Under the pieces are notes generated by a model that was given only the letters and a program-made list of their open reading frames with translations, did no database searches and had not been told where the DNA came from. Source: a virus. Taken from it: 35,640 nt of DNA. Where the stretch lies: positions 1 through 35,640 of IMG/VR virus record IMGVR_UViG_3300049728_000067; one strand, 5' to 3'. Below are positions 1 through 35,640 of the stretch, piece after piece. Both the position numbers and the translations under genes were made by a program. Position 1 is the first letter of the stretch; every line of letters begins with the position of its first letter.

Positions 1-50
1 CCTGCCTTACAAGCAGGAAGTCCCCGGTTCGAGTCCGGGACCGCCCACCA
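1..50 (+). tRNA. tRNA-Val (UAC anticodon), 3' part only
   Basis: The window opens at the anticodon stem of a tRNA. The stem is CCTGC/GCAGG, and the seven-base loop CTTACAA places TAC (positions 8-10) as the anticodon, which reads valine codons. A five-base variable loop follows, then the T arm (CCCGG, loop TTCGAGT, CCGGG), the acceptor 3' strand ACCGCCC, discriminator A and an encoded CCA at 48-50. The 5' half lies outside the window, so acceptor pairing cannot be checked. It ends 37 bases before the first phage gene on the same strand. It could be a phage-borne tRNA or a host tRNA at a prophage boundary. Confidence 0.9.
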
Positions 51-87
51 CTTACAGGTTATTTCCTGATTCTTAAGGAGATAACCG

Positions 88-495
88 ATGCCCATTGCAA
101 TTCCCTCCGTTGGAACGCCCGCTTATCGCTACGCCCTCAACTGGACGCCATCTTACAGCCAAAAGCTGGCCTGGCGGCTGAAAAAACTTGCTGCCTGGGT
201 CGCCGAAGTAACCTTCGGATGTTCCCACCGGCACATCACCCTCCCCTTCGACGATCACCAAACCTGCCTGGATTGCGGCGCCCCCCGCCTCTACATCTTC
301 AATACCGAGATGTGGCTGGGCGGCGTCACGGATGCCCCGATCTTCATCGGACGCTGGAAAAAGGCCACTTGCCCCGGAATCGTCAAGCAAATCTCCGCCA
401 TCGACGCCGCCAACGCCCTGCGCGCCGAGAATGACCGCCAATGGGCCGCCTTGGAAGCCGGCGAAGCAATCGGCGCAGAGGCGGTGCGGGGATGA
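88..495 (+). CDS. Hypothetical early phage protein with Cys/His cluster
   Basis: This is a 135-residue protein of unknown function. The start is fixed by a strong AAGGAG at 76-81 ahead of the ATG. A possible zinc-binding cluster, CSHRH then CLDCG, lies around residues 45-64 and resembles a degenerate zinc ribbon. The rest has no recognisable motif, and there is no signal peptide or membrane segment. The stop overlaps the start of the next gene (ATGA at 492-495), so the two are probably translationally coupled. It is the first gene of the early operon. The zinc assignment is an inference from cysteine and histidine spacing only. Confidence 0.75.
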   Translation: MPIAIPSVGTPAYRYALNWTPSYSQKLAWRLKKLAAWVAEVTFGCSHRHITLPFDDHQTCLDCGAPRLYIFNTEMWLGGVTDAPIFIGRWKKATCPGIVKQISAIDAANALRAENDRQWAALEAGEAIGAEAVRG

Positions 496-1121
496 AATAC
501 AGCCAGGCACTTAAAGGCATGTGGTGCGGGGCTTCCAAAGAAGAAAGCCGCTACACCCTGCGCGCGGTCTACATCGACGCCGATAAGAAAGCCGCCGTTG
601 TAACGGACGGTCACTTGCTGGCCATCATGGACGTTTCCGATCTCCTGGAAGATGAGGAGAAGTCCTTCCTGATACCGGTTGACGCTCTTCGGGCCGCTGA
701 TGCGCTCTTTGTAAAGTTCAAGCCCCGCACCGCGAAAGCCAAAGCGCCCGATGTTTTCATTCGCGCTGCCGAAGATTCGGTCACCGTCTCGGTTGGTGGT
801 TCGCGCCGCTCTCAATCCTTCGACAAGATGCACGGCCAGTTTCCTCAATGGGCCGCTGTGTTCCCGAAAGAGACTGAGAAGTACACGACGTCCATCTTCC
901 TTTCCGAAGAGTTGCTTCTCTCTCGCGCGAAATCGCTTGCCGGAACTGAGAAGCGTAGCAGCGGTATCTGTCTTTCAGTCTGCGACGACAAATCGGTCAT
1001 TCTCGTAACCCGCCGAAGTTCAATGACGGGTGGCCGGAAGAGTTGCGGATTGCTCATGCCGATGCGCGACTATTCGGGTGCGAAAGCCTCCGCGTTCTGG
1101 AATCAGGCGGTGCAAGCATGA
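492..1121 (+). CDS. Small sliding-clamp-like (DnaN-related) protein
   Basis: This 209-residue protein looks like the C-terminal half or two-thirds of a bacterial beta clamp. Seen in the sequence: VVTDGHLLAI near residue 36, matching the clamp TDGHRLA signature; a FLIPVDAL strand; HGQFPQW...FPKE near residues 116-130, matching the clamp pattern G-FP-Y...P; and CGLLMPMRD near the end, matching the clamp YVIMPMR tail. Clamps encircle DNA and tether polymerases. At about 210 residues it is shorter than the usual 360-380 and probably lacks a domain. The ATG at 492 was chosen because it overlaps the previous stop; an upstream in-frame start at 441 would run deep into the previous gene. A full-length clamp is encoded 3 kb downstream. 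Confidence 0.7.
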   Translation: MKYSQALKGMWCGASKEESRYTLRAVYIDADKKAAVVTDGHLLAIMDVSDLLEDEEKSFLIPVDALRAADALFVKFKPRTAKAKAPDVFIRAAEDSVTVSVGGSRRSQSFDKMHGQFPQWAAVFPKETEKYTTSIFLSEELLLSRAKSLAGTEKRSSGICLSVCDDKSVILVTRRSSMTGGRKSCGLLMPMRDYSGAKASAFWNQAVQA

Positions 1122-1510
1122 CCACTGTCCGAGCGCATATCCGCAACGCTTCGCACACCGCCGCCCTGGGCCGCAACCCGCTCCAAGCCGATCTCCTCGG
1201 CGGCCTGAACAACTTCGCTCCGGCCATCTTCGGCGAGACCTTCGAGCCGGAAGTGGACGGCGAACGGCTCACTTCCCAGCAAAAGCGCGTGGATGCCCTG
1301 ATGGCCGACGGGCAATGGCGCACACTCCCCAAGATCATCGCCGATCTCCGCAAGCTCTATCCCGGCACACACTACGGCGAAGCCTCGATCAGCGCCCGGC
1401 TGCGGGATATGCGCCGCGTCGGATGGAAGATCGAGCGCGTCCGCTCCAATCCCACAAGTGGCCTGTATTTGTATCGCGCAGTCAAGGTGATGGAAGCGGA
1501 GGCCGCGTAA
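1118..1510 (+). CDS. Putative winged-helix DNA-binding protein
   Basis: This is a 130-residue protein. Residues about 50-115 read as a winged-helix domain: a helix containing QQKRVDALMADGQWRT, then a helix-turn-helix around YGEASISARLRDMRRVG, then a beta wing WKIERVR...GLYLYRAV. This layout is common in small phage proteins that recognise DNA. The N-terminal 45 residues have no clear fold. The ATG at 1118 overlaps the preceding stop (ATGA), which is why it was preferred over an in-frame start at 1043 inside the clamp-like gene. Its role is unknown; regulation of the early operon or replication is a guess from position. Confidence 0.65.
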   Translation: MTTVRAHIRNASHTAALGRNPLQADLLGGLNNFAPAIFGETFEPEVDGERLTSQQKRVDALMADGQWRTLPKIIADLRKLYPGTHYGEASISARLRDMRRVGWKIERVRSNPTSGLYLYRAVKVMEAEAA

Positions 1511-2052
1511 TGGGCAAACCCAAAAAGATCGCCTTCCAGTTGATTCTTCCCGACGATGTTTCAATCATCGACCGGCCTCACGAGTTGCTTTCCGAAGTGA
1601 GGGCCGAGAATCACTTCGACACCGCCAAAGCCCGCATCGCCCTGGCATGGAAGAAAGGTTCCAAAGCCAACTGCGACGGTCATATCGTTCTCGGGTTTCT
1701 GATGCGCGCCACCGATCTGCAGCGGGAACTTGTCGATTACGATTTCGTGATTGTCCTCAACAAAGAAGTGTGGGAGGACCCGGAGTTTACGACCGCGCAA
1801 AAGCGGGCGCTGCTCGATCACGAGATGTGCCATGCGGCCCGCGCCTGCGATGGAGACGGGGAGCCGAGCATCGACACAAAGGGGCGTCCGGTTTGGCGGA
1901 CACGCGGCCACGACATTGAAGAGTTTGAAGAGATCGTCGCGCGCCACGGCTGCTACAAGCGCGACCTTGAGCGGTTCGCACAGACCATCATCCGCCGCAA
2001 GAACAGCCCGCTCCTCGAATCCGATCCCAAGCCGGAGGCTGTCTCATGCTGA
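1510..2052 (+). CDS. Putative phage zinc metallopeptidase (HExxH)
   Basis: This is a 180-residue protein with a clear zinc-protease motif, HEMCH, at residues 104-108, preceded by the helix AQKRALLDHE. The upstream pattern, with DFVIVLNKEVW and a GHIVLGFL strand, resembles the putative phage metallopeptidase family often found in early regions of tailed phages. H and E of the motif would be zinc ligand and catalytic base; a third ligand downstream is not certain. The start codon ATG at 1510 overlaps the previous stop (TAATG). The substrate is unknown. No signal peptide is seen, so it should act in the cytoplasm. Confidence 0.75.
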   Translation: MGKPKKIAFQLILPDDVSIIDRPHELLSEVRAENHFDTAKARIALAWKKGSKANCDGHIVLGFLMRATDLQRELVDYDFVIVLNKEVWEDPEFTTAQKRALLDHEMCHAARACDGDGEPSIDTKGRPVWRTRGHDIEEFEEIVARHGCYKRDLERFAQTIIRRKNSPLLESDPKPEAVSC

Positions 2053-2702
2053 TGATCTCCGAAACGCCCCGCGTAAAGCGCACCGAGGATAACTTCATCC
2101 GCACATTCACGGGCCGGAAGTTCTGGCCGCTCGATCCTCATGCGGATGAGATTTTCATCGAAGACATTGCCCACCACCTTTCCAACGAATGCAGATTCAG
2201 CGGCGCGACCTATTGCCACTACTCCGTTGCCGATCACAGCCTGCGCGTAAGCAAGGTGGCAGAATCGAAGGCTCTCCGTCTTCCCTTCGTTGGACCCGAC
2301 GCACAAGCTCTTCGTATCCACACGGCCCGCGAGATGGCATTGTGGGGCCTATTGCACGACGCCTCCGAAGCCTACCTCAAAGACATTCCCAGGCCGGTGA
2401 AACACGCGCCGGGATTCGGCGAACTCTACCGGGCCGTCGAGCGGATGGTGATGGCCGAAGTAATCATCCGGTTCGATCTCAGTCCCATCGAGCCGCCGCT
2501 CGTCAAGGTTGCGGATGAAATTCTCTGCTCGACCGAAAAGCGCGACCTGATGACGGACTCCACTTCGCGGCCAGGGGCAGAGGTTCTACCCGAAACGATC
2601 TTCCCGCTCAACGAGCACACTGCCGAGACTGAATTCCTTCGCCGCTTCGAGGCTCTGACGATGGCCCGCAAAGTTGAGCGGCTGATAAAGGCGGTGGCGT
2701 AG
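2046..2702 (+). CDS. HD-domain phosphohydrolase (YfbR-like)
   Basis: This 218-residue protein is of the HD superfamily type carried by many phages. Visible metal-binding signature residues are H64 in VADHSLRVS and H104-D105 in LWGLLHDASEAYLKDI, with further conserved acidic positions downstream (KVADEILCSTEKRDLM). E. coli YfbR, the closest described type, is a 5'-deoxyribonucleotidase. A role in phage nucleotide metabolism or in adjusting the dNTP pool is therefore plausible, but the substrate cannot be read from sequence. The ATG at 2046 overlaps the end of the metallopeptidase gene by seven bases. Confidence 0.8.
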   Translation: MLMISETPRVKRTEDNFIRTFTGRKFWPLDPHADEIFIEDIAHHLSNECRFSGATYCHYSVADHSLRVSKVAESKALRLPFVGPDAQALRIHTAREMALWGLLHDASEAYLKDIPRPVKHAPGFGELYRAVERMVMAEVIIRFDLSPIEPPLVKVADEILCSTEKRDLMTDSTSRPGAEVLPETIFPLNEHTAETEFLRRFEALTMARKVERLIKAVA

Positions 2703-2884
2703 TGAGCGACCGCGACCGGATGTACGTTGAGTTACTCGCCCATCTTGAGCAGGCCCGCGTGACCCTCGGCTCTGTCAACCCGCAGTTCTCCTACTTTCAG
2801 CGCCTGGTCAATGCGGCTCATGCCGACGATCAGTTGCTCTTCGACCTTCACCGCCGCGTGGTGAGAGATGGATGCTTCCAATGA
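2702..2884 (+). CDS. Small hypothetical protein (60 aa)
   Basis: This is a short, charged and probably helical protein of 60 residues, beginning MSDRDRMYVELLAHLEQAR. It has no recognised motif. The start is a GTG sharing one base with the stop of the HD-domain gene, and its stop overlaps the next start as ATGA at 2881-2884. That double overlap is the main evidence that it is a real gene in the operon. Confidence 0.6.
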   Translation: MSDRDRMYVELLAHLEQARVTLGSVNPQFSYFQRLVNAAHADDQLLFDLHRRVVRDGCFQ

Positions 2885-3069
2885 ATCTCTTCGACGATGA
2901 CACCCTGTTTCCTTTGTTGATTGCGCTCATGCTCACGGTCGCAATCATGGTCGCCGGCGGATACCTGCTCTGCTGGCTGAAACATCGCAAGGACCGCAAG
3001 GCCGCGCGCGAGATTGCTCAACTTGAACAGCTTTGGAAACTGGGGGAACGCAATGGAATCGCGCGTTGA
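2881..3069 (+). CDS. Small single-pass membrane protein (62 aa)
   Basis: This is a 62-residue protein with one strong hydrophobic segment at about residues 11-34 (LFPLLIALMLTVAIMVAGGY). A basic stretch KHRKDRKAAREIAQ follows, so the C-terminus should be cytoplasmic by the positive-inside rule. The ATG at 2881 is chosen because it forms an ATGA overlap with the preceding stop; another ATG at 2872 lies inside that gene. The topology is reminiscent of small phage membrane effectors, but there is no lysis cassette nearby and no function can be assigned. Confidence 0.6.
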   Translation: MNLFDDDTLFPLLIALMLTVAIMVAGGYLLCWLKHRKDRKAAREIAQLEQLWKLGERNGIAR

Positions 3070-3244
3070 CTTGAAGATCTGCGAGGGCTGTGGATGCCTC
3101 TGGTATCGCGGCCAGGAAGACAAGGGCGTCTATTGCAAAGCCTGCGAGACCAAGCTGGCCGATTTCCCTACCCCTGAAAGCCGCAAGCGCCGCGGGCGCC
3201 CATCCCGCAAACAGAAGATGTTCCGTGATGAGGTAGCAGCGTGA
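3053..3244 (+). CDS. Small zinc-ribbon protein (63 aa)
   Basis: This is a 63-residue protein with two CxxC knuckles, CEGC near residue 9 and CKAC near residue 29, separated by about 17 residues. That is the spacing of a small zinc ribbon. A very basic tail, RKRRGRPSRKQK, follows and suggests nucleic acid contact. The ATG at 3053 follows GGGGG at 3042-3046 and overlaps the preceding gene by 17 bases. Its stop overlaps the GTG start of the next gene. Function is unknown; a DNA- or RNA-binding role is inferred from the zinc ribbon and basic tail. Confidence 0.65.
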   Translation: MESRVDLKICEGCGCLWYRGQEDKGVYCKACETKLADFPTPESRKRRGRPSRKQKMFRDEVAA

Positions 3245-3705
3245 GCGGCAATCGTGCGTGTCTTCCCGTTGGCGAAATGCGATTCGCGCAACACTACCCG
3301 CGTACCCGCGTTCCGTCTTGCCCGGCGGATGTGTTCTACCTTCGCGCTCACACGCACGGCCTGTTGCGGCGTTACCTCTATGCGTCGATGCAGCCCTGCC
3401 GGGTTGCCTGCACACTCAACAGTCCCATTGGGCGCGGGTGGGTCTCAAGCCGCCCGATTACCAGCTTTGAAGACGCCATGCTCTTTGTCATCGACATGGA
3501 AAAGGTTATCAAGCGTCTCCCTTCGCTCGACCGGGACATGCTCACCCGGATTGTGATCCAGGAGTACACCCAGGCCGAAGCCGCGTGTCTGTTGGGCATG
3601 AGCGTTCGCACCATCTCGTACAAGTTTCCCGCGGCCCTGGACCGGCTGACAGAGAAGTTGCTCGAAGCCGGGCTGCTGATTCTGCCCGAAGAGAAGGCCG
3701 CATAA
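3241..3705 (+). CDS. Sigma-70 region 4-like transcription regulator
   Basis: This is a 154-residue protein whose C-terminal part (residues about 85-145) reads as sigma region 4: IKRLPSLDRDMLTRIVIQEY, then the helix-turn-helix TQAEAACLLGMSVRTISYKF, then LDRLTEKLLEAGLL. The pattern TFEDA/SFEDA...FVIDMEK and the LLRRYLYASM segment recall a family of regulators I associate with acidobacterial genomes; that is memory, not a search. No sigma region 2 is evident, so it is unlikely to be a complete sigma factor and may act as a late-gene activator. The GTG start overlaps the previous stop. It is followed by a short heptamer-repeat spacer. Confidence 0.65.
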   Translation: MSGNRACLPVGEMRFAQHYPRTRVPSCPADVFYLRAHTHGLLRRYLYASMQPCRVACTLNSPIGRGWVSSRPITSFEDAMLFVIDMEKVIKRLPSLDRDMLTRIVIQEYTQAEAACLLGMSVRTISYKFPAALDRLTEKLLEAGLLILPEEKAA

Positions 3706-3719
3706 CTCAACCCCCAACC
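3706..3719 (+). repeat. Two-copy heptamer repeat (CTCAACC-like)
   Basis: Immediately after the stop of the sigma-like gene the sequence reads CTCAACC CCCAACC, then CTCGCAT, in seven-base steps. It occupies the spacer before the next ribosome-binding site and matches the longer array at 3990-4017. Confidence 0.5.
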
Positions 3720-3741
3720 CTCGCATGAAAGGCGAATCGAA

Positions 3742-3984
3742 ATGGCAATCAAGCTCGGACAAAAAGTGAAGGACATTATCAGCGGCTTTGAAGGCGTGGT
3801 CACCGGCCACGTTGAATACATCACCGGCTGCAATCAGGCGCTCGTCCAACCCGCCGCGAAGCCAGACGGCGACTTTGTGGACAACCGCTGGATCGACGAT
3901 GACCGGCTGCGCATTGTGAACGCCGAACCGATCAGCCTGAAAATCACCCACGCCGGTCCCGACACCCAGGCGCCCCGCCGGTAA
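3742..3984 (+). CDS. Small conserved phage protein (80 aa)
   Basis: This is an 80-residue protein beginning MAIKLGQKVKDIISGFEG, followed by a short TGHVEYITGCNQALVQP stretch. The opening resembles a family of small phage early proteins of unknown function that probably form a small beta barrel (KOW/SH3-like). No catalytic residue is obvious. An AAAGG at 3727-3731 precedes the ATG at good spacing. It stands alone between two heptamer-repeat spacers and precedes the sliding clamp. Confidence 0.75.
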   Translation: MAIKLGQKVKDIISGFEGVVTGHVEYITGCNQALVQPAAKPDGDFVDNRWIDDDRLRIVNAEPISLKITHAGPDTQAPRR

Positions 3985-3989
3985 GCAAC

Positions 3990-4017
3990 CTCAACCCCTC
4001 ACCCTCAACCCTCAAAG
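3990..4017 (+). repeat. Heptanucleotide tandem repeat, about four copies
   Basis: The spacer between two genes is built of seven-base units: CTCAACC, CCTCACC, CTCAACC, CTCAAAG. It starts six bases after a stop codon and ends just before the ribosome-binding site of the clamp gene. Three further arrays with the same period occur in this window. Confidence 0.65.
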
Positions 4018-4031
4018 AAAGGCAAACGGTC

Positions 4032-5183
4032 ATGGAAGCAGTTTTGGAAAAGACGGAAGTAGAATCCGCTCCGATGAAAGCGGCGATCAGTCTGGTTCAT
4101 CTGCAACACGCGCTCAAGGTTGTGGAACCGGCAATCCCGCGCGGCAATGCAACGATCCCGGTGTTGCAATCGGTACGCATCGAGCAGTTGCCCGAGGGCC
4201 TGGCCATCGAGACCACCGACCTCACCCTCGCGATTCGCGCGTTGTGTCCGGAGACAAGCGGATTGCCGCGCCCGGTTGTGATCCCGGCAGACAGGTTCCT
4301 GAGTTGGGTAAAGCTATTGGCCGGCGACGATGTGAAACTCAGCGCCACGGACCGCCGCGCGACGATGCACTGCGGACGCACGAAGGCCACGCTGCCGATT
4401 CTCACGGCCTCGGCATGGCCCGATAACCGCATCTTCAAACTAGACAACGAAGGCATCACGCTCAAGCAGGGCGACCTGGCCCGCGCTCTGCGCTTCGCCT
4501 CGATCACGGTTGGAACCGAAGAGCGGTACGCGCTGAACGGTGTGCTCCTGATGGGCGACGGCACGACGTTGCGGATGGTCTCGACAGACGGCCATTGCAT
4601 GACGATCTATGCGATGCCATGCACAGAGAAGATCACGCTGCTCTTGCCGGCGCGGCTTATCAAGGCTCTGTTGCCGCTGTTGGTTGGCGACAATGACGGC
4701 ATTGACCTGGCCTTCAATGAATCGATGATCCTGGCCAGCGTGGCCGCGGATACGCCGGTGTTTGTTTCATGCCGCAAGATCACCGGGGCCTTTCCAAGCT
4801 GGGAGCAAGTGTTGCCGAAAGAGAAGCGCCTCGAAGTGAGCGCCAGTGTGCGCGACTTCCTGTTGAGCCTTGAGCGTTGCGTGTTGTTGAGCAATGCGGA
4901 GACCTCGGCGGTTGCGGTGACCTTCGGCGAACAGATCGTGATCGAGAGTTCCGATCCCCAGGCCGGCGAAGCTACAGAAACGGTGGATTGCGTCGGATCA
5001 CCGAAAGAGCCTCTGCGCGTGGGCGTGAATGCCGGTTACCTGATCCAACTGCTCAAGCGCCTGGAAGGTGACGTGCGCATTGCTCTGCCGGAGACGAACC
5101 AATCCCCGCTTCTCTTCAAAGCCACGCCGAAGGACGGCGAAACGCTGGATTACATTGTGATGCCGTTGCGGCTGGAGAAGTGA
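4032..5183 (+). CDS. dnaN-like: DNA polymerase III beta subunit-like sliding clamp
   Basis: This 383-residue protein has the length and signatures of a complete bacterial-type sliding clamp, a ring that encircles DNA and tethers polymerase and repair proteins. Visible landmarks are the N-terminal domain strand GNATIPVLQSVRIE; VSTDGHCMTIY near residue 188, equivalent to the clamp TDGHRLA signature; GAFPSWEQVLPKE near 255; and the C-terminal YIVMPLRL, equivalent to YVIMPMR. An AAAGG lies 5' of the ATG. It is the second clamp-related gene in the early region. No DNA polymerase is encoded in the window, so it may act with host polymerase III or compete with the host clamp. Confidence 0.92.
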   Translation: MEAVLEKTEVESAPMKAAISLVHLQHALKVVEPAIPRGNATIPVLQSVRIEQLPEGLAIETTDLTLAIRALCPETSGLPRPVVIPADRFLSWVKLLAGDDVKLSATDRRATMHCGRTKATLPILTASAWPDNRIFKLDNEGITLKQGDLARALRFASITVGTEERYALNGVLLMGDGTTLRMVSTDGHCMTIYAMPCTEKITLLLPARLIKALLPLLVGDNDGIDLAFNESMILASVAADTPVFVSCRKITGAFPSWEQVLPKEKRLEVSASVRDFLLSLERCVLLSNAETSAVAVTFGEQIVIESSDPQAGEATETVDCVGSPKEPLRVGVNAGYLIQLLKRLEGDVRIALPETNQSPLLFKATPKDGETLDYIVMPLRLEK

Positions 5184-5185
5184 CC

Positions 5186-5812
5186 ATGGGGAACCTGGAA
5201 ATAACAGTAAGGCGGCGCGCGCTTGAATATCCCCACGGGAACATCAACCGTTATCGACACGGTTGCCGGTGCCTGGCTTGCCGGGTGGGGAATGCGGAGT
5301 ATCAGCGCCCGCGCCGGGCCGCTCACAAGCTCAATGAGCCGGACCACACGGTGAGTGCGGAGTTGGCGCAGGAGCATCTGGCCAGTCTCTTCAAAAAAGG
5401 TATCGGCCCGAAGGCGGTCGAGGCGGAAAGCGGCGTGATGAAGCGCGTGGTGACGCTGATTCGCACCGGGCGTTACCGGCGCATCCGGGAGAGCACCGAG
5501 CGCAAGATTCTGGACGTGACCGAAGCCGCGCGGGATAGCGGAACCACGGTGGGCGGCGCCGATACGGACTGGGCAATCGAAGATCTGCTCCGGCAGGGAT
5601 TCACGATGGCCGAACTGGCCGCGAAGCTCGGCTATCAGGAGCCGGAGATTCACTTCTACAAGCGGAAGCGAATCAGCCTTGTAAACGCGCGGCGCGTCGA
5701 GCGGCTGTACAGGATGCTGGAACGGGACAGGGCGGCCACGCTGCCGCTCCTGCGCCCCACGAAGCGCGGCCTATGGCACCAAGGGCGGCAAGAGAGAGCG
5801 GAGGCTGCGTAG
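5186..5812 (+). CDS. Putative DNA-binding protein with HG...GCRCxxC motif
   Basis: This is a 208-residue basic protein. Near residues 18-40 it carries HGNINRYRHGCRCLACR followed by YQRPRR. This histidine-glycine plus GCRCxxC pattern recurs in phage proteins thought to bind DNA, probably through a metal. Two later helical regions look like helix-turn-helix units: GIGPKAVEAESGVMKRVV, and FTMAELAAKLGYQEPEIHFY. The ATG at 5186 was chosen because GGAG at 5173-5176 is at normal spacing; an in-frame GTG at 5180 sits too close to it. The gene follows the clamp by two bases and overlaps the next start. Confidence 0.65.
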   Translation: MGNLEITVRRRALEYPHGNINRYRHGCRCLACRVGNAEYQRPRRAAHKLNEPDHTVSAELAQEHLASLFKKGIGPKAVEAESGVMKRVVTLIRTGRYRRIRESTERKILDVTEAARDSGTTVGGADTDWAIEDLLRQGFTMAELAAKLGYQEPEIHFYKRKRISLVNARRVERLYRMLERDRAATLPLLRPTKRGLWHQGRQERAEAA

Positions 5813-6795
5813 TGGCACTCAGGGCCGTACCGGACCATCCAAAATTCGCAAGCCTAAAAGCCAGAATCGGTCGCCCGAAGTATGTGGCGCTCGGATGTTT
5901 GGAAGCTATCTGGCATTTCACAGGGCGGTTCACGCCGCAGGGCAACATCGGAAAGTATCCGGACCAAGCCATCGAAGCGTGGGTGGAGTGGGATGGTGAA
6001 CCGGGCGCGCTGATCTCAGGATTGACGGCCTCGGGCTGGCTGAACGATCACCCTGTTCACCGCATCGTTGTTCACGATTGGGCGCAACACGCTGACAAGG
6101 CGACCAAGAATTCTCTGCATCGCTCTGGATTGAAATTCTGTGTTCCCGCTGTCCGTACAAAGAAGAAACGTGTACGTACAGAAATCCCTAGTGAGGGTAC
6201 GGTATCCCGCCTACCGGAGCCAGAGCCAGTACCAGTACCAGAGCCGGAGGCAAAAGCAAAAGCCGCCGCAAAGGACAAGCCTTTGCAGTTTGCTTTGCCG
6301 GAGTGGATTCAGAAGGAAGTTTGGAACGACTTCGAGGAGATGCGCCGGAAGATCAGGGCGCCGCTCACCGACCGCGCCCGCAAGAACATCGTGGCCGAGC
6401 TTGTGAGGCTTGAAGCGGTGGGAAATCAGGCCGAGGCGGTTTTGAACCGCAGCATCACGAACAGTTGGCGGGGAGTGTTCCCGCTCGATAACGGCGGCGC
6501 ACAGCGCGCCAACGAGGCAAGCAATGGAGCAAGTAAGCCTAGTCCAGCTAAACAGCGCGTTGACGCTAATCGAGCAGCCCTCGCGGAGGCTGTTAAGCGA
6601 CGGGGATTGGATGGAACTGTCAACGCTGGTAGACCAGACGGCGTTGCGGTATCCGAATCAAGACCTGGCGGAATCGATGGAAGGCTACCTGCAGGACTTC
6701 GAGCAAGTGGCCCTGAAATACTCCCTCCCGCGATTCAAGGAAGCGCTCGGTTCGCTACGCATCAAGCCGGGGCAGACGTTCTTTCCGCGGCCTGA
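5812..6795 (+). CDS. Phage replication initiator/primosome-like protein
   Basis: This is a 327-residue protein. The N-terminal domain (residues about 1-110) contains DHPKFASLKARIG, GCLEAIWHFTGRFTPQGNIG and HRIVVHDWAQHAD, a winged-helix arrangement seen in phage replisome-organiser proteins. A Pro/Glu/Ala linker (PEPEPVPVPEPEAKAKAA) follows. The C-terminal domain WNDFEEMRRKIRAPLT...SITNSWRGVFPL matches the end of O-like or DnaD/DnaT-like phage replication proteins. By analogy it would bind the origin and recruit a helicase loader. The GTG at 5812 overlaps the previous stop. The last 90 codons overlap the next gene in another frame, and the final 45 or so residues look overprinted or non-native. 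Confidence 0.7.
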   Translation: MALRAVPDHPKFASLKARIGRPKYVALGCLEAIWHFTGRFTPQGNIGKYPDQAIEAWVEWDGEPGALISGLTASGWLNDHPVHRIVVHDWAQHADKATKNSLHRSGLKFCVPAVRTKKKRVRTEIPSEGTVSRLPEPEPVPVPEPEAKAKAAAKDKPLQFALPEWIQKEVWNDFEEMRRKIRAPLTDRARKNIVAELVRLEAVGNQAEAVLNRSITNSWRGVFPLDNGGAQRANEASNGASKPSPAKQRVDANRAALAEAVKRRGLDGTVNAGRPDGVAVSESRPGGIDGRLPAGLRASGPEILPPAIQGSARFATHQAGADVLSAA

Positions 6796-6997
6796 CGAAG
6801 TTGCGGCGGAGATCGAAGCCGGCATGGATGCGCGGCGCAGAGCGAGGGAACGGATAACCCAGGCACAGCGCCGATTGAATGACATTGCGGAGTTTTGGAA
6901 GTGGGCGCCGGAGTGGATGGAACGCACCGGCTATGACGAAGAGGAATTACTCAAGCGGTTTCCGAGTTTCAAGGGAACCAAACCGAGTGAAGGGTAA
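6524..6997 (+). CDS. Hypothetical replication-associated protein overlapping the initiator gene
   Basis: This is a 157-residue, largely helical protein encoded one frame over from the initiator gene and overlapping it by 272 bases. GAGG at 6514-6517 lies six bases before the ATG, supporting this start; a later in-frame ATG at 6611 is possible. The sequence is well structured (LRYPNQDLAESMEGYLQDF, then FFPRPDEVAAEIEAG, then the charged helix RRRARERITQAQRR), unlike a shadow reading frame. Position after an initiator suggests a loader or accessory role, but no P-loop or known loader motif is present. Confidence 0.65.
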   Translation: MEQVSLVQLNSALTLIEQPSRRLLSDGDWMELSTLVDQTALRYPNQDLAESMEGYLQDFEQVALKYSLPRFKEALGSLRIKPGQTFFPRPDEVAAEIEAGMDARRRARERITQAQRRLNDIAEFWKWAPEWMERTGYDEEELLKRFPSFKGTKPSEG

Positions 6998-7000
6998 GCG

Positions 7001-7495
7001 ATGGCACAGCAATCCAAGTTAGACGTGAGCAAGTGGCAGGCGGACAGGCCGCATTGGAATTACACGCCTGCGATGCAGTTCTATGTACGGTTCATCCAGG
7101 TTGCGCTGATCGATGCGAACTGCGATCTGGCCATCTTTCCGGAATCGCGCGGTGTGCTGCAGGCCATGCCCGCGCCGGGCGCGAAGCCAACGGACAGTCC
7201 CACGGATGCTGCGTTGCTGGCCCGCGATTGGATTGCATGTTCGGAGCCGGGATCGGTATCCAAGCGCCGGTTCGTGAGCTTCCCGGAGTGCTGTGAGCAG
7301 TTGGGGATCGATGCAAACGCCGAGCGCGTGGCGCTGTTGAACGCAATCGATCAGGCCGGAGACTTTGACAACGATGAGGCGTGGGATCGGCTTGAGGCGG
7401 TGAGCGCCACCGAGCCGCCGGACGATGATGAACCGCTGTTCGAGGCATGGCGCATTGTGCCCGCGCTCGACCAGTTGAACCTTTTTGCAGCGTAA
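7001..7495 (+). CDS. Hypothetical protein ending in a clamp-binding-like QLNLF peptide
   Basis: This is a 164-residue protein of unknown function. The N-terminus is aromatic-rich (KWQADRPHWNYTPAMQFYVRF). The middle, RDWIACSEPGSVSKRRFVSFPECCEQLGID, resembles a small domain common in phage early proteins. The last seven residues are QLNLFAA (codons 7472-7492), which fits the pentapeptide QL(S/D)LF used by polymerases and other partners to dock on the beta clamp. With two clamp-like genes in the same operon, an interaction is a reasonable inference. The ATG at 7001 follows AGGGTAAG near the preceding stop. Confidence 0.7.
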   Translation: MAQQSKLDVSKWQADRPHWNYTPAMQFYVRFIQVALIDANCDLAIFPESRGVLQAMPAPGAKPTDSPTDAALLARDWIACSEPGSVSKRRFVSFPECCEQLGIDANAERVALLNAIDQAGDFDNDEAWDRLEAVSATEPPDDDEPLFEAWRIVPALDQLNLFAA

Positions 7496-7507
7496 GGAGA
7501 GGAGGGC

Positions 7508-7822
7508 ATGGAAAACGAAATCAAAGTGTTCCAGATGAACGATTGCGATTGGTACGCCGGCGCAACAGCCGACGATGCGATTCGCGGGATGGCAGAAAAC
7601 CTCTGCTATGACACAACCCCGGAAGCGATTGCGGAGATGTGCGAAGAGTACACGGTCGAGCCGGTTGAACTGACTGCCGAGGATATGGAGCGGACGATGT
7701 TTTCGGATGAAGACGAAGACGGAACTCCGGGCCAGGTTACTCGCTCATTCCGCGCACAACTTGACGCCATGATTGCCGCAGGCGACGAATTCCCTTACTT
7801 CTTTGCATCGACGGAGTATTGA
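7508..7822 (+). CDS. Small acidic conserved phage protein (104 aa)
   Basis: This is a 104-residue, strongly acidic protein beginning MENEIKVFQMNDCDWYAG. The opening is typical of a recurring phage early protein family of unknown function. The acidic stretch FSDEDEDG is near residue 71. No catalytic motif is visible. AAGGAGAGGAGG directly upstream of the ATG gives an unusually strong ribosome-binding site, suggesting high expression. Acidic charge could hint at DNA mimicry, but that is speculation. Confidence 0.75.
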   Translation: MENEIKVFQMNDCDWYAGATADDAIRGMAENLCYDTTPEAIAEMCEEYTVEPVELTAEDMERTMFSDEDEDGTPGQVTRSFRAQLDAMIAAGDEFPYFFASTEY

Positions 7823-7824
7823 CG

Positions 7825-7965
7825 ATGACGAAAGCGCAAATCTTCCCGGCGATAACCATCCTTATCGACTTGGGAGCTTGTGTGGTCTACCTGTGGCAGC
7901 GAGATGTGAGACGCGCTCTATATTGGCTCTTCGCCGCAGCCATCACCGCAACAGTCACTTTTTGA
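7825..7965 (+). CDS. Small two-helix membrane protein (46 aa)
   Basis: This 46-residue ORF starts two bases after the preceding stop. It has two hydrophobic helices, FPAITILIDLGACVVYLW and ALYWLFAAAITATVTF, joined by the short charged loop QRDVRR. The composition and coding pattern look like a known type of tiny phage inner-membrane protein; no function is known to me. Tight spacing on both sides (next ribosome-binding site AAAGAGGAAGG at 7964-7974) supports it as a real gene. Confidence 0.65.
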   Translation: MTKAQIFPAITILIDLGACVVYLWQRDVRRALYWLFAAAITATVTF

Positions 7966-7978
7966 AAGAGGAAGGCAA

Positions 7979-8926
7979 ATGGGTGAAGTAACAAAAATTG
8001 CGTGGTGCGATCACACGTTCAACGCATGGATCGGCTGTGAACATGCCTCGCCGGGGTGTTTGCATTGCTACGCCGAAGCGCAAAACAAGCTGTGGAACTG
8101 GACCGGCGGCGGCTGGGGCGTGAATGCGCCGCGGCGGGTGACGAGCGATTCCAACTGGGCGAAGTTGAGGGCATGGGACCGCAAGGCAGAACGCGCGGGC
8201 GTGATGCGGCGGGTGTTCGTCAACTCGCTGTCAGACACGTTCGATGTGAAAGCGCCTATCGGTGCGCGGGAACGGCTTTGGAAAGAGATCGAAGCCTGCA
8301 CACATCTGGAGTTTCTATTGCTCACCAAAAGGCCAGAGAACTGGAAGGCCATGCTGCCTGGCTCGTGGCGTGAGAAGTGGCCGGCGCGTGTGCGGTTGGG
8401 ATTCACCGCCGAGGATCAGCAACGGTTCGATGAGCGGTTCAAGTTTGCCGCCGAACTGTTGGGACTGTGCCGGGAGATCACTCCGTTCTTTTTGAGTTGC
8501 GAGCCGATGCTCGGGACGATTGACCTGCGCGATACGGAGCGGTGGCTGTTGGGTTGGGTGATCTGCGGCGGCGAGAGCACACCGCTGGCGCGTCCGATGC
8601 ACCCGGATTGGGCGCGGCGACTGCGGGATCAATGCGCGGATGCAGGTATCCCGTTTCTATTCAAACAATGGGGCGAGTGGGCTCCGAAAACCATTTGCCA
8701 CATTCTCAAGCCTGAGTACGCCGGCAAGCTGATTCAGATGGTCACTTCCGTTTCAAGCAACCGCGAAGACGAAGGCCAGATCAGCTATTGGGCGTATCCA
8801 TCGGAGATCAAAGAGCAGGACTTCGGCCCGCTCGACCGCATGATGCGCGTGGGCAAAGAGAAACCCGAGCCGCTGTTGGATGGGCGCGAGTGGATGGAGT
8901 TTCCGGGGGTCAAGGTCAATGGGTAA
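7979..8926 (+). CDS. DUF5131 (Gp37/Gp68 family) protein
   Basis: This 315-residue protein belongs by motif to the phage Gp37/Gp68 (DUF5131) family. The start KIAWCDHTFNAWIGCEHASPGCLHCYAE is diagnostic and carries cysteines spaced CxxxxxxCxxC, resembling a radical-SAM-type iron-sulfur site. Later blocks VFVNSLSDTFD, FLLLTKRPENW, FLSCEPMLGTIDL, WVICGGESTPLARPMHPDWARRLRDQC and FLFKQWGEW also fit. The reaction has not, to my knowledge, been defined. The family often sits beside DNA-modification genes, and here it overlaps a cytosine methyltransferase gene by eight bases. A nucleic-acid modification role is an inference from context. Confidence 0.88.
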   Translation: MGEVTKIAWCDHTFNAWIGCEHASPGCLHCYAEAQNKLWNWTGGGWGVNAPRRVTSDSNWAKLRAWDRKAERAGVMRRVFVNSLSDTFDVKAPIGARERLWKEIEACTHLEFLLLTKRPENWKAMLPGSWREKWPARVRLGFTAEDQQRFDERFKFAAELLGLCREITPFFLSCEPMLGTIDLRDTERWLLGWVICGGESTPLARPMHPDWARRLRDQCADAGIPFLFKQWGEWAPKTICHILKPEYAGKLIQMVTSVSSNREDEGQISYWAYPSEIKEQDFGPLDRMMRVGKEKPEPLLDGREWMEFPGVKVNG

Positions 8927-10436
8927 GTCTCGAACGATCATGGCGGCAGACTTGTTCTGTGGCGCCGGCGGAACTTCGCAAGGGATGCTCATGGCTGCGA
9001 ACCGAATCAATGCGGACCTTCATTTGCTTGCGATCAACCATTGGCAGGTTGCCATCGACACACACTCGCTCAACCATCCCGAGGCGCAGAATCTCTGCAC
9101 GGGCGTGGATGTGGTTGACCCGCTCAAGTTGGTTACCGGCGGCCGGTTGGACATTCTCTGCGCTTCGCCGGAATGCACTCACCACTCGGTTGCGCGCGGT
9201 GGAAGGCCCTGCAACGATCAGAGCCGCGCTTCCGCCTGGCACATCCTGCGCTGGGCACAGGTGCTTTACATCGATAACCTCATCATCGAAAACGTGCCTG
9301 AGTTCCAAAGCTGGGGACCATTGGGCGCGAACGGAAGGCCAATGAAATCGAAGCGCGGCGAACTCTTTCAGCAGTTCGTGGCAAGTCTCAAAGCGTTGGG
9401 ATACAAGGCGGAATATCGCGTGTTGAATTGCGCAGACTATGGCGCGCCCACCACGCGGCGGCGTTTTTTTCTGATTGCCAGGCGCGGCAACAAAAAGATC
9501 GTGTGGCCAGAGCCGACGCATGTGCGGCCTGCGGCGAAAGGCGGTTCGTTGCCGATGTTCGCCGAAACGCGAAAGCCCTGGAAGACAGCGCGAGAGATCA
9601 TCAACTGGAAACTGCCTTCGCGCTCGATCTTTGGACGCAAAAAGCCGTTGGCTGAAAAGACGCTTCGCCGCATCGAAGCCGGACTGCGGAAGTTTTGCGG
9701 GATCGATGCTGATCTGAGCAAGTGCGTTGCCGAAGATCTGCGACCGTTCCTGGTAGTGTTCCGCAATAATCAGGACGCTGTATCGATTGACGGCCCGGTG
9801 CCGACGTTGACAACGATGGGCGCGAATGTGGAACCGTTCATCATGCCGCATCCGCGAGAGCATGACCAGCCGCACAGCATCGACGCGCCGATCCGGACTG
9901 TGACCGCATCTTCCTGCGATCTATCCCTGGTTGAACCGTTCCTGATGCCTATCGATCATTCGGGGAGTGGAACCAACGCGGCGCATTCGGTCAACACTCC
10001 AGTGGGAACGCTGGTCACGAAAGAGAATCGCGCGCTCGTGACGCCGTACCTCATCACCGTCAATCACGGGGAAGGCGATACCACGAGGCGGAGTAGGTCG
10101 GTGGATGATCCTCTCGGCACGGTGACGGGAAGCATGGGAGAAGGCGTGGCCGAACCATTCCTGATTTCCTACTACGGCGTGATGGGATCGAGTGGCGCGG
10201 ATGAGCCGGTTCCAACGGTCACCACGAAGGATCGCTTTGCGGTGATCGAGGCGCGGCAAGAGAAGTACATGCTTGACATTCGATTCAGGATGTTGCAACC
10301 GCGCGAACTGGCCAGGGCGCAGGGATTCCCCGATACTTACGAATTCACGGGCAACCGCGAGGCGGTGGTCAAACAGATCGGGAACGCTGTGCCACCGCCG
10401 ATGGCCGCGGCGCTGGTTGGGGCTGTGATCGGATAA
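8919..10436 (+). CDS. DNA C5-cytosine methyltransferase, with repeated target-recognition segment
   Basis: This is a 505-residue protein. Motif I (SAM binding) is DLFCGAGGTSQG at residues 11-22. The catalytic loop reads CASPECTHHS with Cys86, where most family members have GPPCQ; this EC variant recurs in phage enzymes. Motif VI is IENVPEF and motif VIII is TTRRRFFLIARR. Near the C-terminus RELARAQGFPDTYEF and KQIGNAVPPPMA match motifs IX and X. Between VIII and IX, residues about 276-445 contain five imperfect repeats of 30-37 residues, unusual for a target-recognition domain. It would methylate cytosine, likely protecting phage DNA from restriction. The ATG at 8919 was chosen; an upstream in-frame start lies inside the DUF5131 gene. 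Confidence 0.9.
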   Translation: MGKSRTIMAADLFCGAGGTSQGMLMAANRINADLHLLAINHWQVAIDTHSLNHPEAQNLCTGVDVVDPLKLVTGGRLDILCASPECTHHSVARGGRPCNDQSRASAWHILRWAQVLYIDNLIIENVPEFQSWGPLGANGRPMKSKRGELFQQFVASLKALGYKAEYRVLNCADYGAPTTRRRFFLIARRGNKKIVWPEPTHVRPAAKGGSLPMFAETRKPWKTAREIINWKLPSRSIFGRKKPLAEKTLRRIEAGLRKFCGIDADLSKCVAEDLRPFLVVFRNNQDAVSIDGPVPTLTTMGANVEPFIMPHPREHDQPHSIDAPIRTVTASSCDLSLVEPFLMPIDHSGSGTNAAHSVNTPVGTLVTKENRALVTPYLITVNHGEGDTTRRSRSVDDPLGTVTGSMGEGVAEPFLISYYGVMGSSGADEPVPTVTTKDRFAVIEARQEKYMLDIRFRMLQPRELARAQGFPDTYEFTGNREAVVKQIGNAVPPPMAAALVGAVIG

Positions 10437-10622
10437 ACCAGACAGGTTCACAACGAAAGCCCGGCTTCGGTCGGGCTTTTCTGTGTCTGGAGAGCATTTT
10501 GTTAGCGTCAACGAAATGGTTGGGAAGCGTCTCGACCATATTGCCCACGCCGGAAAGGGAGTGAAATGGGAATTTTCTTACCCTATAAATAGCCTGCCTT
10601 TGATTTCAGGGCCTTTAGTTGC
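10437..10622. other. Intergenic region between early operon and integrase
   Basis: This 186-base stretch holds the early-operon terminator near its left end. It also has an AT-richer patch around 10571-10590 (TATAAAT at 10584) that could be an integrase promoter -10, although no convincing -35 is seen. No homology to the tRNA-Val 3' end was found by eye, so it offers no obvious attP core. Confidence 0.4.
10456..10481 (+). terminator. Rho-independent terminator of the early operon
   Basis: AAAGCCCG (10456-10463) pairs with CGGGCTTT (10472-10479) across an eight-base loop, ending in a T run. It lies 20 bases after the methyltransferase stop and closes the early operon. Confidence 0.85.
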
Positions 10623-11855
10623 GTGAAAACCGCTTCGCGTACACATTCTGCATACATGGGCACTCTGAAACCCTTGAAAGTTGCGGATATTGAGGCGTTG
10701 AGGCCCAAAGAGCGTCGATACACGGTCTCAGATGGGCGCGGGCTGTGTTTGGAGATGCAGCCGAGCGGAACTTTGAGTTGGCTGTATCGCTACACGCTGG
10801 CCGGAAGGCAGGCGAACGTCTACCTGGGCCACTATCCCGCCGTGAATGCTGAGAAGGCGCGGAAAAAGCGGGATGAGTTGGCCGCAGCCATCGCAAAAGG
10901 TGAGTCGCCTGCGGATGTGAAACGCCGCGCGAAGATTGGCAAGCTCAAGAAATCAACCGTTAAAGACTTTGGAGAGCGTTACTTGCGCGAGATTGTGGCA
11001 GAGGATCGACAAAGCCCCGCCGATGTGCGGCGGTATCTTGAGCGCGACGTGTATCCAACGCTGGGACACTTGCCGCTGGCGTCGATTCATGCCGATCACG
11101 TTCGGGAGATTGTGTTTGCGCGGAAGGCGAAGGGGTGCAGATCTGCGGCGCTGGCCATCCGCAACGTAATCAAGCGGATGTGCGATTACGCCATTGTTTG
11201 CGGGGTGATCGAGAGCAATCCTGCCCATGCGATTCCGCCGAAGTACATTGCCGAACAAGTGAAACGCGACCGGGCGCTGAGTGAAGCGGAGATCGGCGTG
11301 TTTCTGCGGGCGTTGGATGCGGCGCCGATTGCGAAGCGGTACAAGATCGCTCTGGAATTGATTCTGTTGACGTTAGTTCGGAAGAGCGCGTTGCGGCTGG
11401 CCGATTGGACGGAGTTCGATTTCGGGTTGGGTGAGTGGTCGATCCCCAAAGAACACGACAAGATGGGCCAGGGCCAGATTGTCTATCTGAGCCGGCAGGC
11501 AACAGCGCTGGTTGAGCGCCTGGCTGTGCCCGAAGAGCGCGTTGGATGTGTGCTGCCTGCGGTCAATGGCAAGTGGGCTGCTATCTCCAAAAGCACACTG
11601 AATAAACAACTTGCAAGAGTGTCAGTGAGAATACCTCACTTCACTGTTCATGACTTGAGACGGACTGCAACCACCCGCTTAAGCGAGATGCACTGGGATG
11701 AGAAGTGGATTGAGAAGTGTTTGAACCATAAGACGGCGGGGGTGAAGCGCATCTACAACCGCGCCGAATACGCCGAGGATCGCAAGCGGATGCTGCAGGC
11801 GTGGGCCGATCATGTTGATTCTTTGCGGGGTTTGCCCGATGTGAGGCAGGTTTGA
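10623..11855 (+). CDS. int: P4-type tyrosine integrase
   Basis: This is a 410-residue site-specific recombinase. The N-terminal arm-binding domain (YTVSDGRGLCLEMQPSG...WLYRYTLAGRQANVYLGHYP) is the DUF4102 type of P4-like integrases. Active-site residues in the catalytic domain are R253 (VRKSALR), K in IPKEHDKM, H343 and R346 (HDLRR), H369 (LNHK) and the nucleophile Y378 (RIYNRAEY). It joins phage and host DNA, typically at the 3' end of a tRNA gene. The GTG at 10623 follows AGGG; the ATG at 10656 is an alternative. It stands alone between terminators and late genes. No excisionase was found beside it. Confidence 0.93.
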   Translation: MKTASRTHSAYMGTLKPLKVADIEALRPKERRYTVSDGRGLCLEMQPSGTLSWLYRYTLAGRQANVYLGHYPAVNAEKARKKRDELAAAIAKGESPADVKRRAKIGKLKKSTVKDFGERYLREIVAEDRQSPADVRRYLERDVYPTLGHLPLASIHADHVREIVFARKAKGCRSAALAIRNVIKRMCDYAIVCGVIESNPAHAIPPKYIAEQVKRDRALSEAEIGVFLRALDAAPIAKRYKIALELILLTLVRKSALRLADWTEFDFGLGEWSIPKEHDKMGQGQIVYLSRQATALVERLAVPEERVGCVLPAVNGKWAAISKSTLNKQLARVSVRIPHFTVHDLRRTATTRLSEMHWDEKWIEKCLNHKTAGVKRIYNRAEYAEDRKRMLQAWADHVDSLRGLPDVRQV

Positions 11856-11861
11856 AGTAGA

Positions 11862-11933
11862 GCGCGGCTGCGGTGTGGGCTTGGCTTGCGGGCCTTGCCT
11901 CAATACACAGAGTCCCAAACGGGCCAGCCGCGC
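11862..11933. repeat. Inverted repeat downstream of the integrase
   Basis: GCGCGGCTG at 11862-11870 has a perfect reverse-complement copy, CAGCCGCGC, at 11925-11933, 54 bases away. It begins seven bases after the integrase stop. It could be a long-range hairpin ending the int transcript or part of a recombination site. The rest of the 266-base gap to the terminase gene has smaller stems (GGTCC/GGACC near 12030) and no credible ORF. Confidence 0.45.
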
Positions 11934-12121
11934 ATCTTGATTGGAGGGAATGCGGAGCGTATCTCGCTGATGTGACGTGAGATATAGAGTGAGCAAAGGA
12001 AGGGAGTCAGTGTCATTCGGCGGCTTGGGTCCTTCCCGGACCTGACGCGCAGAGGGTGACGCGCCACCCTTCGTGTGCCCTAGCCACAGGATTTTTAACC
12101 CTCATTTCCGTTTCCGCGCCT

Positions 12122-12697
12122 ATGCCGAAGGATGAAAACCCGAAAAACTACTCCGCATTGCCCGTCACCGACGTGGCGGAGTTACTCGGAGTCACCCCCA
12201 GGCAGGTCCGTAACTGGATTGTAGACAAGGGCTTACCGGCTAAGAACGATCCCCGCGGCAGAATGCTTGACTGGCCCACCACGCTCCAATGGTTCGTAGC
12301 CTACCGGATAGCCGAAAACAGCGGAAATGGCGGAAATCGACGCCCCGGAAACGCCCCTGACGGCTCGGAAATCCCCGATGAGACCCTCGATCAGGCCATT
12401 CTGCGGAAAACCAAGGCCGAAGCCGATTTGAAAGAGCTTCAACTCGCCCGCGAACGCTGCGAAGCCGCCGCCATTTCCGATGTGGAGAAGGCCCTGGCCA
12501 CCGCCAACGCTTCCACCAAGACGCTGATTCAGGCGCTCCCCTCCCGGCTATCCACCCAACTCCTCGGGATCGACGACCGCGGCCGCCTCTACGCCATTCT
12601 TGAGCGCGAAACCAATGGCCTGCTCGGCAACCTAGCCTCGGTCGGTTCCGTGCTTGAGGCCAGCCAAAAGAAAGCCGCCGAGGACGAAGAGGAATGA
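12122..12697 (+). CDS. Terminase small subunit (Nu1-like)
   Basis: This is a 191-residue protein. The N-terminal winged helix-turn-helix reads PVTDVAELLGVTPRQVRNW followed by DPRGRMLDWPTTLQW, the layout of lambda Nu1-type DNA-packaging proteins that bind cos. The C-terminal half (DQAILRKTKAEADLKELQLARER and KALATANASTKTLIQALP) is helical, as expected for subunit assembly. The ATG at 12122 starts just before the helix-turn-helix; an in-frame GTG at 12056 would add 22 unlikely residues. No good Shine-Dalgarno sequence is visible. Its stop overlaps the large-subunit start (ATGA). Confidence 0.8.
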   Translation: MPKDENPKNYSALPVTDVAELLGVTPRQVRNWIVDKGLPAKNDPRGRMLDWPTTLQWFVAYRIAENSGNGGNRRPGNAPDGSEIPDETLDQAILRKTKAEADLKELQLARERCEAAAISDVEKALATANASTKTLIQALPSRLSTQLLGIDDRGRLYAILERETNGLLGNLASVGSVLEASQKKAAEDEEE

Positions 12698-14733
12698 CCA
12701 CCGTCGCGCTCCGTCCCCGCCGCACCTACGAAACCTCACCCGAAGGCGCTGCCGCCCTCTCTGCCGCCGTCCGGCGCTCCCAGCGCATCTTCCAACCGCG
12801 CCCTCTACTCACCCTCAGCCAATGGGCAGACGAGTACGCCTTCATCCCCAAGGAATCCGGCGCCTACCCTGGCCGCTTCAACACGTCCTTCGCCGAGTAC
12901 CAGCGCGGCATTCAAGACGCAATCAGCGATCCCGACATTGAAACCGTGGTCATGATGCTCCCGGCCCAGTCCGGCAAATCGCAAATCGATCTCAATGCCA
13001 TCGGCTTCTATTCCCACTGGGACCCATCCCCGATCCTAGTTGTCCAAGCATCCGAACGCGAGGCGGAAAAGTTCTCCAAAAACCGTATCGCCAAAATGAT
13101 TCGCGACACCCCGGTCCTGCGGAAAATCTATCCCAGCCCGCGCGCCCGCGATTCAGGCAACACCCTTCTCAACAAGGAATTCCTCGGCGGCGTTCTCACC
13201 ATCACCGGCGCCAACGCCCCGGCGGGCCTGGCCTCCGCTCCCATCCGCGTACTCATTGCCGACGAAGTTGACCGCTACGGAGAATCCGCCGGCACCGAAG
13301 GCGACCCGGTTGACCTGGCCGAAAAGCGCACCACATCGTTCTGGAACCGGAAAATCATTCTCACTTCCACGCCGGGCATCAAACATCTCTCCCGCATCGA
13401 AGCCGCCTACGATTCCAGCGATAAGCGGAAGTTCTACGTGCCGTGCCCACATTGCGGTGAGTTCCAGGTGTTGGACTGGCGCAACAACTTCAAGTACGAA
13501 GTGGAGAAGATTCCCGAAGGTTCCGAAGCCCGCCCGCGCCTGCTCGATTACTACTATGTCTGCCTGAATGGCTGTCAGATCGTCGAGCGCGAAAAGTATG
13601 AGATGGTGCGCCGCGGTCAATGGCGCGCCACAACCACGAGTCACGACGGCAAGACAGCCGGTTTCCAGATGAATGCGCTCTATTCGCCGGTGTTGAGTTG
13701 GTCGAAGATCGTCACCGATTGGCTTGCGGTCGGACACAATCGCGAACGATTGAAGACGTTTGTGAATACCCGCCTCGCCGAGACATGGGAAATCCAGGGC
13801 ACCGGCGCGGATATGCACGAACTCGAAAAGCGCGAACGCTTCGGCGAACTGTTGCCCTCTGGCGTTCTCTTCCTCACCGCTGGCGTCGATACCCAGGACA
13901 ATCGCCTCGAATGCACCGTGTGGGGCTGGGGCATGGATGAGGAGCGGTGGGCCATCGAGCACAAGGTGTTCGCGGGCGATCCCGGCCTGCCGGAGAGCGA
14001 TTCCGAAAGCCCGTGGAAAATGCTGCGCGAATACCTGCTTGAGCCGTTCGATCACAGCCTCGGTTTTCCCATGCCGATCTCCTGTGTGCTGATCGATTCC
14101 GGCGGCCATCACACCCAGCGCGTGTATGACTTTGCCGAACGTCATCGTCTTCGCAGGTGGTTCGCTATCATTGGCCGCGCCGGGTGGGGAAAGTCACTCG
14201 CCAGTTCAGGGACGGAAACCGGACCGAAGAAAATCAAGCTGTACACAGTGGGAGTGGACACGGCGAAGGAAGACATTTTCACTTCGTTCCGAGGCACGGA
14301 GGCGCGCCCCAGCTACTGCCATTTCTCCGCAAGCCTCCCGCCTGAGTTTTTCCGCCAGCTTACCGCCGAAAAGCTGGTTACCAAAAAGAAAGACTTTGAA
14401 ACCACCATGGAGTGGGTCAAGACTTCCGAACGCAACGAAGCTCTCGATTGCGCGGTGTACGCCCGCGCCGCCGTGGTAGTGCTCCGGCCAAACTTCAACA
14501 AGATCAAGCGCAACCTCGACCGGCTCGTGAGCCAGCAAGAAGCGCAGAAAAACGCCGCGCCTCCGCAGGTTCCGCTCGGTACGCCCGCACCGCCGAAGCC
14601 GGAAGAGCCGAAGCCCGCGCCCGCGCAACCCGCCCAACCGAAGCCCGCGCCGCCGGCGGAAACTGGACGCCCGCGCCCCGCCAACTTCCCCCGCGCCCGT
14701 AAACCCGCCGGATTCGTCTCAGGCTGGAAGTAA
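12694..14733 (+). CDS. Terminase large subunit (lambda GpA family)
   Basis: This is a 679-residue packaging motor and nuclease. The ATPase Walker A is PAQSGKS at residues 90-96 and Walker B is VLIADE ending at D190-E191. A zinc-finger-like insert has CPHC (251-254) and C290...C294, typical of the GpA family. The nuclease region includes TAGVDTQDNRLECTVWGWG near residue 400 and VLIDSGGHHT near 470. The C-terminal 70 residues form a Pro/Ala/Lys-rich tail (KPEEPKPAPAQPAQPKPAPP). With the Nu1-like protein it implies cos-type packaging. It overlaps the preceding gene, and its stop overlaps a micro-ORF. Confidence 0.93.
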   Translation: MTTVALRPRRTYETSPEGAAALSAAVRRSQRIFQPRPLLTLSQWADEYAFIPKESGAYPGRFNTSFAEYQRGIQDAISDPDIETVVMMLPAQSGKSQIDLNAIGFYSHWDPSPILVVQASEREAEKFSKNRIAKMIRDTPVLRKIYPSPRARDSGNTLLNKEFLGGVLTITGANAPAGLASAPIRVLIADEVDRYGESAGTEGDPVDLAEKRTTSFWNRKIILTSTPGIKHLSRIEAAYDSSDKRKFYVPCPHCGEFQVLDWRNNFKYEVEKIPEGSEARPRLLDYYYVCLNGCQIVEREKYEMVRRGQWRATTTSHDGKTAGFQMNALYSPVLSWSKIVTDWLAVGHNRERLKTFVNTRLAETWEIQGTGADMHELEKRERFGELLPSGVLFLTAGVDTQDNRLECTVWGWGMDEERWAIEHKVFAGDPGLPESDSESPWKMLREYLLEPFDHSLGFPMPISCVLIDSGGHHTQRVYDFAERHRLRRWFAIIGRAGWGKSLASSGTETGPKKIKLYTVGVDTAKEDIFTSFRGTEARPSYCHFSASLPPEFFRQLTAEKLVTKKKDFETTMEWVKTSERNEALDCAVYARAAVVVLRPNFNKIKRNLDRLVSQQEAQKNAAPPQVPLGTPAPPKPEEPKPAPAQPAQPKPAPPAETGRPRPANFPRARKPAGFVSGWK

Positions 14734-14795
14734 TGCCCGCTAAACCCTCGGTAATTGGCGCTAATTTGCCCAACGGACCGACTGTTGAACTGTGA
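14733..14795 (+). CDS. Candidate 20-residue micro-ORF between terminase and gpW-like gene
   Basis: ATG at 14733 overlaps the terminase stop as TAATG, and its TGA at 14793 overlaps the next gene's GTG as GTGA. The product would be MPAKPSVIGANLPNGPTVEL, with no known function. It may serve to couple translation of the next gene, which lacks its own Shine-Dalgarno sequence. Confidence 0.4.
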   Translation: MPAKPSVIGANLPNGPTVEL

Positions 14796-15403
14796 GCACC
14801 TTTCCTATCGACCTCGACCCGCTTGCCCTGCCGAACCCTCCGCAGAATGAACCTACGGAGATTCGCGCCGGAGACACCGTGCAGTGGCAGCGCCCCTGCA
14901 ATGACTACCCGCCGTCGCTGGGATACACGCTCTCTTATGTCCTCGTGAATCGCTTCGGCAACTTCGCGGTCTCCGGGTCCATGATCGTTCCCGGTTCGCA
15001 GAATTATCAGGTCACCGTCCCCGCCGCTGTCACCGCCTCATGGACGCCCGGCTGGTATCGCTGGCAAGCCTACATCAACGATTCGGCCACGCCGCCCAAC
15101 CGCTTCACCATCGGCGAAGGCAAGGTCGAAGTCCTGCCCAACCTGCAAACGGCCACCGGCGGCTTCGATGACCGTGAGCCGGATGAAATCACGCTTGACA
15201 ACATCAACGCGCTCATTCAGGGCAAAGCAACACAGGACGTGCGCGAATACAAAGTCTTCGAGCGTGAATTGCAGCGGTACGCCTGGAAAGAACTCCTCGA
15301 AGTCAAAGCCGTCTTTGAGCAGCGCGTTCGCGCCCTGCGCATTCGCCGCGGTGAAACCCAGCCCAGCAAAACCATCGGAGTGAGCTTCGGCTATGGCTAT
15401 TGA
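14792..15403 (+). CDS. Head-completion protein, gpW-like C-terminus with beta-rich N-terminus
   Basis: This is a 203-residue protein between terminase and portal, the position of lambda W. Residues about 120-203, LDNINALIQGKATQDVREYKVFERELQRYAW..., end in RGETQPSKTIGVSFG and resemble gpW-type head-tail joining proteins in size and helix pattern. The N-terminal 115 residues are beta-strand-rich with an Ig-like look (GDTVQWQRP...YTLSYVLVN...YQVTVPAAVTASWTPGWYRWQAY), which lambda W lacks. The GTG start has no clear ribosome-binding site and overlaps the micro-ORF stop. The assignment rests mainly on position and C-terminal pattern. Confidence 0.6.
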   Translation: MSTFPIDLDPLALPNPPQNEPTEIRAGDTVQWQRPCNDYPPSLGYTLSYVLVNRFGNFAVSGSMIVPGSQNYQVTVPAAVTASWTPGWYRWQAYINDSATPPNRFTIGEGKVEVLPNLQTATGGFDDREPDEITLDNINALIQGKATQDVREYKVFERELQRYAWKELLEVKAVFEQRVRALRIRRGETQPSKTIGVSFGYGY

Positions 15404-16910
15404 ATCGCTCGATCTCAGGGAAGCCCGCGCCACCGTTGCGGCCAAAGCTCCCAGCGTAGCGCGGCGCAACTTTGCCGCCGCCCAGGTTGGCCGTCTCACC
15501 TTCGATTGGGCAACCTCCATCCTATCGCGCGACCAGAAACTGTGGACCGATCTCCGCAAACTCCGTTCCCGCGCCCGCGAACTGGCTGACAACGATCCCA
15601 CTGCGGCAAAGTTCCTTTCGCTCTGTGTCGCCAACGTCATCGGCAAGCACGGCGTCACCATGCAGCCCAAAGTGCAAAACCTGCGCGGCGGCAAGCTGGC
15701 CGATACACTCAACGCTCAAATCAAGGCCGAGTGGAAGCTCTGGCGTCAAAAGGGAAATTGCACCCTTGACGGCAAACTCAGCTTTGACGAACTCGAACGG
15801 CTCCTCATCCGCACCGCCGCCATGGACGGCGAATTCCTCGTGATTCAAAAGGTGGTCAACAACCCCTGGGGATTCGCGCTGCAGCACATGGATATGGATC
15901 AGCTTGACCACACATTCTTCCTCGAACAGACCACCATCGGAACTGAAATCCGTATGGGCGTCGAGGTTGACAAGTTCCGCAAGCCGGTCGCTTATCATCT
16001 CTGGAATCGCCACCCGAATGAATGGACCTCGCGGCCCATGGATCGTGTGCGCGTTCCCGCCAACATCGTCTGCCACGCCTATCTTCCCGATTCAGCCCTG
16101 CAAACCCGCGGCGTTCCGTGGATGGCCCCGGCCATGTTCCAGATGAACATGCTCAAGGGCTACATGGAAGCCGAGATCATTGCCGCCCGCGTGGGCGCCT
16201 GCCAGATGGGCATCATCTCAGACGATAAGGGCAGCGGCGAATACAAGGGCGAGGGTATCAATGAAGACGGCACAATCAACATGGAAGCCACGCCTGGCGG
16301 CTTCCTTCAAATCGGCGCCAACAAGTTTGACACCTTCAAGCCCGAGCATCCCAACACCGCCTTCGGTAACTTCGTCAAGGAAGTCAAGCGCGGTATCGCG
16401 TCGAGCCTCGGCGTCTCCTACAACTCGCTTGCCGAAGATCTGGAGAACGTCAACTTCTCTTCCATCCGCGCCGGCCTGTTGAACGAGCGCGATATGTGGC
16501 GCGTCCGCCAGCGTTGGATGATCGAGGTATTTCACAAGCCCGTATTCCGCGCCTGGCTAGCCTCGGCTGTTCTTGCGGGCCGCATCGATCTCAGTGTGCG
16601 CGACGAAGACGAAGTGGCCGAGCAATGCCACTGGCATCCGCGCGGCTGGCCGTGGGTCGATCCCGTCAAGGATCAGCAGTCCAACGCCCTCGGCGTACAA
16701 AACGGCTTCACCACACGCCAGCGCCTGTTGGGTGAGCAAGGCTACGACCTTGAAGACACTCTCGCCGAACTCGCAGCCGAAGAGGCGCTGATTCAAAAGT
16801 ACGGCCTCAAGCTGGGCACCGATGCCAAGGGCGTGGCCGATGCGCCCGAAGATGCCAAAGAAGGCGACCAGACCAAAGCCACCGGATCATCCAAGGGCGG
16901 CTCGGCCTAA
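15393..16910 (+). CDS. Portal protein (lambda gpB family)
   Basis: This is a 505-residue portal, the ring at the capsid vertex through which DNA passes. Typical blocks are LRSRARELADNDPTAAKFLS, IKAEWKLWRQKGNCTLDG, HMDMDQLDH, VPANIVCHAYLPD, RGVPWMAPAMFQMNMLKGYMEAEIIAARVGA (read in two pieces), FVKEVKRGIASSLGVSYNSL and NFSSIRAGLLNERDMWRVRQ. The C-terminus is acidic and lysine-rich, the likely disordered end. The ATG at 15393 overlaps the upstream stop by 11 bases. Lambda order would put the protease next; instead a cargo cassette intervenes. Confidence 0.92.
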   Translation: MAIESLDLREARATVAAKAPSVARRNFAAAQVGRLTFDWATSILSRDQKLWTDLRKLRSRARELADNDPTAAKFLSLCVANVIGKHGVTMQPKVQNLRGGKLADTLNAQIKAEWKLWRQKGNCTLDGKLSFDELERLLIRTAAMDGEFLVIQKVVNNPWGFALQHMDMDQLDHTFFLEQTTIGTEIRMGVEVDKFRKPVAYHLWNRHPNEWTSRPMDRVRVPANIVCHAYLPDSALQTRGVPWMAPAMFQMNMLKGYMEAEIIAARVGACQMGIISDDKGSGEYKGEGINEDGTINMEATPGGFLQIGANKFDTFKPEHPNTAFGNFVKEVKRGIASSLGVSYNSLAEDLENVNFSSIRAGLLNERDMWRVRQRWMIEVFHKPVFRAWLASAVLAGRIDLSVRDEDEVAEQCHWHPRGWPWVDPVKDQQSNALGVQNGFTTRQRLLGEQGYDLEDTLAELAAEEALIQKYGLKLGTDAKGVADAPEDAKEGDQTKATGSSKGGSA

Positions 16911-16929
16911 CCACGAACAAAGGAGACCC

Positions 16930-17793
16930 ATGAAACTGATTCGCATTGTCCTCATCACCCTCACGATGCTCTGCCTCTACGCATCGCTTCCCGCGCAAAC
17001 CGTCACCGTCACCGCGCATTACCTGTCCGATTCGGCGGGCAACCCGGTCACCGGAATCCTGCATTGGCAACCCACTCTCGCCAATGGAACCCCGGCCTCA
17101 TACCGCGTCGGCAGCGGAGGCACGGTTACTTCTCTCCCGGTTCAGGTCAACGTCCGCGCGGGCGCATTCACGCTCACCATCGCCGATACCTCGCTCACAA
17201 GCCCGGCCAATATCTGTTTCAAGGTCACGCTCTCCACCGTGGCCAATACCTCGGCGCTCGGTCCCGGTTACAACTGCGTTCAGCCTCACAGCGTGGCCGT
17301 AGGGTCTACCGATTGGTGCCAGGCCGGCGTCTGTAACTTCGATGACTACACGCCCAACCTGCCCGCGCTTCCCATCGCTTACGTCTCTCCCGATCTCATG
17401 ACCGCATGGGACGTGCAGGCCGCGTCCTACATCGGCGCGGGCAATACCATCACCCAGGCCACGCTCTCTGACGCCGCCACGGTTACGTTCAACACCGCCG
17501 GTTCCATGATGAGCGTGGCCACATTGCCCTTGAATGGAACCGTCGCCACCCGCACCATCAACGTCACCGGCCTCGTGACCGGCGCGCGCTTCGGCATTCT
17601 CATCAACCCGCAGAACTCCATGACTGTGCAGGTTGCGCAGACGGTCAACTTCGGCTCGGGTTGCACCTGGAACTTCGCGCCCGGCGCGGTGACCAGCGGG
17701 AACGCTCTCAACATCCCGCCATGGACGAACTGGAGTTACTTCGCCTACTTCGTCTACGACGGAACCAACTGCATCGGCATGGTGTTGGATTGA
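16930..17793 (+). CDS. Secreted beta-rich protein of unknown function
   Basis: This is a 287-residue protein with a textbook Sec signal peptide: MKLIRIVLITLTMLCLYASLPAQ, basic start, hydrophobic core, cleavage probably after PA near residue 22. The mature part is rich in Thr, Val and Gly, with short beta repeats (TVTVTAHYLSDSAGNPVTG, and ATRTINVTGLVTGARFGIL) and about six cysteines that could form disulfides outside the cytoplasm. AAAGGAGA gives a strong ribosome-binding site, which fixes this start over an in-frame upstream codon inside the portal gene. A signal peptide is unusual for a structural gene. It may be a lysogenic-conversion protein or a receptor-related protein. Confidence 0.75.
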   Translation: MKLIRIVLITLTMLCLYASLPAQTVTVTAHYLSDSAGNPVTGILHWQPTLANGTPASYRVGSGGTVTSLPVQVNVRAGAFTLTIADTSLTSPANICFKVTLSTVANTSALGPGYNCVQPHSVAVGSTDWCQAGVCNFDDYTPNLPALPIAYVSPDLMTAWDVQAASYIGAGNTITQATLSDAATVTFNTAGSMMSVATLPLNGTVATRTINVTGLVTGARFGILINPQNSMTVQVAQTVNFGSGCTWNFAPGAVTSGNALNIPPWTNWSYFAYFVYDGTNCIGMVLD

Positions 17794-18477
17794 ACCATTA
17801 CTACCAACACGGCGGTATCACCATCTATTGCGGAGATTGCAGAGACGTGTTAGGGGGGGGGCAACGTCTCTACAGACTTGCTCCTCACCGATCCTCCGTA
17901 TGGAATCGGCATGGGCCGCAAAGCCCAGCGTCAAGGCCAAGGCGTCAAGTGTCACATGACCGGCCTTGTCAAAGGCAAAGCCGTTCTGCCGCGCGATTAC
18001 GGAGACTACGCCTGGGATGATGCGCCGCCCGACGATGAACTGATCTCTCTGATTCGCTCCTGTTCTGCTCATCAAATCATCTTCGGCGGAAACTACTTCG
18101 CCCTGCCGTCCTCGAAGTGCTGGCTGGTGTGGGACAAGCTCCGCGGCGATACCGACTTTGCCGACTGTGAGCTTGCATGGACGAACCTCGATAAGAGCGT
18201 CCGCCGCATTGCGTATAGGTGGAACGGATTTCTGGTTGAGCCAGGAAGTAAGGATGTGCGAACCCATCCCACGCAAAAGCCTATCGACGTAATGAAGTGG
18301 GCCATCCGTCAGGCGCCGGTAACTTGCCGCTCGGTCCTCGATCCCTTCATGGGCAGCGGCACAACCCTCGAAGCCGCGAAAGCGCTGGGCCTCTCCGCAA
18401 TCGGTATCGAGCGCGAAGAGAAGTATTGCGAGATTGCCGCCCGGCGCCTGCAGCAAGAGGTTATGTCTTTTGCCTGA
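17790..18477 (+). CDS. DNA adenine/cytosine-N4 methyltransferase (beta class), frameshifted at a G9 tract
   Basis: The opening frame starts at TTG 17790 (overlapping the previous stop) and reads NHYYQHGGITIYCGDCRDVLGGG, a typical methyltransferase N-terminus. After nine consecutive G at 17853-17861 the homologous reading moves to another frame: LLLTDPPYGIGMG (catalytic DPPY), then LVWDKLRG, THPTQKPIDVMKWAI and the SAM motif LDPFMGSGTTLEAAK. DPPY before the SAM motif marks the beta class. With eight Gs the two halves would join perfectly (GGG GGG GGC AAC). As written, the downstream part could only start at internal TTG 17878. This is phase variation, mutation or sequence error. Confidence 0.85.
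17853..17861 (+). repeat. G9 homopolymer, candidate phase-variation tract
   Basis: A run of nine G sits inside the methyltransferase codons for the Gly that precede the DPPY motif. Loss of one G restores the full reading frame. Such tracts change length by slipped-strand mispairing. Confidence 0.8.
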
Positions 18478-18508
18478 TCTCTGACCCCTGACCCCTGATC
18501 CCTGATCT
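18474..18508 (+). repeat. Heptanucleotide tandem repeat, five copies
   Basis: Five contiguous seven-base units read CTGATCT, CTGACCC, CTGACCC, CTGATCC, CTGATCT. The first overlaps the methyltransferase stop codon, and the array abuts the terminator at 18511. Rotated, the consensus CCCCTGA resembles the CAACTGA array at 23512. Confidence 0.85.
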
Positions 18509-18510
18509 CT

Positions 18511-18539
18511 AAAAAGCCCGCTCAATTTGCGGGCTTTTT
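18511..18539 (+). terminator. Strong rho-independent terminator after the cargo cassette
   Basis: AAAAAGCCCGC (18511-18521) and GCGGGCTTTTT (18529-18539) form a perfect 11-base stem with a seven-base loop and T tail. The stem is symmetric enough to act on both strands. It separates the cassette from the protease-capsid gene. Confidence 0.92.
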
Positions 18540-18562
18540 CCGTTCCGGCGCAACGTCAAGTT

Positions 18563-20617
18563 ATGAGCACCGAAAAGAAAATCCCCTCGTCTCTGCCGAT
18601 CCTTCATCGGGCGGCCACGGTCGAGAGTGTGGATGCTGAGAAACGCACCGTGACTTTCGCGTTGACCTCTGAGCAGCCCGTCGAGCGCTGGTGGGGCAGT
18701 GAGATTCTTGACCACTCTCCCAAGTCCGTCCGGCAGGACCGCCTCAAGCGCGGCATTCCTCTGCTCTTCGGCCACTCCACCGATCAGCACATTGGCCGCA
18801 TCGAGAGTTACGGAATCAAGGACGGCAAGCTCAACGTCACCGCCCGCTTCGGTAACTCCGCCCTGGCCGAAGAGAAGTTCCGCGACGTGCAAGACGGGAT
18901 TCTCGTGGATGCCTCGGGCGGCTACATCATCCACGAATACGAGCTTGTCAAGAGCGATGACAAGGGTAACTCGACTTACCGGATCACCGATTGGGAGCCG
19001 GTCGAGGGTTCTCTTGTTCCCATCCCCGCCGATCCCACCGTGGGCATTGGCCGCGAGTTGGCCGCCGGTACGCCGGTCTATCCCGCGCGCTGCCTCGGCG
19101 GTAAGCGTGACGACAACAAGTGCGAGTGCGATTGCCCCGAATGTGAAGACGGCAATTGCGCGGACTGCAGCGACGAAGACTGCGATGACGAAAACTGCCG
19201 CTGTGCAGCGTCTCGCGCTCTGCCAACCATAACCAACAAACCGGCTCAGGCCGCAATCGAGGAGAGAAGCATGGCTGCTGAAAATGTGCCCTCCGCTGGT
19301 ACGCCGGCGGTTGAGGTAGGCAATAACACCGGGATTCTGGCCGAGCGCGCCCGCGTCAACGAAATCAACGCCCTCGCGTCACGCTATCCCAAGCAGATCA
19401 CCCGTGAGCAGGCGGAGAAGTTCGTCAACGAAGGCGCCGGGGCCGACGCGGTGCGCCGCCACGTCCTCGATGTGCAGGTTGCCGATGCCAAGGCCAACGA
19501 AGTTCGCAACCTCAACATTGCCGGACTCTCTGACAGCGAGAAGGAAAACTACTCCATCCTGCGCGCGCTCAACACCGCTGCCGAGGGCGGCAACTGCTTC
19601 GAGTTGGAAGTAAGCCAGGACCTCAGCCGCAAGCTCGGACGCACCGCCCGCCGCGACGGTTTCTTCGTCCCCATGGATGTAAAGATGCGGCTCTCCGACA
19701 ATGAGCGCCAGCAGAACGCGCGGGGCATGTACGGCATGAGCCAGCGCGCCGGCCTCGACGCAAACACCGCTGGCAACGGCCTCAACACCATCTTTACCGA
19801 GTACGTATCCCTTATCGAGTTGCTCCGCAACAAGATGATGGTGCGGGCGCTCGGCGCGACGGTTCTTTCGGGCCTGTCCGAAACCATCGCATTCCCCAAG
19901 CAGGCGTCCGCCGGAACCGCAACCTGGGTGGCCGATAACCCCGGCGCCGACGTTGCCGATTCCAACCTCACCTTCGCGCAGATCACTATGACTCCCAAGC
20001 TCCTGCAGAGTTCCACGAGCTTCTCCCGCAAGCTGCTCTTGCAGTCTTCGGTAGATGTGGAAGCATTGGTCCGCAATGACCTGATGCAGATTGTCGCCCG
20101 CGCCATTGACCTGGCGGCTATCGCGGGAACCGGAGCGGCCAACCAGCCCAAGGGGATTCTCAATCAGGTTGGCATCGGCTCTGTGGCCACCGGAGGCACG
20201 GCGCTGACTTACGCCTCGTTCGTTCTCCAGGAGACGCAGGTCGCCGCGGCCAACGCCGACATTGGCACCATGGCCTATCTCACCACGGCGGGAATGCGCG
20301 GCAAGCTCAAGCAGGTTGCCAAGCTGGCCAACACCCTCGCACTGCCGGTATGGAACGACGGCGAAGTCAACGGATACCGCGCCGAGGTTTCCAACCAGAT
20401 GCCTATCGTCGGTTCCGCGCCTGCCCTTCACTCCTGCCTCTTCGGCGTGTGGAATCAGTTGCTCATCGGCGAGTGGGGCGCGCTCGAAGTCATCGTTGAC
20501 CCGTATCGCCTGAAAAAGCAGGGCATGATCGAAGTCACCACGTTCGACACCTGCGACGTGAACGTCCGTCACCCCGAGAGCTTCTCGGCCATCACCGACG
20601 CCAATCCTCTCCTGTAA
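18563..20617 (+). CDS. Prohead protease fused to HK97-type major capsid protein
   Basis: This is a 684-residue fusion. Residues about 1-180 are an S78-type prohead protease: IPLLFGHSTDQHIGRIE supplies the catalytic His and GILVDASGGYIIHEYE the Ser region. Residues about 187-214 form an acidic linker with nine cysteines (CECDCPECEDGNC, ADCSDEDCDDENCRC). From residue 237 follows a scaffold-like delta domain (ERARVNEINALASRYP...) and then the HK97 capsid fold: LEVSQDLSRKLGR, LIELLRNKMMVRALGATVLSG, TMTPKLLQSSTSFSRKLLLQ, GTGAANQPKGILN and VIVDPYRLKKQGMIEV. The ATG at 18563 is the first start after the terminator. A strong internal start at 19271 could make capsid alone. Confidence 0.93.
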   Translation: MSTEKKIPSSLPILHRAATVESVDAEKRTVTFALTSEQPVERWWGSEILDHSPKSVRQDRLKRGIPLLFGHSTDQHIGRIESYGIKDGKLNVTARFGNSALAEEKFRDVQDGILVDASGGYIIHEYELVKSDDKGNSTYRITDWEPVEGSLVPIPADPTVGIGRELAAGTPVYPARCLGGKRDDNKCECDCPECEDGNCADCSDEDCDDENCRCAASRALPTITNKPAQAAIEERSMAAENVPSAGTPAVEVGNNTGILAERARVNEINALASRYPKQITREQAEKFVNEGAGADAVRRHVLDVQVADAKANEVRNLNIAGLSDSEKENYSILRALNTAAEGGNCFELEVSQDLSRKLGRTARRDGFFVPMDVKMRLSDNERQQNARGMYGMSQRAGLDANTAGNGLNTIFTEYVSLIELLRNKMMVRALGATVLSGLSETIAFPKQASAGTATWVADNPGADVADSNLTFAQITMTPKLLQSSTSFSRKLLLQSSVDVEALVRNDLMQIVARAIDLAAIAGTGAANQPKGILNQVGIGSVATGGTALTYASFVLQETQVAAANADIGTMAYLTTAGMRGKLKQVAKLANTLALPVWNDGEVNGYRAEVSNQMPIVGSAPALHSCLFGVWNQLLIGEWGALEVIVDPYRLKKQGMIEVTTFDTCDVNVRHPESFSAITDANPLL
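19259..19273 (+). promoter_or_regulatory. Internal ribosome-binding site for a capsid-only product
   Basis: GAGGAG at 19259-19264 lies six bases before ATG 19271, in frame within the protease-capsid ORF and just after the cysteine-rich linker. Spacing and strength are better than at many gene starts in this window. Confidence 0.7.
19271..20617 (+). CDS. Nested in-frame major capsid protein (predicted internal start)
   Basis: Translation from ATG 19271 would give a 448-residue protein starting MAAENVPSAGTPAVEVG. It contains the delta/scaffold-like segment and the complete HK97-fold capsid domain but no protease. Many capsid copies but few protease copies are needed per head, so independent initiation would set the ratio. 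Lambda C/Nu3 is a known precedent for nested in-frame head genes. The evidence is the Shine-Dalgarno sequence and the domain boundary. The alternative is that only the fusion is made and is cut by the protease itself. Confidence 0.6.
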   Translation: MAAENVPSAGTPAVEVGNNTGILAERARVNEINALASRYPKQITREQAEKFVNEGAGADAVRRHVLDVQVADAKANEVRNLNIAGLSDSEKENYSILRALNTAAEGGNCFELEVSQDLSRKLGRTARRDGFFVPMDVKMRLSDNERQQNARGMYGMSQRAGLDANTAGNGLNTIFTEYVSLIELLRNKMMVRALGATVLSGLSETIAFPKQASAGTATWVADNPGADVADSNLTFAQITMTPKLLQSSTSFSRKLLLQSSVDVEALVRNDLMQIVARAIDLAAIAGTGAANQPKGILNQVGIGSVATGGTALTYASFVLQETQVAAANADIGTMAYLTTAGMRGKLKQVAKLANTLALPVWNDGEVNGYRAEVSNQMPIVGSAPALHSCLFGVWNQLLIGEWGALEVIVDPYRLKKQGMIEVTTFDTCDVNVRHPESFSAITDANPLL

Positions 20618-20648
20618 TCGACATACAACCCGCAACAATGCACAACAC

Positions 20649-20688
20649 GCCTTGCGCCGCATCTCAAACCGGGGATGCGGCGCAAGGC
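20649..20688 (+). terminator. Perfect 15-base-pair hairpin after the capsid gene
   Basis: GCCTTGCGCCGCATC (20649-20663) pairs perfectly with GATGCGGCGCAAGGC (20674-20688) across a ten-base loop. Only two T follow, so it is a weak terminator at best. It may instead stabilise the capsid mRNA 3' end or attenuate readthrough. It lies 31 bases after the capsid stop. Confidence 0.7.
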
Positions 20689-20712
20689 TTAACCCAAAGG
20701 AAAGAGGTTTCC

Positions 20713-20904
20713 ATGCCCGTCGAGTTTATCAAGGTAACGCCTGGCAAGACGGCTCACGTCCGCATCTTGGACTCCACCCGTCTCATGGGCCAGCATGTCG
20801 ATACAGGCAGCGTGATCGAGGTTACCGAGGAAGACGCCCGCGCCCTCATCATGGCCCACAAGGCGGAGTTCTACGTCGCGCCGGTTTCGGCGAAGGGGAA
20901 GTAA
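20713..20904 (+). CDS. Small head protein (63 aa), position of lambda FI
   Basis: This is a 63-residue protein beginning MPVEFIKVTPGKTAHVRILD. It contains GQHVDTGSVIEVTEEDARALI, a compact motif common in small proteins encoded just after phage capsid genes, probably a small beta barrel. The ATG at 20713 follows AAAGGAAAGAGG. An in-frame ATG at 20638 would run through the hairpin and was rejected. Function is unknown; a head-maturation or decoration role is inferred from position. Confidence 0.7.
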   Translation: MPVEFIKVTPGKTAHVRILDSTRLMGQHVDTGSVIEVTEEDARALIMAHKAEFYVAPVSAKGK

Positions 20905-21237
20905 GTGGCCTTCGGCGATCAGGACCTCCCGGTATTCTTCGCTGACTTCGGTGTGCCCGTCGCATGGAACGGCGGCACTCTCTCCGGAGTGATCGATGTG
21001 TATAGCGATGTGTTTCACCACGGAGACGGCCCTGGCAGCTTCGAGAAGGTTGAGTACATCCTGCACATCCCGCAACCGGCCAACGGTGGCCCCAAACCCT
21101 TCGACACCGTGTCCATTGCCGACAATGGCAACCTGCCCGCCGGTTTCGTCGCGGGCGATTACACCGTCAAGGCGCTCGTCCCCAACCACGATCCGTCCCT
21201 CATGGAAATCATCCTGAAAGGCCCGATCACGTCATGA
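20905..21237 (+). CDS. Head-tail joining protein (gpFII-like)
   Basis: This is a 110-residue beta-rich protein. DLPVFFADFGVPVAWNGGTLSGVIDVYSDVF near the start and the closing DYTVKALVPNHDPSLMEIILKG follow the strand pattern of gpFII-type connector proteins, which lie between capsid and tail terminator. In lambda, FII caps the head for tail docking. The GTG at 20905 directly abuts the preceding TAA; AAGGGGAAG upstream supports the start. The assignment is by position and pattern. Confidence 0.6.
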   Translation: MAFGDQDLPVFFADFGVPVAWNGGTLSGVIDVYSDVFHHGDGPGSFEKVEYILHIPQPANGGPKPFDTVSIADNGNLPAGFVAGDYTVKALVPNHDPSLMEIILKGPITS

Positions 21238-21345
21238 GCAAAACCAACCGGGGTCCCCAACGACAGGTATTCGTCGGTGGGCTGGTAACCACCAATCCGT
21301 TTCTCTTAACCGACAGAATGTTGCGCCCGACAAAGGAAGCCAACT

Positions 21346-21726
21346 ATGAGCAAGAGTGTCAACTCCGTAACACTGCTGGGGAACATCGGCCAGCCGCCCG
21401 AATCCAGAACGCTGCAGAATGGAACGTCAGTGACGACGGTCTCCATGGCAACCAACGAGAGAATCAAGCGCGGTGACACCTGGGCCGATCACACCGAGTG
21501 GCACTCCGTCACTTTCTTCGGCAAGCTCTCTGACGTAGCCAAGCAATACCTGCACAAAGGCTCCATGCTGCTCGTAACTGGTCGCCTGCGCACGTCAAGC
21601 TGGGAAGACGATCACCAAGTCAAGCGGTGGAAGACAACCATCATCGCCAATGAACTGATTCTGTTCGATAAGCCAACCAACGCCCAGCCCGCCGTTCCCG
21701 ACGATGCGTACAGTGAGGCGTTCTGA
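21346..21726 (+). CDS. ssb: Single-stranded DNA-binding protein
   Basis: This is a 126-residue SSB with an OB fold: MSKSVNSVTLLGNIGQPPE, then SVTTVSMATNERI, HTEWHSVTFFGKLSDVAKQYLHKGSMLLVTGRLRT (in parts) and ANELILFD. The C-terminal tip, PDDAYSEAF, is a variant of the acidic DDDIPF tail that recruits SSB partners. It coats single-stranded DNA during replication or recombination. AAGGAA precedes the ATG at good spacing. It is unexpected here, inside the head-tail connector genes instead of the early region. An 80-residue ORF from 21234 overlaps its start and was not accepted. Confidence 0.93.
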   Translation: MSKSVNSVTLLGNIGQPPESRTLQNGTSVTTVSMATNERIKRGDTWADHTEWHSVTFFGKLSDVAKQYLHKGSMLLVTGRLRTSSWEDDHQVKRWKTTIIANELILFDKPTNAQPAVPDDAYSEAF

Positions 21727-21863
21727 TGAGCTTCGCTGATCGTCTCATCATCTTCGTTGGCATCTGCGTTGCAGCCATCGAAAGCCGCAAGCGCTTGCGC
21801 GTCAAGCTATCCGTGATCTCGGCAGGCGCCCGTGAGTGCTTCGGAAAGGCCCGGTGGCTCTGA
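21726..21863 (+). CDS. Small hydrophobic protein (45 aa)
   Basis: This ORF is coupled at both ends (TGATG at 21724 and at 21861). The product has one hydrophobic stretch, ADRLIIFVGICVAAI, followed by the basic segment ESRKRLRVK, so a single-pass membrane protein is possible. No function is recognised. It sits between SSB and the tail terminator. Its main support is the stop-start overlap on both sides. Confidence 0.55.
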   Translation: MSFADRLIIFVGICVAAIESRKRLRVKLSVISAGARECFGKARWL

Positions 21864-22318
21864 TGGCCGCAGTCGCAATCTGGACGCAAGCGGCCACGGC
21901 CATCCTTGCTGTGCTCAACGCATCGGGTTCGCCGGCGCAGGCCTGGCGCGCCCGCTTCGAGATGGTGGGAGCATCCGAAACCGCCTTCAATCTCTTCCCG
22001 ACCAAGATCGATTGCAAGTATGCCGACGCCGCGCACGATTCGGTCAATATCGACGCCACCTTCACTGTTCGTGCTTATGTGGCCGCAACCAACAATGTTG
22101 ACCTGGCCGCCGATCCGCTGGTGGTGTGGGCATGGACGCAGATCTGCCATGACCCCACGTTGGGTGGCCTCGTCAGTGACACGTACATCGATAACATCGA
22201 GATCGGTTACGTCGATAAGTCGAATTCCGATCAGGTTTGCGTGGATGTTACGGTGCGTGTTGAAGTGGCAGTAGGAAGAAACGACCCAACGGTCAACAAG
22301 ACTTATCTGGCCTCGTAG
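21863..22318 (+). CDS. Tail terminator / completion protein (gpU-like)
   Basis: This is a 151-residue alpha/beta protein. The N-terminal helix carries AAVAIWTQAATAILAVLNA. The strand FEMVGASETAFNLFPTKIDC follows, and the closing strand VCVDVTVRVEVAVGRNDP matches tail-terminator proteins that cap the tail tube at the head-proximal end. Its place directly before the tail-tube genes fits lambda gpU. The ATG at 21863 overlaps the previous stop. An in-frame start nine codons upstream lies inside the preceding small gene. Confidence 0.6.
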   Translation: MAAVAIWTQAATAILAVLNASGSPAQAWRARFEMVGASETAFNLFPTKIDCKYADAAHDSVNIDATFTVRAYVAATNNVDLAADPLVVWAWTQICHDPTLGGLVSDTYIDNIEIGYVDKSNSDQVCVDVTVRVEVAVGRNDPTVNKTYLAS

Positions 22319-22336
22319 GGCCTGGAGGAATTTGAA

Positions 22337-22765
22337 ATGCCCGTCATCACTCCCATTAAGTTGCAGGGATACAAAGCCCAGTTGGGCTACATGAATGTGA
22401 CCCTCCAGATCGTCGCGGGCCTCAAGGAAGTGGATGGAGCTTTCAAGGCCGAGGAACTGGACTCCACCGATCACGGCGGCTCGGGATGGAAAAACCGCAT
22501 GGCCGGTCTGCTCGACTTCGAGGGCACCGCCAAGCTCGATTACATCGCGGGCGATACCTCGCAGGAGTATCTGCTCAATGCAATTCTCAACCGGACCCCG
22601 CTGGCCATCACCCTTTTTCCGTTCCAGGGCACCGGCTCGGGCGTCGATTCCTACAACGGCTCGGTCATCATCACCGACTTCAAGTGGGACGGCAAGAACA
22701 ACGATCTCCAGGGCGTAAGTATCTCGCTCAAGGGAGCCGGCGCTTTCACCTTCACCGCGCAGTAA
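22337..22765 (+). CDS. Tail-tube protein, short paralogue
   Basis: This 142-residue protein would polymerise into the tail tube. Recognisable parts are KLQGYKAQLGY at the start, then GLKEVDGAFKAEELDSTDHGG, MAGLLDFEGTAKLDYIAG, and the end DGKNNDLQGVSISLKGAGAF. A strong GGAGG ribosome-binding site precedes the ATG. The next gene is a near copy with an added internal domain, so the two probably arose by tandem duplication. The short form is likely the tube core; which form is more abundant in particles is unknown. Confidence 0.8.
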   Translation: MPVITPIKLQGYKAQLGYMNVTLQIVAGLKEVDGAFKAEELDSTDHGGSGWKNRMAGLLDFEGTAKLDYIAGDTSQEYLLNAILNRTPLAITLFPFQGTGSGVDSYNGSVIITDFKWDGKNNDLQGVSISLKGAGAFTFTAQ

Positions 22766-22774
22766 GGAGACACT

Positions 22775-23428
22775 GTGACCCCGACGAAACTGCAAGGCTA
22801 CAAAGCGCAGCTTGGCTATGCCGCCGCCAACGTGGCCATCACCGCCGCAACCAACGCCAACCCCACCGTGCTCACCATTGCCGGTGTGGGTACTGGCTTG
22901 TCGGCAGGCAATCTTGTCCTGCTCGTCATCACCGGCTTTACCGGATCGTGGACGCCGCTGAACGGTGTGCAGGTCACCGGAACCATCGTCTCCAATAACA
23001 CCTGTTCGGTAGCCGTCAACGCCACCGCCTTCGGAGCCATCACCGGAACGCCCCTGGCCGCGATTATGACCACCGTCGCGGGCCTCAAGGAACTCGACGG
23101 CGCATTCAAGGCCGAAGAGTTGGACGCCACCGATCACGGCGGCGGCGGATGGAAGAGCCGTATGCCCGGCCTGCTCGACTTCGAGTCCACCGCGAAGCTC
23201 GATTACATCGCGGGCGACACGACTCAGGAGTATCTGCTCGGCGCAATCCTCTCTCGAACCGCGTTGACCATCACGCTCTTCCCGCAGCAGGTTGACACGT
23301 CCGGCTGTGACTCCTATGTCGGCTCCGTCATCATGACCGACTTCAAGTGGGACGGAAAGAACAACGACCTGCAGGGCGTCAGTATCTCGCTCAAGGGCGC
23401 AGGCGCGTTCTCCGTCGTCACGCAATAA
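22775..23428 (+). CDS. Tail-tube protein, long paralogue with inserted domain
   Basis: This is a 217-residue protein with the same framework as its neighbour: KLQGYKAQLGY, GLKELDGAFKAEELDATDHGG and DGKNNDLQGVSISLKGAGAF. It carries an insertion of about 75 residues at 16-90. The insert (NPTVLTIAGVGTGLSAGNLV, then LNGVQVTGTIVSNNTCSVAV) has the short-strand style of small beta domains repeated in phage surface proteins. It may decorate the tube exterior, like the extra C-terminal domain of lambda V. The GTG start follows AAGGAG by six bases. The terminator at 23479 follows it. Confidence 0.8.
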   Translation: MTPTKLQGYKAQLGYAAANVAITAATNANPTVLTIAGVGTGLSAGNLVLLVITGFTGSWTPLNGVQVTGTIVSNNTCSVAVNATAFGAITGTPLAAIMTTVAGLKELDGAFKAEELDATDHGGGGWKSRMPGLLDFESTAKLDYIAGDTTQEYLLGAILSRTALTITLFPQQVDTSGCDSYVGSVIMTDFKWDGKNNDLQGVSISLKGAGAFSVVTQ

Positions 23429-23478
23429 GATTTTGGGCGCTGCCGTGTTCATTGCCTTCGCGCGGCAGCTTTGAGGGA

Positions 23479-23511
23479 GGGCCGGTCTCGGGGGAGATCG
23501 GCCCATTTTTT
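23479..23511 (+). terminator. Rho-independent terminator after the tail-tube genes
   Basis: GGGCCGGTCTC (23479-23489) pairs with GAGATCGGCCC (23494-23504), with one G-T pair and a GGGG loop, then ATTTTTT. It could lower expression of downstream genes relative to the abundant tube protein. A second hairpin, GCTGCCG/CGGCAGC, lies at 23441-23469. Confidence 0.85.
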
Positions 23512-23539
23512 CAACTGACAACTGTCCACTGACAACTGA
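23512..23539 (+). repeat. Heptanucleotide tandem repeat, four copies
   Basis: Four contiguous seven-base units read CAACTGA, CAACTGT, CCACTGA, CAACTGA. They start directly after the terminator T run and end at the GAGGT ribosome-binding site of the tail chaperone gene. Confidence 0.85.
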
Positions 23540-23546
23540 GGTAAAT

Positions 23547-23942
23547 ATGGGTTCCGTAGTGATCTTCAAAAAGCCGATCTTCGTTGACTTCGACCGCCGC
23601 CGCCAACTGGCCTTCAACCTGAATACCGAAATCCTCATCCGCAACGCCGGCGGAAAAGACAGCAGCCTGTGGGAGACGATTGCCGAAACCCAGGACCCCG
23701 AGACCGGCAAGATTCAGCGCACTCTTGACGTGAATGTCGAGAACCTTCGCCTCTACCTGTGGGCCGCGCTGCAAGACGACGCCACGCGCCGCAATGAGAC
23801 GTTGACCGTCGAAGACGTGGGCGCGCTGCTCACCCGTCGCAAGTGGGTCACCCAGGCCGTGCTGGCCATCACCGAGGCGCTCAATCAGTATTACGGAGAC
23901 GATCCCGCGGGGGAAACGCCCGCCCCAGCCGTAAGCGCGTAG
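23547..23942 (+). CDS. Tail assembly chaperone (gpG-like)
   Basis: This is a 131-residue protein between tail tube and tape measure, the place of lambda G. It starts GSVVIFKKPIFVDFDRRRQLAFNLNTEILI and has a helical C-terminal half (VEDVGALLTRRKWVTQAVL), like the short tail chaperones that coat the tape measure before tube assembly. The downstream ORF is open in the -1 frame across the end of this gene and has no good start of its own. A -1 frameshift, making a G-T-type fusion, is therefore likely. GAGGT precedes the ATG. Confidence 0.75.
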   Translation: MGSVVIFKKPIFVDFDRRRQLAFNLNTEILIRNAGGKDSSLWETIAETQDPETGKIQRTLDVNVENLRLYLWAALQDDATRRNETLTVEDVGALLTRRKWVTQAVLAITEALNQYYGDDPAGETPAPAVSA

Positions 23943-24328
23943 GCTCGGGGCAGAAAGCGCGCAAGGCTTCAAAGCCATGGACGTGGGAAGACGCCTTCCG
24001 CATCGTCTGCGGCGAGATGGGCCTTGCGCCCTCTGAGTTCTACCGGCTTCTCTACAGCGAATTGGTGCTCATCCTGCGAGGCAATAGGGAACGCGCCGAG
24101 AGGGAAGCGCGCCGCGCTCATGCGGAGTCCGCCTGGCTCGGCCACCTGATTCTGCTTCCCTACACGCCGAAGGGAGAAAAGCCGCTGACACCGAAACAGT
24201 TGCTTGCCCGGCCCACAAAGAAGCACAAGTCGAAGACGATGGCCTTCCCGGATTCCGACAGCGCCGCAAGAGCATTCTTCGCCGCACACAAGGCAAAATC
24301 AAATCAGGTGGTGACCGATGGCAAGTAA
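23843..24328 (+). CDS. Tail chaperone extension (gpT-like), reached by -1 frameshift
   Basis: The -1 frame is open from 23843, and its native-looking sequence starts after 23909: SRKRVGSGQKARKASKPWTW, EDAFRIVCGEMGLAPSEFYR and LGHLILLPYTPKGEKPLTP. No start codon with a ribosome-binding site precedes this part, and the first in-frame ATG would remove conserved-looking sequence. It is therefore best read as the T half of a G-T fusion running 23547-24328 through a slip near 23907-23917. G-T fusions bind the tape measure and tube subunits. The 3' end overlaps the tape-measure start by 11 bases. Confidence 0.7.
   Translation: MGHPGRAGHHRGAQSVLRRRSRGGNARPSRKRVGSGQKARKASKPWTWEDAFRIVCGEMGLAPSEFYRLLYSELVLILRGNRERAEREARRAHAESAWLGHLILLPYTPKGEKPLTPKQLLARPTKKHKSKTMAFPDSDSAARAFFAAHKAKSNQVVTDGK
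23907..23917 (+). promoter_or_regulatory. Candidate -1 frameshift site
   Basis: GCGGGGGAAAC lies near the end of the gpG-like gene. In the zero frame the codons are GCG GGG GAA ACG; slipping back one base lets the GGG codon re-pair perfectly. The heptamer GGGAAAC resembles lambda's GGGAAAG but is not in the canonical phase, so the exact slip point is uncertain. Confidence 0.5.
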
Positions 24329-26699
24329 AGGCGGCGTGATCGTTGTAGTCTCCGGAGAAGATAAAACCGGCGAAGTATTCAACGCGGTCAAAAAGCATCT
24401 CGACGAAACGCGGGACAAAGCGAAAGAGACTTCGACCTCGTTGGGGAGCATCGGAGAAGTGCTGCAAAAGGGTCTCGCGGCGGCGGGGATCGCCGTGGGC
24501 CTTCGTGAAGTGGTCGGGCGCATGAAAGAGATGGTCACACAGACCATGGAGGCTGGCGTTCAACTCGGCCATCTCTCTCAGCAAACCGGAATCTCGATTC
24601 AGAATCTCTCTGTGCTTAAGTATGCCGCGCAATCCGCTGGTGTCGATTTCGAGACTTTGACGCGCGGCTTCAAAAAACTGGCCGTCACGACCTATGAGGC
24701 TGACAACGGCAACAAGACAGCCGCAAAGGGCTTCAATCAGGTAGGCATCTCCGTCGAGCAGCTTCGCGCCAAGGGTGACGATATGTACGGGGTGCTCACC
24801 TTGATTGCCGATAAGTTCCACGCGCTTCCCGATGGCATTGCGAAGAGCGATGCAGCCGCGAAGATATTCGGCGCCCGCATGGGTTCCGAAATGATCCCGA
24901 TCCTTGACGCTCTCGGCGGCAAACTCGATTCAGTCAAAGCCGAAGCGCAGGCCCTCGGTATAGTTTGGGACGAAGCCGGTATCAAGAAGATGGAGGACAT
25001 GCACCATAGTGCCGTGATGCTTCAAGGTGCCTTGCAGGGCCTTGGGTTGGAACTTACCAGCGATCTTGCACCGGCTCTTGAAAACGTCACTACCGGACTG
25101 GTTGCGGCTATCCAGAAAATGAAAGAGTGGCTCGGCCTGAATGGCAAGTCTCCGGCAGCGCAGGCACATGAAGCCGCAGAGATGGGCAGGACGATCCCCG
25201 ATGAAATCTACGAGGCATCGAATCCCGGTGCGATAAGCCAGGCCGCCGCCGCGCAAAAAGCGGCGATTGACAAGCAGTTAGCCAATGCGAATCTTTCGCG
25301 CGCACAGAAAGCGGCACTCACGAAGAAATGGAACGAGGCAGACCTCCGTGAGAATCAGGCTTATTTTGCGCAGTTGTCAGACCAGATCACATCCGCGCAA
25401 GTGGACCTCAACAATGCGAAGAAAGCCACCGACTCTCAGGGCTTATGGGGAGTTCCGGGGCCTTCGATGGATTGGGTTGACCATGCCCAAGGTCAACTCA
25501 ATGATCTGCTGGCACAACAGCGCACAGCAATGGATCGCGTCAACTCTGCTCAAAAAAGCAATGCAGGATCACCGCCGCCCGCGCCCCCACCCGGAGGCGG
25601 TTCCGGCTCTACAGATCGCACGGTGGCCGCGCAGAGGGCGTTGGATGATAGTCTTCGTCAACTTGCCGATGCAGGCGCAAAGTTGGATGAGACCCGCGCC
25701 CGCGTTCATGCCCAGACCATGCTCTCGATCCTCGATGAGATGCACAAGCAGGGTATGGTCTCCGAAGCTGACTACCTCACGCAAAAGGCTACCTACCAAA
25801 ACGCCGCCTTCGACGCTGAAAGAACGAAGTTGCAGTCCGAGCGTAGCGCCCTCGCCGATCAGATGAATACCCTGGCATCTAGAGACGCCAAGACAGGTAA
25901 GGATCGCATCGAGACGGAAACCAAACTGAACGCGTTGCGGGCAAGAGAACTTGAGATCGAGGGCCGGCTGGTGGAGTTGGACGGCAAGCGAGCGACTTTC
26001 GCGCGCCAGATGGAAGACGCCTACGCCGCCGAGATGGCAAAGCCGATTGACACTTCGGGGATGGATCAGGGAACCATGCCGACCGGCATCTTCGGTTCGC
26101 AGCATCCCGATGTGAAACTGGCCAGGTGGACCACCGACGATACGAAGGAAGCCAAAGGCGAAGCGGAGAAATTCGCGCACGGCGTCTTCGATCCTCTATT
26201 CAATATGTCCGAGCGGTGGGATCAGAAATGGAAGCAGATGCGGTCCAACCTGCTCAACGACCTGGGGCAGGCAGCGGAAGGACAACTCTTCGGCGCGCTC
26301 TTCGGGGATTCCTCTGGTAGCGGCGGAAAAGGCTTGGATGGGTCGAAAGGCACACCTAAAGGTCATGGCGGGTTGCTCAGTGACGGCCTGGGGCTGCTCG
26401 GCGGCCTCTTTCAACACAAGGGCGCGGGCACAACCTCAAACGGAGGACTCGGCTCGGGCGCGGGCACAATCGCCAGCGCCGCGGCTTCGGCAATGCAGAT
26501 GGGCGGGGGGGCTGCTGCGGGCGGTTCCGGCGGCATTCAGGTGGTTCTCAACAATCAGGGTTCGCCCATGCAGGTCAGTCAGACGCAACAGTCCGGAGGC
26601 GACGGAGGGGAGCAACAGGTTATCCAGATCATGCTCAAGCAACTCGAAACCAACGGCCCGGTAGCGCAGGGAATTGCGGGCCTCATGATGCTGGCTTAA
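24318..26699 (+). CDS. Tape-measure protein
   Basis: This is a 793-residue protein that sets tail length and is probably ejected with DNA. The N-terminal region is helical (VFNAVKKHLDETRDKAKETS), followed by the tape-measure pattern GHLSQQTGISIQNLSVLKYAAQSAGVDFE (in parts) and FGARMGSEMIPILDALGG. The middle is predicted coiled coil (residues about 400-560, LDETRARVHAQTMLSILDEM and similar). The C-terminus is Gly-rich (GGAAAGGSGGIQVVLNNQG), as in lambda H relatives. At roughly 0.15 nm per residue the tail would be near 120 nm. Its stop shares bases with the stop of the convergent minus-strand gene. Confidence 0.92.
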   Translation: MASKGGVIVVVSGEDKTGEVFNAVKKHLDETRDKAKETSTSLGSIGEVLQKGLAAAGIAVGLREVVGRMKEMVTQTMEAGVQLGHLSQQTGISIQNLSVLKYAAQSAGVDFETLTRGFKKLAVTTYEADNGNKTAAKGFNQVGISVEQLRAKGDDMYGVLTLIADKFHALPDGIAKSDAAAKIFGARMGSEMIPILDALGGKLDSVKAEAQALGIVWDEAGIKKMEDMHHSAVMLQGALQGLGLELTSDLAPALENVTTGLVAAIQKMKEWLGLNGKSPAAQAHEAAEMGRTIPDEIYEASNPGAISQAAAAQKAAIDKQLANANLSRAQKAALTKKWNEADLRENQAYFAQLSDQITSAQVDLNNAKKATDSQGLWGVPGPSMDWVDHAQGQLNDLLAQQRTAMDRVNSAQKSNAGSPPPAPPPGGGSGSTDRTVAAQRALDDSLRQLADAGAKLDETRARVHAQTMLSILDEMHKQGMVSEADYLTQKATYQNAAFDAERTKLQSERSALADQMNTLASRDAKTGKDRIETETKLNALRARELEIEGRLVELDGKRATFARQMEDAYAAEMAKPIDTSGMDQGTMPTGIFGSQHPDVKLARWTTDDTKEAKGEAEKFAHGVFDPLFNMSERWDQKWKQMRSNLLNDLGQAAEGQLFGALFGDSSGSGGKGLDGSKGTPKGHGGLLSDGLGLLGGLFQHKGAGTTSNGGLGSGAGTIASAAASAMQMGGGAAAGGSGGIQVVLNNQGSPMQVSQTQQSGGDGGEQQVIQIMLKQLETNGPVAQGIAGLMMLA

Positions 26700-26977
26700 C
26701 TGCCTATTCCAGGGTCTCTGGCAATCCAACGGCCATCACGGTTGCTTTCTGGTTCCAGGACGAGCGCGGCGGGGAGTTCTTTTGGCTTTGGCTCCCCGCA
26801 AGCCGCCCACGCCAAAGCTACAACCCATCCGATGAACGTCCACCCGAGAAAAAGGTTGACCACGGCAATCCCAGCGCCAGCCTTGCAGTTGCGCCCTGCC
26901 GCAACCCACAAAGGAAGAAAGTAAACAACGCCGATCAAAAGAACCACGATCATGCTGAATACAAAATGTCCGTCCAT
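26696..26977 (-). CDS. Superinfection-immunity-like membrane protein
   Basis: This is a 93-residue minus-strand protein. It has a first hydrophobic helix (FSMIVVLLIGVVYFLPLWVA) and a second containing NLFLGWTFIGWVVALAWA. The LGWT-IGW-ALAWA block is the signature of the superinfection immunity protein family related to T4 Imm, which blocks DNA entry of later phages at the inner membrane. The start was set at 26977 because GGAGGA lies just upstream on the minus strand. It is convergent with the tape-measure gene; the stops overlap within TTAA. As a lysogeny or defence cargo gene it is the likeliest function in the minus-strand island. Confidence 0.8.
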   Translation of the reverse strand: MDGHFVFSMIVVLLIGVVYFLPLWVAAGRNCKAGAGIAVVNLFLGWTFIGWVVALAWAACGEPKPKELPAALVLEPESNRDGRWIARDPGIGS

Positions 26978-27007
26978 AATTCCTCCACAACACAAGCGCC
27001 TATCTTT

Positions 27008-27583
27008 TCAAGATGCGACGTGAGTTTCGTCCGCTTCACGTTGAGCCTTGCGCCGCTGTCCTTCACGAATCAATTGTGAGCCAAAGCAATCTTCTTGCTT
27101 ATGGGCTTGCGCTCCCGCTTCCCGGACCGACGGTAGTCTTCTCCACTGCTCAATCGCTTGACGCACAGCGCCCGTCCTTAGAAGATCGCAACTTAATGCT
27201 TGATAGGGTGGCATGTATGCAAACATCGCCTCTATCGTGGTAGATTGTCGCGTTCTATGTGGGCCTTGCACTCTAACCCATGACCAGCAGGGCCGTTCCT
27301 GCCTTCCGGTTGAGTCCAAGGTGCCGCTTTGATGAACCAAGTCAAATTTGTAAGATATTCCATCTACAACAGCGTCACACGATGCGTAGATTGCGCGGCC
27401 CTCTTCGGTTGAATCTCTCGTTTCGCAGGGATAAACCTCAATCGTATCTGCGTTCACTTTCCGCTTCTTGCGGGGATTCAACACTGGAGAAGTGACCGCG
27501 CTCACAGGATGTTCTCTGTCAAACAGGGAACGTACCGGCGTCACGAGGAACGACTGAATAAGCGCAACGATGATTCTAAGCAT
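27008..27583 (-). CDS. Hypothetical minus-strand protein (191 aa)
   Basis: This is a 191-residue protein of unknown function. The N-terminus MLRIIVALIQSFLVTPVRSLF is amphipathic to hydrophobic and could be a membrane anchor. The centre (VNADTIEVYPCETRDS, AIYASCDAVVDGISYKFDLV) looks like a small folded beta domain, and the C-terminus is charged. The start at 27583 was preferred over one at 27730, which would overlap the next minus-strand gene by over 100 bases; no strong ribosome-binding site is visible. It lies between gpZ-like and immunity-like genes, all in the same orientation. Coding status is moderately supported. Confidence 0.5.
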   Translation of the reverse strand: MLRIIVALIQSFLVTPVRSLFDREHPVSAVTSPVLNPRKKRKVNADTIEVYPCETRDSTEEGRAIYASCDAVVDGISYKFDLVHQSGTLDSTGRQERPCWSWVRVQGPHRTRQSTTIEAMFAYMPPYQALSCDLLRTGAVRQAIEQWRRLPSVREAGAQAHKQEDCFGSQLIREGQRRKAQREADETHVAS

Positions 27584-27623
27584 GGCGAGATTCGCACCCA
27601 GTGTACCGCTGCCGGGCCGGAAG

Positions 27624-28340
27624 TCAACCTTGAATCCGCAATCCCTTCGCCATAATGGAACGCCAGGTCTCTTGCCATAGTTCCGGGAAAGCCGCCCGAA
27701 CCGCCGTCTCCACTTCCTGCTGCATCTCAAGCCGGGGTTTGATGTGGGCTTCGGGGATGAGCAGATAGAACGGGTAAGCCTCCCTATCCGTCATATACCG
27801 GCCCATGATTGCCTTGTGTCCGTCCCGAATGTCCTGCACAAAGAAGATGAACCCATGCACGATCCGTTGGTTGCGCAGCGCAATCTGCCCTTTCTTGCGC
27901 GTGATTGCCGTGTAGCGCCCTCCCACCGCGCCCAACAGGTTGCGCGGTCTTAGTTCCGCCGGGATCGCTCCTGGGGCCATCTGACGAAGATAACGGGTAG
28001 GCACAGCCAGGTATTCATGACCGCCGTGGGGAACTTTCTCACCGCCCTCTTCCTGGGGAAGCAGGTAATCCGGCGCGCCGGTCGCGCGGTTGGCAGTGTC
28101 GGTGTGAACATCGGCCTCGATCACCGCGCCATTCTTGCTGGCCGGTTTGATGCGGATGCCCTGCCGGGTGAAGTTATTGCGCAAGGTGAACTTCCCTCCG
28201 AGGTTCTCTTGCACCTTCCCTTGGCCCACTTTGGCGCATCCCGTCAAAGTCTTTGCCAACGCGAACGGGATCTGCCGCTTTTGCAAATCATCCAGTCCGG
28301 CCACCGCCTCTGACACATCCACCGTTGCCTTGAGTTCCAT
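27624..28340 (-). CDS. Minor tail protein, gpZ-like (inverted)
   Basis: This is a 238-residue protein. The N-terminal helix and motif GLDDLQKRQIPFALAKTLTG, then RNNFTRQGIRIKPASKN, match the prophage minor tail protein Z family. The end, HIKPRLEMQQEVETAVRAAF followed by ELWQETWRSIM, is the usual family close. gpZ acts in tail completion at the head-proximal end. In lambda it lies between FII and U on the late strand; here it is on the opposite strand between tape measure and tail tip. The ATG at 28340 is 45 bases from the divergent M-like gene. It heads a three-gene minus-strand unit. Confidence 0.7.
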   Translation of the reverse strand: MELKATVDVSEAVAGLDDLQKRQIPFALAKTLTGCAKVGQGKVQENLGGKFTLRNNFTRQGIRIKPASKNGAVIEADVHTDTANRATGAPDYLLPQEEGGEKVPHGGHEYLAVPTRYLRQMAPGAIPAELRPRNLLGAVGGRYTAITRKKGQIALRNQRIVHGFIFFVQDIRDGHKAIMGRYMTDREAYPFYLLIPEAHIKPRLEMQQEVETAVRAAFPELWQETWRSIMAKGLRIQG

Positions 28341-28385
28341 ATCTCTACTTTGCGCTAATTTTCACAAGCGCCGCATGGTTGAGTT
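28341..28385. promoter_or_regulatory. Divergent intergenic region (candidate bidirectional start site)
   Basis: These 45 bases separate the divergent gpZ-like (minus) and gpM-like (plus) genes. Any minus-strand promoter must lie here or within the M-like gene. On the minus strand TTGTGA is a possible -35, but no well-spaced -10 is visible. Confidence 0.3.
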
Positions 28386-29324
28386 ATGGCCACGTTCCCG
28401 CTCGTCTTCCCATCACTCTCGCGCCAACCTTCGATGGATTCCTCAAAGAAGGTCGAGGATGACACGATACGCGACCCGATGGAGCAGGGCTATCAAGCCA
28501 CACGCCCTCGTGGCACACGCGCCCGGCGCACATGGCCGTTCAACGTCCGAAATCTGGTTGCTGAGGACGTGCGGGCACTGGATCAATTCTTTATGTCTTC
28601 CACTTGCGCGGCGCGCGGTGGAAATAGTTTCTTGTACCCCAACCTACTCCCCAACTGGTCCTTTGAGTTTCCGGCCCTCACCGCCTCCGATGTTGTGTTT
28701 GGATGGAATTCTGGAACCGCAGTGCCCCAGGAGTCTATCGGGGTCTCAACCGCAACTGTTGCCGATGGCACTCAAGCTATCAACTTCGCCACTGTAGCGG
28801 GTCAGACCATTGCTGCCCACTCAACCGTTACAGGGCAACTCAACTGTGACTTTGCGGTGTCTTGCAAGCCTGCGGAAGTGTACGTCTTCACCGGCCAAGC
28901 CAACGCAACCAACGGGACGCTAGATGCCGGAGTGCTTAACGCTAATGTGTTCGTCTCATTCTTTGCGGCGAATGGCAACCCGCTATCCACACTCACCGGA
29001 CCCGCTGCAGCTATCGGCCCCGGTTGGCAGAGTTATGGATACCAGTTCACTGTGCCCGCAGGAGCGGCGAGTTTCCGCATATCCCTCATCGTCACCCTCA
29101 CGAACCCCACTGGGGCGGTTATCAACCTCGACGGTTCCGCGTCAGTTGCTTGGGACAGCGTAGGCTGTGCACTCCTAACGCCTTTAACCCCTTATGGCCG
29201 CATGGTTGGATCGCAATCGCTCGGTTGCCTTGTGCGCTTTTCCTCCCTTCCTGAGATAGCGGATATTGGCTGGGGCGCCGGCGTGAAAGTATACGGCGCA
29301 AAGATCGAATTGCAAGAGGTTTAA
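28386..29324 (+). CDS. gpM-like tail-tip protein with carbohydrate-binding-like insertion
   Basis: This is a 312-residue protein. The first 85 residues (FPSLSRQPSMDSSKKVEDD, QGYQATRPRGTRARRTWPF, LVAEDVRALDQFF) and the last 50 (MVGSQSLGCLVRFSSLPEIA...YGAKIELQEV) resemble lambda M-type minor tail proteins. Between them, residues about 86-265 read as a jelly-roll carbohydrate-binding module: LLPNWSFEFPALTA, DGTQAINFATVAGQTI, YQFTVPAGAASFRISLIVTL, DSASVAWDSV-like close. M normally has no such insert. It would place a sugar-binding domain on the tail tip. The ribosome-binding site is weak. Confidence 0.65.
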   Translation: MATFPLVFPSLSRQPSMDSSKKVEDDTIRDPMEQGYQATRPRGTRARRTWPFNVRNLVAEDVRALDQFFMSSTCAARGGNSFLYPNLLPNWSFEFPALTASDVVFGWNSGTAVPQESIGVSTATVADGTQAINFATVAGQTIAAHSTVTGQLNCDFAVSCKPAEVYVFTGQANATNGTLDAGVLNANVFVSFFAANGNPLSTLTGPAAAIGPGWQSYGYQFTVPAGAASFRISLIVTLTNPTGAVINLDGSASVAWDSVGCALLTPLTPYGRMVGSQSLGCLVRFSSLPEIADIGWGAGVKVYGAKIELQEV

Positions 29325-29346
29325 CCACCCCGGAAAGGGTTAAGAA

Positions 29347-30012
29347 ATGTCTGCTGGGTCATCTCCCATGGCGGTTCTCTCTCTGGCCGCACAGCGCGAT
29401 AAATCCAAGCTCGCCTCGGGTGATGCGTGGATCATGCTCCTCGATCTGATATGGAACGGGCAGCATCTACGCGCCGCGCGCAATGTAGACCCGATCCAGT
29501 TTGACGCCGGAGACGGCAACGGCATCCAAACCTATCAGCCCTTCAATTTTGATTTGTCGATCGATCAGCCAGGCGGCGCTCAACTTCCCACAATGACTTT
29601 GCGCGCGTCGAACACTATGCGCATTCTGCAAGGCATCATCGAGCAGTACGCGGGCATCGTAGGCGCCACCGCTAACCTCTACGTCTATAACACCGCTCAT
29701 CCCGGCGGTGAGCCAGATCTCGCCTTATCTACGACGGTCATGCGGACAATATGCACAGCGGACACGGCAACGCTCTCCCTCTCCGCACCGTCGCCAATGC
29801 GCCAACTGTTTCCCAAATACCTCTATCGCGCCAGCTTTTGCATGTGGGTCTCCCACTATAAGGGGCCACAATGCCAATATTCCGGGGCGCTCGCGAATTG
29901 CGATGGCACCTACAGCGGCACGAACGGGTGCATGGTGCATGGTAATGCGGCCCGCTTCGGGGCCTTCCCTGGAATCGGAACCAACGGCGCGATGATAGCG
30001 GCGCAGATGTGA
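29347..30012 (+). CDS. gpL-like tail-tip protein with four-cysteine cluster
   Basis: This is a 221-residue tail-tip protein. The C-terminal region has cysteines at 165, 176, 185 and 195 (YRASFC, GPQCQY, ANCDGT, NGCMVHG) followed by RFGAFPGI. Lambda gpL carries a [4Fe-4S] cluster on four C-terminal cysteines before a similar FGGFPG close, so an iron-sulfur cluster is likely here as well. The N-terminal part (DLSIDQPGGAQLPTMTLRAS) fits the beta domain that joins the tail hub. GGAAAGG precedes the ATG. It lies between M-like and K-like genes, as in lambda. Confidence 0.82.
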   Translation: MSAGSSPMAVLSLAAQRDKSKLASGDAWIMLLDLIWNGQHLRAARNVDPIQFDAGDGNGIQTYQPFNFDLSIDQPGGAQLPTMTLRASNTMRILQGIIEQYAGIVGATANLYVYNTAHPGGEPDLALSTTVMRTICTADTATLSLSAPSPMRQLFPKYLYRASFCMWVSHYKGPQCQYSGALANCDGTYSGTNGCMVHGNAARFGAFPGIGTNGAMIAAQM

Positions 30013-30389
30013 TGAAGACTCTCCCGTATGCACTGTGGGCCGATCTGCTCGGCAAGCCGTTCATTGAAGGCGCGCGCGGGCCAGATGCCTACGACTGTGT
30101 AGGTTTGCTTTTGGAGATCGAGCGGCGCCTGGGACGCGCAGTTCCAGAGTGGGGTAGTCATGCCCGCGAACTCGGGCTTGCGTTGGCATCGTGGGAGCCT
30201 GTCACCGACCCGCAGCCGGGAGATGGAATACTTATCCGCTCAGACGATCCGCCTTGGCATATCGCCGTCGTATGCGGAGCAGACCTCATGATTCACGCTC
30301 ATCCTAGCTGTGGAGTTGTAAGAGAGCGGTATAACTCATTTCCGTGGCAAGCTCGAATTGAGGGCTTCTATCGATGGAAACAGGGTTAG
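30012..30389 (+). CDS. NlpC/P60 tail-tip peptidase (gpK-like)
   Basis: This is a 125-residue cysteine peptidase domain. The catalytic Cys29 is in DAYDCVGLLLEIERRLG and His83 in PPWHIAVVCG; HAHPSCGVV near residue 95 may supply the third residue. In phages such proteins cut peptidoglycan cross-links or act during tail-tip assembly. Lambda K has an additional N-terminal JAMM-like domain that is missing here, so this is a short single-domain form. The ATG at 30012 overlaps the preceding stop (TGATG). The 3' end overlaps the J-like gene by 16 bases. Confidence 0.85.
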   Translation: MKTLPYALWADLLGKPFIEGARGPDAYDCVGLLLEIERRLGRAVPEWGSHARELGLALASWEPVTDPQPGDGILIRSDDPPWHIAVVCGADLMIHAHPSCGVVRERYNSFPWQARIEGFYRWKQG

Positions 30390-33300
30390 TACCAGCGCAA
30401 TGCTCAAGCGTAGCTCTACCTCCCGAAGAGAAGAATGCCAACACTGTAAGCCTGGCCCTTCGTCCCGTCCGTGTCATCGAGATACTTAATCCCTTTCAGC
30501 CCACAGATAACAAGATTACCGAGATTGAGTATTTAGAAAACCAAAGCATAGCCGCCGCAGCAGTCGGTGCGGGTGTCAAGATCGAGGCTTACAAGATCAG
30601 CCTCAATGGTGAGCCGGTTCCGGACGATGAGATATGGCGCACGGTGGTTTCGCCTGGATGCGAGATACTCCTCTTTCCGCGCGCCGCTGGTGGGGGATGG
30701 TGGCATAGCATTGTTGGCGCGATCTTGGGCATGATCTTGATTGGCGTTCTGCTGTTTTTCTGCCCGGTGATCCTCGCGGCTGGTGGATGGATCGTAGGGG
30801 CACTCTTTGCCACGGGAGCCGCCGCCGGCAGTCTCTTGATGAGTTGGGCGCTCGCTCCCGGCCAGCCCTCTCCTGCCACCTATTCGAGCACGTACGACCC
30901 GACCGGCCCGAAGGGGTTAGCGCAACCTGGTACACCCGTCCCCAAGGGTTACGGAATCATGGGGTGGTGTGGAAACGTCATCTCCAGTTACGTGAGCTAC
31001 GCCGGACAAAAAGCCTACATCAACGTGCTCGTCTGCTATGGCTTCGGCAAAGCCTCTGCGATTTCCAGCGTAAAAATCAATAATCAGCCGATCTCAAATT
31101 TTGCCGACTGCTCTTATCAGACTCGCCTTGGCACAAATAACCAGACAGCCATTGACGGTTTCGATAGCACTGTGAACGGCTATCCGCAGGAAACGGATTT
31201 GCTTGTTGCCAATGGCCCCGTCGTGGTCTCTGGAACGGGAACAAACATTCAAGGCTTGCAGGTCACAATGAAATTCCCATCCGGACTTTATAGCATCACT
31301 GGCGATGGGAATTACGTCAACTGCCACTTCATTTACAAGATCGAGGTATCTCCGCACAACCAGAATAGTTGGACCTCTCCGCTCTTTCCAAACATGGCTA
31401 ACATGAGCACCGTTGCCACGTTTCATAACGGTGGGAGCATAGAGACGTGGCCGGCATGGGTTGTGGTCCCAACCGACCAGTTCGCGGGCAGCGGGCTTGT
31501 CTATGCGTCGGACAACGGCAACCACACCCCCGGAGACCCGTGGTCATCCAACGAGTCGGTAACGATCACCAATCTAGACGGTTCAACCGGAAGTACCTCG
31601 CATACTTTTCAAGGTGTGTGGCAACCATGCGATCCCAACACCAACCCCGTGCTTTGCAACGGATGGTGGCAGGGTTATGTTGATGTTTCAGCCTGCTCCA
31701 CGAGCGCTATCTACGACACCCAGTGCATCTACGGCCTTGCGCCTGGGCAGTGGGATACGAGAGTCACGAAAATAGGTTGGTATCAAGATCGACACGGAAT
31801 CAATTTCTACGACAGCACCGTCGCAAATCAGATATGCGATGGTTGGCTTTGGAACATCAATGAGCTTTTCTGGTCAAACCTTACCTATCCGAACATGATC
31901 TTGATTGGCATCAAGGCCCTGGCTACATCGCAGTTGAGCGGTGCGGGTATTCAGGTCATGGCAACCATCACGCATGACATTGGGCAGGATACTATTCTGC
32001 CCGCTGCACTGGCCGGTTTCGAGCATGACAATCCCGCAATTGTGGATTACGACGTACTCACGAACCCTCTCTATGGGGCGGGGTGCCTTCTTGCCAACGT
32101 AGACGTTCCAGCGTATGTGGCGTGGGCCGAGTTAAATGATGAATTGGTGACGAATCAGGATAGAAGTTTAGTTCGCCGCCACATCTTTGCCGGAGTCTTC
32201 GATCAAACCGGAGACGCATGGAAGACGCACCAAACCATTGGCAATATGAGCCGGGCGGTGGTGATTCCCATCGGGAATCGTTATACGGTGATCCTTGACG
32301 CGCCAGCCGATCCGGTTCAGCTTTTTACGGTTGGCAACACCAAGAAAGACTCTTTTCAAGAGATGTGGGTGGCCCTCGATGACCGGGCCACCTTGATCGA
32401 ATGCGACTTTGCCGACGCCGCGCGCAACTACCGCACCGACCTTCCCGTTTCGGTGATGACCGCTGCGGATATGAATAGCGGGCTGCAGCCGAAAACCACC
32501 CGCACGAAACTTGTCGGATGCACGAGCCGCGATCAAGCATGGCGCTGGTGCTATCACCAATTGATGAGCAATAAGCTCGCATTGCGGAGTGCGCAGATTA
32601 CCGCCGCGCTTGAATCTGTATCTTGCCGCAACGGATCGGTGATCGCCATACAGTCCGATGTTGTGAACTGGGCGAATGGCGGACGGATTCAAGCCGGCTC
32701 AACCCTCACCGCCCTCAACGTCGAGCGCACCGATCTAACCTTTGCCATGGCCTCCGGGTGGACGGTAAGCGTACAGCATCCCATTGTGCAACGTGGGACT
32801 GCGCAGATTGCATCTATTTCCGGACTGACTCTCAACCTGTCGGCTCCAGTTCCATCGGGACGCATCGTTAAGGCCGTTACTCCCGATGGTACGGAGTACA
32901 TCGTCACCGGCTACGGTGGATCTGCTGTGACACTGGCCACTGCTACTGGCCTCGCCTCCTCTGTGCCGCTTGCCGTCGGCCAAGTGGTCACACTCTACGA
33001 CGTGAATACGATTGAGAATTTGAGTGTATCCGGCGTAGCCATTACGGCGCCCTCTTCTAACGGGCCAGGCGGGGCGGTGATCTCCGTCTCGGGTGCATTC
33101 TCCGCGGTGCCGAGCACAGATAGCGCATGGGCTTACGGACAGAGCGCGGGCTATCAAGCTGCCAAGCTCTTCCGCGTTGCGGGAATCAAGCGCTCGGGAG
33201 ATTTTAGTTTCGACATTGGAGCGGTCGAATACAACTCCGCGCTCTATACCGACGTGATTCCCAACTACGGCGAAATTGTGGGTGTGCCCAATTCAACTCC

Positions 33301-34210
33301 GGCAATACTCAACCTGTCACTAACCGAGAAAGCTCAGAGCGGTTCCCCATCCACTTCTCCTAACTCTTCGGTGATCTCGGTTGGCTGGGTAAACGGCAAC
33401 ACCGCCGTGGGCGGCCAGGTGAAAGTGCAGGCATCGGGAGGGGCGTGGGATACCATCGGCAACATTCAAGGGCAAAGTTGTACTTTCACCGGCTATGTTG
33501 GCACCACTTACAACGTCACGGTTACCGGGATCGATTGGCAAGGGAACTTGCTAGGAACTCCCGTAACCGCATCGATCACTGTAGTGGCCTCAACCAATGC
33601 GCCGGCCAGCGTCACTGGCCTCACATGCGCGGCATCCGGTAGCACACTGGTTTTCAATTGGGGCGCCGTCGCCGGGGCGGATCATTACGAAATTCGCTAC
33701 CAAGACAGCCAGGCGTATTACCCGTGGAACACGGCGACCGTGTTATGGGACGGAACCGGCACAACGTGGACAGACTCCACCATCCGCACGGGGATGTACA
33801 TGATTGTAGCGGTCGGTTCGCTGGCTTCCGGCGGCCTGCAAAGCATCGTGCCGACCTACATCACGCCTTATCCGTATCCGCCGATTGTCACAATATCGCA
33901 GAGCGCGACGAACACGAGCGGAAGTGGCGGAAGCGCGTCGGCCAGTGATGGAATCACGGTAACAGCGAGCGGAGGACTAACCACAGCCGCTAAAGTGTGG
34001 CTCACGATCACTTGGACGTGGCCCAGCAACTATCCGACGCCAACGGGCTTTAACGTTGTCTGCTTTACCGGGAGTGATCCGACGGTGGTAGCGAATTATC
34101 TCTTTGACATGATCGCAGTTGGACCGGCCGCGCGCTCTTGCACCGTCGCTGTGACTCCAACGAGCGCCATGAGCGTCGTCAATGCTGCGGTGGAGGCCGT
34201 CTATGCCTAA
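30374..34210 (+). CDS. Central tail-tip protein, gpI-gpJ fusion (host specificity)
   Basis: This is a 1278-residue protein. Residues about 25-100 look like the ubiquitin-fold gpI tail assembly domain (LRPVRVIEILNPFQP...SLNGEPVPDDEIWRTVVSPG). A hydrophobic region at about 110-160 (SIVGAILGMILIGVLLFF, GALFATGAAAGSLLMSWALA) follows, then the J-type hub: QPGTPVPKGYGIMGWCGNV, NVLVCYGFGK, GFEHDNPAIVDYDVLTNP and DRATLIECDFAD. Residues about 1075-1170 form a fibronectin type III domain (APASVTGLTCAASGSTLVFN, ADHYEIRY). The C-terminal part likely meets the receptor. It overlaps the K-like gene upstream and the fibre gene downstream. Confidence 0.88.
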   Translation: METGLVPAQCSSVALPPEEKNANTVSLALRPVRVIEILNPFQPTDNKITEIEYLENQSIAAAAVGAGVKIEAYKISLNGEPVPDDEIWRTVVSPGCEILLFPRAAGGGWWHSIVGAILGMILIGVLLFFCPVILAAGGWIVGALFATGAAAGSLLMSWALAPGQPSPATYSSTYDPTGPKGLAQPGTPVPKGYGIMGWCGNVISSYVSYAGQKAYINVLVCYGFGKASAISSVKINNQPISNFADCSYQTRLGTNNQTAIDGFDSTVNGYPQETDLLVANGPVVVSGTGTNIQGLQVTMKFPSGLYSITGDGNYVNCHFIYKIEVSPHNQNSWTSPLFPNMANMSTVATFHNGGSIETWPAWVVVPTDQFAGSGLVYASDNGNHTPGDPWSSNESVTITNLDGSTGSTSHTFQGVWQPCDPNTNPVLCNGWWQGYVDVSACSTSAIYDTQCIYGLAPGQWDTRVTKIGWYQDRHGINFYDSTVANQICDGWLWNINELFWSNLTYPNMILIGIKALATSQLSGAGIQVMATITHDIGQDTILPAALAGFEHDNPAIVDYDVLTNPLYGAGCLLANVDVPAYVAWAELNDELVTNQDRSLVRRHIFAGVFDQTGDAWKTHQTIGNMSRAVVIPIGNRYTVILDAPADPVQLFTVGNTKKDSFQEMWVALDDRATLIECDFADAARNYRTDLPVSVMTAADMNSGLQPKTTRTKLVGCTSRDQAWRWCYHQLMSNKLALRSAQITAALESVSCRNGSVIAIQSDVVNWANGGRIQAGSTLTALNVERTDLTFAMASGWTVSVQHPIVQRGTAQIASISGLTLNLSAPVPSGRIVKAVTPDGTEYIVTGYGGSAVTLATATGLASSVPLAVGQVVTLYDVNTIENLSVSGVAITAPSSNGPGGAVISVSGAFSAVPSTDSAWAYGQSAGYQAAKLFRVAGIKRSGDFSFDIGAVEYNSALYTDVIPNYGEIVGVPNSTPAILNLSLTEKAQSGSPSTSPNSSVISVGWVNGNTAVGGQVKVQASGGAWDTIGNIQGQSCTFTGYVGTTYNVTVTGIDWQGNLLGTPVTASITVVASTNAPASVTGLTCAASGSTLVFNWGAVAGADHYEIRYQDSQAYYPWNTATVLWDGTGTTWTDSTIRTGMYMIVAVGSLASGGLQSIVPTYITPYPYPPIVTISQSATNTSGSGGSASASDGITVTASGGLTTAAKVWLTITWTWPSNYPTPTGFNVVCFTGSDPTVVANYLFDMIAVGPAARSCTVAVTPTSAMSVVNAAVEAVYA

Positions 34211-35640
34211 CTCTCCATGGACCGAAACAGGAGCCTCAATAAGTTTGGTCCCTACGACTGTGAATATTGACCCAGGTAGCGGGCCGAACAACATCAATTA
34301 TTTGACGAACGCCAACAAGATCGCCTTGATGACGCAGTATTCTGCAGAGCTTGCGATGAAGACGCAACTCGATACATTGGCGTCTGCCTGGGTTGTCTCG
34401 GCAACGGCTTACAACAACTCCGTTGCGGCCATCAACACGACAATCACCGGATTCAGCGGAGCGCCGGCTAACTGGGCAACGATCTGGCCTGATGGAACCA
34501 CTAGCGGCCCATGGATGGGCGTTCAGACCATGCTTTCGAGCAACTGGGCAGCCATCGCCACACAGCGCACGGCGCTTCAAGCGGCCATCTCGGCGGCTCA
34601 GGCTGCTGCGGCGCAAGCCACAGCTATCTCTACCGCAGTCGCACAGGCCACGGCTAACGCCCCGGTCCAAGTGGCGAGTCTTCCAACGCTGCCCAATGCC
34701 GCGTATCCAGCCGGGCGTATCGTTTGGAACACTGCGGACGGTTACCTTTACGTCAGTGCCGGGAGTACATGGACAGCGTTGACGTTAGCGGCGGCCAATA
34801 TCAGCGGCACATTGACCGCCGCACAGATAGCGAGTTTGGCCGCATCCCAAGTCACCGGGCAGCTATCGGATTCTCAACTGGCGGCAATCTCAGCGGCCAA
34901 ACTGACAGGGAAAATCACCGGGACGCAGATCACCAATGGGGCTATCAGTACGCCCCTACTTGCAGCCGGGGCCGTCACCGCTGCAACCATAGCAGCGGAC
35001 ACTATTACGGCCTCACAGATAGCAGCCGGGGCCATCACAGCGAGTGAGCTAGCAGCCGGAGCCGTGGTTGCCGGGAAGATTGCGGCGGGGACAATCCAGG
35101 CCGCAGACATAGCTGCGGCAACCATCACTGGTGCGAACATCGCGGCCACCACAATCACAGCGGCCAACATTGCAGCGGACACGATCACCGCGGCTCAGAT
35201 AGCAGCCGGGGCGATTACAGCGAGTGAGCTAGCGGCGAATTCGGTAACCACCGCCAAACTGGTAGCCGGGGCGGTCACAGCGGCGATAATTGCATCCGGG
35301 GCTATCACCGGGGATATGATTACAGCCGGGTCTTTGACAGCCAATGTCATCTACTTCTCAGATGGGTTCTGCCTCAACACATTGGAGCCGAAGGAAGCCG
35401 GGGCTAACGTCACTTCGGATCATATTCTGACCGCAACATCTAAGCCGACCAACACTGTCACCGTTACAGGCATCCCCGCCGTCATCATAGGCGGATTCGC
35501 CTTTAGCGTTAATGTGGCTTCGACTTCGGATGTCTACAACATCTTCGGACGCCTCGCCGGAAGGCAAACAGCCGGTTCGGCCGGGGCAGACTGCTACATC
35601 GCCTTGTACGTTGACGGCGCGAGTAATACCTACCAAGACT
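34203..35640 (+). CDS. Tail fibre protein, repeat-rich, 3' end beyond the window
   Basis: The ORF is open from ATG 34203 to the window end, at least 479 residues. Residues about 1-190 include helical Ala-rich stretches (AAISAAQAAAAQATAISTAV) and LPNAAYPAGRIVWNTADGYL, a collar-like motif. From about 195 to 385 come degenerate 10-12-residue repeats such as AGAITASELAAGAV, ADTITAAQIAAGAI and NSVTTAKLVAGAVT, typical of trimeric fibre shafts. After 390 a globular domain begins (FSDGFCLNTLEPKEAG). It overlaps the J-like stop by eight bases. It would form side or central fibres for receptor contact. Confidence 0.85.
   Translation, partial: MPNSPWTETGASISLVPTTVNIDPGSGPNNINYLTNANKIALMTQYSAELAMKTQLDTLASAWVVSATAYNNSVAAINTTITGFSGAPANWATIWPDGTTSGPWMGVQTMLSSNWAAIATQRTALQAAISAAQAAAAQATAISTAVAQATANAPVQVASLPTLPNAAYPAGRIVWNTADGYLYVSAGSTWTALTLAAANISGTLTAAQIASLAASQVTGQLSDSQLAAISAAKLTGKITGTQITNGAISTPLLAAGAVTAATIAADTITASQIAAGAITASELAAGAVVAGKIAAGTIQAADIAAATITGANIAATTITAANIAADTITAAQIAAGAITASELAANSVTTAKLVAGAVTAAIIASGAITGDMITAGSLTANVIYFSDGFCLNTLEPKEAGANVTSDHILTATSKPTNTVTVTGIPAVIIGGFAFSVNVASTSDVYNIFGRLAGRQTAGSAGADCYIALYVDGASNTYQD
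34990..35240 (+). repeat. 180-base direct repeat in the tail-fibre gene
   Basis: Bases about 34990-35060 recur at 35170-35240, an offset of exactly 180 bases (60 codons). The copies share CAGATAGCAGCCGGGG and ACAGCGAGTGAGCTAGC exactly. The repeat encodes fibre-shaft units and could recombine to change shaft length. Confidence 0.75.

Follow-up and report, generated by a model that had tools for sequence, protein, structure and literature searches.

Background

Poly-G phase variation of a phage gene has been shown for the receptor-binding proteins of Campylobacter Fletchervirus (Sorensen et al. 2021, Cell Rep 35:109214, as described in PMC11868660 and PMC11959909). In bacteria, phase-variable methyltransferases are well known and comprise Type III Mod, M.NgoAV and the Type IIG enzyme of C. 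jejuni (PMC13076061, PMC4889913, PMC9577141). Moreover, the flow of methyltransferase genes of phages has been documented in Bacteroides prophages (PMC10333322). Our literature search, with many subscription papers outside its reach, retrieved no report of a poly-G phase-variable phage methyltransferase.

The sequence analysed here is an entire IMG/VR record of a virus, namely a 35,640-base linear fragment (hereafter the window), in which the frame of a DNA methyltransferase gene is broken at a run of nine Gs. From the comparison of related sequences, we consider it likely that this orphan N6-adenine methyltransferase undergoes slipped-strand phase variation under poly-G contingency control, the window copy being OFF. 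The initial annotation of the window had proposed such a phase-variable methyltransferase, and its proposal is supported by the G8 and G9 alleles of the gene's own subfamily, by purifying selection and by near-clonal phages elsewhere that differ only at the tract.

Organisation of the methyltransferase locus

The methyltransferase gene spans positions 17790..18477 on the plus strand, as do the other features of this locus. Its TTG start (17790) overlaps the TGA of the upstream gene, an ORF of 323 aa (16822..17793) without any Pfam or PHROG match, and this start-stop overlap suggests that the two genes are translationally coupled. The frame opened by the TTG reads LNHYYQHGGITIYCGDCRDVLGGG and is then lost at a G9 homopolymer (17853..17861), the predicted slipped-strand switch, before reaching a stop at 18020. 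Every other single-base run of the window is shorter than this tract. Starting at 17854, a second frame stays open over 207 aa, reads GGGNVSTDLLLTDPPYG... and stops at 18477 (17854..18477). The split exactly at nine Gs described in the initial annotation, with the remainder open to 18477, was thus confirmed. Both frames would make up a single protein if the tract had eight Gs, and this is taken as the real junction because intact relatives carry exactly eight Gs there, in frame (ON). In the light of these relatives, the earlier proposal that one G fewer joins the two halves holds; the part of it that joined the N-terminus directly onto LLLTDPPYG does not, as the residues NVSTD are found between GGG and this segment. 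The locus has the layout of a phase-variable gene, with a mononucleotide tract of about 7 units or more inside the coding region, where a change of one unit shifts the frame.

The prohead protease-major capsid fusion found downstream (18527..20617) places the gene in the context of the head module. A terminator-like hairpin, AAAAA-GCCCGC-TCAATTT-GCGGGC-TTTTT (18511..18539), was found by eye just 3' of the methyltransferase gene and was absent from the output of the hairpin scan. No cognate restriction gene was present at the two flanking genes, i.e. the 323-aa ORF and the protease-capsid fusion. Elsewhere in the window, a second methyltransferase gene, encoding an intact and tract-free C5 cytosine enzyme, overlaps a DUF5131 gene (8880-10436 and 7979-8926, respectively). 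The window also encodes a DNA polymerase III beta clamp (4032-5183), and its segments 22411-22766 and 23074-23429 are about 80% identical, probably as the result of the duplication of a gene segment.

The occurrence of nine consecutive Gs was compared with random expectation. After dinucleotide shuffling of the window, G9 was present in 23 of 100 sequences (0.36 expected per shuffle), and 252 of 1000 synonymous-codon shuffles contained a G/C run of at least 9. These frequencies led us to reject the rarity of G9 as evidence by itself. G9 alone not being significant, the case rests on the relatives at the same position: it is the coincidence of the G9 with the frame break, together with its recurrence at the same site in homologues, that is significant.

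Identification of a beta-class N6-adenine methyltransferase

By its motif order, its match to PF01555 and its modelled fold, the window gene is a beta-class N6-adenine DNA methyltransferase, with a predicted activity. The catalytic motif IV, DPPYG (17890..17904), is located N-terminal to motif I, the SAM-binding DPFMGSGTT (18340..18366), and both motifs are invariant or nearly so, in that order, in our alignment A1. The second frame matches PF01555 (1.4e-19), and the profile built from relatives of the window gene matches DpnA/M1.HpyAVI, CcrM, MboIIA and RsrI. The AlphaFold model of an intact G8 relative, L010 (mean pLDDT 79.8), matches CcrM (6pbd, E 2.7e-09) and M1.HpyAVI (5hfj). In this model the tract encodes a loop between a helix (residues 17-22) and a strand (residues 30-33), DPPYG being located at 34-38; the same loop is gap-rich and variable in length in the alignment.

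The DNA of the window gene had no similarity match among deposited phages. The tract was absent from the related methyltransferases of the deposited AcaML1, Latilactobacillus, Nostoc, Porphyromonas, Gordonia and Ruminococcus phages; the AcaML1 records differ from one another by lengths of one and two bases, but elsewhere than at the tract site. The closest cellular homologues share 35-59% identity and are spread across several phyla.

Tract alleles in the subfamily of the window gene

Aligned with related phages, the check put forward in the initial annotation, the gene was found with G8 and in frame in five more distant contigs (L009, L010, L017, L018 and L228); the window, L002, L003 and L227 have G9 and a broken frame. 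L002 is 99.99% identical to the window over 7.4 kb, and L003, which comes from another metagenome, is 96.9% identical over 10.6 kb; the near-identical relatives found thus all carry G9, with no ON sibling among them. L227 groups with the G8 alleles, from which it differs at 64-68 of 689 positions, yet its tract is G9 and its frame is lost; apart from this additional G, the gene has the same length. Other relatives are all in frame, with an A plus G7 in L011-L014, with G9 after a different codon in L007 and L164, and with no tract in L005 and L008 (both GAGGAGGGC) nor in L004. Degraded relatives devoid of a tract, the picture that the initial annotation had set against a switch, were not seen, the tract-less homologues being in frame. 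Across these sequences, the same site holds both in-frame and out-of-frame tract alleles, the latter in two lineages.

Homopolymers being error-prone, the true tract of the window could be G8 and its gene intact, the ninth G resulting from sequencing or assembly. We consider this very unlikely: G9 was recovered not only in separate assemblies, L002 and L003, but also in L227, a distinct lineage, and other contigs were called as G8.

The position of the gene varies between these phages. In L004 and L007 it stands immediately ahead of the large terminase gene, and in the window ahead of the capsid gene, which gives it the look of a movable cassette.

Selection on the broken gene

The frameshift could also be a one-off event in a dispensable gene, now a permanent pseudogene. 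G9 is shared by the window, L002 and L003, as such an event would predict, and a block of 162 bp around the tract (window 17788-17949) is identical between the window and L003 within a divergent stretch. Because of this identical block, the G9 of both may be one recent event, spread by exchange. The comparison of the window with L003, both out of frame, yielded 29 synonymous and 6 nonsynonymous changes downstream of the break, corresponding to an omega of 0.055, and a ratio above 2 in both of the other frames. Between the same two phages, omega was 0.087 for the neighbouring ORF and 0.121 for the capsid gene. Similarly, L227 compared with the G8 alleles exhibited an omega of 0.045 downstream of the tract, without any stop. 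Since the out-of-frame alleles are under purifying selection (omega of about 0.05), at a level comparable to that of the surrounding structural genes, this is not a decaying pseudogene; moreover, the same break is found again in L227. The pseudogene reading was rejected on these two omega values and we regard it as extremely improbable. As judged from the substitution pattern, the methyltransferase gene is one that was functional in its recent history, and its OFF allele is kept by selection, as in phase-variable genes.

Purifying selection across the break of the G9 alleles would be equally expected if slippage of the RNA polymerase or of the ribosome at the G tract yielded some full-length enzyme at any tract length. 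Such recoding is the main rival to phase variation. It predicts a programmed site with one fixed offset, and we judge it unlikely in view of the offsets and tract lengths found in other phages.

Tracts before motif IV in other phages

Viral contigs were scanned for runs of G7 or more located 12-40 nt before the DPPYG codons. At least 120 stretches were retrieved, and a second scan added more. At least 120 viral contigs thus bear a tract before motif IV, the distinct downstream sequences numbering at least 124. The initial view that a G-tract methyltransferase switch is unusual in a phage late region had to be corrected, such an arrangement not being unusual among phages. Most of the matches listed are ParB-like/methyltransferase fusions, the others being stand-alone enzymes. 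Among the matches listed, tract lengths range from G7 to G13, and the 120 scored gene versions comprise 67 in frame and 53 out of frame (37 with an offset of 2 and 16 with an offset of 1). The offset is therefore not fixed, which counts against recoding. Some ParB-type methyltransferase genes bear a G tract at a different place: those of L234-L236 (L234, near 2095) are in frame, and that of L262 (L262:701) is out of frame.

A tract-blind set was also built, in which relatives were picked by the part of the protein located downstream of the tract. The gene was out of frame in none of the 32 tract-less cases and in 6 of the 19 scorable tract-bearing ones (Fisher p 0.0015), the query coming from a tract-bearing gene and some loci being interrelated. 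Because of this choice of query, the frequency of tracts in the set is not representative; the contrast between tract-bearing and tract-less genes stands despite the query and the interrelated loci. The lack of frameshifts in tract-less homologues also speaks against sequencing error.

Near-clonal phages differing at the tract

Tract lengths were compared between closely related phages, as read from assembled contigs. L188, L192 and L196, three separate IMG/VR records more than 99.9% identical across 6-8 kb, carry G8, G9 and G10, respectively, in phages whose gene layout is the same. Between L188 and L192 there are 0 mismatches over 7,847 columns, and the methyltransferase tract is the sole indel; L196 exhibits one further G, plus two mismatches at its contig end. 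In these three records a second G9 tract, inside an adjacent C5 methyltransferase gene, and all the other homopolymers agree, so that the methyltransferase tract alone varies, a pattern at odds with sequencing error. General homopolymer error, against which the initial annotation had argued mildly, was rejected on this constant second tract and on the tract-less controls. Of two prophages that come, judging by their record numbers, from isolate genomes, L190 carries G9 and is out of frame, and L194 carries G10 and is in frame; they are identical over the next 150 nt downstream. Recoding is further disfavoured by such differences in genomic tract length between near-clonal phages.

Tracts in other genes

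G tracts were also found in other genes. A C5 cytosine methyltransferase gene (~1045-2380) of L007, which is related to the window phage, is broken at G10, with PF00145 matched on both sides. In L285-L287, a C5 methyltransferase gene located beside the N6 gene carries G9 and is in frame (L285:4813), and its homologue in L288 carries G8 and is out of frame (L288:1631). Finally, a PAPS-reductase-domain gene is split by a G tract in L289, L290 and L291 (G10, G11 and G9, respectively; tracts near 3100 and 3845). Over 8.6 kb, L289 and L290 differ only at the tract of this gene and at one further G tract. The two tracts change by an equal amount in each of the three contigs, possibly a sign of a dataset effect, and this case was therefore treated with care.

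Proposed switching mechanism

The tract encodes a glycine loop that links the N-terminal helix to the strand entering motif IV, a place at which differences in length are tolerated by the family. During replication, the tract would gain or lose one G at a time through slipped-strand mispairing. The full-length enzyme would then be made from G8 (or G5, G11), and G9 or G10 would yield a short peptide without activity. In the window, the predicted OFF product is a translation of 76 aa (17790..18020) without the central region, presumably inactive because it also lacks motif IV and motif I; the second part (17854..18477), in the ON frame, is the one under purifying selection. Low-level slippage could still provide some enzyme from G9 in the OFF state. 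Late, coupled translation may lead to the modification of DNA around packaging. Random switching would be a form of bet-hedging of phage DNA modification, its likely benefit being that methylated progeny evade ordinary restriction enzymes and unmethylated progeny evade methyl-dependent (Type IV) restriction. A reversible switch may thereby diversify the methylation of the phage or of its lysogens, a consequence put forward in the initial annotation. We infer from the alleles of relatives that switching is reversible in the window phage; the inactivity of its OFF state and a restriction-related benefit are inferred as well.

On a broader scale, we lean towards poly-G switching of DNA-modification genes being a widespread and convergent strategy of phages. 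Unrelated N6 methyltransferases would have acquired the tract several times over, always in the loop that precedes motif IV; C5 methyltransferase and other genes would have gained tracts too, and populations would hedge their modification state against opposing restriction systems. If so, one burst or one lysogen population could mix modified and unmodified genomes, and overcome methyl-dependent restriction as well as the ordinary kind. Many of the phage methyltransferase genes listed with a frameshift in the databases would then be in an OFF state, not dead, and phage phase variation would extend beyond receptor binding to DNA modification.

Comparison with known systems

With CcrM, M1.HpyAVI, MboIIA and RsrI, the window enzyme shares the order of motifs (IV then I), the fold and the PF01555 match; it differs from them by an identity of only about 20% and by its G tract, which lies in the loop preceding motif IV. 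Poly-G tracts have reportedly also been found in many phage genera (Sorensen et al. 2021, Cell Rep). The likeness to the Fletchervirus system is that a hypermutable G tract within the coding sequence acts as the switch of a gene carried by a phage. The switched gene is a receptor-binding protein in Fletchervirus, whereas the tract-bearing gene of the window is a DNA methyltransferase; in other phages, C5 methyltransferase and PAPS-reductase-domain genes bear such tracts. With Type III Mod, M.NgoAV and the Type IIG enzymes, the locus has in common the ON/OFF control of a methyltransferase through a change of repeat length and a frameshift. Those enzymes belong to bacterial restriction-modification loci, whereas the window enzyme is an orphan located in the head-gene region of a phage, without a neighbouring restriction gene.
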